From NCBI GenBank assembly GCA_013285405.1, contig CP053446.1, positions 2,465,001 to 2,529,000 of the forward strand: DNA of 64,000 nucleotides, given 5' to 3'. The position numbers were made by a program, and so were the translations under genes. The notes under the pieces are model-generated. The model worked only from the letters and a program-made list of their open reading frames with translations. It did no database searches and was not told where the DNA came from. This document shows positions 1 through 64,000 of the stretch, in pieces. The number at the start of each line of letters is the position of its first letter. Within the stretch, counting starts at the first letter, position 1. The DNA comes from Ignavibacteriota bacterium. Lineage in GTDB: Bacteria; Bacteroidota; Ignavibacteria; Ignavibacteriales; Ignavibacteriaceae.

Positions 1-3000
1 TTCAAAGGATTTTTTTCATTGCTTGATAAGCTTCCAACTTATCCGGGGTTTTATGAGGAGTTAGCTTTATCGGCTAAAATTTCTGATAATCTGAATAAAA
101 TAACAGACTGGCTGAAGGTTCGTAAAGATGGTTCTGGTAATCCATTCTATTTATATCTTGAAGCAATGGTTGAATTTCAAAATGGGCAAACAACAGTTGG
201 AGTTGAGAAATTAGAATTATTAGTTAACCAGAATTTTATTTTTAAGGAACTTTTTGTTCAACTTGCAAATGCATATAGAATTCTCGGTAACTATGATAAA
301 TCTTTCATCTGTCTTCTCAAAGCAGAAAAATTATGTTCGGACAATGATCCGTTTCTTGCCAAAATTATTAATCTGAAAGGAACAATATATTATCTGTCGG
401 GTGAATATGATAAAGCAAATGCCGAATATAAATCAGCGTTGAAAAAATCTCAATCAACCGGGAATAAAATTGAAGAAATAAAATCTGTTGCTAACCTTGC
501 AATTATTAAAGATCTTTATGGAGAAATCTATGAAGCAAGAGATGACTTTCATCAGGCTATTGAGATGGCAAAAATTATTGAGAATACAGAATTGCTGGCT
601 TTTCTTCATTCTGAATTGGGCGTTTCTTATACATATACGAATAATCTTATTGATTCACGCAAGAATTATGAAACAAGTTTGGAACTCTATGAACTAATAA
701 AAAACACAGAGAGATTATCTTATCTTTCAAGTAACATTGGCTCATTATACTTGCAGATTTCTAATTACAATTCAGCGTTCGAATACTTCAAAAAAGGTTT
801 AACTCATGCCGGTGAAAATAAATTTGCTAAAATATTGAACCTCACCGGGCTTGGTGATGTTTACTCGAACGAATCTAATTATGCAAAAGCTCTGGAATAT
901 TATTCGCTTGCAAAAGCTATTGCAGATTCAGTAAAGGATGTTTCTTCGATCCTCAAAATCGAACAGGGGATTGGTGCATTATACTTCAATGTCAACAAAC
1001 CTTATGAAGCTCTTGAAATTTTAATGAAAACCGAATCGAAAATATCATCTACAGAATCACCTTATGAACAGATTAAATTATTTTCAAAAATTGGTACCGT
1101 TCTCACTTCAGTTGATAGTTTAGCAGCGGCTGAAAACTACTTTGAAAAGGCACTTAGCCTCGCAGAATATGTTGATGATATTTATAGTTCATTATTGATT
1201 AAAACTGAACTTGCTCACAATTCATATCAGCAAAATAATTATGACAAAGCATTAAAACTTTTAAATCAAGTTCAAACTTTATCAAAAAAATATGATCTCA
1301 CACAACTTTTTGGAGTGCAGGAATTTTACAAAGGGAAAATTTTTTGTGCACAGCGAAAGAATAATTTATCAGACAGGAATCTTGAAAACGCTTTCAATAT
1401 TAGTGGTGAAGTGCATGATTACAATAATCAAATCGAAGCTGCATATTTACTGGGAAAGAATTTTGATGAAAGAACTGAATATTCAAAAGCAGAAACTTGG
1501 TACAATAATGCTATTAAAATAATTGAAAGAATTTCTTTATCGTTGACGCTTAATCAGGAAATTCAGATATCACATTTTTCAGGAGTGAATTCAGTGTATA
1601 ACTCACTTGCTGAATTGTATTTAAAGCAGGGAAAAGGCAAGGAAGCATTTTTTATAATTGATAAAGCAAGATCGCGGAATACAAAATCAAATCTTAACAG
1701 ATTAAAACTGCTTGCGCATCTTAAAAATGAAAGCGAGTACAAACAGTTGATTGATTTACAATGGATGATTACTTCCGGGTTGTATGATAAATCTGTGACA
1801 GACTCACTTGATCAGTTATTAGCTGACTTCACAAAAAATTTAAGTTCGCGTTCAAAAGAACTTGAAGCTTTACTTAACTCTGACTATTCATTAGATATTT
1901 CTGAATTGCAGAAAGGTTTTACAGATGATGATTATATAATATCAGTGTATGTCAGTGATGAGTTTTTAACCCTGTTCAGTTTAAGTTCAGCTAATTTCAA
2001 TTTTAAAACTTTACCGATAAATCGTGATAGTCTCATTGCGATGCTGCAAAGTGTATCACCGGTTTATCAGTCCGATCTGGAAAGTCAGGAAATTTATATC
2101 AATGAAGATTTATTCTCATTCAATGCATTAGCTTCGTTCAAACTGTATAATTCAGTGTTTAAAGATTTTCTTGTTTCAATTCCAAAAAATTCAAACCTGA
2201 TTTTTAATCTGCCAACAGAGCTTTTAAAATTTCCGGTTGAAATGTTAGTTACAGAATGGAGAACAGGAGAGAGTCCTTATTTATATAGTGATAAAAGTTT
2301 TCTGCTTAACGATTATAAAATATCATATTCACCTTCATCAACTATTTATATTATGCAGAATTATAATTCTGTAAATGTGAGCGATCAAAATTTACTTATC
2401 GGTGATCCATACATAATGGATTCAGAATATTCGCTAAGTGTGCGAAGTGGATTATTGAACATAAACCCCACAAATTCAAGAAGTATTTCATTGTCCCCTC
2501 TGAAATATTCGAAAAACGAAATTGAAAGTATAGATGAAACAATTAACAGCAACCTGATATTTAAATCAGAAGAAGCAACAGAAACTAACTTTAAAAATAA
2601 TGCGCATCAAAGTAATGTTATCCATATCTCAACACATTCTTTTCTGATCAAAGATCAGCCACTAATTTTATTTGCAAATCAAAATGATGGTCAGGATGAC
2701 GGATTTTTAGAACTTGGCGAAATTGTTCAATTAAATCTGAATAGTGATTTAGTTGTATTAAGTTCCTGTCGTTCGGGTCTTGGCAGACTTGATGAAGCTG
2801 GAAGGAATTATAGGAATGCAAAAAGCTTTCTTTGATGCCGGAAGTAAAAGCGTATTAGTTTCTTTGTGGGATGTGAATGATAAATACACATCATTTTTTA
2901 TGAAGGATTTTTATACTCATCTGGCGAATGGAAAATCCAAAACCGAAGCATTAAGACAAACAAAACTGGACTTTATAAAAAATTATTCGGCAAATCCCTA

Positions 3001-3154
3001 CTATTGGTCTGCGTTTGTTTTGTCAGGCAATTCATCTCCAATAAATATTGAACAAGCCTCACCAGTGAGTATTGTTAATGTGTTGACGATTCTTTTACTG
3101 GCATCCATAATTTATTTTATTTTTTCAAGGATCCGTTCAAGAAAATCAAGATAA
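1..3154 (+). pseudogene. TPR-CHAT domain protein, 5' partial, frameshifted
   Basis: A long run of tetratricopeptide repeats (about the first 560 codons) is followed by a CHAT domain, the caspase-like peptidase fold of clan CD. The expected dyad is visible: His in HISTHS near codon 873 and Cys in LSSCRSG near codon 917, counting from the TTG at 19. The frame is already open at base 1 with no convincing start, so the gene probably begins outside the window. After DEA (2791-2799) the reading frame breaks; CHAT homology resumes one base over as EGIIGMQKAFFDAG and SLWDVND and runs to 3154. Removing one G from the GGAAGG at 2800-2805 restores a single protein ending in one membrane helix and a basic tail. 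Such proteins act as signal-dependent proteases; no substrate is evident here. The shift may be real decay or a sequencing error. Confidence 0.75.
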
Positions 3155-3169
3155 TATTTTTAAGAAAAT

Positions 3170-3772
3170 TTAAAGTTTACCCAAATACTCTTCTGCTAAC
3201 TTTGCCGTTTCACTTTCCGGATTAATTGAAATCACTTTATTCCAGATTTCTTTCGCTTTTTCTTTATTCCCCTGTGTTGCTGCAACTGCACCAATGTTAA
3301 AAAGTGCCATTTGATTTTTTGGATCGAAGGCAAGTACCTTTTTATTTACTTCTTCACATTTAACGAAATCCTGCTGGTTGTAATAGATTAATGCGAGCGA
3401 GAAATAAACATCTGTCCTTTTTGGATTAATATCCAGAATTTTATTGTAGTACGAAATTGCTTCGTCCATTTTGTGAGAAGCTGAAAGATAATCAGCATAG
3501 TTCTTTAATGCGGTTGTATCATTCGGATTCTTTTTTACTGCCTGCTCAAGTTCAGCCAATCTTTTTTTGTATTCCTCATTTACATTTTCTTTACCAGGTG
3601 AAGAATTCATTTGATTCTTTAATTGTTTGTGAACATCGTCATCAGGTATATTCTGTTCGTTATTAATTGTAATATCAGTTGAGTTGGAATTTTCCTGAAT
3701 AGCTACGATGATTAGTATGATAATCGCTATCAGAACAACTACACTGTATAAGTAAATGGGTTTAAATTTCAT
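3170..3772 (-). CDS. Membrane-anchored TPR protein
   Basis: A 200-aa protein with an N-terminal membrane helix (about residues 7-26), a polar acidic linker, and three or four tetratricopeptide repeats in the C-terminal two thirds. The layout resembles the TPR half of CcmH/NrfG-type cytochrome assembly factors, but that is a general similarity only. I chose the ATG at 3772, preceded by AGAGG at good spacing, over the TTG at 3787. It lies 30 bases downstream of the cytochrome b-like gene on the same strand, so the two are probably co-transcribed and may work together. It converges with the CHAT gene, with only 15 bases between them. Confidence 0.8.
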   Translation of the reverse strand: MKFKPIYLYSVVVLIAIIILIIVAIQENSNSTDITINNEQNIPDDDVHKQLKNQMNSSPGKENVNEEYKKRLAELEQAVKKNPNDTTALKNYADYLSASHKMDEAISYYNKILDINPKRTDVYFSLALIYYNQQDFVKCEEVNKKVLAFDPKNQMALFNIGAVAATQGNKEKAKEIWNKVISINPESETAKLAEEYLGKL

Positions 3773-3802
3773 TTCATTCCTCTTCAATAATCATTGACTA
3801 AA

Positions 3803-4678
3803 TTAAAAGATCCATTTGTAACCGAAAATAATTGTAACTGCAACGTGAATAATCATTATAACAAACATTGTGATCGCAAATGGCAGATGGAAAATATGCC
3901 ACCAGTGAAATAACTTTTGAAATGTTCTTAAAAAAGCAATTCGTCTTGCTACAATAATTTCTGATTTTGCCATTGTGAGAAGTTCTTTTCTTTCTGTTGG
4001 ATTTATTCCAAGCCATACCATTCTCTTTCCGAGTAGTCTCATCACTTTTTTTAAATCAAAATAATCCCTGAAAATAAAACCAATAGCAGCCGATAAATTA
4101 AAAGCTTTGTAACGATCGGCAGAAGATATTCTTTCGAACTCTGAAAGAGTTGAAGCATCTTCACTCAAAACAGTTCTGATTCTTTTTGCGAGATCTTCTT
4201 TCATTGAACTTAACTCATTTATACTCAATTCTTGTCCCTGGATAGTTCTTGGTATTTGAACATAAATAAATCTTCCAACAACACCGCTTAAAACCACCAG
4301 CACCATACTCCAGAAACTCACTGATACTATTCCCCCAAATTTAAAGGATGTATGATATAAAACGAGAACTGGTCCAACTGAGCAAAGGAAAATATGAAAT
4401 TCGAGCCAATGCTTCAGGTAACCGAAATTAAAAAATTTTCTGTACCGCTTTCTGATCATATATGTACTGACACCAATGATCATCATCAACGTACCGATAA
4501 TTCCAAAACCGTGTCCCCAATATCCGCTGGGTTTTAACAGTTCGTGTTGAGAACTGAAAAATCTTTCTTCAAGTGGTGTTGAGTAATACTGATATCCATT
4601 TACACCAAGCAGAATAGCTACACTAATCCCAACTGTAAAAAATAAACCGATATAAACTTTATGAATTGTTTTATTCAT
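3803..4678 (-). CDS. Probable di-heme b-type cytochrome membrane protein
   Basis: A 291-aa integral membrane protein with helices near residues 7-27, 53-73, 88-110, 120-142 and 258-285. Two helices carry histidine pairs about 14 residues apart (HIFLCSVGPVLVLYH and HLPFAITMFVIMIIH). This is the bis-histidine arrangement used to hold two hemes across the membrane in cytochrome b and ferric-reductase-like proteins. A soluble loop of about 100 residues between helices 4 and 5 has no motif I recognise. The likely role is transmembrane electron transfer; donor and acceptor cannot be read from the sequence. It is the first gene of a pair with the TPR protein downstream. The ATG at 4678 has no clear ribosome-binding site. 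Confidence 0.6.
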   Translation of the reverse strand: MNKTIHKVYIGLFFTVGISVAILLGVNGYQYYSTPLEERFFSSQHELLKPSGYWGHGFGIIGTLMMIIGVSTYMIRKRYRKFFNFGYLKHWLEFHIFLCSVGPVLVLYHTSFKFGGIVSVSFWSMVLVVLSGVVGRFIYVQIPRTIQGQELSINELSSMKEDLAKRIRTVLSEDASTLSEFERISSADRYKAFNLSAAIGFIFRDYFDLKKVMRLLGKRMVWLGINPTERKELLTMAKSEIIVARRIAFLRTFQKLFHWWHIFHLPFAITMFVIMIIHVAVTIIFGYKWIF

Positions 4679-5011
4679 TATAATAAATAATATAAAATTC
4701 AGGTTAATTTATAAACTAAAAATAATTTGTTGGTCTGAATATACTATGAACTATTATATGGAAGAGTATTTATGAAATAAAAGTATCCGATCCGGTGGGA
4801 CGATTACGGATTTTTACTAATTTTGTTTTTATAACCGATAGCTAAGAACCTTAATCGGACAAGAATGAAATAATTTTTCTGATCTTGCAGATTATAGATA
4901 GAAAAGCGTCACAAAAAAAGTTAATAACAAAATATTTGCTGCCAGGTACGTCCAGAATAATCCAGAGTCAGAAATGTGTGTTTGGACTTTTTGTAATAAA
5001 TCTTTCATATC
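4679..5011. other. Intergenic region, nothing convincing
   Basis: These 333 AT-rich bases lie between the cytochrome b-like gene and the small gene ending at 5012. They should contain the promoter for the leftward cytochrome/TPR pair, but I see no minus-strand match to the pattern found elsewhere in the window. A plus-strand TAATTTTG at 4818-4825 has no TTG at the right distance and no gene to drive. No clear terminator hairpin is present for the iron-type operon that ends here. Confidence 0.5.
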
Positions 5012-5383
5012 TCAGTTTAATCTGTTGTTGAATAAATTCTGTAATAAAAAATTTCTGCTGTATGTTTTGCAAGTTTGTCTTCTTTTTGCTGCTACTTCTG
5101 ATAATAATTCAACTAAATCATTAGTATCCTCGCTGGAAATAGTAACAAGGTATGCACCGGTGTAGGTTTTAAGATCGAAATCTTTTGTCTCGATATTCTT
5201 TTTATTTATAATATCTAATTGATTTAATAGTTGTTGAAAGCCAGCGAAGGAAAAAACGATCTCAGAGTTATTGTAAGTGAGAAAAAACCTATCGTCGTCA
5301 GACTGTTTGATTATAATATTATTTTTTCTTGCAATTGTAATTCTTCTGTTTATCATCTCTGTAATTAAAGTTATTTTTATCAA
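5012..5383 (-). CDS. Hypothetical protein at the end of the imelysin operon
   Basis: A 123-aa soluble protein of unknown function, with mixed charge and no signal peptide or metal motif. It starts 9 bases after the di-heme oxidoreductase stop codon, so it is the last gene of the five-gene operon. The first start is a TTG at 5383; an ATG at 5356 (codon 10) is equally possible, and neither has a well-spaced ribosome-binding site, which suggests translational coupling. The segment around DDDRFFLTYNNSEIVFSF resembles a small beta-rich domain, but I do not recognise a family. Confidence 0.55.
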   Translation of the reverse strand: MIKITLITEMINRRITIARKNNIIIKQSDDDRFFLTYNNSEIVFSFAGFQQLLNQLDIINKKNIETKDFDLKTYTGAYLVTISSEDTNDLVELLSEVAAKRRQTCKTYSRNFLLQNLFNNRLN

Positions 5384-5392
5384 CCAGAAATT

Positions 5393-6772
5393 TCATAAAG
5401 AATTAAGAAATACAAGTAAACGATTCCTATCTGAAATATTTAATTGCATAAAATTATTCTTTGATTGTTCTGCTTCTCCTCCATGCCAGAGTATAGCTTC
5501 TTCAATATTTCTTGCTCTTCCATCATGAAGAAAATTTGTATGACCGTTAACAACACTCACCAATCCAATTCCCCATAGTGGTGGAGTTCTCCATTCATTT
5601 CCATTAGCTCTAAAGTCAGTTCGGTTATCAGCTAATTCATCACCCAAATCGTGTAAAAGCAAATCTGTGTAAGGAAAAATTCTCTGGTCTGAAAGTTCAG
5701 ATACTGGATGAGTTCCTGTTGTGAATTCCGGTGTATGGCAATTACCACAACCAATTGAAATAAATAATTCCTTACCGGCAATTACATCAGCTTTATCAAA
5801 ATTCCTTCTCCCGGGAACTGCAAGTGTCTGAACATAAAATTCAACGGATTCAAGAATTTCATTTGAGATTTCAGGATCATCACTAAGTGTGTCACATACT
5901 GCATTGTTATGACAATTTTCTAATTGATATAATGGATTTGTAATTCCGATATCATTAACATAGGCAGCAGCAGATTGCTGATATAAATTCGGTTGATTTG
6001 CTTTCCAACCAAACCTTCCGAGCTTTGTTGTCTGATCTCTGTCATCATACACATAATTTGGTTTACCTGAAATCCCATTTCCATCTGAATCAAGTTCGTC
6101 AGAATTTGCGAGAATATCAGTCTCAGAAATTGCTTCGAGTAATCCCAATCCAAAAACAAATGGTGCAACTCGTGGTGAAATATTAACTCCAGATGGGACT
6201 TGTCCTGCTAATTGATAAGTTGGTTTTCTTAAAGAGTATGTATTTCCATCCGGATAATTTCCGATAATTTCAGTATAACTAATTATTACATTACCTTCTG
6301 GTTCATATCCGAAGATAGATTTATCCTGAAGTTGTCCACCAAATCCGGGAACGGGATTGGGACCACCGTTAGTTCCTGTTCCATCAATACTAATTCTTAT
6401 CAGCATCGTTTCAAGTGCTTCATTGCCAAGTGGAGGTCTGCCTCTTCCATCTGCAATATGACAATTAAAGCATGAAACATTATTAAAAAAAGGACCAAGC
6501 CCACTGTTAAGTGGTGCGGGTGCTTTTACAAATGATTGTTCAAAATTTAAATCACCAACTAAATGTTTAGAAAGTGATGTGTTTACTAAATTAGCGGCAG
6601 GGTTTGAGAAAGCCTGACTGCTGAATATAAAAGTTGTTGTTCCGCCTCCTGAATATTTTTCAGCGGGGTCAACAGGTGATGGTGGATCAGGATTGTTTAT
6701 ATCTTCAGAACAGGAAGTTAGCATAGATAGCAGTAATCCTGAGAACAATAAAATTATAATTCTGTATAGCAT
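5393..6772 (-). CDS. Di-heme oxidoreductase (DUF1111) lipoprotein
   Basis: A 459-aa exported protein with a lipoprotein signal (hydrophobic stretch ending LTSC, Cys 21). It has two CxxCH heme c sites: SCFNCH near residue 100 and GCGNCH near residue 340, with the KP/LHDGRA-type C-terminal segment typical of the DUF1111 di-heme oxidoreductases related to MauG and CcpA peroxidases. It should sit in the periplasm, anchored to a membrane, as a c-type cytochrome. The family is often encoded beside imelysins, as here, where the imelysin stop codon is 10 bases upstream. A role in iron handling is inferred from that context. Confidence 0.88.
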   Translation of the reverse strand: MLYRIIILLFSGLLLSMLTSCSEDINNPDPPSPVDPAEKYSGGGTTTFIFSSQAFSNPAANLVNTSLSKHLVGDLNFEQSFVKAPAPLNSGLGPFFNNVSCFNCHIADGRGRPPLGNEALETMLIRISIDGTGTNGGPNPVPGFGGQLQDKSIFGYEPEGNVIISYTEIIGNYPDGNTYSLRKPTYQLAGQVPSGVNISPRVAPFVFGLGLLEAISETDILANSDELDSDGNGISGKPNYVYDDRDQTTKLGRFGWKANQPNLYQQSAAAYVNDIGITNPLYQLENCHNNAVCDTLSDDPEISNEILESVEFYVQTLAVPGRRNFDKADVIAGKELFISIGCGNCHTPEFTTGTHPVSELSDQRIFPYTDLLLHDLGDELADNRTDFRANGNEWRTPPLWGIGLVSVVNGHTNFLHDGRARNIEEAILWHGGEAEQSKNNFMQLNISDRNRLLVFLNSL

Positions 6773-6782
6773 AATTTGAATA

Positions 6783-7832
6783 TTAGTTAGTGATTAATGG
6801 TTTTACGTCTTCCAGAAAAGTGTTCATCAAAGTATTACATGCGTTGATGGCAGCAGTTATTTCAGCATCAGCATATAGATTATTTCTGAACGGTGCAGGT
6901 ATTGCATCAATTGCGTTGTAAGCATCTGTTATTTCCTGTCTTACTCTTGTATCAAGATTCTGATTTATGTTCCGGATAAAATCATCCAAACCAACTCCAT
7001 CAATACCGGATGGATTTCTTCCAAGGTAAGAATTCTCGATGCTTATTATATTATTCTTAAAGTCTGTTAAGGAATTCCAACTGAATTGAGATTCAACACT
7101 TTGAACATCTTTTGTATGATACGGAGTTCCAATCTTGCCATTACCAACTTCATCAGCAATAACAATGATTCCTTCAATTATTTCCTGAACTGCCTGAAAT
7201 TGCGATGCATATCTGCTGCCTGATGAACCGGCTTTAACAAATTCATTTCTGAATCCATTGTGCCATTCGTTATGGAGAGTTTCTGTATCTTCAAGTAAAA
7301 CTTGAGTTACTGAACTCAAATATTCCTTTTCACGTTGAGTCATATTGGCTGCATTTTTTGGATTCCCATCAATGAATATTAAAAACTCGATTGTATGAAA
7401 TCCCCTGAGAGAATACCCAAGACCGTTACGAATGAACTCTGGAGTTAAATCAAACTGACTTGACAGAACTGCCTGCAATTGTGCCTGATCTAAAGGCCAG
7501 CTATCCATCGATGGATCGAGACTTAAAAAAGCGACAGGACCAAATAAAAATCCCTCACTCATTTCCCACGATTCTCTCGCATCTCTCCACGCGGTACATA
7601 CTGCATCTAAATTTGCCTGGTTAGAAGTTTGTACAAATAAATCAACAGCAGTTTTTAGCTCACCTGTTTTTTCTTCCAGCTTATGGTAAGTTGCAACAAC
7701 AACTTCGTCAGCATAATTTGTTATGATTTGAGTGTAATCGTTTTGTCCCGGAGTAACTGGTTCATCATCTGAACATCCCCAGTTAACAAGAAGGATTGTT
7801 GATATTAGTAAAGACAGAAGTTTTTTAGACAT
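6783..7832 (-). CDS. Imelysin family lipoprotein (M75-like)
   Basis: A 349-aa lipoprotein (signal ends VNWGC, Cys 20) of the imelysin/EfeO-like fold. The family GxHxxE motif is present as GFHTIE near residue 144, along with the N-terminal region around WRDARESWEMSEGFLFGP. Imelysins are iron-regulated surface or periplasmic proteins involved in iron uptake; despite the M75 name, peptidase activity is doubtful for most. The ATG at 7832 has a strong GGAG site. It lies between a beta-barrel protein and the di-heme oxidoreductase, with gaps of 24 and 10 bases, so it is part of one operon. Confidence 0.88.
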   Translation of the reverse strand: MSKKLLSLLISTILLVNWGCSDDEPVTPGQNDYTQIITNYADEVVVATYHKLEEKTGELKTAVDLFVQTSNQANLDAVCTAWRDARESWEMSEGFLFGPVAFLSLDPSMDSWPLDQAQLQAVLSSQFDLTPEFIRNGLGYSLRGFHTIEFLIFIDGNPKNAANMTQREKEYLSSVTQVLLEDTETLHNEWHNGFRNEFVKAGSSGSRYASQFQAVQEIIEGIIVIADEVGNGKIGTPYHTKDVQSVESQFSWNSLTDFKNNIISIENSYLGRNPSGIDGVGLDDFIRNINQNLDTRVRQEITDAYNAIDAIPAPFRNNLYADAEITAAINACNTLMNTFLEDVKPLITN

Positions 7833-7856
7833 TTAATATTCTCCTTAGTTTGATTA

Positions 7857-9122
7857 TTAAAATTCTACGAACGAATCGTAAAAACCGATTGAAAGTCCAA
7901 AAGTGTTTTCATCATTATAGATAGAATCGAAACCCCCTACTTTGCGCATTGAGTAATCAGCTTTGAGTACAAGGTTTGGCAGAACGAAAAAATTTATTCC
8001 AAAAGTGATAAGGTTTCTTTTAAATCGCGGATCTGCGAATACACTTCCTGTCACCTGTTCCATTGAGTTATAGTATTCGTATCGTCCGAATGGGAAAAGT
8101 TTCAGGGGTGTATTAGTATCAAAAAATCTTAGAATGTTATAACCTGCTTCAATGTAGTAACTCATAGCTGATTCAGCTACGGGAGTTCTTGGTGATTGAA
8201 TATTTCTAGATATACTTGAATTTCTCTGGCTTATAATATCTGAGTTAGTAAGATGTCCGAATAAAAATAATCCCCGCGCTATAAAATCATTACTATTATA
8301 AGCTGCATGAAAATCTAAAATCCCAACATTTCCGTTGACATTTTGCATATCTTCAGGTTTTGGTCTGTTACCCGAAGTATTTCCATAATAACCGCTTACA
8401 CCAAAAAGCAAATTTTCAATTCCAGAATAATCCAATCTTATTGCAATAGCGAGATTAGTTGCTTTAATAAATTCAAATTTTTTTTGATGACCTTCTACTA
8501 TCCATTTTTCTGACGAGAATCCGGTTGATTCTAAACCATTAATCACTTGTGCTCTATAGTTAAGTGAACCGAATAACTTTCCAAAAACTTCTATACCTGT
8601 TTCGCTCCAAACAACGGGTATGATTTGTGATTCTGATTCAGGTCGTATTGAGGTGAAATAATCAGTTGGGCGATGAGCTTTGTTTAGTAAACCAACAGGA
8701 ACGTAAAACCTTCCTACACGTAGTTTCAATTCATCAAGAAAAATTTTTGTGATGTGTAATTCTTCCAGAAGGATTTCTCCTCCTTTTTCAGATTCAAATT
8801 CATATTCACCAAATTCTTCGTATTCTAGTTCGAGTGCTGATCCTGTCCCAAGATGTTCGAACTCAACTTCGGTTTCAAGATAGATATCATCTGTGAAATA
8901 ACTTACTAATGAAAGTGCAAATCTTGGTATATCAACTTCAGCCCGACTGTCAGCGAGTGAGCCGGTTGTTGAAGCTTTTTGATTCGGACCGTAATCGAAG
9001 TGTCTGTAAAGTATCTCACCGTAACCACCAAATTTTATTTTTTTTGATTGTTCGGTACTATCCTGAGAGTAAATACAGTTACTGGAAATTAAAATAAAAA
9101 GTAATAAGTAAAATTTCTTCAA
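7857..9122 (-). CDS. Outer-membrane beta-barrel protein (porin-like)
   Basis: A 421-aa protein with a clear signal peptide (MKKFYLLLFILISSNCIYSQ) and alternating beta-strand pattern ending in an aromatic residue (VEF), as expected for an outer-membrane barrel. The acidic patch around LELEYEEFGEYEFESEKGGE and the LRVGRFYVPVGLLNKAHRP segment recall phosphate-selective porin/DUF3138-type barrels. I chose the TTG at 9122, which has GGAGG at ideal spacing and gives a clean signal peptide, over an upstream TTG at 9134. It is the second gene of the imelysin operon, so it may be the entry or exit route for an iron complex; this is inference. Confidence 0.75.
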   Translation of the reverse strand: MKKFYLLLFILISSNCIYSQDSTEQSKKIKFGGYGEILYRHFDYGPNQKASTTGSLADSRAEVDIPRFALSLVSYFTDDIYLETEVEFEHLGTGSALELEYEEFGEYEFESEKGGEILLEELHITKIFLDELKLRVGRFYVPVGLLNKAHRPTDYFTSIRPESESQIIPVVWSETGIEVFGKLFGSLNYRAQVINGLESTGFSSEKWIVEGHQKKFEFIKATNLAIAIRLDYSGIENLLFGVSGYYGNTSGNRPKPEDMQNVNGNVGILDFHAAYNSNDFIARGLFLFGHLTNSDIISQRNSSISRNIQSPRTPVAESAMSYYIEAGYNILRFFDTNTPLKLFPFGRYEYYNSMEQVTGSVFADPRFKRNLITFGINFFVLPNLVLKADYSMRKVGGFDSIYNDENTFGLSIGFYDSFVEF

Positions 9123-9218
9123 AAAAACCTCCAAAGATAATTTGTCTTTAATAGATTGGTTTAGATTAATGATTCGTTTTCAATAGCGATTCATATTTAT
9201 TTAATCTTCCATAATTGA

Positions 9219-10445
9219 TCAGAATGCTACTCCCGTTCTTAACCCTGCAGTAAAAGCGTAACTTGATTCTTGTGCAAAAATCGGATTAATGACATACTGC
9301 AGATCAGGCTGTAGTGTTAACCAGTCGAGCAACTTGAAACTATAGGTTAATTCAAGGATAGTTTCAAATATTTTCTCTACCCTCGTAATTTCTTTATACT
9401 CTTCTGCTAAATGTATTGTTGTAAAAGCTAAACCGAATACATCTGCATCCCGCTCAGGAATTAATCCTGTGTAATTAATCCCTCCTAGAATCGAAAAATC
9501 TGATTGATTAAATTTGCCGTTTGCTATTCCGAATCTTCCGAATAGAGCAAGTCCTTGCGTCTGTGATAAGTTCTCAGCGTAAACAAATTGTTCACCGCTA
9601 ACATAGATTCCAAAATTACCTTTTTCATTTTTGTTGTTTGATAAATTTTCAAAATCAGATGTATAGTACCATAAACCGATCAGATATTTAGAATAGTTTT
9701 GTCCAAACTCTCTTGTCGAAGGAAAGAATATTAATTCCGTAGATAACATCGCACCTTCATCTTTATTCCATTGCACCTGAAATCCTTTCTCATCATCCAA
9801 ACTTCCTGGAACACCATCGAATACGGCTGTTAATATTTTAAAAGATTCAGATAGGTTGTAATTAATTCTTAATGCTAACGATGCATAGGGGAATATAGAC
9901 GGACCATTTTCTCCGCTCTGTGCAAAATCAAATCCAATCCCAAAAGATGGATTGATGAATATCCCGGAAGATTCTCTGACATCAAATTCTGAGTTAAGAT
10001 CATACAAACCGATAAGGATAGAAAGATCTTCGTTTAGAAAATTCTGTTCAATCCATGCCTCGTAAAGTTTCCAATGATTCACACCAGCTATATTGCTTAT
10101 ACCTTGCATAGCACCAGTATTTTGCATGAAAGTCCCGCCTTGTATTCCTAAACCAGAGAGATTGAGAGATAGACCATCAGCACCAGCCAACTTATTCATA
10201 TCGATTCCAGTACTAACCAGAATGTTATTGATAAATGAATCTTCTTTTTGAATTCCTCCGGAAAGATTCGAAAAATAATCACCGATGAAAGACGTGCTGA
10301 AATCAACCCCATATTTTAAAAGATAATTTTGGAAAAATAATGTCTTAGAATCTTGCAAACTCTCGTCCTGAGCAACGATAGAGTGAGTAAAAAATAAAAA
10401 AGCCATTGTGAAGTTGAACCAAATAGTAAATAGATATTTTAGCAT
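9219..10445 (-). CDS. OprB-like carbohydrate porin
   Basis: A 408-aa outer-membrane protein with a signal peptide (cleavage after SIVAQ) and features of the OprB porin family: GLYDLNSEFDVRESSGIF, the NPSFG segment, the YASLALRINY strand and the DGVPGS turn, with an aromatic C-terminus (VAF). OprB porins pass small solutes. Here it is the first gene of an operon that continues into a second barrel (96-base gap), an imelysin and a di-heme oxidoreductase. That setting suggests a metal- or redox-linked role rather than sugar uptake. It is headed by a palindrome at 10496-10520. Confidence 0.78.
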   Translation of the reverse strand: MLKYLFTIWFNFTMAFLFFTHSIVAQDESLQDSKTLFFQNYLLKYGVDFSTSFIGDYFSNLSGGIQKEDSFINNILVSTGIDMNKLAGADGLSLNLSGLGIQGGTFMQNTGAMQGISNIAGVNHWKLYEAWIEQNFLNEDLSILIGLYDLNSEFDVRESSGIFINPSFGIGFDFAQSGENGPSIFPYASLALRINYNLSESFKILTAVFDGVPGSLDDEKGFQVQWNKDEGAMLSTELIFFPSTREFGQNYSKYLIGLWYYTSDFENLSNNKNEKGNFGIYVSGEQFVYAENLSQTQGLALFGRFGIANGKFNQSDFSILGGINYTGLIPERDADVFGLAFTTIHLAEEYKEITRVEKIFETILELTYSFKLLDWLTLQPDLQYVINPIFAQESSYAFTAGLRTGVAF

Positions 10446-10495
10446 TGATTGATCCAGAGTTAGTGGATGAATGAAGGTATCAAATTTTATTAATT

Positions 10496-10520
10496 CTTAT
10501 CTAAACTTAATCTTAATAAG
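10496..10520. promoter_or_regulatory. 25-bp imperfect palindrome, possible Fur-type operator
   Basis: CTTATCTAAACTTAA at the left pairs with CTTATTAAGATTAAG read from the other strand, giving a 25-bp imperfect inverted repeat about 50 bases upstream of the OprB-like gene. A degenerate minus-strand -7 element (TAAAATTTG, 10481-10489) lies just downstream, so the palindrome would cover the -15 to -38 zone. The A/T composition and layout resemble Fur-type iron boxes, which fits the imelysin operon. No regulator is encoded nearby. Confidence 0.4.
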
Positions 10521-10570
10521 CATAATAATCAAGCGATTTTTTCTATTCAAACAATAATTAAAGCATAAAA

Positions 10571-10601
10571 TTGATTTTATTGGATGTTAGTGATAATTTT
10601 G
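10571..10601 (+). promoter_or_regulatory. Bacteroidetes-type promoter of sdhCAB
   Basis: TTG at 10571-10573 is followed after exactly 20 bases by TAATTTTG at 10594-10601, matching the Bacteroidetes primary-sigma pattern (TTG or TTTG at -33, TAnnTTTG at -7). Transcription would start near 10607, giving a leader of about 145 bases before sdhC. Confidence 0.6.
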
Positions 10602-10750
10602 TTTAAGAAATTTCATCTTTTAGAAACTACATATCTAAAAATTATTGACTAATTATAACATTATCTCTCCGTGATTATATGAACCAAATAATTTTTTTTA
10701 TTTCTTCAATTTTAAATTCATTTAATAATGGATGAAGAAGGAGTCTGTGC

Positions 10751-11425
10751 ATGAGTTCAGTTACTATCTTTCTTAATTCCTCAATTGGTAAGAAGTTAAT
10801 TATGGCTGTGACTGGTAGCTTTCTGATAATTTTTCTTATCGTCCATCTGATTGGAAACATTACGTTGTTTTTTGGTGCAAATGCTTTCAATGGGTACGTA
10901 GCTACTCTTGATGTTATTAAACCTCTTATCCGGGTAATTGAGGTTGTACTTCTGACGGCATTTGTATTACATATTTTTAATGGCACTAAATTGTGGATTG
11001 AGAATAAGAGAGCCCGCGGTATTAATTATAAAGTGAATGGTTCATCAGAAAATAGTAATGTTTATTCACGGACAATGTTTTTATCCGGTTCAATTATTTT
11101 CATTTTTCTGATCTCACATCTTGGAACTTTCTTTTGGAGGTTTAATGTTTACGATCCAATGGGGCTGGCAGATATTCATCAGTATTTTGATATTGTTGTT
11201 TATTTTTTCGGAATATGGTGGTATGTAATTCTTTATATAATTGCTATGATTCTGCTTGGTATCCATCTTAATCATGGTTTCCAAAGTGCATTTCAAACTT
11301 TTGGATGGAACCACAAAACATATTTTCCTCTAATTCAAAAAATTGGAACTATATACGCTGTAATTATGTCTATCGGATTTGCTTCGATGCCAGTTTATTT
11401 CTTTTTCTTTTACGGAGGTAACTAA
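10751..11425 (+). CDS. sdhC: Succinate dehydrogenase cytochrome b558 subunit
   Basis: A 224-aa five-helix membrane protein of the SdhC b558 family, which anchors the dehydrogenase and carries the hemes and the quinone site. His residues that could ligate heme occur in the helices ([27 protein letters not shown]). It is preceded by an AAGGAG site. Its stop codon overlaps the start of sdhA by one base, and sdhB follows, so the three form one transcript. This single-anchor form is typical of menaquinone-using bacteria and can work as succinate dehydrogenase or fumarate reductase. Confidence 0.93.
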
Positions 11426-13335
11426 TGACAAAACTTGATTCTAAAATTCCTACTGGAAATATTTCTGAAAAATGGACTAACCACAAATTCAATATGAAAC
11501 TTGTGAATCCTGCTAATAAAAGAAAGTACACAATTATTGTAGTTGGAACAGGTCTCGCTGGTGCTTCGGCTGCAGCTTCACTTGGTGAACTTGGATATAA
11601 TGTTCTGGCTTTTACTTTTCATGACAGCGCAAGAAGAGCACACAGTATTGCTGCTCAGGGTGGAATAAATGCTTCCAAAAATTATCAGAATGATGGAGAT
11701 TCAACATACAGGCTTTTTTATGATACTGTAAAAGGAGGCGATTTTCGTGCTCGTGAAGCCAATGTTCATCGACTGGCAGAAGTGAGTGGCAATATCATAG
11801 ATCAATGTGTAGCTCAGGGAGTTCCATTTGCAAGAGAATATGGTGGTTTGCTTGATAACAGATCTTTCGGAGGGGCACAGGTATCGAGAACATTTTATGC
11901 AAGGGGACAAACAGGTCAGCAGCTTCTGCTTGGTGCAGTTAGTGCACTCAACAGGCAAGTAGGAGAGGGAAATGTTAAACTTTTTACTCGTCGCGAAATG
12001 CTTGATTTAGTCGTTATTGATGGCGCTGCTAAAGGAATTGTTTGCAGAAATCTGTTAACAGGTGAATTTGAAAAATACTCTGCTCATGCAGTTTGTCTTG
12101 CTACAGGTGGTTACTCGAATGTTTTTTTCTTATCCACCAATGCAATGAATTGTAATGTGACGGCAATCTGGCGAGCTCATAAACGAGGCGCATTTTTTGC
12201 CAATCCTTGTTTTACTCAGATACATCCAACTTGTTTACCGCTTCACGGTGATTCACAATCAAAATTAACTCTGATGAGTGAATCGTTAAGAAATGATGGC
12301 AGAGTATGGGTTTCTAAGAAAAAGCAGGATACACGAAATCCAAATGATATTCCGGAAGATGAAAGAGATTATTATCTTGAAAGAAAATATCCTTCATTCG
12401 GCAATCTTTCTCCAAGAGATATTTCTTCTCGTGCTGCAAAAGAAGTTTGTGATGAAGGTCGTGGGATAAAAGGTGGTGAAGCTGTTTACCTTGATTTTAA
12501 GGACGCAATGAAACGACTTGGAAAACATGTTATAGAAGAACGATATGGAAATCTCTTTGAAATTTATGAAACAATAACAGGTGAAAATCCTTACAATGTT
12601 CCTATGATGATTTACCCCGCACCTCATTACACAATGGGTGGATTGTGGGTTGACTATAATCTGATGAGTACGATTCCGGGATTGTTTGTTCTTGGTGAAG
12701 CTAATTTCTCTGATCATGGTGCGAACAGACTTGGAGCATCAGCTCTGATGCAAGGTTTAGCTGATGGTTATTTTGTAATTCCTTACACAATGGGAAATTA
12801 TCTGGGAGGAGAAAAACCTACATTAGTTAAAACAGATCATCCTGAATTTGAAAAAGCTGCTGACGAAGTTAAAGGAATTACCAACAAACTGCTTTCGGTA
12901 AAAGGAAAACGAACGGTTGATGACATTCATAAGCAGCTTGGAAGAATTATGTGGAATAAAGTTGGAATGGCTCGCAATGAAAAAGGCTTAAAAGAAGCTG
13001 TGAATGAAATAAGAAATTTGAAAGATGAGTTCTGGAAGAATGTAACAATTCCGGGAAGTGGTGACGATGTTAATCAAACACTTGAACGTGCAGGCAGATT
13101 AGTAGATTATTTTGAATTAGGTGAATTGATGGCAATTGATGCACTGAACAGAAATGAATCTTGTGGCGGACATTTCAGAGTTGAATATCAATTTGAAGAT
13201 GGAGAAGCAAAACGTGATGATGCAAATTATTCTCATGTTTCAGCCTGGGAATTTAACGGAGAAAATAAATGGAATCTTCACAAAGAACCCCTTGAATTTG
13301 AATATGTGAAACCTGCAGTAAGGAGTTACAAATAA
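11425..13335 (+). CDS. sdhA: Succinate dehydrogenase/fumarate reductase flavoprotein subunit
   Basis: A 636-aa catalytic subunit. The N-terminal FAD-binding motif [19 protein letters not shown] (near residues 40-58) is followed by the [12 protein letters not shown] segment that carries the flavin-attachment His. The substrate-site sequences HPTCLP, the RDISSRA arginine region and [15 protein letters not shown] near residues 430-446 are all present. Length is normal for the Bacteroidetes-type enzyme. It oxidises succinate to fumarate, or the reverse, on the cytoplasmic face. Start ATG overlaps the sdhC stop as TAATG, with GGAGG upstream. Confidence 0.96.
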
Positions 13336-14105
13336 TGGAAGCAAAAAATATTAATCTAACACTTAAAATCTGGAGACAAAAAAATTTTAACTCGGCAGGC
13401 AGCTTTATTGACTATAAAATTAGTGTTTCTCCTGATGCATCCTTCCTGGAAATGCTTGACGAGTTGAATAATACTCTTGAGCTGAAGGGAGAAGAAGCCG
13501 TTCACTTTGAAAGCGATTGCCGTGAAGGTATTTGTGGAACTTGCGGATTGGTAATCAATGGAAGACCACACGGACCGCTTGCGAAAATTGCAACTTGTCA
13601 GTTACATATGAGAAATTTCAAAGATGGAGATATCATTTGGGTGGAACCTTTCAGAGCAAAAGCATTTCCCGTAATTAAAGATTTGATGGTTGACCGCTCT
13701 GGTTTTGATAAAATACTTCAGGCAGGTGGTTTCGTCTCTATTAATACTGGCGGTGTACCCGATGCTAATGCAATACCAATCTCGAAAGAAATTTCTAGCT
13801 TAGCAATGGACGCCGCAGCTTGCATTGGTTGTGGTGCCTGTGTTGCCGCATGTAAAAACGCTTCTGCAATGTTATTTGTATCAGCTAAAATTTCTCAATA
13901 CGCGTTGCTTCCGCAAGGTCAACCAGAACGTTATCAACGTGTGGAGAAAATGGTAAAAGTAATGGATGAAGTAGGATTTGGTAGTTGTACAAATACTTAT
14001 GCTTGTGAAGCTGAATGTCCAAAAGGAATTTCTGTCAGGAATATTGCAAGGTTGAACAGAGAGTATATCATGTCTAAAGTAAAATCTAAAGAGGAAGTGG
14101 TATAA
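13335..14105 (+). CDS. sdhB: Succinate dehydrogenase/fumarate reductase iron-sulfur subunit
   Basis: A 256-aa subunit that carries electrons from SdhA to SdhC. The N-terminal plant-type ferredoxin part has the [2Fe-2S] cysteines in [10 protein letters not shown] with the later ATCQLH. The C-terminal part has [11 protein letters not shown] and [15 protein letters not shown] for the other two clusters. Its start overlaps the last base of the sdhA stop codon. A hairpin with a T tract follows 30 bases after the stop, closing the operon. Confidence 0.95.
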
Positions 14106-14136
14106 ATTAACCGAACCATCAAATAATATTCTAAAG

Positions 14137-14162
14137 AATCCTGCCCAAAAGCGGGATTTTTT
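14137..14162 (+). terminator. Rho-independent terminator after sdhB
   Basis: AATCCTGC pairs with GCGGGATT (one G-T pair) around a CCAAAA loop, followed directly by a run of T. It ends the sdhCAB transcript. Confidence 0.8.
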
Positions 14163-14253
14163 ATAGGCCTGAATTTTGGGAAATATTGGGATAAAATTTG
14201 CCTATCGTATTGTGGTTTCTTAATTTGAGACTTGAAATTTAGAGAGAAATGTG

Positions 14254-16338
14254 ATGTTTGAAAAAGAAATAAAATTTATTGGTGATTTTTCGTTTAACCA
14301 GGTAAGAAGTCTTGGAAACACTTTTACTCTGGATAAAATAATTGCAACCGGAATTCACCCCGCTATTGTTCAATACATTTCCGCTGAGTTGGAATATATG
14401 ATTTATTCTGATCGGCAGAAATTACTTCAGCAATCTTATTTTGATTATACTGGGAAAGAGATATCAGATCACTTCCAAAAAATTTCCAGCGAAATTAAAA
14501 AACAGAAAAAAATCTCTATTGATGATTCTAAAAAATTAATCTTCCAGGCAGTTTCTTTTAATATAAATTATCTCGTTCGACCCCGTTGGTCTCTTACAAA
14601 ATTAATATTTAATGAGCAGCCGGTAATCTCTGCCGAAGAAATGAAAATGATGCTTAATTATTTATACTACTATGAATATTTTAAGAAAGTACTGACTGGT
14701 TATATTAGTAAAAGAAACTTAATGCAGATTTCATCCACAGAATTTGAAATAATTCTGGATAAAATTGATAATGAACTTATAAACTCAAATCAACGACAAT
14801 TAGTCACTAATTCATTCATATCGATTGGAGATTTCTTTAACATAGGCGGTGTTGATAAAAATCTTCTCCCGTTAACATCCGTAGAAATATTTTGTAAAGA
14901 AAAAAATCTTTTGAACTTATTAGTTAGACTTAGAAAAGTTATTCCAAATGATGTTAAACGACGCTTTGACAGAGTTGAAATAGAAAGAATCTTATTCACG
15001 TCCGATGCCCAATTTAAGCAAGAAGACTCATCAATGTTTGAGACTGAAATTAAAACCGATGAGATGATAAACAAGATTGATGCTGAAGATGTCAAATCTG
15101 AGCAAGAGAAAGACAACACTCTTGAAAAAGATGAAATGCAAAAATCAGATTTGGAAACATTTTTAAGTCCGGAGGAGGAAGAAGCATTACTTTCTTTGTA
15201 CAGTGAAGAGTCAAAAAATTCCGAAGTAGTATTAAATAAGCCCAAAAGTCAAACTGAAGAAAAAATAGTTGTTGAAGAAGAGAAAGAAATTGTTTCTTTC
15301 ACTGATACTGATTCTGTGGATGATGATAATATAGAAGTTAATATTCCTGAATCTGAAAGTTATTTAGCAGAAGAATCATTATCGTATAATGAAAGTATAG
15401 AACCCGTTAATTCCGTCCCGCCATTAGAGGATATTTTAAATACAGATAAGGAACTTGATGAACTAGTTGAAGCAATTACAGAAACTAAGTCTTCAAATGA
15501 TATTGAAAGCGAAGATACCATAAAAAATGAAATTGAAGAGTTAGAAGAAACTGAGATAAGTGATTCTGAAATAGAAGCCGATCAAACAAATACCTCAATC
15601 GAAAAAGAAATAGTTCAGGAAATGATAGAAGATATGTATTCAGAAAAAATATCTGATACATCTGAAATCGATGAAATTGAAGACGTTGAAATTAAATTCA
15701 ATAAAGTTGATGAAGATATTAAATCAGAAGTTGTTGAAAATAAAATTGAATCACTTGAAAATGACCTGCTGAATATATTTGAGGGTTTGGACAATCTGGA
15801 TTTAACACTGCCGCAAAAAGGGAAAATGTTTGAGGAAACATCAGAATTTGAAAACTCTGAAATAGATTTTGAAAAAAGTAACTTAAATGAAACACAAGCT
15901 GAGCAAAACGAAAACTTTGATGACTACTTGAACAGTATGGATGAAGTTGTCTTCTCGGAAAAAGTACCGGAGAATTTTGAAGAAAAAGCTCAAATAAAAA
16001 ATGATTACGCTGAAGTAGAACAAAAAATAGAAGAAAAGACTAACGTTTTATCAGTTCAGGAGAAGAATGAAAAAACTGTGGTTCATCCAAGAAACGTTAG
16101 ACCTAAAGATCTCTTTAGTTATTTGAGAAAGAAAGAAATTAAAAAAATCGTTTCTTATATTTTTGCAAATGATGAGGAAGATTTTACAAACACTGTTGAG
16201 AGGGTAATGGATTGCCACTCTTATAAAGAGGCATCCGAAATATTAAAAGCAGTATTCACCTCGTACAAAATAAGCCCTTATTCAAAAGAAGCAATTACAT
16301 TCACAAACGCGGTTTCTAATTACTTCAGGCAAGCCTGA
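14254..16338 (+). CDS. Large acidic protein of unknown function upstream of obgE
   Basis: A 694-aa protein that I cannot assign to a family. Residues 1-260 form a predominantly helical globular domain. Residues about 265-600 are low-complexity and very rich in Glu, Asp, Ser and Ile, almost certainly disordered. The last 80 residues (from [20 protein letters not shown]) form a compact basic helical domain. There is no signal peptide or membrane helix. An ATG at 14254 follows AGAGAG; a GTG one codon upstream is an alternative. The stop overlaps the obgE start (TGATG), so the two are translationally coupled. That suggests a role near ribosome assembly or nucleotide signalling, but this is only context. 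Confidence 0.85.
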
Positions 16339-17330
16339 TGTTTATTGATTTTGCTCTCATCGAAATTACTTCCGGAAAAGGAGGTGATGGTGCAGTTACA
16401 TTCCGACGTGAAAAATATGTTCCCAAGGGAGGACCATCAGGTGGTGATGGTGGAAACGGTGGCAGTGTTATATTTATCGCAAGCAGTAATCTTCATACAC
16501 TTCTGGATTTCAAGTATAAAAAAAAATATATCGCAGGCAATGGAGAAAACGGTGGCAATTCTTTAAAAGATGGAAAGAATGGCAGAGATATAATTGTTAA
16601 AGTGCCGGTTGGAACGATCATAAAAGATTCCGAAACTAATGAACTCATTGTTGATTTAGATAAAGAAGGCAACGAATTTGTTATTGCAAACGGTGGGAAA
16701 GGCGGAAGAGGGAATAGTAAATTTGCAACATCAACTAACCAAACTCCACGCTTTGCTGAAGATGGAAAATCAGGTGAGTACAAAAAAGTAATTCTGGAAT
16801 TAAAATTAATTGCAGATGTTGGTCTTGTAGGATTTCCAAACGCTGGAAAGTCAACCTTAATATCGAAGATATCAGCAGCAAGACCAAAGATCGCAGACTA
16901 TCCATTTACTACTCTCGAACCAAATCTTGGAATCGTTAAGTACAAAGATTTTCACAGCTTTACTGTCGCAGATATTCCAGGAATAATTGAAGGGGCATCT
17001 CATGGAAAAGGACTTGGCTATCAATTTTTAAGACATATTGAGAGGACAAAAGTTATACTTTTTTTAATTGATTGTTCATCAGATGATTTACAATCTGATT
17101 TTAAAATATTATTGAATGAATTAAAAAACTACAGTTCAAAATTAGTTCAAAAAAAAATGTTGGTATCACTATCAAAAGCTGATTTAATCGAAACCGGAAC
17201 AAAGAAAAAATTATCAGCTTTCAAATTTAAAGGGATAAAAGAAAAACCATTAATCTTTTCAGCAGTTACTGGTGAGGGCTTAAACAAATTGCTTGACATC
17301 TTATGGGATTGCATCGAAAAAGAAGTGTAG
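16338..17330 (+). CDS. obgE: GTPase ObgE/CgtA
   Basis: A 330-aa Obg GTPase. The glycine-rich Obg fold fills residues 1-158 ([39 protein letters not shown]). The G domain follows, with G1 GFPNAGKST near residue 165, [10 protein letters not shown] (G3) near 212, SKAD (G4) near 279 and SAVTGEG (G5). It lacks the extra C-terminal OCT domain, as in many relatives. Obg associates with the 50S subunit and links ribosome assembly to the stringent response. It is coupled to the gene before it by a one-base overlap. Confidence 0.97.
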
Positions 17331-17371
17331 TTATTCAACCATTTATTTTATAGCTTTCCAAACAATTATTC

Positions 17372-17403
17372 TTTGAAAATGTAGGTGAATGTGGCTATAT
17401 TTG
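17372..17403 (+). promoter_or_regulatory. Bacteroidetes-type promoter of tRNA-Met
   Basis: TTTG at 17372-17375, then 20 bases, then TATATTTG at 17396-17403. This is a full match to the -33/-7 pattern of Bacteroidetes housekeeping promoters, 30 bases before the tRNA. It supports the lineage assignment. Confidence 0.7.
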
Positions 17404-17432
17404 CCTCCCAATTCTGGTATATAAAACGAATT

Positions 17433-17506
17433 GGCGGGGTAGCTCAGTCGGTTAGAGCAGTGGAATCATAATCCACGTGTCGGGGGTTCGAATCCCTCCC
17501 CCGCTA
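17433..17506 (+). tRNA. tRNA-Met (anticodon CAT)
   Basis: A complete cloverleaf can be folded: acceptor GGCGGGG with CCCCGCT, D-arm GCTC/GAGC, anticodon stem GTGGA/TCCAC with loop ATCATAA (anticodon CAT), a five-base variable loop and the TTCGAAT T-loop. CCA is not encoded. The anticodon stem lacks the GGG/CCC pairs of initiator tRNA and the first acceptor pair is G-T, so it is not the initiator. Elongator Met is most likely. A tRNA-Ile whose CAT is modified to lysidine by TilS (encoded at 33488) cannot be excluded by eye. Confidence 0.93.
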
Positions 17507-17554
17507 CAATAACTCAAATTGAAAGATTTAAGAAAACAGAAAAAAGGAAAAATT

Positions 17555-17887
17555 ATGTATAGTATTCTGGTTTTAATTGCATCAATAGCAGCCGTGCTTT
17601 TAATAATAGTTGTATTAATGCAGTCGAGTAAAGGTGGTGGATTGGCAGGAACATTTGGTGGTGCAAGTAATATGGGCTCTATGTTTGGTACAAGAAGGAC
17701 AGCGGATTTTCTAAGCAGAGCAACATGGTGGCTGGGTGGAATTGTAGCAGCTCTTGCTTTAGTTGCTAATTTGTTCTTCTTACCCGGAAAAGTAACACAG
17801 GAACAAAGAAGTATTATTCAGGAATCAGGCAGACAGAATATACCGCAAACTCCTTCACTTCCTCAGCAATCTCCAGTACAAGAATAA
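17555..17887 (+). CDS. secG: Preprotein translocase subunit SecG
   Basis: A 110-aa two-helix membrane protein (helices about 3-22 and 54-74) with the SecG signature between them (LMQSSKGGGLAGTFGG) and a short Pro/Gln-rich tail. It is the small accessory subunit of the SecYEG channel that assists SecA-driven export. The ATG at 17555 follows AAAGGAAAA; an upstream TTG at 17519 would add 12 polar residues and is unlikely. It lies 48 bases after the tRNA and may share its transcript. secA is at 58046. Confidence 0.94.
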   Translation: MYSILVLIASIAAVLLIIVVLMQSSKGGGLAGTFGGASNMGSMFGTRRTADFLSRATWWLGGIVAALALVANLFFLPGKVTQEQRSIIQESGRQNIPQTPSLPQQSPVQE

Positions 17888-17905
17888 ATATTAACTTTTT
17901 TTAAC

Positions 17906-17942
17906 GAGCCCTGAAAAAATCTTTTCGGGGCTCTAATTTTTT
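17906..17942 (+). terminator. Rho-independent terminator after secG
   Basis: GAGCCCTGAAAA pairs with TTTTCGGGGCTC around a short loop and is followed by TAATTTTTT. The T tract overlaps the end of the convergent dacB-like gene; no T tract suits the opposite direction. Confidence 0.85.
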
Positions 17943-19186
17943 AACTCAGCCAGATATTCCACAATTTTGTCTTGAATATTCTTGTGTTTATTTGCACCAC
18001 CCTCTTTAAATTCAAACATAATACAAACAATTAAGTCATCGTCATTACTAGTTCTGATGTAGCCGGCGAGAGATGAAACTCCATTTAAAGTTCCGGTTTT
18101 CCCCCTAAAATTATTTTCGGCTAAAGTACTAATCATGCGTCTATGTAATGTACCATCAACTCCTGCAATACTGAGTGAGTTAAAAAAATCATCATACTGA
18201 TCAATATTGAAATAGACTTTTTCAAGCAATCCAACTATTGCACCTGCAGTTACCTGATCAAATCTGGATATACCGGAACCGTCAACTAATTTTGTACCCG
18301 TTGAGTAAATACTATTGTCCTCAATGAAGTTAAGAATTGCCTGTGTTGAATAGAATGAATTTCCCTGACGACCGCTAAAAACCGATCCAACAGTTTTAAA
18401 TAAGCATTCAGCATAAAAGTTATCACTGTGTTTATTTATTTCTTGAATTAGTTTTCGCAATTCAATTGATGATTCCAATAGTGGAATTGCATTGCCCGGA
18501 GTTTGTCCAGAAAGTGTTTTTCCATCAGACTCAATTCCAAACTCAACTAATTTTTCTTTTAGCTTTTTTGCTGCAAACAAAGGAGGATCCTGCACATTGA
18601 CAAAGTAATTCCTGTATCGTCCTTTTCGCTTTTTTGAGACTATCGTTCTATTCCTGTCGATTATCAGAGCGGAAATCGGAGGCAACGTAACATTCGCTTT
18701 TTCTTCGCTGATCCAATCATCTCTTGAATAAACATTATCAAAAAAAGTATCATCTCCATAAATATTTCCTGTGATTTTTCTAAGACCTGACTGATAGAGT
18801 TTACTTACCAATTCTTCAAGATCTTCAGTTGTAAATGTGGGATTGCCAAATCCTTTTAAATAAATATTTCCATCTAATCTGCCATCTGAAAAATCTTTAT
18901 CATCAGCAAATAGTTTTGTGGATATCAGATAGTCTCCGCCCATTAATTCCAATGCTGTTGCAGTTGTAAATAATTTAGTATTCGAAGCGGGGATCATACT
19001 TGTCGTATGATTAATGCTGAATAATGTATCCTGAGTCAAGGGATTGTAAATCATTACAGCCATTTTTGTACTCTTAGGTACATCCAGAATCATTTTATTC
19101 AAATGCTCAAATATTTTTTCAGGTGTTTCTGCAAATAAATTGTAACAGAACAAAACAAAGAAAAGTAACTTCAATAATGATTTCAT
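17933..19186 (-). CDS. dacB: D-alanyl-D-alanine carboxypeptidase/endopeptidase (PBP4 type)
   Basis: A 417-aa exported penicillin-binding protein of peptidase family S13. The catalytic motifs are SNTK (SxxK) near residue 67, SDN (SxN) near residue 253 and KTG near residue 364. The large insertion between the first two motifs is typical of PBP4. It trims or cuts cell-wall cross-links in the periplasm. I chose the ATG at 19186, which begins a proper signal peptide (MKSLLKLLFFVLFCYNLFAE), over the TTG at 19210. It converges with secG. Confidence 0.93.
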   Translation of the reverse strand: MKSLLKLLFFVLFCYNLFAETPEKIFEHLNKMILDVPKSTKMAVMIYNPLTQDTLFSINHTTSMIPASNTKLFTTATALELMGGDYLISTKLFADDKDFSDGRLDGNIYLKGFGNPTFTTEDLEELVSKLYQSGLRKITGNIYGDDTFFDNVYSRDDWISEEKANVTLPPISALIIDRNRTIVSKKRKGRYRNYFVNVQDPPLFAAKKLKEKLVEFGIESDGKTLSGQTPGNAIPLLESSIELRKLIQEINKHSDNFYAECLFKTVGSVFSGRQGNSFYSTQAILNFIEDNSIYSTGTKLVDGSGISRFDQVTAGAIVGLLEKVYFNIDQYDDFFNSLSIAGVDGTLHRRMISTLAENNFRGKTGTLNGVSSLAGYIRTSNDDDLIVCIMFEFKEGGANKHKNIQDKIVEYLAELKN

Positions 19187-19344
19187 TAAAACCCGACTGC
19201 AATAATTCAATAATTTAAATTTGAATAATTAACAATATGTTTATATTTCACATATTAAAAATGGAAATAATTATTGCCTCCAAATAAATAGTTCTGTTCA
19301 CAAACATTCAACTTCTCACAAATAATTTTATATCAAAAGGTAAA

Positions 19345-20196
19345 ATGGAAAAAACAGTTAAAGCCTATCAGGATAATGAATTCCTGAACTCTTCAGATGG
19401 AAGATCAATAAGAATTCTTGCAGAGTATCTCCAGCCAAAAAGTAAATTTAAAAAATATAAAATAATGGATACCATTGTGTTCTATGGATCGGCACGACTT
19501 AAATCCCGTAGAAATGCTTTGAAAGATTACAATAGAATAAAAAATACTAACCCAAAACAAATTGAAAATTTTGCAAAACAGTTACGTGAAGCGCAACTTT
19601 ATCTTGATATGTCGAGATATTATGAAGATGCTGTTGAACTTTCAAGAAGATTAACTGAATGGTCATTGAATCTTGAAACTACAGCAAACAGGTTCATTGT
19701 GTGTACTGGTGGCGGGCCCGGAATAATGGAAGCAGCTAATAAAGGTGCAAAGAAAGCAGGAGGGTATTCTATTGGGTTGAATATCAGTATCCCGTTCGAA
19801 CAATTCGTCAACAATTATGTTACACCTGATTTGAGTTTTGAATTCCATTATTTCTTTATGAGGAAATTCTGGTTTGCATATTTATCAAAAGCACTTGTTG
19901 TTTTTCCGGGTGGATTTGGAACGATGGATGAACTATTTGAGATATTGACTTTAGTTCAGACTGCAAAAGTCAGAAAGAAACTTGCTGTTATTATCTATGA
20001 TAGAAAGTACTGGAGCAAAATAATTAATTTTGATGCACTTGTAGAAATGGGGATGATAAGTAATTCAGATTTAAGCTTATTCTCCATGTGTGATTCAATC
20101 GATGAAGCTTATGAAGCAGTGGTCAGGCATCTGAAAAAATATTATTCAAAAGGAAAAGAACCGACTATAATAGAACCGGTATTACATCTTAAGTAG
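19345..20196 (+). CDS. LOG family protein (nucleoside monophosphate phosphoribohydrolase)
   Basis: A 283-aa Rossmann-like protein with the LOG motifs: GGGPGIMEAANKGA near residue 121 and PGGFGTMDELFE near residue 187. Family members cleave ribose 5-phosphate from cytokinin nucleotides or AMP and were long misannotated as lysine decarboxylases. This one carries an N-terminal extension of about 110 residues, as in the longer bacterial subgroup. It stands alone, with an AAAGG site before the ATG. Confidence 0.9.
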   Translation: MEKTVKAYQDNEFLNSSDGRSIRILAEYLQPKSKFKKYKIMDTIVFYGSARLKSRRNALKDYNRIKNTNPKQIENFAKQLREAQLYLDMSRYYEDAVELSRRLTEWSLNLETTANRFIVCTGGGPGIMEAANKGAKKAGGYSIGLNISIPFEQFVNNYVTPDLSFEFHYFFMRKFWFAYLSKALVVFPGGFGTMDELFEILTLVQTAKVRKKLAVIIYDRKYWSKIINFDALVEMGMISNSDLSLFSMCDSIDEAYEAVVRHLKKYYSKGKEPTIIEPVLHLK

Positions 20197-20199
20197 TAA

Positions 20200-20225
20200 T
20201 AAAAAACCCCTCGCTGTGAGGGGTT
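20200..20225 (-). terminator. Rho-independent terminator after rpsU
   Basis: AACCCCTC/GAGGGGTT with a five-base loop. On the minus strand it is followed by TTTTTTATT, so it ends the rpsU transcript; for the convergent LOG gene the hairpin lacks a T tract. Confidence 0.85.
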
Positions 20226-20231
20226 AACAAA

Positions 20232-20420
20232 TCAATATTCATCGGATCGCTGGAAGCGACGGGCAGCTTTGATTTTTTCCATTCGTTTCTTAACAGACGG
20301 CTTTACAAAAAATGTACGCTTTTTATATTCTTTCAGAATTCCTGACCTTTCGTATTTCTTTTTAAATCGTCTGAGAGCTTTATCAATGGATTCATTTTCT
20401 CCAATAGAAATGCCAACCAA
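20232..20420 (-). CDS. rpsU: 30S ribosomal protein S21
   Basis: A 62-aa basic protein with the S21 sequence: ESIDKALRRFKKKYERSGIL, the KKRTFFVKPS segment and a Lys/Arg-rich tail. It binds the small subunit near the mRNA exit and helps initiation. The start is TTG at 20420; GAGGTG lies seven bases before it and no ATG or GTG is available, so the TTG is well supported. It follows a zinc-ribbon gene with a six-base gap, so the two are co-transcribed and end at a strong terminator. Confidence 0.95.
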   Translation of the reverse strand: MVGISIGENESIDKALRRFKKKYERSGILKEYKKRTFFVKPSVKKRMEKIKAARRFQRSDEY

Positions 20421-20426
20421 ATTATT

Positions 20427-20819
20427 TCACCTCGCTTCTTGGTTATTTAGTGATTCAATTAATTTTTTTAAACCCGATTTTTGAAATTCAACAGATATTG
20501 AACTTTTTCCATTTGACAGAATCTCTTTTGAAAGAACTCTGCCGAAATCATCCCAATTTTCGTGGTAGATTGTCTCGCCTACTTCAAATGTGCTCAATGG
20601 CGAATATTTTTTACAATCTTCATTCTCAATCCCTTCGAGAGAAGTATTGGCACTCTTCAAAATATCACTGATATCTACCACCATTACCTGTTTACAAGAT
20701 TTACATTTCGCCCATTTTTTATATTCTGATTCTTCGCCGGTTACACTGCTCGTAATTTCCATTTTTTGAATCGAACCGCACGAATTACAAAACGCTTCTA
20801 TGTTTTTAATCCTAGCCAT
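20427..20819 (-). CDS. Zinc-ribbon protein with a PcrA/UvrD C-terminal Tudor-like domain
   Basis: A 130-aa protein in two parts. Residues 1-50 hold two CxxC knuckles (CNSC and CKSC), a four-cysteine zinc ribbon. Residues about 75-130 (FEVGETIYHENWDDFGRVLS, then SVEFQKSGLKKLI) match the pattern of the C-terminal Tudor-like domain of the PcrA/UvrD helicases, which binds RNA polymerase. No helicase is attached. It sits six bases upstream of rpsU on the same transcript. A role in binding RNA polymerase or RNA is inferred. I chose ATG 20819 over TTG 20825. Confidence 0.75.
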   Translation of the reverse strand: MARIKNIEAFCNSCGSIQKMEITSSVTGEESEYKKWAKCKSCKQVMVVDISDILKSANTSLEGIENEDCKKYSPLSTFEVGETIYHENWDDFGRVLSKEILSNGKSSISVEFQKSGLKKLIESLNNQEAR

Positions 20820-20984
20820 AATCAACTCTTATTTTATTCAGGCTTCTAATTTAAACTTATACTGCCCGATAGTCAAATTTTGCAGTCACTGGAATTATTG
20901 GCGAGAAGATGATTGTTTGTTTTACTTCAAAAAATGAAGATTATGAGTATTGAGACAGGAGCTTTTTATCACTGAATCTGTTAA

Positions 20985-21815
20985 TTATCTGTAACTAAAT
21001 CTTTTTCTTGCCCGTTTATTGATTTTAGCTTTAATAGCTTCTACATCCGATTTTTTTTCAATAAGATTTGCCAAAAGATTCTTTACCTCTTTTTGAATTG
21101 AGAATTCAGCCATTAATCTTTGATCATTCTGTAACGATAGAAAGAAAGTCGAATGTTGAACTTCCGGTAACTCATTATCAATTTGGCAGGAACAGTCTCT
21201 GTATTTGAAAATTAGTTTTGAAGGATCATCCGTCATACCAAGATGTTCTATCTTATCAAGATTTGATTTATCAAGTAAATACATAAACAACAATTTTCTT
21301 GCTCGAAAGATCCGTGTTGCAGCAACACCGATAGGAATATCTACTAAATCAGAAATTTTTTCATAATTAAATTGAGCTGATTCTCTCATCATTAATGGAA
21401 TTCGCAGAATGGAAGGAAGCATTTGCAGAGAATCAACTATTTTTTTTGTCATTGTTTCACCGGTTAAAAATGTTGATGAGCTGCTTATTTCCATTTGGAA
21501 ATTTTCTATAAAACTAAAATCAGTATTTTTATCATTTTCTTTCCCCTCATAAAATTCAATAATCTCACGCATCCAGATTCTTTCAATCCAGCTTTGCCAG
21601 TCGGCTTCATTCTTTGTTATATCGCAGTCTTCGATAGCCTCTTTGAATACCTGCTGAATTATTTTCTTTGTTGATTTTTTATCCTGCAAAATCCAATAAG
21701 TTAAATTGTAAAGTTTATCTAATAATGGCAGGGCTTCATTTGTGAACTCATTGCCGAGTTTTTGAAGTTCTTCCTTGCTTGTATTAAAACGATCTCTTAA
21801 ATATTTCGAACGCAT
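20985..21815 (-). CDS. ECF-like RNA polymerase sigma factor with C-terminal extension
   Basis: A 276-aa protein. Residues about 25-95 resemble a divergent sigma region 2; residues about 125-185 (LPSILRIPLMMRESAQFNYE to ATRIFRARKLLFMYL) are a clear sigma region 4 helix-turn-helix. The last 80 residues are extra and contain a CSC pair and a DNELPEVQHSTFFLSL stretch spaced like the zinc-binding anti-sigma domain, though histidine-cysteine ligands are not fully conserved. It lies 14 bases downstream of an M14 carboxypeptidase on the same strand. Targets are unknown. Confidence 0.75.
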   Translation of the reverse strand: MRSKYLRDRFNTSKEELQKLGNEFTNEALPLLDKLYNLTYWILQDKKSTKKIIQQVFKEAIEDCDITKNEADWQSWIERIWMREIIEFYEGKENDKNTDFSFIENFQMEISSSSTFLTGETMTKKIVDSLQMLPSILRIPLMMRESAQFNYEKISDLVDIPIGVAATRIFRARKLLFMYLLDKSNLDKIEHLGMTDDPSKLIFKYRDCSCQIDNELPEVQHSTFFLSLQNDQRLMAEFSIQKEVKNLLANLIEKKSDVEAIKAKINKRARKRFSYR

Positions 21816-21829
21816 ATTAAAACAGCCTG

Positions 21830-23329
21830 TTACTTTTCATAAATAATCGAATTGCCATTCCATTTTTCTAATTTTTGAATGTCAACTACGAATCCATTCA
21901 CAATTGCATATCTGACTTCACCTTCCTTTTTAATAATGAAATTCGCAGGTTCTTCTGTTTTGATTGAAACCTCTGGAATATTCTGTTCACTCAAAAAAAT
22001 ATTGAAAGGGAAGTGCGAATATTCTCCATGAAAATTCTCATTCTTTAAAACTATGTTTGTGTATCCTTCCTGGTAGAGTTGAGTTGGATCTATTTTTGCA
22101 AGTTCATTCTGTGAATGAAAAATATCAACTTTTGTTTTTCCTGTTTCAACGGAATAACCTGAAAAATCAAACTCATCGTAACCGCGAAATACAGAGAGAT
22201 CTCCGATATCAGCAATCTCTGCTTCAAGATAAAAATCTTTTGCTCCATTAATATTTATTTCTTCGAAGTTTATTCCTATGTCAATGGTGTATTCAATTTC
22301 ATCTTTTTTAACCAGAAGGTTTCTGAGAATAACATCCATCATAAACTTTTCGTTTTGTGGAATTGTCTCATAAACATCTAATTCAGTTGTTTCATAAATA
22401 TGGCTTGCAATGCTGTTAAGAGCAGATAAAATTATTATGTAATTAATTTTCCGTAGAAATTGTTTCTCGCGATCTCCTCGCCAACCACCACTTTCAAGAA
22501 GTACAACACTTGTTCCCCATTTAGTAAAATTATCTCCGACTGCTCTCGGCTCGAAATCATCCGGGTATTTTGCAATATGACCGGGAATAAATTCATTTAA
22601 AATGTTAAAGAGATTACCAATAAGTTTCATTGCTTTTAATCTTGGCTCGGTCAAACTCTTTTCATAATCCGGTGAAGGTGCAAGAAATGATATTGATGCA
22701 GGATTAAAAGAATTTCCGGCAGAATAATCTCTTCCCTGATCATGCAGGTTGAATCCAAAACCCGGTTTAATACTATCGAACACTGTTTTTAATATTTTCA
22801 TTTCATTTGTTTGCTGCCTGATTACATCACGATTGAGATCAATTTCAATAATATTTCTTCTCTGGAACTTTTCAGCACCATCCGGATTTAACATTGGAAT
22901 AAAATAAATGCTGAGATTGGCGAGTAAATATTTTTTGAAATCAGCAAATGAATTATCATCTGAAAAAAAATTAAAAATATCAAATAATGCTGCTGTTGCT
23001 GTTGGTTCATCGCCGTGCATTTGTGACCAGAGAAAAACTTTGGTTTTACCGGTTCCAAGTGAAATCAGGTAAATATCTCTTCCTTCAATTGATTTGCCTG
23101 CTTTATCAACTTTAAAAATATTTTTATTTTTCAGTCGTTCGATTAATGGAACAATATCAGAATGTTTAAATCGTCGTGTTGTTAAACTTTTTTCATTGAA
23201 ATTTTCGTACGAATGATAAAGATCCCAGGCGAGTTGTTTTTCCTGTGCCATAATGTTTCCTGAAAATAGAATTTGAATGAGTACAAATAAAAATGAAATA
23301 TTATTGATTCTGAAAAGAGATTTTTTCAT
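21830..23329 (-). CDS. M14 family zinc carboxypeptidase, exported
   Basis: A 499-aa protein with a signal peptide and an M14 peptidase domain in the first 310 residues. Zinc ligands are in QMHGDEPT (HxxE, near residues 105-108) and the later NLHDQGRD; the IDLNRD substrate-binding segment and the catalytic Glu in VVLLESGG are also present. The C-terminal 180 residues are beta-rich and unassigned. It should remove C-terminal residues from peptides outside the cytoplasm. It is the first gene of a pair with the sigma factor. Confidence 0.88.
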   Translation of the reverse strand: MKKSLFRINNISFLFVLIQILFSGNIMAQEKQLAWDLYHSYENFNEKSLTTRRFKHSDIVPLIERLKNKNIFKVDKAGKSIEGRDIYLISLGTGKTKVFLWSQMHGDEPTATAALFDIFNFFSDDNSFADFKKYLLANLSIYFIPMLNPDGAEKFQRRNIIEIDLNRDVIRQQTNEMKILKTVFDSIKPGFGFNLHDQGRDYSAGNSFNPASISFLAPSPDYEKSLTEPRLKAMKLIGNLFNILNEFIPGHIAKYPDDFEPRAVGDNFTKWGTSVVLLESGGWRGDREKQFLRKINYIIILSALNSIASHIYETTELDVYETIPQNEKFMMDVILRNLLVKKDEIEYTIDIGINFEEININGAKDFYLEAEIADIGDLSVFRGYDEFDFSGYSVETGKTKVDIFHSQNELAKIDPTQLYQEGYTNIVLKNENFHGEYSHFPFNIFLSEQNIPEVSIKTEEPANFIIKKEGEVRYAIVNGFVVDIQKLEKWNGNSIIYEK

Positions 23330-23388
23330 AACGATTTTAATTTAATTATTAGCTTTGTTATTTACTAAAAGTAGAAGGAGTTTTTTCA

Positions 23389-23931
23389 ATGGCGACAAAT
23401 ACTCTTAAGATTGGATCACCGGCGCCCGATTTTAATTTAACAGGAGTTGATGGAAAAAATTATTCATTAAAATCATTTTCAGATAAACAAGCGCTGATAA
23501 TTATTTTTAGCTGCAACCATTGTCCTTATGTACAAGCTTATGAGGGAAGAATCAAACAAATTCAGGATGATTACCATGAACCTGGAGTAGAAGTTGTTGC
23601 AATCAACTCAAACGAAGCTAAAGGATATCCTGAAGATAGTTTTGAAAATATGAAGAAGCGAGCAACTGAACAGAAATTTAATTTTTTGTATTTGAGGGAT
23701 GAAGAACAATCAGTTGCACGAGCATTCGATGCCACACACACACCTGAAATTTTTCTTTTTGATAAACAAAGAAAACTGGCTTTTCACGGAAAGATTGACG
23801 ATAATTGGCAGAAGCCTGATAAAGTACAAAATCATTATCTGAGAAATGCACTCGATGAACTTCTTGCCGGAAAAGAAATTTCGGTGCCTGAAACTTTTAC
23901 TATTGGATGTACTATCAAATGGAAGAAATGA
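23389..23931 (+). CDS. Thioredoxin-like (AhpC/TSA-type) protein
   Basis: A 180-aa thioredoxin-fold protein starting with the redoxin pattern (GSPAPDFNLTGVDGK). The active site is CNHC at about residues 41-44 followed by PYVQAYE, the form found in the large group of cytosolic thioredoxin-family proteins that have two cysteines and no signal peptide. It likely acts as a thiol reductase or peroxidase. A good GAAGGAG site precedes the ATG. A plus-strand TAGCTTTG at 23350-23357 could be its -7 element, but no TTG is correctly placed upstream. Confidence 0.88.
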   Translation: MATNTLKIGSPAPDFNLTGVDGKNYSLKSFSDKQALIIIFSCNHCPYVQAYEGRIKQIQDDYHEPGVEVVAINSNEAKGYPEDSFENMKKRATEQKFNFLYLRDEEQSVARAFDATHTPEIFLFDKQRKLAFHGKIDDNWQKPDKVQNHYLRNALDELLAGKEISVPETFTIGCTIKWKK

Positions 23932-23958
23932 AGAGAAGGATTAAATTGCAGAGAAATT

Positions 23959-24603
23959 TTAATACATAAATCCGAAATTAATCGTGATGAAGAAACCGCT
24001 CAAATAACTTTTATATCTGCCTTTTAGTATTTCAACACCTTCGTCAAGAAACTGAGCGTAGTAATATCTCACGTTTATTCCAATCAGGTTGCTTTGATCC
24101 AGACCGAAGTTCGCACCGAATCCGGCATAACCACCAGCAGCATAGTGAACTTGTGTATAAGAAAACGCTCGAAAAAATTCTTCAGCGTACGGAGTTGTTA
24201 GTGCGATCGTAGGTCCAACACCAGCACTAATATACGGACGCAGATTGTCTGTCAATTCATTTTCAAAGAAACGATATTGAGCGCCAAAAGTAAATGGAAT
24301 CTGGAACACCCGGTTTTGTTTTCCAACAGTAAACGTTTGTCCATAGATATCAACGTATTCGATTTCGCGCTCATCTTTGGCTTCAGAAATGGAAACATCT
24401 CCAAACACTGTAATTTTTGTACCGAGTTGTCTTCTATAAAATCCGCCAAAACCAAATCCGCTTTCACCAATTAGCAGGTCAAATCCTAATGCATTATTTG
24501 GGAAATGCAAGGGAGGTTTAGGCGGTGCAAGTTCTCCAATCTCTTGTGAAAACAAGAGAGTAGTTGGAATTATGAACAATATTAAAAATATTAACTGATA
24601 CAT
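23959..24603 (-). CDS. Small outer-membrane beta-barrel protein
   Basis: A 214-aa protein with a signal peptide (cleavage after LLFSQ) and a glycine/aromatic alternating pattern consistent with an eight-stranded barrel; it ends in GFMY. The sequence resembles OmpA-beta/OmpW-type barrels in general. No function can be read. It converges with the thioredoxin-like gene, 27 bases apart. Confidence 0.7.
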   Translation of the reverse strand: MYQLIFLILFIIPTTLLFSQEIGELAPPKPPLHFPNNALGFDLLIGESGFGFGGFYRRQLGTKITVFGDVSISEAKDEREIEYVDIYGQTFTVGKQNRVFQIPFTFGAQYRFFENELTDNLRPYISAGVGPTIALTTPYAEEFFRAFSYTQVHYAAGGYAGFGANFGLDQSNLIGINVRYYYAQFLDEGVEILKGRYKSYLSGFFITINFGFMY

Positions 24604-24724
24604 ATTCTAATAAATATATGGTTCTAAAATAATCAACCATTGTTTATAATCAACAGAATAAATGTTGGTCTAAAGTGAGTTATAGAGATTTTTAGCTTAT
24701 TTTTTCAGCGGGTAAATAACGTAA

Positions 24725-27700
24725 ATGATTATTGCAAAACATCACATAGATAAAATTGATATTGATTTTTTAATCAATTCAAAATTGAGTGAAGGAAAAA
24801 TTGATGAAGTACTATTCATTGTTCCAACTAAAAGAAAAATCCGGTATCTTACACGGGATTTGGTTTCATTAAGTCCTGCTAATTCTCTTTTCGGACTTAA
24901 AATTGAAACTATTGGTTCCTTCACAGAAAAGATTCTTACAGAAATTGATGGTAACATCGTACAGATAAGTGAGCAGGTTGCAATTCTTCATTTAAATCAT
25001 TGTTTTAAAAAAGTAAATCTAAATTATTTTTCGCAATACAGAGATCAGATTCCTTTTGGTACACTTGAAAGAATAAAGAATGTGATTGCTGAGTATAAAA
25101 GGCATGGTATAACACCCAATCGTCTTAAAGAAGAAGCTAAAAAATTATCGGGAAGAGAAAAACTTAAAGCAATTGATATAGCTGAAGTATATGATGAATA
25201 CCAGAAAACGCTCGCGAGAAATAAAATAAAAGAAACTGGTGATGTTTATCTTACTCTGAACTCTAAAAGCAAAAAAGAATTTGATGAGTCATTCAATTTT
25301 ATTTACTCCGGATGCAAATATGTTTTAGTTAATGGATTTGATGAATTCACGGCTCCGGAAGTTGAAATTATAAATGCAGCTTCAGAAGTAAATGAGACAG
25401 AACTTTTTGTCATATTGGATTATTACAAATTTAATCCTGCAGTTTTTTCACATTTGAATTCCTGTCACAATCATCTTTTATCAAAAGGTTTTTCAGAAGC
25501 AGTAGATCTCTCAACTGCTGCTCAATCCAGGTTTTTGAACATAGTACGTGAAAATCTATCCATCAGAAAATTTGATACGAAGGAATCCAATTTTAAAGAT
25601 TCAGTAAATGAAGTATCAGCAGTGAACCGGGAAGAAGAAGTTGAACTTATTGCAAAAGAGATTAAGAAACTGATATTGATCAATAAAGTTGATCCTGAAA
25701 AAATTTGTGTGGTATTTAACCTTATCGGGAATTATTCTGCAATTATTCGGGACAGGTTTAATGTTTACGGAATCCCATTCAATCTTACTGACCGATTTTC
25801 GCTTAACACATCATCACCTGTAAAAGCGGTAATCAATTTTCTCGAAATTCTTGAGAACGATTTTTTTTATAAGAATATATTCCGTGCATTGAGCAATGAT
25901 TTTTTTGCCGGGTTGAACATTGATATTTCAAACCTTCTGAAAATTTCAACCGAATTAAAAATTGTTTCCGGATATGAAATATGGCTGAGTAAATTGAAAT
26001 TGAAAATCTCCGAACTTTCCGCATCAGAAAATTATTCGGGCAAATCTGACAGCAAGATAAATAGCTACGAATCTGCATTATCAGATCTTGAAAAAATAAA
26101 AAAGAGTTTAAAACCCTTTGCGTTGAAAATAACTCCGGCTGAATTCAAGGAAAATTTGTTCACGTTGATATTTAATCTCAATTTTCCTTCCTCTCTGCTT
26201 AATGCTCCACCAGAAGTTATTGAGAATGACATTGCTGCTTTTAATTCCTTTTTGAAATTGATTGATGAAGTGATGGATATGATTCAACTTGAGTACGGGG
26301 AGAAAACTGCTTTCCCTGTTCATTTTTTTCTTAATCAGATAAGAACCAGCACAGTATTTACAAGATATAACGTTTCAGAAAAGCCTGGCTATGGTGTACA
26401 AATAACTACGCTTAATGAAATTCGTGGATTAAGTTTTGATTATTTATTTATTGGTGGTTTGAATGACGGGGATCTTCCGACAAGATTTACACCGGAAATA
26501 TTTTTCTCGGGGTCTTTTGTTCGTGAGGAAATTCGGCACCAGGTTGAACAAAGATATTTATTCTATCAGGCTTTATGTACCTGGAAGAAAAAACTTTATC
26601 TCAGCTTTCCTCAAACTGATGACAAACGTGAACTGGTCAAATCTAGTTTTTTGCAGGATTTTAATTCTTTGTTCGAATCAAAAATAATATCAGGTAACAA
26701 CTTCAAAGATGAAATCTATTCCAGGGAAGAGCTTCTTGATTTTATCGGTAAACTATCAGATAGCGAAAGATTAAATTTAAGATTAACGGACGAGTACGCA
26801 GTTGATCTCGAGACCATTAGCAGAAAAATCGAAGTGGATAAAAAAAGAATTGAAAATCCATTTCAGGAATTCGAATATGCTGGTTTTATTTCACCTGAAA
26901 TTAGCAATAATGTGAAAAAGAGACTTTCTAAAGTAACAGAAGGAGAATTCTCAGCAACTCAGCTTGAAAATTATGCGAAGTGTCCCTATAAATATCTGGT
27001 AGAAAATATTCTCAAACTTGAAACCGTTGAAGAACCAAAAGAGGAACTTGAAGCATTTGAATACGGCAGTTTGATTCACTCAATACTTTATGAGTTTTAT
27101 ACCAAGTTGAAGGAAAAGAGTATCGTTCTTTACAATTGCAGCAAAGAACAATTTAAATCTGCAGAAGAACTATTATTTAAAATCGCAGATAGAAAATTTG
27201 ATAAGTTAAATCTGAATCCCGAGTTTTCTTTTTATGAACGTGAGAAACTACTTGGCTTAAACGGAAGAAGAACGCAATCGCTTCTTTACAAATTTCTTGA
27301 AGAAGAACTTAACAATGATGGAGGATATATTCCTGAATTCTTTGAGCTAAGTTTTGGAAAAGTTAAAAATGAAGAAGTCAAAAATCAAAAAGTAAGTGAG
27401 CCTGTTAATGCTGCGGAAATAAAACTGCGTGGTAAAATAGACAGGATAGATATTAATGAAAAGAGTAAAACTTTTAAAGTGATTGATTATAAGCTTGGTG
27501 GTACAAAACCAACTTCAGAAGATCTTTCGACAGGAATTTCATTACAGCTTCCATTATATCTTTTCGCAGCAAAAGAATTAATAAAACGCGAATTGTTTGA
27601 TAATTACGAACCAGCAGGTGCACAAATATTCTCACTGAAATTCAATGTGAATGATTTTGGGAAGAAGGATGTCCGGATAAAAAGAAAATCCAAAACTGAA

Positions 27701-27883
27701 AACGTTGAGGAAGATGTTTCCTCCTCTGAAGAAATGATTAATATTTGCCTTGAGATGATAAAAAATATTACAAAAGATATATCAAATGGAAAGTTTCATC
27801 TTTCAACATTGGAAAACCGCGAAGAAAAAGTCTGTCGCTACTGCCATTTTAAAAGGATTTGCAGAATTCAGGAAGTTGATTGA
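24725..27883 (+). CDS. AddB-like PD-(D/E)XK nuclease/helicase-related protein
   Basis: A 1052-aa protein shaped like the AddB subunit of AddAB double-strand-break repair nucleases. The N-terminal two thirds has a degenerate UvrD-like helicase fold with no intact Walker A. The C-terminal domain starts at FSATQLENYAKCPYKY (near residue 745) and has the nuclease core around KVIDYKLGG near residue 918. One Cys in YAKCPY and three in VCRYCHFKRIC at the end form the four-cysteine pattern of the iron-sulfur cluster that staples this domain. No AddA partner is encoded within the window, so the helicase motor must be elsewhere or absent. Confidence 0.85.
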   Translation: MIIAKHHIDKIDIDFLINSKLSEGKIDEVLFIVPTKRKIRYLTRDLVSLSPANSLFGLKIETIGSFTEKILTEIDGNIVQISEQVAILHLNHCFKKVNLNYFSQYRDQIPFGTLERIKNVIAEYKRHGITPNRLKEEAKKLSGREKLKAIDIAEVYDEYQKTLARNKIKETGDVYLTLNSKSKKEFDESFNFIYSGCKYVLVNGFDEFTAPEVEIINAASEVNETELFVILDYYKFNPAVFSHLNSCHNHLLSKGFSEAVDLSTAAQSRFLNIVRENLSIRKFDTKESNFKDSVNEVSAVNREEEVELIAKEIKKLILINKVDPEKICVVFNLIGNYSAIIRDRFNVYGIPFNLTDRFSLNTSSPVKAVINFLEILENDFFYKNIFRALSNDFFAGLNIDISNLLKISTELKIVSGYEIWLSKLKLKISELSASENYSGKSDSKINSYESALSDLEKIKKSLKPFALKITPAEFKENLFTLIFNLNFPSSLLNAPPEVIENDIAAFNSFLKLIDEVMDMIQLEYGEKTAFPVHFFLNQIRTSTVFTRYNVSEKPGYGVQITTLNEIRGLSFDYLFIGGLNDGDLPTRFTPEIFFSGSFVREEIRHQVEQRYLFYQALCTWKKKLYLSFPQTDDKRELVKSSFLQDFNSLFESKIISGNNFKDEIYSREELLDFIGKLSDSERLNLRLTDEYAVDLETISRKIEVDKKRIENPFQEFEYAGFISPEISNNVKKRLSKVTEGEFSATQLENYAKCPYKYLVENILKLETVEEPKEELEAFEYGSLIHSILYEFYTKLKEKSIVLYNCSKEQFKSAEELLFKIADRKFDKLNLNPEFSFYEREKLLGLNGRRTQSLLYKFLEEELNNDGGYIPEFFELSFGKVKNEEVKNQKVSEPVNAAEIKLRGKIDRIDINEKSKTFKVIDYKLGGTKPTSEDLSTGISLQLPLYLFAAKELIKRELFDNYEPAGAQIFSLKFNVNDFGKKDVRIKRKSKTENVEEDVSSSEEMINICLEMIKNITKDISNGKFHLSTLENREEKVCRYCHFKRICRIQEVD

Positions 27884-27898
27884 TTTTTTGAAATTGTT

Positions 27899-27926
27899 GT
27901 AAGGGCTCAAAATTTTGAACCCTTAC
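27899..27926. terminator. Palindrome between convergent genes
   Basis: GTAAGGG and CCCTTAC flank TCAAAATTTTGA, forming a 28-bp near-perfect palindrome between the AddB-like gene and the leftward metallopeptidase. Strong T tracts are missing on both sides, so terminator function is likely but not certain. Confidence 0.45.
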
Positions 27927-27942
27927 TATTAAAAACAATTAT

Positions 27943-30519
27943 TTACTTGATAAGCACCATCTTCTTCGTCGAAACAAATGTACTTCCATCTAAACCATTC
28001 GCACTAATTGTATAGTAATAAACACCATTAGAAAGTTTTGATGCATCAAAATTAATTTCGTGATTACCGATACTGTAATCTCTGTTAGTTAGTTCATCAA
28101 CTTTTTCACCCAAAGTATTAAACAATTCGATACGAACATAAGAATCAACCGGTAACGAAAACTTTATCATTGTAGATGGATTGAAAGGATTTGGATAGTT
28201 CTGTGAAAGATCGAATACCGCAGGTCCATTAATTTCAGTTTCAATTACATTTGAATAAGTAGCAGTGCCGTCAAAGTCAATTTGTTTGAGTCGGTAAAAA
28301 TATTTACCCACAGTTAAAACTGCATCTCTGTATTCATAATCAGTTACTTCGGTTGATGTTCCATTACCATTAACAAATGCAATTTCTGAAAAATCAATAT
28401 TGTTTGAACTTCTTTCAATCATAAATCCGGAATTATTCGTTTCAGTTGCTGTTGTCCATTTCAACATTATTCCATCTTCAACTTTAATGGCGAAGAACGC
28501 TGTAAGTTCAACGGGAATATTATCAGTAATAGTGAAATTAACATTTGAAAGATCAAAGAAGACGTTGCCAACTGCTTCAACTTTTATTCTTGCCTGTGTT
28601 GTTGGAAAATTTGGGAGAAAAATATCTTCGGTGCCGTCGTTTGCGGTGTTAGCAGCAAGAGTTTGCGTAAAATTATTTCCACCATCGGTTGATAACAAAA
28701 TATTTACTTGTGTTACATTAACAGGTGCAACACTTGTATTTGCCACATTCCAGGTAATTGTATTATTTGTATTGCCTTGCCAAGTAACAGCGGTGTTTGG
28801 TTGAGTTACAAGAAAAGGTCCTGCAGTATTTGTTACATTTATTGCCTGCATCTGCGCATATTTAACACCACCTCCGCCAGCACGATTATCCCTAACGGTC
28901 AATCTGAAAGTTAATGTTCGTGTGTATGTTGGCAGAATCTCTCCAATCGTTTGATTATTATTTAAAATGTTTGACAGTTTTGGAAAATATCTATAAGGTA
29001 CAGTAACAGGATCAAACGATCTGAAGATCGGTGCATTACCAGAAGGTGAGTTTGGATGTCCTGCTGGTCCGAGATCCATTTCTTCCCAGCAGTATGTTAA
29101 TGGATCATTATCAGGATCAGATCCGGAACCAGTCAGTATAAATGGTGTGCTGATTGGAATTGTAAACCCACCAGCCGGAACAGATGCTGTTGGTTCTCCA
29201 TTTCCAGTATTTGTAATAACGGGACATGAGTTTCCACCGCCAGTAGTTGTATAATTGACAATTTCTACAAAACTTATATTATGAAAGTAATCATCGCTGT
29301 TATTCTGTAAATTATGACTACCGCAAATTCCTGCATAAGCCATAATCGTGCTTCCGCTTCCAGGTTCATACGCAGTGGAAGAATTCCTGTTTCCACCACC
29401 GCAGGAACCTGCGTTTCCATTAAACGAATGATTACCGCCATACTGGTGTCCCATTTCATGGGCAACGTAATCAATATAAAACGGATCACCGATTGGTTGC
29501 GGCAAACCAGTTACTCCCTGTGCTTTATATCCTGCCTGGCAGATAACTCCCAGGTATGCAACACCACCGCCGCCGGTACTGAAAACATGACCAATATCAT
29601 AATTTGCTGATCCAATAACTGCATCCAGATTAGTTTGGTTTTGTGAAAGCATTGCAAAACCATCATTATTTGTGTAAGGATCTGTCGAAGGATTAGTATA
29701 AATGATAAGATCATTATTTGCAATTAATATCATCCTGACTGCAACCTCATTTTCATAAACTCCGGTAACACGATTTAATGCAGTTACAACGGCAGCTAAA
29801 CCAAGAGGAACTGTACCTCCATGAAAATTTGTGTACTCACCGGTTGCAGCGATCGCTGTTCGATAAGTTCTTAATTGAGGTCCAGTCATTACTAACGGAT
29901 TTTCTGCAACTAATTGTTTGATCTGATTGCCAAATTCTGAGTCAGTTCCTAAAAGAGTGCATTCAAGATTTAATCTCTCTTCAGTTGGAGTGTAATCTCT
30001 CTTATAATAAGAAATGTAGTATATTGTTTCACCTAATGAATAAGGATCAATATAAACTGTACCATTTGATAAAAAAATTATTGCATGAAATCCAGCAGGT
30101 GTAACATCAAAACGAACTCTTGCATCTGAATTTTCATCTATTCCTTGCCCGAGGTAAGTTTTTATTTCAGGATATTTAACAGCAAGCTCTTCTGCCATCA
30201 CCGGCGATTGAACAATTTTAAAAGTTGCAAAAGAATTATTCGGTAGCGGCAGACTTAAAATAAATCTTGAATTTTTTACACTGGTAGTTTTCTCTTCAGG
30301 AACTTGTGTTAATGCAGTTGACAAATTTTGTAAATCCAATTCAAGTGTTCGGTAGGTTTCAGGAATTATATATCGTGTTCCAATGGCATCTAATCCTGTT
30401 TCTGAAATATTGCTCCACAAATTTGCAAAATTATTTTGTGCAGTTAAATTATTTGTGCAAACAATAAAAATACTGATGATTAAAAACGCAAAGTTTCTCG
30501 GAGATAGAAAGTAAATCAT
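27943..30519 (-). CDS. Reprolysin-like zinc metallopeptidase with T9SS sorting domain
   Basis: An 858-aa secreted protein. After a signal peptide and a propeptide-like region comes an M12B-type peptidase domain with the zinc motif HEMGHQYGGNH (HExxHxxxxxH) near residue 352. Beta-sandwich domains follow. The last 85 residues are a type A T9SS sorting domain: QNYPNPFNPSTMIKFSLP, a central LFNTLGEKVDEL strand and the final KKMVLIK. It should be exported by Sec, carried across the outer membrane by T9SS and released or anchored at the surface. Family members are broad extracellular proteases. ATG 30519 has a GGAG site. Confidence 0.92.
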   Translation of the reverse strand: MIYFLSPRNFAFLIISIFIVCTNNLTAQNNFANLWSNISETGLDAIGTRYIIPETYRTLELDLQNLSTALTQVPEEKTTSVKNSRFILSLPLPNNSFATFKIVQSPVMAEELAVKYPEIKTYLGQGIDENSDARVRFDVTPAGFHAIIFLSNGTVYIDPYSLGETIYYISYYKRDYTPTEERLNLECTLLGTDSEFGNQIKQLVAENPLVMTGPQLRTYRTAIAATGEYTNFHGGTVPLGLAAVVTALNRVTGVYENEVAVRMILIANNDLIIYTNPSTDPYTNNDGFAMLSQNQTNLDAVIGSANYDIGHVFSTGGGGVAYLGVICQAGYKAQGVTGLPQPIGDPFYIDYVAHEMGHQYGGNHSFNGNAGSCGGGNRNSSTAYEPGSGSTIMAYAGICGSHNLQNNSDDYFHNISFVEIVNYTTTGGGNSCPVITNTGNGEPTASVPAGGFTIPISTPFILTGSGSDPDNDPLTYCWEEMDLGPAGHPNSPSGNAPIFRSFDPVTVPYRYFPKLSNILNNNQTIGEILPTYTRTLTFRLTVRDNRAGGGGVKYAQMQAINVTNTAGPFLVTQPNTAVTWQGNTNNTITWNVANTSVAPVNVTQVNILLSTDGGNNFTQTLAANTANDGTEDIFLPNFPTTQARIKVEAVGNVFFDLSNVNFTITDNIPVELTAFFAIKVEDGIMLKWTTATETNNSGFMIERSSNNIDFSEIAFVNGNGTSTEVTDYEYRDAVLTVGKYFYRLKQIDFDGTATYSNVIETEINGPAVFDLSQNYPNPFNPSTMIKFSLPVDSYVRIELFNTLGEKVDELTNRDYSIGNHEINFDASKLSNGVYYYTISANGLDGSTFVSTKKMVLIK

Positions 30520-30582
30520 ATTTTAAACTCCTAAGTAATGATGATTATTATTAATTAAAACGGTGCTAAAATACCTACCTTC

Positions 30583-30606
30583 AAGTTGTTTGTCAAACAG
30601 CAACTT
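30583..30606. promoter_or_regulatory. Inverted repeat between divergent T9SS peptidase genes
   Basis: AAGTTG and CAACTT enclose a smaller GTTTG/CAAAC palindrome in the 191-base gap between the two divergent metallopeptidase genes. It could be an operator serving one or both. No promoter matching the TTG-N20-TAnnTTTG pattern is visible in this gap. Confidence 0.3.
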
Positions 30607-30710
30607 TTCTTGTTTCATCATCTCATTGAAGATAAAAATTAAACAGTGTTTATTTATTGGTTTAACCACTATTTTAACATGAAATATTAATTTTTAAAAG
30701 CAGGATTAAA

Positions 30711-32696
30711 ATGATAAAATACATTTTTACAATTGTTCTTCTAACATCTTTCATTCTGATTGCTCAGGATGAATACAAACCCTGGATTAAAACTGAAAGA
30801 GAAAGACACGCCAGATCAATGCAAATGTCAAAAGTTCTCTATCCGGGAGATACTAAAATAGATGTCACTTATTATGGTCTCGATTTAACAATCACCACAA
30901 GCCCGAATTATCTCACAGGCAGAATTATAATCGGAGTTAAGGCAGATACAACAACTATCAACTCTTGTTTTTTGGATCTGAGAAGTTTTTTAATTGTAGA
31001 TTCAGTTTTGATCAATGGTTTATCTGCATTATTCACACATACAAATAATCTTATCAATATCACACTTGATCAAACTTACAATGAAGGAGAATCCTTTACA
31101 CTTGAAGTTTTTTACCGTGGTGTACCAAGCGGGACTAATTTCGGTGGTTTTGATTTTAGTACACATAATGGTTCACCAATTATATCAACTTTGAGTGAAG
31201 CATTCAGTGGTCCGTATTGGTGGCCTCAGAAAGATACGCCCGGAGACAAAGCAGATTCATCTGATGTTTGGATGACTGTTGCAAGCAATTTAATTGGTGT
31301 ATCAAATGGAACTCTTGAAAGTGTTGTTGATAATGGGAATGGAACAAAAACATATCACTGGAAAAATCACTATAGCATCGCTAATTATTTAATTTCACTT
31401 GCTATTTCAAATTATACTCAGTACGATACTTATTATCATTACGGTCAATCAGATTCAATGGTGATAATGAATTTTATTTATCCTGAAAATTTCAACTATG
31501 TAAAACCCATTGTTGAAGAAACTGATGAGATGATAACAGTATTCGCAAACCGATATGGTGAATATCCTTTTATTCAGGAAAAATACGGACATGCAGAATT
31601 TGAATGGGGTGGAGCTATGGAACATCAAACCTGTACTTCTATGGGCTTCTGGGGATCGGGAGTTATTTCTCACGAACTTGCTCATCAGTGGTACGGTGAT
31701 ATGATTACCTGCGCAGACTGGCATAACATCTGGCTTAACGAAGGTTTCGCAACTTACTCTGAAGCAGTTTATGTTGAAGCAAAGAGCGGTAAAGCAGCTT
31801 ATAATTCTCAGATATTATCAGAAATGAACAGCGCAAAAAATGCACAGGGAAGTGTCTGGGTACAGGATATTTCAAATGAATGGGAAATTTTTGATGGTTC
31901 GCGAACATATTCAAAAGGTTGTGTTGTTCTTCATATGCTCAGAGGTGTTGTTGGTGATTCAACATTTTTTGATATTACAAGAACATACAGCGCACATCCT
32001 TCAGTTTCTTATGGAGTTGCAACTACAGAAGACTTTCAGGCAATTGCTGAGAGTGTTTACGGTCAGAGTCTCGATTACTTCTTCCAGGAATGGATTTACG
32101 GGGAGAACGAACCGACTTATACAGTTGGTTGGAATAAATCCTTCGTAGGTGGTGATGTTTATAATATTTCGCTCAACATAAACCAGGTAGTAAATTCCAA
32201 TCCTTCTTTCTTCACAATGCCAGTGCAGATCAGAATCAATACTACTCTAGGAGATACAACCGTTACTTTATTTAACAATGCACAGACTCAGAACTTTCAA
32301 TTCCAGGTTATTGGAAACCCAGGATCAATTGTATTTGATCCCGGTAACTGGATTCTGAAAAACAATACCATCATCACCGAAGTTGAAAATATCAGCCAGC
32401 CATTTAGCTATGGTCTCGAACAGAATTACCCGAATCCGTTCAATCCATCAACTACGATTGAGTTCAGCATTCCGCAAAACGGTTTTGTTACAATTAAGGT
32501 ATTTAATGTTCTCGGAAAAGAAATTGCAACTTTGATAAATGAGCAGGTTATGGCTGGAAAACACAAAATAGATTTTAATGCTACAGGACTGAGCAGTGGA
32601 GTTTATTTTTATAAATTGCTTGTCTCGGATTTGCAAAGCAAAGACGGAAAAATGGAAAATTTTGCGGAGACAAGGAAGATGATCCTCCTCCGATAA
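30711..32696 (+). CDS. M1 family aminopeptidase with T9SS sorting domain
   Basis: A 661-aa secreted aminopeptidase of the gluzincin type. The zinc motif HELAHQWYGD starts near residue 321 with the third ligand in NEGFATYSE near 344; the exopeptidase motif appears as GGAMEH near 300, where most relatives have GAMEN. The signal peptide is short (cleavage after LIAQ). The C-terminal 90 residues are a T9SS sorting domain (QNYPNPFNPSTTIEFSIP to MILLR). It should clip N-terminal residues from peptides outside the cell, complementing the divergent endopeptidase. A strong hairpin follows the gene. Confidence 0.93.
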   Translation: MIKYIFTIVLLTSFILIAQDEYKPWIKTERERHARSMQMSKVLYPGDTKIDVTYYGLDLTITTSPNYLTGRIIIGVKADTTTINSCFLDLRSFLIVDSVLINGLSALFTHTNNLINITLDQTYNEGESFTLEVFYRGVPSGTNFGGFDFSTHNGSPIISTLSEAFSGPYWWPQKDTPGDKADSSDVWMTVASNLIGVSNGTLESVVDNGNGTKTYHWKNHYSIANYLISLAISNYTQYDTYYHYGQSDSMVIMNFIYPENFNYVKPIVEETDEMITVFANRYGEYPFIQEKYGHAEFEWGGAMEHQTCTSMGFWGSGVISHELAHQWYGDMITCADWHNIWLNEGFATYSEAVYVEAKSGKAAYNSQILSEMNSAKNAQGSVWVQDISNEWEIFDGSRTYSKGCVVLHMLRGVVGDSTFFDITRTYSAHPSVSYGVATTEDFQAIAESVYGQSLDYFFQEWIYGENEPTYTVGWNKSFVGGDVYNISLNINQVVNSNPSFFTMPVQIRINTTLGDTTVTLFNNAQTQNFQFQVIGNPGSIVFDPGNWILKNNTIITEVENISQPFSYGLEQNYPNPFNPSTTIEFSIPQNGFVTIKVFNVLGKEIATLINEQVMAGKHKIDFNATGLSSGVYFYKLLVSDLQSKDGKMENFAETRKMILLR

Positions 32697-32733
32697 ACCT
32701 TCGTCGGACAGGTACTTCTCAAATAATCCAGCC

Positions 32734-32764
32734 TTGACAAGGTAAGTTCAAATTCTTAATTTTG
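32734..32764 (+). promoter_or_regulatory. Bacteroidetes-type promoter upstream of greA
   Basis: TTG at 32734-32736, 20 bases, TAATTTTG at 32757-32764. The predicted start, near 32770, falls in the left arm of the hairpin at 32768-32798, so greA RNA would begin with, or within, that hairpin. Confidence 0.55.
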
Positions 32765-32767
32765 CCC

Positions 32768-32807
32768 TGCCACTGTCCTGATATTCAGGACGGTGGCAAT
32801 TTTTTTT
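32768..32807 (+). terminator. Strong hairpin with T tract: M1 peptidase terminator or greA leader attenuator
   Basis: TGCCACTGTCCTG pairs with CAGGACGGTGGCA (one mismatch) around ATATT, followed by eight T. It ends only 21 bases before the greA start codon. It terminates readthrough from the aminopeptidase gene, but its position after the likely greA promoter means it may also act on greA transcripts. Confidence 0.85.
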
Positions 32808-32827
32808 ATCAAATCAAAAGGATAGAA

Positions 32828-33304
32828 ATGGCAGATGGAAACTTTGTTTATCTCACAAGAGAGAGAATAATCGAGATTGAAAAGGAACTATTAGAAATGA
32901 AAACCAACGGCAGAAAAGCAATGGCAGAAAAAATTGCTGAAGCTCGTGCTCACGGTGACCTTTCTGAAAATGCTGAATATGATGCCGCAAAAGAAGAACA
33001 GGGATTGTTTGAATTAAAAATTGCAAAGATTGAAGACATGCTTTCGCGTGCACGAGAGATTGATCCCTCACAATTTGAAGAGGACAAAGTGCATATTCTA
33101 TCCAAAGTAAAAATTAAAAACCTGAAAAACGGAAAAATGTTTGATTACCTGCTTGTATCTCCCGAAGAAGCAGATTTTCAGGCAGGAAAAATTTCTATCA
33201 CTTCTCCTGTAGGGAAAGGATTGTTGGGAACTCAAGTTGGAGATAAAGTGAAAATACACGCACCTGCCGGAATACTTGATTATGAGATTATTGAGATAAA
33301 CTAA
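32828..33304 (+). CDS. greA: Transcription elongation factor GreA
   Basis: A 158-aa GreA of normal length. The N-terminal coiled coil (residues about 10-75) carries the acidic tip motif HGDLSENAEYDAAKEEQ; the C-terminal FKBP-like domain ends with the conserved SPVGKGLLGTQVGD segment. GreA enters the RNA polymerase secondary channel and stimulates cleavage of backtracked RNA. The true start is ATG 32828, after AAAGGATAG; an upstream in-frame start at 32762 would read through the terminator hairpin and is not credible. Confidence 0.97.
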   Translation: MADGNFVYLTRERIIEIEKELLEMKTNGRKAMAEKIAEARAHGDLSENAEYDAAKEEQGLFELKIAKIEDMLSRAREIDPSQFEEDKVHILSKVKIKNLKNGKMFDYLLVSPEEADFQAGKISITSPVGKGLLGTQVGDKVKIHAPAGILDYEIIEIN

Positions 33305-33337
33305 ATTTTTAAGATTAATTATTACTTATAGAGTTTT

Positions 33338-33419
33338 GTCATTCTGGTTTGTCCAGAATTTTAAGATCGATAGGATCAGATTCCGGACTGTCCGTCAATT
33401 GCTGGTTCGCTGGAATGAC
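33338..33419. repeat. REP/MITE-like palindromic element
   Basis: An 82-bp element with GTCATTC at its left end and GAATGAC at its right, plus an internal CGGACTGTCCG palindrome. It lies between greA and tilS. The form resembles short dispersed intergenic palindromes common in Ignavibacteria and other genomes. Only this copy is in the window. Confidence 0.4.
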
Positions 33420-33487
33420 TTAAATACTATGAGTCTTTAAAATATCCTTTTTCCATAAGTTTGTTAACACAATTCATCTCTACATAA

Positions 33488-34861
33488 ATGATAAAAACCA
33501 TCGAACAAAAAGCACTGAAGTTTATTGATGAAAATCATCTCATTGATTTTGGCGATAAAATCCTCGTTGCATTGAGTGGTGGGGCAGATTCAGTTTTCCT
33601 TCTTTCATTTCTACTAAAATTTAAAAAGCGATTCAGGATTAAGTTAGCAGCGTTTCATTTAAACCATAAGCTTCGGGGTAAATCCGCTGATGACGATGAA
33701 AAATTCTGCAAAGATTTTTGTTCGGAAAATAATGTGCCGTTTGTAAGTGTCTCAAACGAAGTAAAAGCTAATGCCAAGAAATCTAAACTTTCGATCGAGG
33801 AAGCCGCGAGAAAAATCCGCTATCAGGAATTACAAAAAGCTGCAACGAAACTTGGCTGCAATAAAATTGCCACAGCACACAACTCAAGTGATAATGTTGA
33901 AACCATTCTTTTGAATTTGTTTAAAGGTGCAGGATTAAAAGGGCTATCAGGTATTCCTGTAAAAAGAGAAAATATAATTCGACCGATCCTTAGTCTTACT
34001 TCAGATGAAATCAGAAAGTATCTGGTGCAAAATAAAATTCATTTTCGGATTGACGAAAGCAACCTTAAATCTGATTATGAAAGAAATTTTTTGCGTAATA
34101 AAATTATTCCAGAGTTAAAAAAGAGATTGAATCCGCAGCTTGAAGAGAAGATCAGTAAAACATCGAAAATAATTTCAGAGATCAGTTTGGTAGTAGAGAA
34201 AGAGATTGAAAAGCTGGAAAGAAATGCTGTTATTAAAAAAGACGGGAAGGTCTTTATTAACTTAAACAAATTTTCAAAACGTGATAGAAACTTTGTGGGA
34301 GTTTTTTTAAAATCACTAATCGAAAGAAATTTCAGAATTGAACTTTCATCAGCGAATATTTGTGATCTGACGAATCTGATAAATTCGCAATCAGGTAAAT
34401 CAATTCATCTGAAAGAAAAAGTATCTGCACTCAGAGAAAGAGATAAATTAGTAATCTGCAAAAATCTTATTGATAAAAATAATACTGTCTTTCTTGTAAG
34501 CGCAGATGAGAAAATTGAACTTAATGGCACAGAGTTTTCAATTGAAGAAGTAAACAAGAAAATGATTAAGTTCACTAATAATAAATTTTCAGAATTTATT
34601 TCCGGAGATGGACTGGGAAAGAAATTTGAAATCAGGAGATGGAGAGAGGGAGATAAGTTTCAACCAATTGGAATGAAAGGCACAAAGAAGTTATCCGACT
34701 TTCTATCAGATGTAAAAATATCATCAGTTGATAAAAAAGATCAGTACGTTTTAACTAATTCAGGAAAAATTGTTTGGGTAATTGGATTACGTCTTGATGA
34801 AACATTTAAGGTTACACCCGGAACAAAGAGGATTTTCAAACTAACTTTAAAAGTAAAGTGA
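33488..34861 (+). CDS. tilS: tRNA(Ile)-lysidine synthetase
   Basis: A 457-aa enzyme that converts C34 of the tRNA-Ile CAT anticodon to lysidine using ATP and lysine. The PP-loop SGGADS lies near residue 29, with FHLNHKLRGKSADDD and TAHNSSDNVETILLN following. The N-terminal catalytic domain is joined to a linker and the C-terminal TilS domain (RRWREGDKFQPIGMKGTKKL). Its stop overlaps the hpt start. A TAAGTTTG at 33456-33463 could be the -7 element of the tilS-hpt-ftsH operon, without a good -33. Confidence 0.95.
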   Translation: MIKTIEQKALKFIDENHLIDFGDKILVALSGGADSVFLLSFLLKFKKRFRIKLAAFHLNHKLRGKSADDDEKFCKDFCSENNVPFVSVSNEVKANAKKSKLSIEEAARKIRYQELQKAATKLGCNKIATAHNSSDNVETILLNLFKGAGLKGLSGIPVKRENIIRPILSLTSDEIRKYLVQNKIHFRIDESNLKSDYERNFLRNKIIPELKKRLNPQLEEKISKTSKIISEISLVVEKEIEKLERNAVIKKDGKVFINLNKFSKRDRNFVGVFLKSLIERNFRIELSSANICDLTNLINSQSGKSIHLKEKVSALRERDKLVICKNLIDKNNTVFLVSADEKIELNGTEFSIEEVNKKMIKFTNNKFSEFISGDGLGKKFEIRRWREGDKFQPIGMKGTKKLSDFLSDVKISSVDKKDQYVLTNSGKIVWVIGLRLDETFKVTPGTKRIFKLTLKVK

Positions 34862-35415
34862 CTGCATCTGAAAAATTAGTAATAGGCAGCGATGAATTCA
34901 TTCTTCTTTTTTCAGAAGAGCAAATTCAAAACAGGATTAAAGAACTTGCGCACCAGATTTCATCAGATTATAAATCAAGTTTACCTGTTTTCATTGGTGT
35001 ATTAAACGGTTCATTTCTTTTTATGTCTGATCTGATTAGATATCTGACCATCAATTGTGAAATTGATTTCTTCAAACTATCAAGTTATGGTGATGCAAAA
35101 ATCTCTTCCGGTGATGTGAAGCTGCTCAAAGAGCTCAACTGCGAGGTAAACCACAGAGATATAATAATTGTTGAAGATATTGTTGATACTGGATTATCTA
35201 TAAAGTATATAGCGGAACTTTTTGCCGAAAAAAGTCCGAATAGTATGAAAGTAGTTTCACTTCTGGTGAAGCCCGGAAGCCTGAAATATAACGTGAAAAT
35301 TGATTATATTGGCTTTAAAATTCCTGATAAATTCGTAATCGGTTATGGTCTGGACTTTGCTCAGAAATACCGGAATTTACGTGGAATTTACGTTTTAAAA
35401 GAAAATGGAGATTAA
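34858..35415 (+). CDS. hpt: Hypoxanthine phosphoribosyltransferase
   Basis: A 185-aa purine salvage enzyme. The PRPP-binding motif is [13 protein letters not shown] near residues 102-114, and the C-terminal [14 protein letters not shown] segment is typical. It joins hypoxanthine or guanine to PRPP. It starts at GTG 34858, overlapping the tilS stop by four bases (GTGA). The tilS-hpt-ftsH order is conserved in many bacteria. Confidence 0.95.
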
Positions 35416-35423
35416 ACTTTTTA

Positions 35424-37502
35424 ATGAATATAGATTTTAAAAAATTTTTTATGACTGATAATAATGAAAATAAAAAGCCACCTAAAAATCCGAAAGGATC
35501 GGGCCCAAACAAACCTGATGATAACTTTGATTGGTCAAAAGTTCTTAAAATGGTATTCGGATGGGGAGCGGTTATTGTTGCGGCAATAATCGTTATGCAG
35601 GTTTTCAGAACCACACAAGAACAGTACGTTGATATTCCATTTGCTGAATACCGCAGACTTCTGAATGATACTGATAAAATTAAAGAAGCAACTATAACTA
35701 AATCAGACATTAATGATTATTTCTTCCGCGCTGAATTAACATCCGAAACTTCTGTAAAGATTAACGGAACTGAAACTAAAGTTAAAGCTATTTCGGTTTA
35801 CATTCCCGAACCAATAATCAAAGAAGAAGAAACACTCTGGAAAGAAAAGGGAATAAATTATTCATTCGACAAACAATCGAGCGAATGGTTGAATGTTCTT
35901 CTCGGATTTCTTCCATGGCTGCTTATAATAGCAATCTGGATAATTATTATGAGAAGAATGCAGGGACAAGGTGGCGGCTCAAGAGGAATTTTTTCATTCG
36001 GTAAAAGCAAAGCAAAACTAATCAGTCAGTCAAGTCAGCGTGTTACGTTTCGCGATGTCGCCGGAGCTGATGAAGCAAAAGTTGAGCTTCAGGAAATAAT
36101 CGAATTTCTTAAAGAACCTACTAAGTTCCAAAAACTTGGTGGAAAAATTCCACGCGGTGTACTTTTGCTCGGACCTCCGGGAACAGGCAAAACTTTACTT
36201 GCTCGTGCTGTTGCAGGTGAAGCTGGCGTACCATTTTTCTCAATCAGTGGTGCAGATTTCGTTGAAATGTTCGTTGGTGTGGGTGCAAGCCGTGTTCGTG
36301 ATCTTTTTGAACAAGGAAAAAAGAATGCACCTTGTATAATTTTTATTGATGAAATTGATGCAGTCGGAAGACACCGCGGAGCCGGACTCGGCGGTGGTCA
36401 CGATGAAAGAGAACAAACATTAAATCAATTACTTGTTGAGATGGATGGCTTCGAGCAAAACAGCGGAGTTATTATAATCGCAGCAACCAATCGTCCTGAT
36501 GTACTAGACCCGGCTTTATTAAGACCGGGAAGATTTGACAGACAGGTTGTAGTTGACCGACCTGATGTGAAAGGTCGTGAAGGAATTTTGAAAGTTCACA
36601 CAAGAAATATTCCTCTGGAAGAAAAAGTTAATCTTGAAGTACTTGCAAAAGGAACTCCCGGGCTTGCTGGTGCAGAACTAGCAAATCTTGTCAATGAAGC
36701 TGCTCTGCTTGCGGCAAGGAAGAACAAGAAAAAAGTTGAAATGTCAGACTTTGAGGAAGCAAAAGATAAAGTGATGATGGGGATGGAACGAAAGAGTATG
36801 ATTATTTCAGAAGAAGAAAAGAAAACCACCGCATATCATGAAATTGGTCACGTACTTGTTGCCAGAATGATTCCGGAAGCTGATCCGGTTCATAAAGTTA
36901 CTATTATTCCGAGAGGACGTGCGCTTGGTGTTACAAGCTATCTTCCAATCGATGAGAAACATACATATTCAAAAGAATATCTTGAAGCAGTAATTACTTA
37001 TGCACTTGGTGGTCGTGCTGCTGAGAAAATTGTTTTCGATCACTATACGACCGGTGCAGGAAATGATATAGAAAAAGCAACAAACATTGCACGTAAAATG
37101 GTATGTGAATGGGGAATGAGTGATAAGATGGGTCCGATGAGTTACGGTGCAAAGGAAGAGGAAATATTTTTAGGAAGAGAAATTCAGAAGCATCGCGACT
37201 ACAGTGAAAAAACTGCAATAGAAATAGATGAAGAAGTTCGGGGAATAATAAATAATTCGATGAATCGGGCTGAGAAGATTTTAAGAGATAATATCGATTT
37301 GCTTCATAAACTTTCAATGGAACTTCTGGAACGCGAAATTCTTGACTCCGAAGAAATTGAAAGAATAATAAAAGGTGAAGAATTGCCTCCTATTCCTGTT
37401 ATTCCGGAACCGAAAAAGGAAGAAGAAATTCCTGAACACGTTAAGGCAATGATTCAGCAGCGAAAGCAGAAGGATGCTTCTGTAAAAGATGACGCAAATT
37501 GA
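35424..37502 (+). CDS. ftsH: ATP-dependent zinc metalloprotease FtsH
   Basis: A 692-aa membrane protease. Two membrane helices (about residues 33-55 and 157-178) bracket a periplasmic domain. The AAA domain has Walker A GPPGTGKT near residue 250, Walker [12 protein letters not shown] and the SRH region [19 protein letters not shown]. The M41 protease domain has the zinc motif HEIGH near residue 472. It degrades unassembled membrane proteins and some regulators. The last 14 bases overlap the next gene, indicating coupling. Confidence 0.97.
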
Positions 37503-38157
37503 TAACGGTACGATTCAGTATAAAGATGAACTATTCCGAAAGCTGATTCATCTTACTTCGCTGTCCATTCCTATTGTTTACTATTTCATAACTGCAAAGA
37601 CTGCGGCAATAATTCTCGGAATCCTCACTGCAGCTGCCTTAATAATAGATTTAAGCCGTTACCTTCATCCGGAAACCGGAAAAATATTCTATAAATTTTT
37701 TGGCTTCCTGCTGCGTGAGCATGAGCTCGATCATAAAAAGAAAAATCTTAATGGCGCAACCTACGTACTAATTTCTGCTCTTATCAGTGTACTTATTTTC
37801 CCAAAGGTAATTTTCATCTCAGCTTTTTCGATTCTGATAATAAGTGATTCGCTTGCAGCATTGATTGGTAGAAAATTTGGAAAGCATAAATTTCTTTCAA
37901 AAAGTTTTGAGGGAACTTTAACTTTTTTTATTAGTGCATGCATAGTGATTTTATTTACTCCAAAAATCGGCGGTTTCTTAGAAGAATATTTGATTGGCTT
38001 TATAGCTGCATTTGTTGGTGCAATTGTAGAAAATATTTCATTCAGGCTTATCGATGATAATCTGTCAATCCCACTGTCTGTCGGATTTACGATGTGGGGA
38101 TTATACCTTGCATTACTGCCGAATCTGGAATTAACACTCTCAAATGTATCAAGGTGA
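37489..38157 (+). CDS. Polyprenol/diacylglycerol kinase-like membrane protein
   Basis: A 222-aa protein with six to seven membrane helices. FRKLIHLTS near the start and the [16 protein letters not shown] and [10 protein letters not shown] segments mark the CTP-dependent dolichol/phytol/diacylglycerol kinase family (SEC59/VTE5/DGK1 type). It probably phosphorylates a prenol or diacylglycerol using CTP; the exact substrate is unknown. It begins inside the end of ftsH and is followed by the next gene after two bases. Confidence 0.85.
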
Positions 38158-38159
38158 AT

Positions 38160-39284
38160 ATGAAACAAAAATCATCAGTATATCCGACCTGGCTGTTGCT
38201 TACAATTACAGTTGTGGTTATCGTAATTGCATTTTTGTTGTTCTTACTATTATACAATAAACCAAAGGATAGCGCAAAAGGTTCAGAAGATGAAATTTTT
38301 GTTGTGGCTGATTCTATTGAGTATGAAGCAATATCAAATTCGCTTAAATCTGTTTTTGAAAAAGAAATAACTACTCCGCAACCAGAAAAATTATACAATC
38401 TGAAAAGAATTGATTTAGACGAACTCGATAAAAATAAAAATGTAAAGAACCTCATTATCGCCGCACCAAATAATTCGGGAAGTAGCACCTCACAATTTTT
38501 AAGCAGTATAAAAGATACTTCTGTTCAAAATGAACTTAAAGCTGATTCAGAGTTTGTTGCATTTCAATATGACGTTTGGGCGAAGAACCAGATTGTTGCT
38601 GTAATATCAGCACCAAATGTTGAAGCGCTGAATGAAAATATTTTGAGCAATTCAAATAATCTGTTAAATACCTTCCAGCAAAAATCTGATGAAAGATTAA
38701 TCAGTAATCTTTATAATCCTGAGTTCGAGCAAAAAGCAGTTGAAGGAAAATTGTTAAAGGAATATGGCTGGATAATTTATGTTCAAAAAGATTTTAAAAT
38801 CCTTATAGATGACCCGAAAGAAAAATTTGTTTTAATGGAGAAAGCTCAGGGAAATGATATAAAACTTTTATACTTCATTCACTGGATTGATAACGCAGAT
38901 CCGGATTATCTGAATCAGGATTCAATAAAAATTATTCGGGACAGATTAACGAGTAAATTCTTCCAATCAGTTGGAGATTCATTTATTGTTTTTGTTTCTG
39001 AGGATGGATTTGTTGTCAATGAAGTAGATTTTAACGGAAGATATGCGTTATTTACTCAGGGTTTGTGGATGAATGAATTCGATAACAGTGGACCTTTTGT
39101 AAACTACTTTTTCTATGATGAGAAAACCGAAAGAATTTATATGATTGATGGCTCTATCTTCGCACCGAAGTATTATAAAAGAAATTTAATTCAACAAACG
39201 GATGTAACACTTCAGTCATTCAGAACAAAAGCTGAGTTGAGTAATGAAAGAATTGATGAATTGTTAAATGCAGCAGAGAAGTGA
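38160..39284 (+). CDS. DUF4837 family membrane-anchored protein
   Basis: A 374-aa protein with one N-terminal membrane helix (about residues 8-32) and a large extracytoplasmic domain of the DUF4837 type, common in Bacteroidetes and Ignavibacteria. Characteristic segments are DEIFVVADSIEYEAI, the YDVWAKNQIV strand and NGRYALFTQGLWMNEFDNSGPFVNY. Bacteroidetes members are usually lipoproteins; this one has a helix without a lipobox. Function unknown. ATG 38160 lies two bases after the kinase-like stop; an earlier in-frame ATG at 38094 lies inside that gene and is unlikely. Confidence 0.85.
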   Translation: MKQKSSVYPTWLLLTITVVVIVIAFLLFLLLYNKPKDSAKGSEDEIFVVADSIEYEAISNSLKSVFEKEITTPQPEKLYNLKRIDLDELDKNKNVKNLIIAAPNNSGSSTSQFLSSIKDTSVQNELKADSEFVAFQYDVWAKNQIVAVISAPNVEALNENILSNSNNLLNTFQQKSDERLISNLYNPEFEQKAVEGKLLKEYGWIIYVQKDFKILIDDPKEKFVLMEKAQGNDIKLLYFIHWIDNADPDYLNQDSIKIIRDRLTSKFFQSVGDSFIVFVSEDGFVVNEVDFNGRYALFTQGLWMNEFDNSGPFVNYFFYDEKTERIYMIDGSIFAPKYYKRNLIQQTDVTLQSFRTKAELSNERIDELLNAAEK

Positions 39285-39371
39285 TTTTGTTTTAAATGGA
39301 ATCTCTCCACATATGTATTTGGCATTATTTTGATCATATGAAATTAAGCAAAAATATATTTTCCTCCCCTC

Positions 39372-39412
39372 TTGACAATATCAAATCAAAAATCTATGTT
39401 CTCAGTGAGAAC
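39372..39412 (+). promoter_or_regulatory. Candidate promoter with overlapping palindromic operator
   Basis: TTGACA (39372-39377), 17 bases, TATGTT (39395-39400), then the perfect 15-bp palindrome GTTCTCAGTGAGAAC (39398-39412) across the -10 and start region. It lies upstream of the three-gene secreted cluster. It does not follow the TTG-N20-TAnnTTTG pattern, so a different sigma factor or chance is possible. Confidence 0.35.
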
Positions 39413-39473
39413 AAAAAAATATTGTAAATGTAATACAAAATGAAGCCTTTATGGGAGAAATTCAAAAACATAA

Positions 39474-41834
39474 TACTCGCTGCTTGACAAAAAAAGAATC
39501 ATTGTTATCTTACCATCAACCATCAACCATCAACCATCAACCATCAATCTCTTAATCTTTTTACTTTTATCTTTAATCTTAATTACACCCACGCTTAACG
39601 CACAAATAAAAATTGAAGAACGAGTAGAGATAAATCCAGAAGAATCAAAAACAATAAACCCAGCACAGAGCGGATGTGTGTTTGGAAATTGTTCTTACTA
39701 TGATTGCGATTCGAGCCAGATATATATCCACTTCACACCTGCATCAGTAGAACCGGGAGGTTCGACCATAATAAAACTATGGATTACACCGAATCAATAT
39801 GAATATAACGAAGATAATTATGATATTCTTCAGAAAACGATAACCATAGAGCCAGAATGCGGGCAGTTAACTTATCTTGGAGGAGGAGAATATCTTTTCA
39901 CAGCACCTGATACACTCACAGTTGACTCTACAGTTGTTATAATAAACTATGAAAACTACAATCAATTCTGTGCAAGGTGGAATGCAGAGGGAGAAAGAAT
40001 GATAGTTAAAGATAATTTTGATTGCATAAACTGTCCGATGCCATTATTTAACATTCTGCAGAGAGACTACGCGGCAGAACAACTCACAATTAAGTGGGAC
40101 AGTCTTTTTGTGGAAGTAAGCCCAACAGAATTATTCCCCGGCGATACGGCTGATATAAATATAAAGAAACGATTACCTGATGGAACACTAACGGATTTTG
40201 ATACGACACAAACTTTTGAAGCAGCAATGCTTGAAGGTTGTACACTTGGAAACATTTTAGTTGATGACAGTATTGATGTATATTTTTATGATATAAACCA
40301 GCCGATAAAATTTGTTGCAGATACAACAGCAGATAGCACAGGATTAGTATTATTAAGAATTGGTTTAGTTGAAGAAATCGCAATGTTAAAAAGTAATAAT
40401 GATGAAGATGTTTTATTTGATTGTCTGCCGGGACCACCACAGACTTCGAATTATGCAATTGTACAAGCATATATAAATGAAGAACCAACTATACTGCTTG
40501 GAGAGACAAAATATTACCAGGCAAGATATAAAACAGTTGATGAATTGATGATTGAAGAAGCCCCCGTTGATGCAAATGGAATTCCTTACCTTGATGGAGG
40601 ATTGTCTGAAGATGTTTGGGGTAATAATCCTGTAACAGTTATTGATACTTGTAATGATTGTGCTAAGAAAATGGGTGTTTACTGGGAGAAAAAATATCCA
40701 ACGAATGAATTTGAAAATGTCCCCATCGATGTGAAAGGCAAAACATATAATCATAGTATCATTAAAATGAATCCATTACAGTCCGGATTGATTAGGTTAG
40801 TTGGTAGATACTGGGATAAAGATTCAACTTATTTTATAACATTAAAAGCAAAAAGGGAGAATGGAGATTCTGCACAAATACAAATAAAGATTGTGAAGCC
40901 ATCTATGATATGGAATGGACAAAATTCTTCATTTGAAAAAGCGAAAGATGTACTTAATAATACTGTAAATATAGATTCACTATGTATTTTTTATGGGGGC
41001 ATACATGGTATTCCTCCTCAATTAATTAAAGGACAAATGTTCACGGAATCAGCGAAAACATATTTCAATTCATTGTCAGATTCCGGATTTGCGCCATCTT
41101 ACAGGTTTGAACCGTTTACGACTCAATATGAGCCAAATTATAAGACAAACCCTAAATATAATAGTTATTATATCTATGACTCTACTTACACTTATCCTAA
41201 TATGCCAACACATTACAATGTCCAATTAATTAATTATCCATCTCAAATTTATACCGTTTGGGATATGGTGAAAAATTATTCTAAACTAGTAAACCCGAAC
41301 CCTGATGTGAATTATTATGGTGGAAGAAATTCTACCACTCACAGAGTTTGGCTCGGTTACACAGTTGTCGATACTATTTATACAAGAATTGCGAATGAAT
41401 TTGCTGAGTTGTATCCCGAGTTAACTAATGTTCAGAAATATGATTCTACGAATAATAAAATGATTGATTTTTTGAAAAACGAATGGACCAGAAATGATGC
41501 ACCCAAGGGAACTAAAAATAATATTGCACAAACTCGAGTCGCAAGTTCTTACGGATTAGCCCAATTTTTATATGGAACAGCACGTGACATCGGTTATCCT
41601 AAGGAGGACGTTCCTGAGAATATTAATTTGATGAATTATGTGTACCTCTTTTATAAAACTCAAAAAAAATATTTGTGCGATGGATTAGGAATTAATGTTG
41701 AAAGTAGTAATAATTGGTCAGAGGGTTATGAGCATTCTTTTTGTAAATGGATATACGATTCTAAATGGAATCCCTATGATTTGGTATATTCAAAAAAAAT
41801 TATCAACAATTCAAAAAGATTTTTCCCACAATAA
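39474..41834 (+). CDS. Secreted protein with C-terminal lytic-transglycosylase-like domain; start unresolved
   Basis: The frame is open from 39474 to 41834 but has no ATG, GTG or TTG before GTG 39678, although codons from 39549 encode a typical signal-peptide core (LLIFLLLSLILITPTLNAQ). The start must lie upstream of, or within, the (CCATCAA)5 tract. The mature protein has N-terminal beta-sandwich domains with several cysteines. Its C-terminal 280 residues resemble an SLT lysozyme-like domain: GIPPQLIKGQMFTESA with the candidate catalytic Glu, then SSYGLAQFLYGTARDIGYP. It would cut peptidoglycan or a similar glycan. It is the first of three secreted proteins in one direction. Confidence 0.7.
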   Translation, partial: YSLLDKKRIIVILPSTINHQPSTINLLIFLLLSLILITPTLNAQIKIEERVEINPEESKTINPAQSGCVFGNCSYYDCDSSQIYIHFTPASVEPGGSTIIKLWITPNQYEYNEDNYDILQKTITIEPECGQLTYLGGGEYLFTAPDTLTVDSTVVIINYENYNQFCARWNAEGERMIVKDNFDCINCPMPLFNILQRDYAAEQLTIKWDSLFVEVSPTELFPGDTADINIKKRLPDGTLTDFDTTQTFEAAMLEGCTLGNILVDDSIDVYFYDINQPIKFVADTTADSTGLVLLRIGLVEEIAMLKSNNDEDVLFDCLPGPPQTSNYAIVQAYINEEPTILLGETKYYQARYKTVDELMIEEAPVDANGIPYLDGGLSEDVWGNNPVTVIDTCNDCAKKMGVYWEKKYPTNEFENVPIDVKGKTYNHSIIKMNPLQSGLIRLVGRYWDKDSTYFITLKAKRENGDSAQIQIKIVKPSMIWNGQNSSFEKAKDVLNNTVNIDSLCIFYGGIHGIPPQLIKGQMFTESAKTYFNSLSDSGFAPSYRFEPFTTQYEPNYKTNPKYNSYYIYDSTYTYPNMPTHYNVQLINYPSQIYTVWDMVKNYSKLVNPNPDVNYYGGRNSTTHRVWLGYTVVDTIYTRIANEFAELYPELTNVQKYDSTNNKMIDFLKNEWTRNDAPKGTKNNIAQTRVASSYGLAQFLYGTARDIGYPKEDVPENINLMNYVYLFYKTQKKYLCDGLGINVESSNNWSEGYEHSFCKWIYDSKWNPYDLVYSKKIINNSKRFFPQ
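39513..39547 (+). repeat. Heptanucleotide tandem repeat (CCATCAA)5
   Basis: Five perfect copies of CCATCAA, directly upstream of the signal-peptide core of the secreted SLT-like protein. Seven is not a multiple of three, so each gain or loss of a copy changes the frame. With five copies the ATG at 39451 runs to a TAA at 39553; with three or six copies it would continue into the signal peptide and whole protein. Confidence 0.9.
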
Positions 41835-41849
41835 AATTTGGTAAAGAAA

Positions 41850-43778
41850 ATGAAAAAATTAATGTTCTTATATGTAATCTTTTTAACTACTATTCAGTTT
41901 GCACAACCAGGTGTTACACAAGAAGAAATTGAAGAAATCAATGCAGCAATTGTTGCAAGTTGTGGGTCTGATTATGGAGCATCTGATATAATGAGTGTTA
42001 ATAGATCAAAAAATACAATGAGGCAATTCGGTTTCGAAGTAGTAGATACATATTCTACTTTGGAAGAATGTTTTATATTTTTGGCTTATACCCAAGATCA
42101 AGCAAACGATTTTAAATCAACTGGTATAGTTGGCATATATAGAAATCACACAATATTATGGAAAACTAATCCTGTTATAAAATGTTTTGATATGCGTAAT
42201 TCTGTGATAATGGGAGTTATGGATTTGAACTTAGATGGTAACATTGATATCATTACCTCTTGGAATAGTGGTTTCAGCGGAGGATTATCGGATATATGGA
42301 TCTTGAGCTGGAATGGAACAAGCGGTTGGTTTATTAATGATATTGATGAAGATAGTTCAAGTTCTGTTGGGGGCTTTACTGATGATATTGGAGTGCTGGA
42401 TAGAGATGGTGATGGAATTTCAGAGTTATGTGTTAGTGCTGGATGTTTTAGTTGGAATGGAAGTCTGTATGGGAACTGGGATAATCAGCCATTTCCTGAA
42501 ATCATTCCTAAAGATGCCTTAGATGCAGAAATTAATTGCAAAGTTGAGAAAGTATCCGGTAATTACAAATATTATTATAAGGTTAAAAATACTATCTCAA
42601 GCTTACAAAGAATTATACTATTCGGAATTGATGCTCAGACAGAAAATATTTCTGAATTTAATCAACCACTAGACTGGCACTTCTTTTTTAGGGGAGATGA
42701 AAATTTTATATGGGCTTTCATTGAGTCTCCAGAATGGAATTATCCTGAGGCATTTATTAAGCCTGGAGAAGAAAAAAACAATTATTTTTTCACTAGTTCC
42801 GGTCTTCCAAAAATTAATAATATTTATGTACAGGGTTATAATACAGAATGCGATTTAGAAATAGAACAGGTCAAATTAAATTCCTTTGTCACAAATACAC
42901 TATCTCCAAATAATCCTCCGGATTCACTCATCCAACTAGATTTCCTTGACACACTTTTAAACTACACCCAACGCTCCTTCGAACTCGGCTGGATAGCAAA
43001 CCAAGTGATAGCAGATAAATACGACAGCCTATTTGTCACAACAAAAACACTTCTTCAGGGTAATCATATTCCTTGGGTTGAGTACACACTTCAATCCGTG
43101 ATTGATGAATGCAATCAAGACAGTTCAGGAAATATTACAAGCGAAGCTTATGCATTATTAAGATACAACACTGAATATTTATTAGAACACCTTCCGGAGG
43201 CTATTCCACCAGTCTTAACTTCAATCACACCTCAGATGATATTGAGATATGTATCGGGAGGCAACCCACCAACCGGTTTAACTGTAACTGCAACAGGTGA
43301 GAACTTCTCTGATTCATCAATAGCTTATTTTAATGGTAGCGCAAAAACTACAACTGTAATTTCAGACACAGTTCTTACCTTTCCAATTACTGGCTCAGAG
43401 ATGTCAACTCTTGGTAGTCACCAAATATGGATTAGCACCTATGGAATCAATTCAGATATTTCTGGAATAAATGTAGTTGATAATCTTAATATATTGTTGG
43501 GGCTACTTGTACCTACTCTTCAATGTGTGAGAAATAATGGTGGAGGATCATACACAGCATATTTCGGATATGTTAATGATAACGGTGTAAGTATCTATAT
43601 ACCGATTGGCAGTAAAAACAAGTTTGTATCACTTCAAATTGACAAGGGACAACCAAAGCTATTTCTGCCTGGCACACATACAAATGTATTCAGTGTAAAT
43701 TTCAACGGAAAAAATTTAACCTGGACTCTGGATCAGGCAAGTGTAACAGCAAATAAGAACTCTACACCGTGTCCGTAA
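41850..43778 (+). CDS. Secreted protein with repeat-like propeller segment and IPT/TIG domain
   Basis: A 642-aa exported protein (signal peptide MKKLMFLYVIFLTTIQFAQ). Residues about 120-200 contain Asp-rich loops (MDLNLDGNIDIIT, LDRDGDGISELCV) of the FG-GAP/calcium-binding type. Residues about 455-555 form an IPT/TIG immunoglobulin-like domain (TSITPQMILRYVSGGN to GSHQIWIST). No T9SS sorting domain is present. ATG 41850 is 15 bases after the previous stop, so the cluster is co-transcribed. It may be a surface adhesion or binding protein; this is inferred from domains only. Confidence 0.8.
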   Translation: MKKLMFLYVIFLTTIQFAQPGVTQEEIEEINAAIVASCGSDYGASDIMSVNRSKNTMRQFGFEVVDTYSTLEECFIFLAYTQDQANDFKSTGIVGIYRNHTILWKTNPVIKCFDMRNSVIMGVMDLNLDGNIDIITSWNSGFSGGLSDIWILSWNGTSGWFINDIDEDSSSSVGGFTDDIGVLDRDGDGISELCVSAGCFSWNGSLYGNWDNQPFPEIIPKDALDAEINCKVEKVSGNYKYYYKVKNTISSLQRIILFGIDAQTENISEFNQPLDWHFFFRGDENFIWAFIESPEWNYPEAFIKPGEEKNNYFFTSSGLPKINNIYVQGYNTECDLEIEQVKLNSFVTNTLSPNNPPDSLIQLDFLDTLLNYTQRSFELGWIANQVIADKYDSLFVTTKTLLQGNHIPWVEYTLQSVIDECNQDSSGNITSEAYALLRYNTEYLLEHLPEAIPPVLTSITPQMILRYVSGGNPPTGLTVTATGENFSDSSIAYFNGSAKTTTVISDTVLTFPITGSEMSTLGSHQIWISTYGINSDISGINVVDNLNILLGLLVPTLQCVRNNGGGSYTAYFGYVNDNGVSIYIPIGSKNKFVSLQIDKGQPKLFLPGTHTNVFSVNFNGKNLTWTLDQASVTANKNSTPCP

Positions 43779-43816
43779 GTATTGTAAAATGTATAATTAA
43801 CAATTAAAAATTTACA

Positions 43817-44473
43817 ATGAAAAATAAATTATTCTTACTCGTACTCTTAATCTTACTCTTACTCAGAGAAAACTTTGCACAAAACATTTACGAAATCCAG
43901 CCGGGCACAAAAGGTAACGAGATAACACTAACGATTGCAAATATTTCAGAAACAAATCCTGCAGAAAATGTTAAAGTAAGGCCTCCCCAACCCCTCCAAA
44001 GGAGGGGCTTTCAGGAAGAGCCAATTACTTTTCACCAATCAGAGAAAATTATTGAGAGGATAGAACCAACAGAAGAAGCGGAAGTAACATTCACATTTGA
44101 TATAAGCAGAAATGTTTCAATTACAAAAAAAGATACAATTGAGTTTATGATAACAGATGCAAACGGACTGATGATGACAAAGACATTCATCTTCAGTTAC
44201 ATTGGTCCAAAAGAATTTAAGCTTGAGCAGAATTATCCGAATCCATTTAATCCAAGTACAGTAATCAGTTATCAGTTGCCGGTGATCAGTAAAGTATTGT
44301 TGAAAGTTTACGATATACTTGGCAGTGAAGTCGTAACATTAGTAAATGCAGAACAACAGCCTGGATATTATGAAGTTCAATTTAACGCAATGAACTATGC
44401 GAGTGGAATGTATGTTTATAGATTGCAAGCAGATAACTATTTATCTGTAAAAAAGATGTTGGTAGTTAAATAA
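43817..44473 (+). CDS. Small secreted protein with T9SS sorting domain
   Basis: A 218-aa protein with signal peptide (MKNKLFLLVLLILLLLRENFAQ), a beta-sandwich domain of about 100 residues and a C-terminal T9SS type A sorting domain (QNYPNPFNPSTVISYQLP to KKMLVVK). A short palindromic DNA element (43991-44007) is read in frame within residues 55-66. It ends the three-gene cluster and is the only member with the sorting domain, so it may act as the surface anchor for the other two; that is inference. Confidence 0.85.
   Translation: MKNKLFLLVLLILLLLRENFAQNIYEIQPGTKGNEITLTIANISETNPAENVKVRPPQPLQRRGFQEEPITFHQSEKIIERIEPTEEAEVTFTFDISRNVSITKKDTIEFMITDANGLMMTKTFIFSYIGPKEFKLEQNYPNPFNPSTVISYQLPVISKVLLKVYDILGSEVVTLVNAEQQPGYYEVQFNAMNYASGMYVYRLQADNYLSVKKMLVVK
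43991..44007. repeat. Palindromic element inside a coding region
   Basis: CCCCTCC-AAA-GGAGGGG, within a GC-rich island (about 43981-44013) quite unlike the surrounding AT-rich gene. It encodes RPPQPLQRRGF in frame. Similar CCCTCC/GGAGGG palindromes are normally intergenic. Confidence 0.55.
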
Positions 44474-44510
44474 ATGAATAGTCGGGTTTTCAATCAATTC
44501 AACATTAGGA

Positions 44511-46436
44511 TTAATCCTTTAACACCTGTTGTAAAGCCGGATGAAGCTTAAAGCCCGGTAAGTCATTCAATATTTTTTTAAGATAAATTTTTGCTCTGTC
44601 AGTTTTTCCAAATTTTACTTCATAATAAGCTCTGTTCGATAACATCTGCCCGACCATTCTCTCAACCTGATCAATGTAATAGTTTCTGTTTGAAGAAATT
44701 CTGATTTGAAAATCCGGATCAGGTGCAGGAACATATTCATCTCCCTGCACAACTTTGTAGAAAAATAAATGCGGAACCAAGTTATATCCATCCGGAATTT
44801 TGAATTCACCTCGTTTCATTTCCTGATCAACCAACTCAGGAGCAATAAAATAATCTCTCTTGCTTACATTCGTCTTAATCAGATTACTCATAATAGTTCT
44901 GTAAAGATTTTCCAGTCTATTGGCATCAAATTTTTCGTCCCGCTCAAACGGCTGAAGTGCGATCAGGAATTGATCAACTTCATTATTTACTCCACTAAGA
45001 ATGTTCGGATCGTGATTGTTGATTTGGTTGTAGTACCACGATCGTCTCAGAAGTTCTTTGTCAATTATTGTAATATCTTTTCTCTGATTTTCAACGTACT
45101 GGTAGTAATACGAAGCTGATATAAAATAATCCCATTGATAGCTGAATATAATCGAATTTTTTGGTGAAGTATTTAATATTGCTTTGGTGTAATCTTCATA
45201 AGTATAAACACCGCTTTGATCCACTTCCCTGAAATTAAAAAATAGTTGAATTACCAAAACCAGTCCCAAGCCAATCAGTCCGTAATTTTTAGGAAGGCTT
45301 TTCATTTCCAAAATTTTTAAAGCACCAAAGGATGAAAAGAAAGCAAGCATTATAAAAGCAAGTAAAAAATAAGAATCAATATCGTGAATATCATAATTGA
45401 TCGAATAAAATAAAGTGAAGAGAAAAGAGATGAGAATAAACAAGCCGAGAGTTTTTGATCTGAATAACGATACAATTAGACCAATCAATACAAAAAGTAA
45501 TCCAATAAAAAATTCAAAAGGAAGAATGTTCCAAAAATGACTGAACTGTTTTCCCGCAGAATCAAATGATGTGAACAACCAAACCTGATATTGTCTTCCG
45601 GTGACGTGACGATAAATTCTTTCCCAATCGATTGGGTTTCCCCAATTCAATATTGGATTTTGTGAAGCTCTCAATGGCAGATAAGAATAAATCGCAATAA
45701 GAACAAGGATGAAAAGAGTAATCATCAGTGCTAATTTTTTAAAACTTGCTGAATTGAATTTGTATCGTGAAAAATATAAGTAAGCAGTTCCGGGAAGTAT
45801 CATCAATGTTGTAAGATGATTTGTAAATCCGAGTGCGAGAAAAAATGCAAACAATAACCAGTTCGAAAGTTTATCATTCTCAAAAGATTTTACGTATGCT
45901 TTCAGAAGAAAAAATATGATGAGTGTTATTAAAAGTAAGTGAAGTGAATAAACTTCAACCGAAGTACTTTGAAACCAGAATGTTCTGCTGAATGCAAGTG
46001 AAAGTCCGCCAAATACTGCTGTGATCAACTTGAAATTTTCCGGAATTTCAATTTGTTTTTCTGTTGACTGCTCTTTGCTTTTCTTCTTCTCTTTCTTAGC
46101 TGATTCTTTTGATAAATTTTTCTTTCTGAAAACCAAAATATTATCAAGACAATATTTTATTGTGTAAGTAAAAACGCCAACTCCGATACTGCAATAAATT
46201 GTAGCAAGAATATTTAATTGAAATATTTTTGAAAATGGAAGTGGAATCAGTGAGAACAAATATCCGATCATTGTGAATAATGGATAGCCGGTCGGATGTG
46301 CAATTCCAAGTGTTGCCTGAACTGCAGCAAGTTCGCCGGAATCAATCTGAACAACAGAAGGTGCAAGTGTGAATAAATATATTATAAATACAAATATTGA
46401 AGTTAGAACAACGTAATACTTTTTTATCCGGATCAT
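44511..46436 (-). CDS. DUF2723 family membrane protein (glycosyltransferase-like)
   Basis: A 641-aa protein with about ten membrane helices in residues 8-420 and a soluble C-terminal part. The N-terminal signature LAPSVVQIDSGELAAVQATL plus GIAHPTGYPLF defines DUF2723, a family related to GT-C glycosyltransferases such as protein O-mannosyltransferases. The Asp in the first loop is the likely catalytic residue by analogy. A Lys-rich cytoplasmic loop (KKEKKKSKEQ, near residue 115) is unusual. It probably transfers sugar from a lipid donor to a protein or lipid outside the membrane. ATG 46436. Confidence 0.85.
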   Translation of the reverse strand: MIRIKKYYVVLTSIFVFIIYLFTLAPSVVQIDSGELAAVQATLGIAHPTGYPLFTMIGYLFSLIPLPFSKIFQLNILATIYCSIGVGVFTYTIKYCLDNILVFRKKNLSKESAKKEKKKSKEQSTEKQIEIPENFKLITAVFGGLSLAFSRTFWFQSTSVEVYSLHLLLITLIIFFLLKAYVKSFENDKLSNWLLFAFFLALGFTNHLTTLMILPGTAYLYFSRYKFNSASFKKLALMITLFILVLIAIYSYLPLRASQNPILNWGNPIDWERIYRHVTGRQYQVWLFTSFDSAGKQFSHFWNILPFEFFIGLLFVLIGLIVSLFRSKTLGLFILISFLFTLFYSINYDIHDIDSYFLLAFIMLAFFSSFGALKILEMKSLPKNYGLIGLGLVLVIQLFFNFREVDQSGVYTYEDYTKAILNTSPKNSIIFSYQWDYFISASYYYQYVENQRKDITIIDKELLRRSWYYNQINNHDPNILSGVNNEVDQFLIALQPFERDEKFDANRLENLYRTIMSNLIKTNVSKRDYFIAPELVDQEMKRGEFKIPDGYNLVPHLFFYKVVQGDEYVPAPDPDFQIRISSNRNYYIDQVERMVGQMLSNRAYYEVKFGKTDRAKIYLKKILNDLPGFKLHPALQQVLKD

Positions 46437-46646
46437 TCTGTGATATTAGTTATTGGTTTTTGGCTGATTGTTTTAGTTCTATGGTTGTCTGTTATAATTA
46501 TTGAACTTACATTACCAGTAATTGTCAGGTATCTCTTAAAAATATTCTTAAACCTGAAACTTAAACATAAACTTAAACAAAGAACTGATGGACTAAAAAT
46601 AAAAACAAACCAATCAGTAACTTAATTCAATTGTTGTTTTAAAGGA

Positions 46647-49445
46647 TTAAATCACTTTAATAAACTTAGAATAATTCTCTCTGTTGAACTGGAGAACAGA
46701 ATTTAATTTTTTCTTTAACGCTGAATCGTTTTCATATTTCATAAAACGCGCAAGCTTCCCAAATTTATTTTCTTCGATCGATAACTTTGAAGAACTACTG
46801 CTAAAGCTAAGTTGGTTAAAAATTTCTAAATTCTTAATGAAAATGTAATTATCAGCAAGCTCATTTAAAACTTTTTTGTGTTCTGATTTTGTAGAAAGTT
46901 CATTTAAAATAACCGGAATAGCTTTACCGATGAATTGATTTGCACTTTCAGGAGTTGAAAGCAGAAGATAATGAGCAGCATACTCAACATCATTTAATCC
47001 ACCAGAAATTTTCTTGAGATCAATTAATCCCATTTCAGCAGGAAAGCTGGATATTGATTTTGATCTGATATCATTTATTCCTTTTATGATCTCAGCGTCA
47101 GATAACTTAGAAATTCTTTTTAGAAATGATGTAGTCAGTTTAGAAAATAATTCTTTATTTCCGCCAACACAACTTGCTTTCAACATTGCCTGAAACTCCC
47201 AGATTCTTGCACGGCTACTCAAATATTCGGTGTATTTATCAAAATCCCAAACCAACTGACTGCTTGCACCTTCCGGTCGTAATCTGCAGTCAACAGAAAA
47301 TGGTGAAAGTTCTTTTTTTAAATCAGCCAGAAGATTCTGAAAATCATTTTGAATTTTTAGATACTTTCCTGAATTCTTTGCTGCAAATATCAGATCAATA
47401 TCAGAAGCAAAAGTCATTGTCCCGGTTCCTGTACTTCCGAGAACAATAATCAGATAATCATCATTCCATTTTTTCTTTATTCCGAATTCTTCCGAAACTA
47501 ATTTTATTTTATCGCTTACTGTTTCGCTCAAAGTTCTTGAAGCTGCTACAGAATCAATCTGACTGATAGTTAGCTGAACTGCAAGATTGAATAAAATATT
47601 TTTCAAACGGATTTTTTTGGTTTCATCTATTGAAATTATATTCAGAAAATCCCGACTTAGAAAACTCTCTCTTAAAATTTTATCTTCCGCGAAAAGATCG
47701 ACTGCCAATTGAGAGTTTTCACAAAGCTGTAGAAATATTTGTAGAAAATTTTCATCCGTAAATTCATTATACCAGATGGAAGGGAAATCAGCTTGCTTGA
47801 TAACACGAACGAAATTTGAAACACATAAATCAGGATCATCAGCATTCAGCAAATATTCGTAGAAATTATTTTCTATTTTGTTGAAGGATTCAAGTGCAGA
47901 TTTATCAAACTTTCTGCTTACGGTCAATCCTTTTCCTTCACGTAAAAATGAAATGTCTTTCGATGCTTTTTGTGGATTTGTAAACTTTATTTTAGTCAAA
48001 ATTTTATTTTCATCTTTTGTTTTTTCACTTTCACCAACAATTGAATTGTAAATATCTCTCACTTGTTTTCGAAATACTTTTACATTTTCCTTAAATTCAT
48101 TCAATGATTTAAATTCAAGATAAGTACTCAGCTTCTCTGCAATTTCCCCGCTTTCGGGAATTGTGTGTGTTTGTGTATTATTCATCAATTGGAGAAAGTG
48201 TTCGATTCTTCTATAAAACACATAAGCATCGTGTAGAATTTTATATTCATTCTTCTTCAAAAGTTTTGTATCACTTAGTTTTTCTAAGGCAGAAAAAGTA
48301 TTACCTGATTTTATTAATTCATCTTTCCCGCCGTTAAGAAGCTGTAATGCCTGAACCGTAAATTCAATATCTCTGATTCCACCGGGAATTAATTTTATGT
48401 TTGCATCTTCTGAATCACGTTCGATTATTTTTCTCAGTTTTTTCATTTGCTCAATTGGTGAAACGAAATGAACAGTCGGATAAACAAACCTGTCTATGTA
48501 TTTCATAAACTGTGAATAAAGTTTTTCATTTCCGCCAAGAAATCCGGCTTTGATGAGCATTTGTCTTTCCCAATCACTTCCACGAATTTCATAATAATCG
48601 AGATATTCCTGAATACTTCTGCACACCGATGAACTTTTACCATCAGGTCTCAATCGAAGATCAATTCTGTACAAACTTCCTGCTTCTGATGATGTACATT
48701 TTTCAAGAAATAACTGGATAGTTTCTGAAAGTATTTCACTGTAGTATCTGTTTCCGATTTTGCTCTCTTCATTATAAAAAATTATAATATCAATGTCTGA
48801 ACTATAATTCAATTCACCACCACCGAGCTTGCCAAGCGAAATTATACAGTACTCTTGTTTGACTGTATCGATCTTATATTTATTAAGTACGAAATCGTAA
48901 CAACTTTCAAATAATTTATTAGTTAACGTTGTTGCAATAATCGAAAGTTCAGATGTGATTCCTCTGACCTCTGCTTGACCAAGAATATCTTTCAAACCTA
49001 TTCTCAGAATTTCTCTTCTCTTCAGTGAATTTAGAGCGTGAGTTATTGCATCGAGTGATGAGTAACGAGAAATTCTATCCTCAACTTCAGCTTCAAATAT
49101 TTTTTTATCCAGCTTTGAATTAAGAATTGATGAATCGCTAACGAGATAGAAAAACTCCGGATTGATTACGAGAATATCGCTTAAATAATTACTGTTGGAT
49201 GCAATGCTAACAAGCATTTCAGCATAATGAGGATAACGCAGACACTCACTCAGGAAAAAGTATTTATCAAACATTCCATTGATTATTCTCAGCAGATTTG
49301 ATTCGGATGAATGAGTAAAGTAATGCTTATTAATTTCGGTCGTGAACAGTTTTATAAGACGTTCAAAATCCTGCGGTGGAAGTGAACCAGTAGAAAAGCC
49401 GGCAAGCTTATTTATAAAATTGTCAGATAATTTTTTTAATCGCAA
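46647..49445 (-). CDS. glnE: Glutamine synthetase adenylyltransferase/deadenylase
   Basis: A 932-aa bifunctional enzyme with two nucleotidyltransferase domains. The first has SLGKLGGGELNYSSDIDIII near residues 203-222. The second has LGSTGTGTMTFASDIDLIF near residues 663-685, with the usual KLGGRE part altered but the DxD retained. Helical GlnD_UR-type domains follow each. It adds AMP to, or removes it from, glutamine synthetase under PII control; a PII gene lies at 61093. The start is TTG 49445, since no ATG is available. The upstream 39 bp act as its probable promoter and are duplicated three more times to the right. Confidence 0.94.
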   Translation of the reverse strand: MRLKKLSDNFINKLAGFSTGSLPPQDFERLIKLFTTEINKHYFTHSSESNLLRIINGMFDKYFFLSECLRYPHYAEMLVSIASNSNYLSDILVINPEFFYLVSDSSILNSKLDKKIFEAEVEDRISRYSSLDAITHALNSLKRREILRIGLKDILGQAEVRGITSELSIIATTLTNKLFESCYDFVLNKYKIDTVKQEYCIISLGKLGGGELNYSSDIDIIIFYNEESKIGNRYYSEILSETIQLFLEKCTSSEAGSLYRIDLRLRPDGKSSSVCRSIQEYLDYYEIRGSDWERQMLIKAGFLGGNEKLYSQFMKYIDRFVYPTVHFVSPIEQMKKLRKIIERDSEDANIKLIPGGIRDIEFTVQALQLLNGGKDELIKSGNTFSALEKLSDTKLLKKNEYKILHDAYVFYRRIEHFLQLMNNTQTHTIPESGEIAEKLSTYLEFKSLNEFKENVKVFRKQVRDIYNSIVGESEKTKDENKILTKIKFTNPQKASKDISFLREGKGLTVSRKFDKSALESFNKIENNFYEYLLNADDPDLCVSNFVRVIKQADFPSIWYNEFTDENFLQIFLQLCENSQLAVDLFAEDKILRESFLSRDFLNIISIDETKKIRLKNILFNLAVQLTISQIDSVAASRTLSETVSDKIKLVSEEFGIKKKWNDDYLIIVLGSTGTGTMTFASDIDLIFAAKNSGKYLKIQNDFQNLLADLKKELSPFSVDCRLRPEGASSQLVWDFDKYTEYLSSRARIWEFQAMLKASCVGGNKELFSKLTTSFLKRISKLSDAEIIKGINDIRSKSISSFPAEMGLIDLKKISGGLNDVEYAAHYLLLSTPESANQFIGKAIPVILNELSTKSEHKKVLNELADNYIFIKNLEIFNQLSFSSSSSKLSIEENKFGKLARFMKYENDSALKKKLNSVLQFNRENYSKFIKVI

Positions 49446-49515
49446 TGAAATGAACTCTTAAATTCAAATAATCAATTATTACTCAAATTTAAGGATAAAT
49501 GAGATTGTTAGCACT
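49364..49515. repeat. 152-bp duplicated segment, copy 1 (glnE 5' end)
   Basis: Covers the first 27 codons of glnE, its leader and its promoter. The same 152 bp recur at 52477-52628 with five substitutions, all transitions, and no gaps. This copy is in the native glnE context and is presumably the source. Confidence 0.93.
49477..49515 (-). promoter_or_regulatory. Probable glnE promoter, 39-bp repeat copy 1
   Basis: On the minus strand it has TAAATTTG (49491-49484) as -7 element, with GTG 20 bases upstream (49514-49512) in place of TTG. The start would be near 49478, a 33-base leader before glnE. Three near-identical copies occur at 51665, 52590 and 53455; this one differs only at one base (A for G). 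Confidence 0.55.
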
Positions 49516-49566
49516 GGGGTTGGATGATGTTATAGTAATGACTTTTTGATAATACCGTTTTTTAAT

Positions 49567-49800
49567 TTAATCTTTATTTTCTTCAATGATTTTATCAACT
49601 AATTTTTTTTCCCCAACAATACTCTCATCGCCAAAGAATCGTGATACTTCCATATGTCCATCATCGAAAACGTCTATTTCTGTTCTCTCACCAACAATAG
49701 TTAAACTAACACGAATAGTGTCTGGTCTACTTCTTCCAAGAGTGAAAAAAATGTGCGCATCTTCTAATTTTTGAAGTAGTTCATATAGTGGATGACTCAT
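49567..49800 (-). CDS. Conserved small hypothetical protein
   Basis: A 77-aa soluble protein. LYELLQKLEDAHIFFTLGRSR and IDVFDDGHMEVSRFFGDES read like a conserved small family known only as hypothetical. There is no signal peptide or metal motif. It lies alone between the glnE promoter and a Bro-N gene, on the minus strand, as do all genes of this accessory stretch. Function unknown; a partner role in a small defence or toxin module is possible but unsupported. Confidence 0.7.
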   Translation of the reverse strand: MSHPLYELLQKLEDAHIFFTLGRSRPDTIRVSLTIVGERTEIDVFDDGHMEVSRFFGDESIVGEKKLVDKIIEENKD

Positions 49801-50009
49801 ATGCGTAAATTATTCTTCTTTTCTTAAAATATAAATTTCAAATTCAGATTTTTTAGTAAATAGTTTTGAACTTGGAACATTTAGTGATATAAAAACGAAT
49901 CATTATGATTAGGTTTTATATTAACGATATTCATTACGAATATCCTCAATCTCTCAAAAACAATCAACAAAAATTTAAGAATGATAAACTTTAGCCATAT
50001 TAGTCGTAA

Positions 50010-50858
50010 TTATTTGTTAAACTTGTTCTTGTTTACAGGAGGTAAAAAATTATCCCCGGTTACTACGTTTCTACCGGTTTTTTGTTCAAGAGCTTTCCTT
50101 GCATCTTTAGCAATTTTCCCTCCTTTTTTTGCAGGGATTTTATTTTCTTCAATTCCTTCAGCATTTTCAGATTCTGCTATCTGCCTTGTCGAAAGCTCTG
50201 CAAGAGCAGTAAAAATAAGCTCCGCTTCACTCATGTGATCCCGCAGATTCTGGGTCTTTAATCCTTTGAGAGATTTATGCTCCTTAACAGTTAAGTCGCT
50301 CCATTCTTTATGGATAATATTTGTAAGTATTGCAAACTCATCATCTTTTTTAACGCCATGTTTATCCCAATAGTCAGTCAGCTTATTGCGAGTTTCCTGT
50401 CCAAGCATACGTTGTTGAATCCACTTTTTGCTTCTTCCTTGTTTCTGCCAATATTCGCGTGAACGGTTTAGTGCTATTGCCGGATCATTCATTTCTTCAA
50501 TTCTTTGATAGCCAACTTTAGCAAGCCAAAGCTTTATTGGTTCAGCTTTTTTGCTTGGAACTGATTGAACGATACGAAGAATTGTTTCAACATCTGCTAC
50601 GTCGGTTTCTCTCATTTTTCCATCCTGTGCAGTCATTTTCAACCGGTGACAATTTGTCACCACTTCACTTCCTTCACTTTTAAGTCGTTCACTAAGTTTG
50701 TTCCAGTATTTTCTAGCTGTTTGAAAATCATGCTGCTCAGTTAGTGCAGCAACAATATCAATTACAGAAAAATACCAGGTTTCTCTTTCTTCATCATAAT
50801 GGCGGCGGATTTTAAAAGTTTCAAATATTGCAAGTGATTTGTTTTGATTTTCTTTCAT
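50010..50858 (-). CDS. Bro-N domain protein with DinD-like C-terminus
   Basis: A 282-aa protein. The N-terminal Bro-N domain (ETWYFSVIDIVAALT, ARKYWNKLSERLK, ADVETILRIVQSVPS) is the DNA-binding domain of phage and baculovirus antirepressors. The C-terminal 110 residues (NLRDHMSEAELIFTALAELS, NKIPAKKGGKIAKDARKALE, VVTGDNFL) resemble the C-terminus of DinD-type damage-inducible proteins. It is common as a lone mobile gene in bacterial chromosomes. 254 bases of unassigned AT-rich DNA separate it from the HTH pseudogene upstream. Confidence 0.85.
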   Translation of the reverse strand: MKENQNKSLAIFETFKIRRHYDEERETWYFSVIDIVAALTEQHDFQTARKYWNKLSERLKSEGSEVVTNCHRLKMTAQDGKMRETDVADVETILRIVQSVPSKKAEPIKLWLAKVGYQRIEEMNDPAIALNRSREYWQKQGRSKKWIQQRMLGQETRNKLTDYWDKHGVKKDDEFAILTNIIHKEWSDLTVKEHKSLKGLKTQNLRDHMSEAELIFTALAELSTRQIAESENAEGIEENKIPAKKGGKIAKDARKALEQKTGRNVVTGDNFLPPVNKNKFNK

Positions 50859-51112
50859 AGGAGTCTCAAAATTAATTTTATTTATAAACTCTTTTATTTC
50901 TTTAATTATAAGAAAAACTATTTAAAGCCGTTAAGCAAATTTTCCACAAATAATTCTCATATACATCTCAATTATTATCTGTCGTACAAACTTTCCCAAT
51001 CTAAAAACAATATTCAATAAAATTTTTGGAAAATATTTATTGTGTATGAAACCGATAAATCGGATAATGAATTGAAAAGTTTTAATAACCGTTTCAACGG
51101 TTTTTAATCGAA

Positions 51113-51403
51113 TTACGAAATCGAAATACTAATTTGCTTCTTAAGCCCGACTTCAATTATTCTGCTAAAAGTGGAAAATTGAATATCACTTTTCCCGGCT
51201 TCTATTCTTGATATATAACTTTTTTTCGTTCCGGTTTTTTCCGCAAACTGTTCCTGTGTTAGATTGGCTTACTTTCTTTCCTCTTTCAGCATTTTTCCAA
51301 GTCTGAAAGCGAGTGATTCAGCTTCAAACTTTTCTCGACTTGCAGTTCCTTTTCTGCCATATCGTTTGTTTAAATGCTCTTCGAATGAAGTTAACTTTTT
51401 CAT
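51113..51403 (-). pseudogene. XRE-type HTH antitoxin, interrupted by a stop codon
   Basis: Read from ATG 51403, the frame encodes MKKLTSFEEHLNKRYG, continues to KMLKEERK, meets TAA at 51271-51269 (codon 45), then goes on in the same frame with ANLTQEQFAEKTGTKKSYIS and RIEAGKSDIQFSTF to a stop at 51113. Together these 96 codons form an HTH_3 DNA-binding protein of the HigA antitoxin kind. A CAA-to-TAA change would explain the break. KFNERGIIST with a stop overlapping the ATG just upstream looks like the tail of a lost toxin gene. Too broken to appear as one ORF. Confidence 0.8.
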
Positions 51404-51508
51404 TAAGTGCTTATTATTCCTCTTTCATTAAATTTTCTCAACTAAATTACTCTGTGAAACTTCCTAAATCTTCAAATCACAAACAACAAGAATTTTAAGA
51501 AAATTATG

Positions 51509-51651
51509 AACTCACCCTTATCCCTCTCTTAACAAGAGAGGGAATTATTTTCAATAAAACGTAAAATGAAAATTTTTCTGTCAGTAAAAATAATTGAATG
51601 GAATTCTAATGATAATCCCTTCTCTTCTGAAGAGAAGGGTAGGGATGAGTT
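51509..51651. mobile_element. MITE-like element, copy 1
   Basis: A 143-bp non-coding unit with imperfect terminal inverted repeats: AACTCACCCTTATCCCTCTC at the left and the complement of GGGTAGGGATGAGTT at the right. Each end also forms its own hairpin (CCCTCTCTT/AAGAGAGGG and CCCTTCTCTT/AAGAGAAGGG). No transposase is encoded. The 323 bases between 51404 and 51726 hold this element and the promoter copy but no gene. Confidence 0.55.
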
Positions 51652-51664
51652 AGACTAATTGTTC

Positions 51665-51703
51665 TATTACTCAAATTTAAGGATAAATGGGATTGTTAGC
51701 ACT
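51665..51703 (-). promoter_or_regulatory. 39-bp promoter repeat, copy 2
   Basis: Same sequence as the glnE promoter except one base, with TAAATTTG and the spaced GTG on the minus strand. It points at the HTH pseudogene and Bro-N gene. Confidence 0.5.
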
Positions 51704-51726
51704 TATAGGCAGTAAAAAGCAGCTAA

Positions 51727-52116
51727 TTATTTTTTAACTAACCTGTTGACATCGTTTAAAACTCTTTCAGCGAATGAAAATGATTCCTTGCAAATCTTTT
51801 CATCAGGATAAAAATCAGGAAGTGCACTTCCGATTGGATACTTTGTTGGCAGATAAATGCTATCGAGAAAATCACATTCGTCATCAGTTAGTTTTATATT
51901 AACATCATATTTCAATAAAATAGTTTTCAGTTCCATTATGTTATGTGTTTTCTTAAATGGTATTTCATTTTCTATAAAGAGAGTTTTTAAAGCTTTCTCA
52001 ATTGATTGTTGAACGGATTGAAGACAGGGATTGAAAAGTTTGCTTTCAAGTAGGACTTTTGCAGCTTTAAGATTTTCTTCTGAATATATAAGCCAGTTTT
52101 TAGTTTCCTCTTGCAT
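51727..52116 (-). CDS. HEPN domain protein (toxin of MNT/HEPN pair)
   Basis: A 129-aa helical HEPN protein: WLIYSEENLKAAKVLLESK, LQSVQQSIEKALKTLFIENE and KTHNIMELKTILLKY match the family in order. HEPN proteins of this group are often RNases paired with a nucleotidyltransferase antidote. The Rx4-6H catalytic motif is not obvious; IYLPTKYP stands where many relatives have a YxxxRYP segment, so activity is uncertain. ATG 52116 has GGAG upstream and overlaps the MNT gene by 17 bases. Its last 131 bp are duplicated at 53517-53647. Confidence 0.88.
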   Translation of the reverse strand: MQEETKNWLIYSEENLKAAKVLLESKLFNPCLQSVQQSIEKALKTLFIENEIPFKKTHNIMELKTILLKYDVNIKLTDDECDFLDSIYLPTKYPIGSALPDFYPDEKICKESFSFAERVLNDVNRLVKK

Positions 52117-52399
52117 AAATAATTTCTCCGTTAGTAACTTCATTTAAGAAAAAGTTATTATCATTTTTCTTTGAGATCGGAAATATATCTATTGCAATTT
52201 CTTTTGAAATATTTCTTATCAGCTTTCTGTATTTCAATGCAAGAGTTAGATAATTTTCATTGCTGTTTTGAATTACAGCAATATCAATGTCATTTGGTGT
52301 ATTGCTTTTATTAAACGAGCCAAAGACAATAATTTTTTCAATTTCTCTTTGCTCCTTTAACGAATTTACAATTCTATTTTTTAATTCAGCTTTGTTCAT
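52100..52399 (-). CDS. MNT-type nucleotidyltransferase (antitoxin of MNT/HEPN pair)
   Basis: A 99-aa minimal nucleotidyltransferase. GSF near residue 28 and NDIDIAV near residue 36 form the GSx10DxD catalytic signature. Such proteins neutralise HEPN toxins by adding AMP to a tyrosine. It precedes and overlaps the HEPN gene, the usual order. It is headed by a truncated glnE 5' end and the promoter at 52590-52628. Confidence 0.9.
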   Translation of the reverse strand: MNKAELKNRIVNSLKEQREIEKIIVFGSFNKSNTPNDIDIAVIQNSNENYLTLALKYRKLIRNISKEIAIDIFPISKKNDNNFFLNEVTNGEIIYARGN

Positions 52400-52450
52400 A
52401 GTAATTACGGAATTTATTTACTTAAATATAGAACACGTTTATCTTATTTG

Positions 52451-52558
52451 CTAAATATCCGTTAACAGAACCTCTGCAAAATCCTGCGGTGGAAGTGAGC
52501 CGGCAGAAAAGCCGGCAAGCTTGTTTATAAAATTGTCAGATAATTTTTTTAATCGCAA
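52451..52558 (-). pseudogene. Truncated glnE 5' fragment
   Basis: Starts at the same TTG as glnE and encodes MRLKKLSDNFINKLAGFS and SLPPQDF, then leaves homology at 52477 and stops at TAG 52453-52451, giving a 35-aa peptide. It sits between promoter copy 3 and the MNT gene. The 342 bases between 52400 and 52741 contain only this fragment and the promoter. Confidence 0.85.
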
Positions 52559-52628
52559 TGAAATGAACTCTTAAATTCAAATAATCAATTATTACTCAAA
52601 TTTAAGGATAAATGGGATTGTTAGCACT
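52477..52628. repeat. 152-bp duplicated segment, copy 2
   Basis: Copy of 49364-49515 (147 of 152 identical by my alignment), displaced by 3113 bp. It includes the start of glnE and its promoter. Confidence 0.93.
52590..52628 (-). promoter_or_regulatory. 39-bp promoter repeat, copy 3
   Basis: Copy of the probable glnE promoter, with the same TAAATTTG and GTG elements. It would transcribe the truncated glnE start and then the MNT/HEPN pair. Confidence 0.5.
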
Positions 52629-52741
52629 TTGATATATTTATTAATTAAATGTGTTGTCGGAATAAATTGAATGGGTAATTCAAATTATTTGCATGATATT
52701 TAGATCATAAATTATAAACTGAAATACTAAATGGTTAATGT

Positions 52742-53218
52742 TCAAATTTGTTGCCACATCTGCTTATTAAATTCTGATATTTTATTCTTATTAAAACTCC
52801 CAAATACATAATGACTTATTATAATTATTAAATTACTTCTACCAAATATTTTTATTGCAACAAAAACATTATCTGCTGAATTCTCACCATTAATCTCAAC
52901 ATTATAGGATAAATTTTGCTCCTCATAAATTGGTTCATCAAAGCTAAAATTTCCATTACTTCTCAATTGTAATAGATTTATTCGAGCTTCAATATTTTTA
53001 ACTATCGTTTCAATAATGTTATCTTTTGACAATGGTGCCCTTTTAGCAATCTGATAAGTAATTTCAATCGTTTCTGTTTTGGATTTATGCATTAATGAAA
53101 TGTTTTGTTTATCAGAATTGTCTTCCCATTCACCATCGATTGAAAATGAGATGTATTCATCATTATAAATAGAATTATTCCCATCGAATAGTATTTTGGT
53201 CTTCTTTTTAAAAAACAT
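52742..53218 (-). CDS. Hypothetical protein of the accessory array
   Basis: A 158-aa soluble protein with no signal peptide. It is beta-rich in the middle (ISFSIDGEWEDN, TIEITYQIAK) with a C-terminal amphipathic helix (FNKNKISEFNKQMWQQI). The N-terminal MFFKKKTKILFDGN and the general fold pattern recall small immunity-type or DcrB/PsbP-like domains, but I cannot name a family. ATG 53218 with AGGTGA upstream is preferred to GTG 53227. It is flanked by promoter copies on both sides. Confidence 0.65.
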   Translation of the reverse strand: MFFKKKTKILFDGNNSIYNDEYISFSIDGEWEDNSDKQNISLMHKSKTETIEITYQIAKRAPLSKDNIIETIVKNIEARINLLQLRSNGNFSFDEPIYEEQNLSYNVEINGENSADNVFVAIKIFGRSNLIIIISHYVFGSFNKNKISEFNKQMWQQI

Positions 53219-53298
53219 ATCAATCACCTAAATATTTTCTTTCATCAAACTTCCTCAATCTTCAAATCACAATCAACAAGAATTTTAATAAAATTATG

Positions 53299-53441
53299 AA
53301 CTCACCCTTATCCCTCTCTTGCCAAGAGAGGGAATTATTTTCAATAAAACGTAAAATGAAAATTTTTCTGTCAGTAAAAATAATTGAATGGAATTCTAAT
53401 GATAATCCCTTCTCTTCTGAAGAGAAGGGTAGGGATGAGTT
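53299..53441. mobile_element. MITE-like element, copy 2
   Basis: Same 143-bp unit as at 51509-51651, carried within the 401-bp duplication rather than inserted independently; the left inner hairpin loop differs (GCC for AAC). Confidence 0.55.
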
Positions 53442-53454
53442 AGACTAATTGTTC

Positions 53455-53493
53455 TATTACTCAAATTTAAGGATAAATGGGATTGTTAGCACT
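53455..53493 (-). promoter_or_regulatory. 39-bp promoter repeat, copy 4
   Basis: Identical to copies 2 and 3, pointing at the 158-aa gene to its left across the MITE-like element. Confidence 0.5.
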
Positions 53494-53640
53494 TATAGGC
53501 AGTAAAAAGCAGCTAATTATTTTTTAACTAACCTGTTGACATCGTTTAAAACTCTTTCAGCGAATGAAAATGATTCCTTGCAAATCTTTTCATCAGGATA
53601 AAAATCAGGAAGTGCACTTCCGATTGGATACTTTGTTGGC

Positions 53641-54716
53641 AGATAAAGCCCGATTAGTATTACCGCAACAATTCCTCCAACAAATAAAATAAGCACTGGT
53701 TCAAGTAAGGAAGTAAGATTATCCAGGTAATGATCAAATTCACTACTATAGTAAATGCTCATTTGCATCAATACTTTGTCGAGCTCTGCACTTTCTTCGC
53801 CTGCAGCCAGTAATCTTGTAAACGTTGGGTCGAAGAATTGAGAAGACTTTACGTTTGAAGATAAAGTTTCCCCTTAAATTGTTTTCTTTAGTAGCAGGTC
53901 AATCTGGTTTTTGAATAAATGATTGGAGGTTATGTTTTTGGATATTTTAAGTGACTCTACTAACCCAACTTTGCTCTTTAATAATATTGCCATACTGAGC
54001 GAGAACCTCGCAAGCAAACCGGTTATATACATTTTAGAAACTACCGGTAATTTTACAAGAGATTTATCTACAAAATTTTTCTGGAACGATTCATTATTTT
54101 TTCCAAAATAAATTAATCCAGCAACCGACAGCAAAATAAAGAACAACAGAGTACTGTTATTTACGAGTCCCCTGCTCAGGATTAATAAAAGTTGAGTAAT
54201 AACAGGAAGATCTGCCTGCACGGATTGGAAAAGCCCTTCAAAAGTTGGGATGATGAATAGAAGCATAAACGTTACAACACCAACTGCGACCACAAGAACC
54301 ATTATTGGGTAACGCACTGCCTGCAGAATTTTACCTTTTAAACTTTGCATCTTTTGAAGATAGAGGGAATACTCAACAATCACCTCAGCAATTTCTCCTG
54401 TTTCTTCACCAACTTTTAAATTTGCAATAAATATATCCGCAAATTCACGTGGGTGTTTTGAAAAACTTTTTGAAAGGGAGGATCCACTTTTTATATCTTT
54501 AAGAATACTCTTTACAATAGCTTTCAACTTTTCATTTTTTGTCTGCTTTTGTATCAGCTCAAATGCCTGGATAACAGAAACCCGCGAGTATAAAAGAAGA
54601 CCCAATACTCTTGTAAACTCTACAATTTCCTTATGAGGAATTTTATTGAACAAAGTATTCCTGTTTTTAACATTTTTATAATTTACCTGAAGTATTTTAA
54701 CTTTTTGGAGGGTCAA
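53641..54716 (-). pseudogene. gspF: Type II secretion/type IV pilus GspF/PilC, decayed and fused to HEPN tail
   Basis: From 54716 the frame gives 280 residues of a GspF-type inner-membrane platform protein (VEFTRVLGLLLYSRVSVIQ, KVGEETGEIAEV, LQAVRYPIMVLVVAVGVVTF). A TAA at 53876-53874 interrupts it; the same frame continues with GETLSSNVKSSQFFDPTFTR, LLAAGEESAELDKVL and LLEPVLILFVGGIVAVILI. The expected C-terminus is then replaced at 53647 by the HEPN tail, giving a chimeric ORF that stops at 53517. The N-terminal domain is also missing. No other pilus or type II secretion gene is intact here, so this is a relic. Confidence 0.85.
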
Positions 54717-55178
54717 ATGAATCAGTATAATTACTGATATTTTTACTACGTAGTATCTCTGATAATAAATGAAATAACATCTAAACTCTGAAGTGCAAAA
54801 TTGTTCTATTATGGTTGGTTCATAAGAATGGATGATAAACTCTTACCCGGAATATTTACTCTCACTGTTTCAAGCAGGCAGTCTTCTCTTTCCAGAGAAA
54901 GACTTATTGTTAACAATGTCTACACATTTAACATTCTGTCAGAAAAAATAAATGAAATGTTGTACAATGCTAATAGGTCTCTCCCTTTGTAGGGGAGACT
55001 TGTCCGCCACTGGCAGAGATTAAAGAGAGTTCAAATAAATTCCCATCTTAAAAGAAAGTGAGACTTACTAAAGTATTAAATAAAGGAGATTATTAAATAA
55101 TAGATTTTCAGAGAAACAGTTTTCAAATGAAATTATGTAATTAACGCAATATATTTGATATCGTTTTTAAGTAGTAAA
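54717..55178. other. Degenerate non-coding stretch
   Basis: 462 bases without a convincing gene. A plus-strand ORF (54801-54992) encodes DDKLLPGIFTLTVSSRQSS and runs into the palindrome at 54977-54999, so it looks like a gene remnant. I do not recognise the family. Upstream of gspF the frame stays open but has no GspF similarity. Confidence 0.4.
54977..54999. repeat. Short REP-like palindrome
   Basis: GTCTCTCC and GGGGAGAC around CTTTGTA, followed by a GC-rich flank. Similar in kind to the GC-rich hairpins at 43991 and in the MITE-like elements. Confidence 0.4.
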
Positions 55179-55783
55179 CTATAGTTTATTTATTATATCA
55201 TTATTAATGATATTAATTATTTTGGTCATTTTCTTTGCTTCTTCAACTTGGTACAATTCTGGATTCACATAATGATAACATCTATATCCAAGATCATTGC
55301 CAATCTCAACTATATATAAGCTTCCATCTAAAATAACATTACTATGAATAACCACCTCTTCATCTGGTAAATTCAGAATATCATTTCCCATTAGCTTTGC
55401 CCATAAAAGTTTCGTTTCAATTAAATTACTATCTAGTAAATTTATCTCCGGTTTATATAAACCAACTATATCTAGAATTCTATCGAAGGAACTTTGTAAA
55501 TCATCCAGATAGTAAACACTCATAATATTATTTTTATTAACAATAAATACACCGTCACATCCATTTGAAACCGAATTCCAAATCCTCACTTCAAAATCAG
55601 AATCCTTAAACTCTTTTTTTGTAGGTCAGTTAAATCGTATTTTTCTGTGAAGTCTCTTGCAATTTCTTCATAACCAACTTTAAATGTAGAGTCATTGGGA
55701 GTAAAATTATAGTAGGATAATTGTCCAAAGATAGTGAATGTAGTACTCAACATGATAATCAACGCCATTATAAATAACTTCAT
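55179..55783 (-). pseudogene. Secreted hypothetical protein downstream of Rhs, frameshifted
   Basis: ATG 55783 begins a signal peptide (MKLFIMALIIMLSTTFTIFG) and a frame that ends at 55586. A second frame (55589 to 55179) continues without homology break if one A is added to the seven-A run on the minus strand (55620-55614): DLQKKEFKDSDFEVRIWNS. The joined protein is 201 aa, acidic, with no known motif. It follows the Rhs remnant on the same strand, where a partner or immunity gene would be expected, but immunity proteins are not usually exported. The frameshift may be a homopolymer sequencing error. Confidence 0.6.
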
Positions 55784-55927
55784 TGCGGTATTTTATATTG
55801 TTTGATTCTGTAATAAAGTAGTTATTCTTAGACTAAAAGATAATAAAAAATTTTAAACTAGATTATATTTTTTTTTGACATACATAAAGTTATAATAGAT
55901 AGCAAATCATAATTTACTATGATATCC

Positions 55928-57873
55928 TCACTTAAACCTATAAAAGTATCTCCCCCAAAAATTTATCTGACTATAATTTAACATAAAATAGTTTATAGAC
56001 AAACCGACATTTGTGTAGCCCCCTCCATTAATTAAATAAATGTTCCAGCAGTCAATTACCGGTGAATCAATCAATCCTTGTGTCAAATCGACTTCACTCG
56101 GACCACCTGGGATCGTATGAGAGTGAATAGTCTGAGTTGTGCCTGGTGGAAGAAGTATTTCTTTTCTAATTTTTCTCCCTTCAGTAATTGTTTCACTTTG
56201 TTTCCATTTTCCCTTGAGTTGATCACCTTCGAAGATTGACCCCGCTTCATTCCCTTCGAGATGAGCTTCCCTTATTGCATTATCTATTTCTTCCCTATTT
56301 TCATCTAGCACAGGAATACCAGTTTTTCTATTATATCTAATTGTTTTTTCAAGATAATAATCGCCAACACTTATTAGACCTCCAATTAAAGCATTTTGTA
56401 AATAAGCTTCCTGTGAATTAATTCCGGCTGCTAATCCTCCGCCTACAAACGAAGCAAAAGGTCCCCCTATAGACTTTATTGAACCACCTAAGAATCCAGC
56501 TCCGAAACTTCGCCAAAACTCATTGGGCTTATCACCCGATAGCCAAGACATAGCCAAATCATTTAAACTACCGCTAATACCTGCACCAATCCCAGCAGAT
56601 ATCATTGCAGAAGAACCTGCAGTAATAGTCGATGTAAAGCCTGTGAAGGCCATTCCTAAACCAGCTGTTGCTACATTTATTGCCATAGAAGCCCCTATAT
56701 ATCCTAATAATCCAAAACCAGTTACGCCTTTTTCTCTAGCAATTTTTTCACCCATAATAGCTCCCAGAAAGAGAGGTACAACAAACCACCTACCATTTCT
56801 ATCTACTCTAATAACAGGATTATTTCCCGCATAACCAAAAGGAGAGAAGTTCTGCATAGCAGGATCGTAGGCATAGAACATACCAAGCTCAGCATCGTAC
56901 ATTCTTGCTCTAAAGTTGTACAAACCGTTCTCGTCATCAAACTCCTGGCTTGTAAACTTATATGCTACATCTGTACTTACAGAGGAGTACATTATTCTCC
57001 CAAACGGAGAGTAGTTATATTTTGAGTCAACTTGATTACTGCTGTTTAGCACCATCCTTGTAGAACCAAGATGATCTTTAAGCACATAATTAACAGTACT
57101 GCCATCTTTGATTGCAACCAAACCTGTGGGACCATATATATAAAGGATTGTATTAATTAGAGTCGAAAACTCGTAATTTTTCTCAATCAAAGGATAATCA
57201 CTTAAACCTCTAAAGTAAAAAGTTTTAAAAGTATGATCGTACAAAAGGAATTGTTTTAAGACCCGTTCATTCGCAGCATCATAAATGGACGATCCAATAC
57301 TATTATATTCATCATCAATCGTGGTAGATGTTAAATTAAAATACGAATCATAGGTTAACGATATACTTTTAGGTGTAGAGTATATAATATTTCCATTTTT
57401 ATCATGACTATATACTGTGTTTGCTGATCCATCCGTATTTTTAATAAGATTTGTGGCATCAAAATATTTATAGTTACGGTTAGTTCCTTCATTTATAAAT
57501 AACAGGTTGCCGTTTGCATCAAATTTTGTTTCATTGTTAGTTCCGACACCGATATCATAGTTATTATATCCAGCCCACATACCAAAATGGTCTGCTACCT
57601 GCATTCTTCCTAAATTATCATACTTAAATTGAGTGATATAGTCGTACAGATTAGCAATACTCTTATCCATAAATGCTATCTGTGAAATATTACCGGTGTA
57701 GTACCCGCATTTCCATAACCGTCGGAATGATACAACAACTCTTCTGACATATAGCTATCTTCTATTTTGCTGAGCCATCCATGGTTGTTATAGGTTAATG
57801 TACGGGTTACAGCATTGTTGTTAAAATATTCCCATTTCAATGTTCTTATACTCATCTGATTATCTTCTTGCAA
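55928..57873 (-). pseudogene. Rhs/YD-repeat protein remnant with JAMM-like C-terminus
   Basis: Two minus-strand frames (57873-57676 and 57670-55928) together encode about 645 residues. YD-repeat sequence is clear (FKYDNLGRMQV, KFDANGNLLF), as is the Rhs core end (YNYSPFGRIM, YNFRARMYDAELGMFYAYDP, FGYAGNNPVIRVDRNG). A glycine-rich hydrophobic segment follows, then a variable C-terminus with IHSHTIPGGPSEVD, close to the JAMM/JAB metalloprotease pattern HxHx7SxxD but one residue short. The frame breaks near 57690-57700, and the large N-terminal part and any export signal are missing. It looks like the displaced 3' end of a polymorphic toxin gene. Confidence 0.8.
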
Positions 57874-58045
57874 GAATCAACTTTTTATTTCTTAAATATC
57901 TTTAATATTTAAAAAACAAACAACAAAAATCTTGAAATACCGTTTAACAAAATTAAAAGTCTATTCTAACCAAAATTTCTTAAATTGCATTTCAAAACTT
58001 ACATAAGTATGTTAAACGCACTTTTATTAAGGAGTTAGACACTGA

Positions 58046-61444
<3,399 letters not shown>

Positions 61445-61474
61445 TTTATTTATTCTTTAATAGTTTCAAGTGCA

Positions 61475-63874
61475 ATGATCACCGATCTCTTTAAAGATAG
61501 AATTTATTTTTTATTTTCAATTTTGATTATTCTAACCGGTTGCGGTGTCTGGGATAACTTCATCACTTACTTCAATCTTTACTATAATGCAGATGAGCTC
61601 TACACAAAAATTGAAAAACAGATAACAGATCAGAAAAAAGACCTGTTTTCTGTTGAACCATCCACAATTCCTCCGGCTGCAAATGCAGACGTTCAGAAAT
61701 TAATAGAAAAATGTTCAGCCATTCTTCAGTTCCATTCAAATTCTTCTTATGTAGATGAAGCACTGTTGATGCTGGGAAAAGCTTTTTACTATCAGAAGAA
61801 CTATATGAAATCCCAGCAGAAATTTAAAGAACTAATCGCAAGTGATCCGGAAGGTGAGTATGCACTCGAATCAAAACTTTGGATCGGCAAGTGTGATATG
61901 AGATTAAGAAATTATTCCGATGCTTTGGCAACTCTTACAGAAGTAAGAGACATAGGAATAGAAGAAGATGAAGAAGAAATTGTTGAGCAGGCTTATATTG
62001 AGGAGATTGTTTACAGAAAAACTATAAATGATATTCCTGCTGCAATACAGGTTGCAAATGAATTCCTCGGAATATCAGATAATGAAACAATCAATGCTGA
62101 GCTTTGGCACGAAGTAGGTAACCTGAATATGCAGATTGGTGATATCCAGAATGCTGTAATAGCATACGAACAGGTATTTGAACATTCACCAGCGTATGAC
62201 CTTGAAGTTTCTGCAAAACTCAAACTTGGTAATGCACTCAGGCAAATCGGCGAACCCGAAAGAGCTTATGATATTTTCACTAACATGCGTTCAGAAGATA
62301 AGTATGCTGATAAATATTCAGATATAGATCTTGAAATTGGTATTACAGAAAATGCTCTTGGTAATTATGAGGCAGCAATTACTAAACTAACTGTGGTTGA
62401 TACCACTTATAAAAATACTTCCGTTGCTGGTGCTGCCAAATATGAAATTGGCAGCGTTTATGAACACGGATTAAAATTGCTGGATAGTGCAGCGGTTTAT
62501 TATCAAAAAGCCTCAACTTCTCAGCTACCAAAAGAATATATTCAACCTGCAAAAGAGAAGCAGCGTTTATTCAACCGGTATGTAATTATAAAGCGGGAAT
62601 TGACTAAATACGGAAAACAGTTGTTCTATTTGCAATATCCTGAGCAATTCGCAATGGATTCAATAAAGTACGTACAGGATTCATTAGCTATCGCAGAAGA
62701 AATTAAAAATGTTCAGGAACTGCAGGAAAGCTGGTCGGGACTTGAGACATTACTTCTTGGTGATACCGATACAACGGGATTTTATTTTGATTCTTTAAAA
62801 GTAGCTGATACTCTGGTTGTTCATCTCAAAGACTCGCTGGAGTTTATAAACAGAGATACGATAATGACAAAAGTACGATATCCCAAACCGGAAGATTCAT
62901 TACTCGTAGCACAATTTGATAGTATGTTTACTAACCGGACTTTCGATCCGAATGCGAAAGTTCTCCTCGAACAAAAAATGCGCGAACGCGAAGCGCTTGC
63001 TAACCAACTGATTTCAGCTTTGCCTGACACACTTAAGTTTAAAAATAATCCTCCGAGAAAACCGAAAATAAGTGAGGATTCTCTAAAAACACTTGTTGCA
63101 AAAAATCAACTTGATCTTGGCAATCTATTTTTATCTGAATTTGATCTGCCTGATTCTGCTTATAAATATTATTACAGCAACCTCACCGAGTATCCTGACA
63201 ATTCATATTATGCAAATTCATTGTTTGCAATGGGCAGCTACTATCTTACAGAAGATAATCAGAAAAGTGCTGATAGTCTTTTCAACATTATTTACGATAA
63301 TTATAAAAATGAAAGTATAGTTAACGCAGCAGCAGTAAAGCTGAATAAACCACTTATAGATTTGAAATATGATCCGGCGGTTAATGAATACAAACTTGCA
63401 GAAGAATTTTTACTTGCAGGAGATTATTATTCAGCAATTAACAAACTGAAAGAAATACCTGAGTTGTATCCAAATTCTGATATTGCGCCAAAAGCTATTT
63501 ATGCTTCCGGCTGGATAGAGGAGAATGAGCTTAAAGATTATCCGGCAGCAGTTACAGCTTACGATACACTCATCTTAAAATATCCTGCGTCTGAATATGT
63601 TCGCGTGGTTGCACCAAAAGTTACAGCATATAAACAGGAAAAAAAGAAACAGGAAACTGCATTACTTGATTCTTTGAATGCATTAGTGGTAGCAGATTCA
63701 AATGGAGTTAACAATATGGTTAATGTTGACTCTTTAGCTGTTACTCCACTTGATACGATTCAGGTCGCTTTGGAAGAGGAACAGCAGCTTCCCGAACAAA
63801 AACAAACAGTAAGCGAGAAGAAAAAGCTCCCTGTAAATAAAGAGCCTGTCTGGAATCCACGCAGGCGAAGATAG
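61475..63874 (+). CDS. TPR lipoprotein, possible T9SS PorW/SprE-like component
   Basis: A 799-aa lipoprotein: the signal ends LTGCG with a lipobox (Cys near residue 23). The segment after it (DNFITYFNLYYNADELYTKI) resembles the start of PorW/SprE, the large TPR lipoproteins of T9SS and gliding machinery. Many TPR units follow over residues 60-340 and 560-700; a polar linker separates the two blocks and the tail is basic (NPRRRR). T9SS cargo in this window makes the role plausible, but YfgL/BamD-like TPR lipoproteins are alternatives. ATG 61475 is preferred to TTG 61433 because it gives the normal signal length. Confidence 0.7.
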   Translation: MITDLFKDRIYFLFSILIILTGCGVWDNFITYFNLYYNADELYTKIEKQITDQKKDLFSVEPSTIPPAANADVQKLIEKCSAILQFHSNSSYVDEALLMLGKAFYYQKNYMKSQQKFKELIASDPEGEYALESKLWIGKCDMRLRNYSDALATLTEVRDIGIEEDEEEIVEQAYIEEIVYRKTINDIPAAIQVANEFLGISDNETINAELWHEVGNLNMQIGDIQNAVIAYEQVFEHSPAYDLEVSAKLKLGNALRQIGEPERAYDIFTNMRSEDKYADKYSDIDLEIGITENALGNYEAAITKLTVVDTTYKNTSVAGAAKYEIGSVYEHGLKLLDSAAVYYQKASTSQLPKEYIQPAKEKQRLFNRYVIIKRELTKYGKQLFYLQYPEQFAMDSIKYVQDSLAIAEEIKNVQELQESWSGLETLLLGDTDTTGFYFDSLKVADTLVVHLKDSLEFINRDTIMTKVRYPKPEDSLLVAQFDSMFTNRTFDPNAKVLLEQKMREREALANQLISALPDTLKFKNNPPRKPKISEDSLKTLVAKNQLDLGNLFLSEFDLPDSAYKYYYSNLTEYPDNSYYANSLFAMGSYYLTEDNQKSADSLFNIIYDNYKNESIVNAAAVKLNKPLIDLKYDPAVNEYKLAEEFLLAGDYYSAINKLKEIPELYPNSDIAPKAIYASGWIEENELKDYPAAVTAYDTLILKYPASEYVRVVAPKVTAYKQEKKKQETALLDSLNALVVADSNGVNNMVNVDSLAVTPLDTIQVALEEEQQLPEQKQTVSEKKKLPVNKEPVWNPRRRR

Positions 63875-63977
63875 TTCCAAGATCAAAGAAGAAAGAATAA
63901 TATTTTTAATCTTTTGACTTTAATCTTTTATCTTAATTTTTAAACTGTTCATCTCATTTATCTATTTCAATTGAAAC

Positions 63978-64000
63978 ATGAACCGACGTCATCTTTTAGA
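63978..64000 (+). CDS. Possible start of a further gene, cut by window end
   Basis: ATG 63978 opens a frame MNRRHLL that runs off the window end. The 103 bases before it include a T-rich stretch and no clear ribosome-binding site. Too short to identify. Confidence 0.25.

Follow-up and report, generated by a model that had tools for sequence, protein, structure and literature searches.

Phase variation by simple repeats has been described mainly in host-adapted pathogens, and one of its known forms is the promoter-spacer homopolymer switch of the Neisseria porA/opc type. In the opa genes of Neisseria gonorrhoeae, CTCTT pentamers lie in the coding sequence of the leader peptide (PMC3745409). 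Heptamers are used by neuO of phage CUS-3 in E. coli K1, a single acetyltransferase gene carrying 3–53 copies of AAGACTC; every third copy number gives the full-length product, and the gene was OFF in 65.6% of 64 complete genomes (PMC13001214). Heptanucleotides are also known in dispersed form, as TAACTGA in Beggiatoaceae and cyanobacteria and GGGAATC in Xanthomonas (PMC4679880, PMC4692102).

Here we analysed a 64-kb window, by which we mean the whole stretch of DNA under study, and a gene within it that looks like one member of an apparently phase-variable secreted family in uncultured Ignavibacteriota. As in opa, a multigene exported family carries, copy by copy, a repeat in the signal-peptide coding region whose unit is not a multiple of three, copy number restores or breaks the reading frame, and different members are found in different phases. 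Unlike in opa, the units are heptamers, an octamer or poly-C that vary between members, some relatives use promoter tracts instead, and the host is an uncultured environmental Ignavibacteriota. No homology to the Opa barrel was found, and the window protein matched no Pfam family at E values up to 1. With neuO the locus shares a heptamer array in the 5′ coding region, whereas the neuO repeat does not occupy a signal-peptide slot and does not belong to a multigene family. The dispersed heptanucleotides likewise form seven-base tandem units, but there a single sequence recurs at many, largely intergenic, sites, whereas in the present family the unit varies by locus and the position in the gene is fixed. 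Judged by sequence, members in four genomes (G027, G070, G126 and G095), with poly-G, poly-C or poly-T between promoter-like elements, resemble the porA/opc type. A full-text literature search returned no paper on phase variation or simple sequence repeats in Ignavibacteria; as far as we searched, the switch is of a known kind, and there is no earlier description of the family, of the lineage or of how repeat types turn over.

A heptamer array between the start codon and the signal peptide

The original prediction placed a heptamer repeat downstream of ATG 39451 and upstream of the signal-peptide core of a secreted protein; Tandem Repeats Finder recovered it as a perfect array, (ACCATCA)5.1, with period 7 and 100% matches, the top-scoring tandem repeat of the window (Table 1). 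Adjacent ACCATCA pairs with at most one mismatch have a chance expectation of 0.02 and occur only at this array, and the rest of the 3.86-Mb single-contig genome holds no other ACCATCA array of at least three copies. The array separates the ATG from the signal-peptide core of a 786-codon open frame (39474–41834, stop to stop). The earliest ATG, GTG or TTG in this main frame is GTG 39678, which lies within the mature protein, past the signal peptide. The frame from ATG 39451, by contrast, crosses the array and, with five copies, terminates shortly beyond it. When copy number was varied in silico from 2 to 8, ATG 39451 joined the main frame at 3 and 6 copies only, and 2, 4, 5, 7 and 8 copies left it out of frame. 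Translation and the copy series thus agree with what had been claimed for the locus, namely that the ATG frame stops at 39553 with five copies, that reading is uninterrupted at three or six, and that no conventional start precedes 39678 in the main frame. The ACCATCA unit itself is free of stop codons in all sense-direction frames. As in a contingency locus, a unit that is not a multiple of three lies in the 5′ coding region and shifts the frame of an otherwise intact gene.

The sequence TTGACA-N17-TANNTT occurs at 11 intergenic sites (196 kb) against one coding site (1.53 Mb) in this genome, and spacers other than 17 bases give 0–3 intergenic matches. Because this enriched arrangement falls exactly at the predicted promoter P1, the transcript start would fall ahead of ATG 39451; leaders of paralogs show the same promoter geometry. 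A TTGACA is also found directly 5′ of the arrays in all array-bearing members seen, despite their differing reading frames. We did not adopt this second TTGACA as the favoured main promoter of the window gene, since its spacer has 16 bases and the enriched spacer has 17. The start of the window gene, CTTTATGGGAGAAA, is similar to the family starts ATGGGAGAAAGC (G023) and ACTTTATGGG (G071/G072). No clear Shine-Dalgarno sequence was found before ATG 39451, in contrast to the paralogs L019 and L020. Downstream of the array, the window signal peptide aligns with paralog signal peptides ending AQ(V/I)xIKE(R/K)VEINP.

Table 1 Features of the window gene, with repeats at other genes and genomes discussed in the text
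Feature	Coordinates	Strand	Basis or remark
Predicted promoter P1: TTGACA (39372–39377), 17-base spacer, TATGTT (39395–39400)	39372–39400	+	Sequence reading
Start ATG 39451 and polar n-region (MGEIQKHNTRCLTKKESLLSY...)	39451–39511	+	Joined to the mature frame at 3 or 6 copies only
Second TTGACA, 16 bases, TATCTT, immediately 5′ of the array	39484–39511	+	Sequence; spacing of 16 is not the enriched one
Heptamer array (ACCATCA)5.1, proposed switch	39512–39547	+	Tandem Repeats Finder; chance and genome counts
Signal-peptide hydrophobic core and end (NLLIFLLLSLILITPTLNAQ), just 3′ of the array	39548–39605	+	Translation; paralog alignment
Stop codon reached from ATG 39451 with five copies (OFF state)	39553–39555	+	Translation; in silico copy numbers
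Mature secreted protein, about 744 residues, family domain at 40104–40376	39600–41834	+	Translation; profile A2
(GAATTTC)4.9, protein resembling a TolC-type outer-membrane protein	L189 16201–16234		n-region heptamer in another gene
(CCATCTA)2.6, lipoprotein	L189 18364–18381		n-region heptamer in another gene
(TCGCAAG)3.7, third gene	L176 11985–12010		n-region heptamer in another gene
Poly-G, G9/G8, in G027 paralogs L253/L254			Promoter spacer; one G apart
C8 in G070 (L264)			Promoter spacer
C9 in G126 (L244)			Promoter spacer
T18 in G095 (L261)			Promoter spacer

Repeats in paralogs and related genomes

A full-length paralog in the same genome, L010, shares 55% identity and lacks an array; both GTG and ATG starts lie in its frame. 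Two further paralogs, L019 and L020, carry CACTACT arrays of 3 and 5 copies at the same position as the window array. They share one leader, made up of promoter-like sequence, a GTGGAG Shine-Dalgarno sequence, an ATG and a lysine-rich n-region, MKRSLEKK(A/E)LDKQNKLSK. Both genes are out of frame, in different phases, and by arithmetic four CACTACT copies would open either one. Their flanks differ by 12 of 157 and 5 of 70 bases without gaps, and one array is exactly two units longer than the other.

In a related genus, g37, heptamer arrays occupy this slot in ten intact members from four genomes, behind a conserved Shine-Dalgarno sequence and ATG, so that the Opa-like placement of a repeat in the signal peptide extends from the window gene, L019 and L020 to these four genomes. 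Copies of the leader GTGGAGTAAAACTTTATG, always with TCGTTTC units behind them, number two in G069 (one of them with a single mismatch), two in G072 and six in G073; G071 has a shortened form of it, followed by TTCCGTC/T arrays. All (TCGTTTC)3 arrays of G069, G072 and G073 lie at family leaders or immediately 5′ of a signal peptide. In a single G072 copy cut by a contig end, the array stands directly before the signal peptide, and the leader of this copy was not recovered from either end of the G072 contig.

Within G072, the copies L077 and L078 have no mismatch in 226 flanking bases (156 before and 70 after the array), and their arrays differ by exactly four heptamer units. L077 is open from its ATG through the signal peptide into the mature protein and L078 is out of frame; one copy-number change therefore separates an open from a closed version. 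Similarly, L073 and L075 of G073 have identical flanks and arrays three units apart. Such identical flanks with unlike arrays indicate that the array is the fastest-changing part of these 5′ ends. Copies with identical flanks thus differ in copy number and stand in ON and OFF frames, a comparison between paralogs rather than alleles. The public record corresponding to G073 is CP053447.1, an Ignavibacteriota MAG, and copy numbers are equal in both, so the two records provide no independent variation.

Two others of the six array-bearing copies of G073, L107 and L109, are broken shortly past the signal peptide (ERVENKY and then a stop), so the leader and array also persist before dead genes.

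Beyond g37, the slot is occupied by other repeats. In G023, from another genus, an out-of-frame octamer array, (TTCAATCA)6.8, comes after the start ATGGGAGAAA, which almost matches that of the window gene; in G101, from another family, a C10 tract lies four codons after the ATG and is in frame. The unit lengths in the family slot are thus 7, 8 and 1, none of them a multiple of three. Members without a coding repeat often carry homopolymers between promoter-like elements instead (Table 1), and these are possible transcriptional switches, judged from their placement. C or G tracts of at least 8 occur at about 5 sites per genome in G027, 3 in G101, 7 in G070 and 17 in G126, giving a chance of 2e-4 to 1e-3 per 250-base window; with tracts this rare, five at this family are far beyond chance. 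Repeats are absent from several members, such as those of G021, G032 and G111, which makes the trait common and not universal. A (CCATCAA)3 array in G089 was set aside, as it sits in the reading frame of a membrane protein and not in a signal peptide.

Background frequency of arrays and selection on the genes

To set these arrays against their background we sampled this genome (864 kb), G011 (200 kb) and G073 (200 kb). The 864-kb sample held seven exact arrays of period 7, of roughly at least three copies, and none of periods 8–15, and the only arrays of periods 8–15 in any sample were two of period 14 in G011. Heptamer arrays are a real but sparse feature of this genome; the background of such arrays is about 0.007 per kb. 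Intergenic heptamer arrays with other units were seen at L200 and L202 in G011 and at L022 18442–18481 in this genome, so these genomes tend to expand heptamers quite generally. Heptamers also stand in the signal-peptide n-regions of other genes of this genome, at L189 and L176, all of them in frame with an ATG (Table 1).

All 8 signal-peptide heptamer units are stop-free in the sense direction, compared with 13 of the 28 orientations that other heptamers offer (P = 0.011), a pattern that translation of the units would predict. A unit of seven bases encodes one and the same seven-residue cycle in all three frames (TCGTTTC gives SRFSFLV); the peptide within the array is therefore nearly unchanged across states, and the exit frame alone changes. 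Purifying selection acts on the out-of-frame genes as judged by dN/dS, which is 0.06–0.29 in pairs that include out-of-frame members (for the window gene and L010 over codons 120–350, dN is 0.12 and dS 0.27), so the proteins are probably made at least part of the time. The members in frame are one with a heptamer (L077) and one with poly-C (G101). Among hepta- and octamer members 1 of 14 is in frame, below the one third of random phases (P = 0.027), for paralogs that are not independent of one another; a bias towards OFF, at P = 0.03–0.08, is a tentative reading, and the shortfall may be chance, selection for off or occasional use of another start.

Proposed switch and alternative explanations

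We favour, at a probability of roughly 85%, the reading that the array is a translational phase-variation switch operated by slippage of a signal-peptide repeat in a family of independently switched secreted proteins. That the family genes are turned on and off at random by gain or loss of repeat copies is very probable from the sequences compared, because related genes hold different repeats, in differing counts, in one slot. Transcription would begin at a promoter about 45–50 bases 5′ of ATG 39451, and translation from this ATG, the presumed start codon, would run through the polar n-region and the array into the signal peptide. Slipped-strand mispairing would add or remove 7-base units, and every such event would shift the reading frame, 7 not being divisible by 3. 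At five copies, translation would end after 34 residues with nothing exported; at three or six, the full signal peptide and secreted protein would be made. Members appear to be switched independently, by a heptamer, octamer or poly-C in the slot or by poly-C, poly-G or poly-T in the promoter spacer, and the model would entail populations of mixed copy number and a benefit to the cell. The original prediction of a heptamer phase-variation switch sequenced in its OFF state thus gains strong support from the comparison with paralogs and relatives. Counting against it, an array of five copies is short for rapid slippage, ATG 39451 lacks a clear Shine-Dalgarno sequence, the share of hepta- and octamer members in frame falls below one third, some heptamer arrays are intergenic and several members are free of repeats.

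The intergenic arrays, the few other n-region heptamers of this genome and the two broken G073 copies would suit a neutral microsatellite that forms readily in these genomes and is tolerated in signal-peptide n-regions, with the out-of-frame members, the window gene included, dead or dying. We consider this unlikely, as out-of-frame members retain long open frames at the low dN/dS given above, the slot of this one family is filled in different genera by unrelated repeats, and homopolymers, otherwise rare, stand at the promoters of relatives instead. Somewhat less likely again is that the array is an untranslated leader or tuner whose frame is irrelevant, the transcript starting from the second TTGACA or translation from a non-standard codon. 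The constant TTGACA 5′ of the arrays, the out-of-frame state of most members relative to the ATG, and the TTG of the second TTGACA, which is in frame with the mature protein in several g37 members, all fit such an arrangement. Yet the window gene has no ATG, GTG or TTG in the main frame before its mature protein, the spacer of the second TTGACA is 16 bases against the enriched 17, the Shine-Dalgarno and ATG leader is conserved in L019, L020 and g37, and L077 is open from its leader ATG through the signal peptide.

Ribosomal frameshifting on the array, whether programmed or leaky, could yield protein at every copy number, and a slip inside the array would barely alter the peptide, given the seven-residue cycle shared by the three frames. 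However, the units differ wholly between members, leaving no fixed slippery motif, and in G101 the slot is filled by an in-frame poly-C; we regard this explanation as very improbable. Least credible of all is a copy number made wrong by sequencing or assembly. Short tandem arrays can be miscounted, but the independent assemblies G000, G023, G069, G071, G072 and G073 all contain out-of-frame arrays, with different units and counts, and such errors would not put distinct repeats into one slot of one family.

A wider and more tentative view, to which we give a little under even odds, is that free-living Ignavibacteriota possess a clade-wide contingency system in which the family stays phase-variable over the long term, its repeats turn over and its members are biased towards off. 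Unrelated heptamers, an octamer or poly-C would come to occupy the slot anew, or switching would pass to the promoter spacer, and the off bias would mean that few members are made at once. A switchable secreted family in these uncultured relatives of Chlorobi and Bacteroidetes would, if real, point to strong fluctuating selection, with phages, predators, rivals or partners as its source, and comparison across the family offers a way to test how switch repeats arise, disappear and give way to others. For annotation pipelines, it would mean that such genes are called from an internal GTG or TTG, or as pseudogenes, with the signal peptide missed.

Secreted protein, family and gene cluster

A search of 164 genomes of the order with a profile of the 92-residue shared domain found the family in 37; a scan of genome contigs with the window protein itself as query returned no relative. 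Nor did the window protein match an NCBIfam family, and a PDB sequence search gave no credible relative. The C-terminal region of the mature protein is the part that had been called SLT-like, or lysozyme-like, from a reading of motifs. This label was not upheld, as Pfam, NCBIfam and PDB sequence searches contained no SLT or lysozyme match to the window protein. An ES pair and ASSYGxxQxLYxT are invariant in an alignment of two sequences, and a single-sequence model of the region reached a pLDDT of 33.8, too low for the model to be used. Pfam identified no type IX secretion C-terminal sorting domain in the window protein; in L018, the third gene of the paralogous cluster has such a domain (Por_Secre_tail, E 3e-9).

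A second secreted gene (41838–43778) and a third gene from about 43817 follow the family gene, and this cluster is repeated in the genome (window 39451–44400; L018; L010). The paralogs L018 79–1746, L018 4681–5919 and L019 904–3606 have the N-terminal and central domain in common and differ in their C-termini. HExxH-like motifs (AHERLH, AHENAH and IHESEH) are present in three paralogs, where the window protein has a different region. The paralogs may be secreted enzymes of one family whose ends can be exchanged.

Outside the family, a 12-copy TCGTTTC array lies between the ATG and the signal peptide of another secreted protein, L145 (G011 C1:2353500–2356500, at 1441–1525). Its mature sequence is unlike that of the family and its array is also out of frame, so this kind of switch architecture extends beyond the family.
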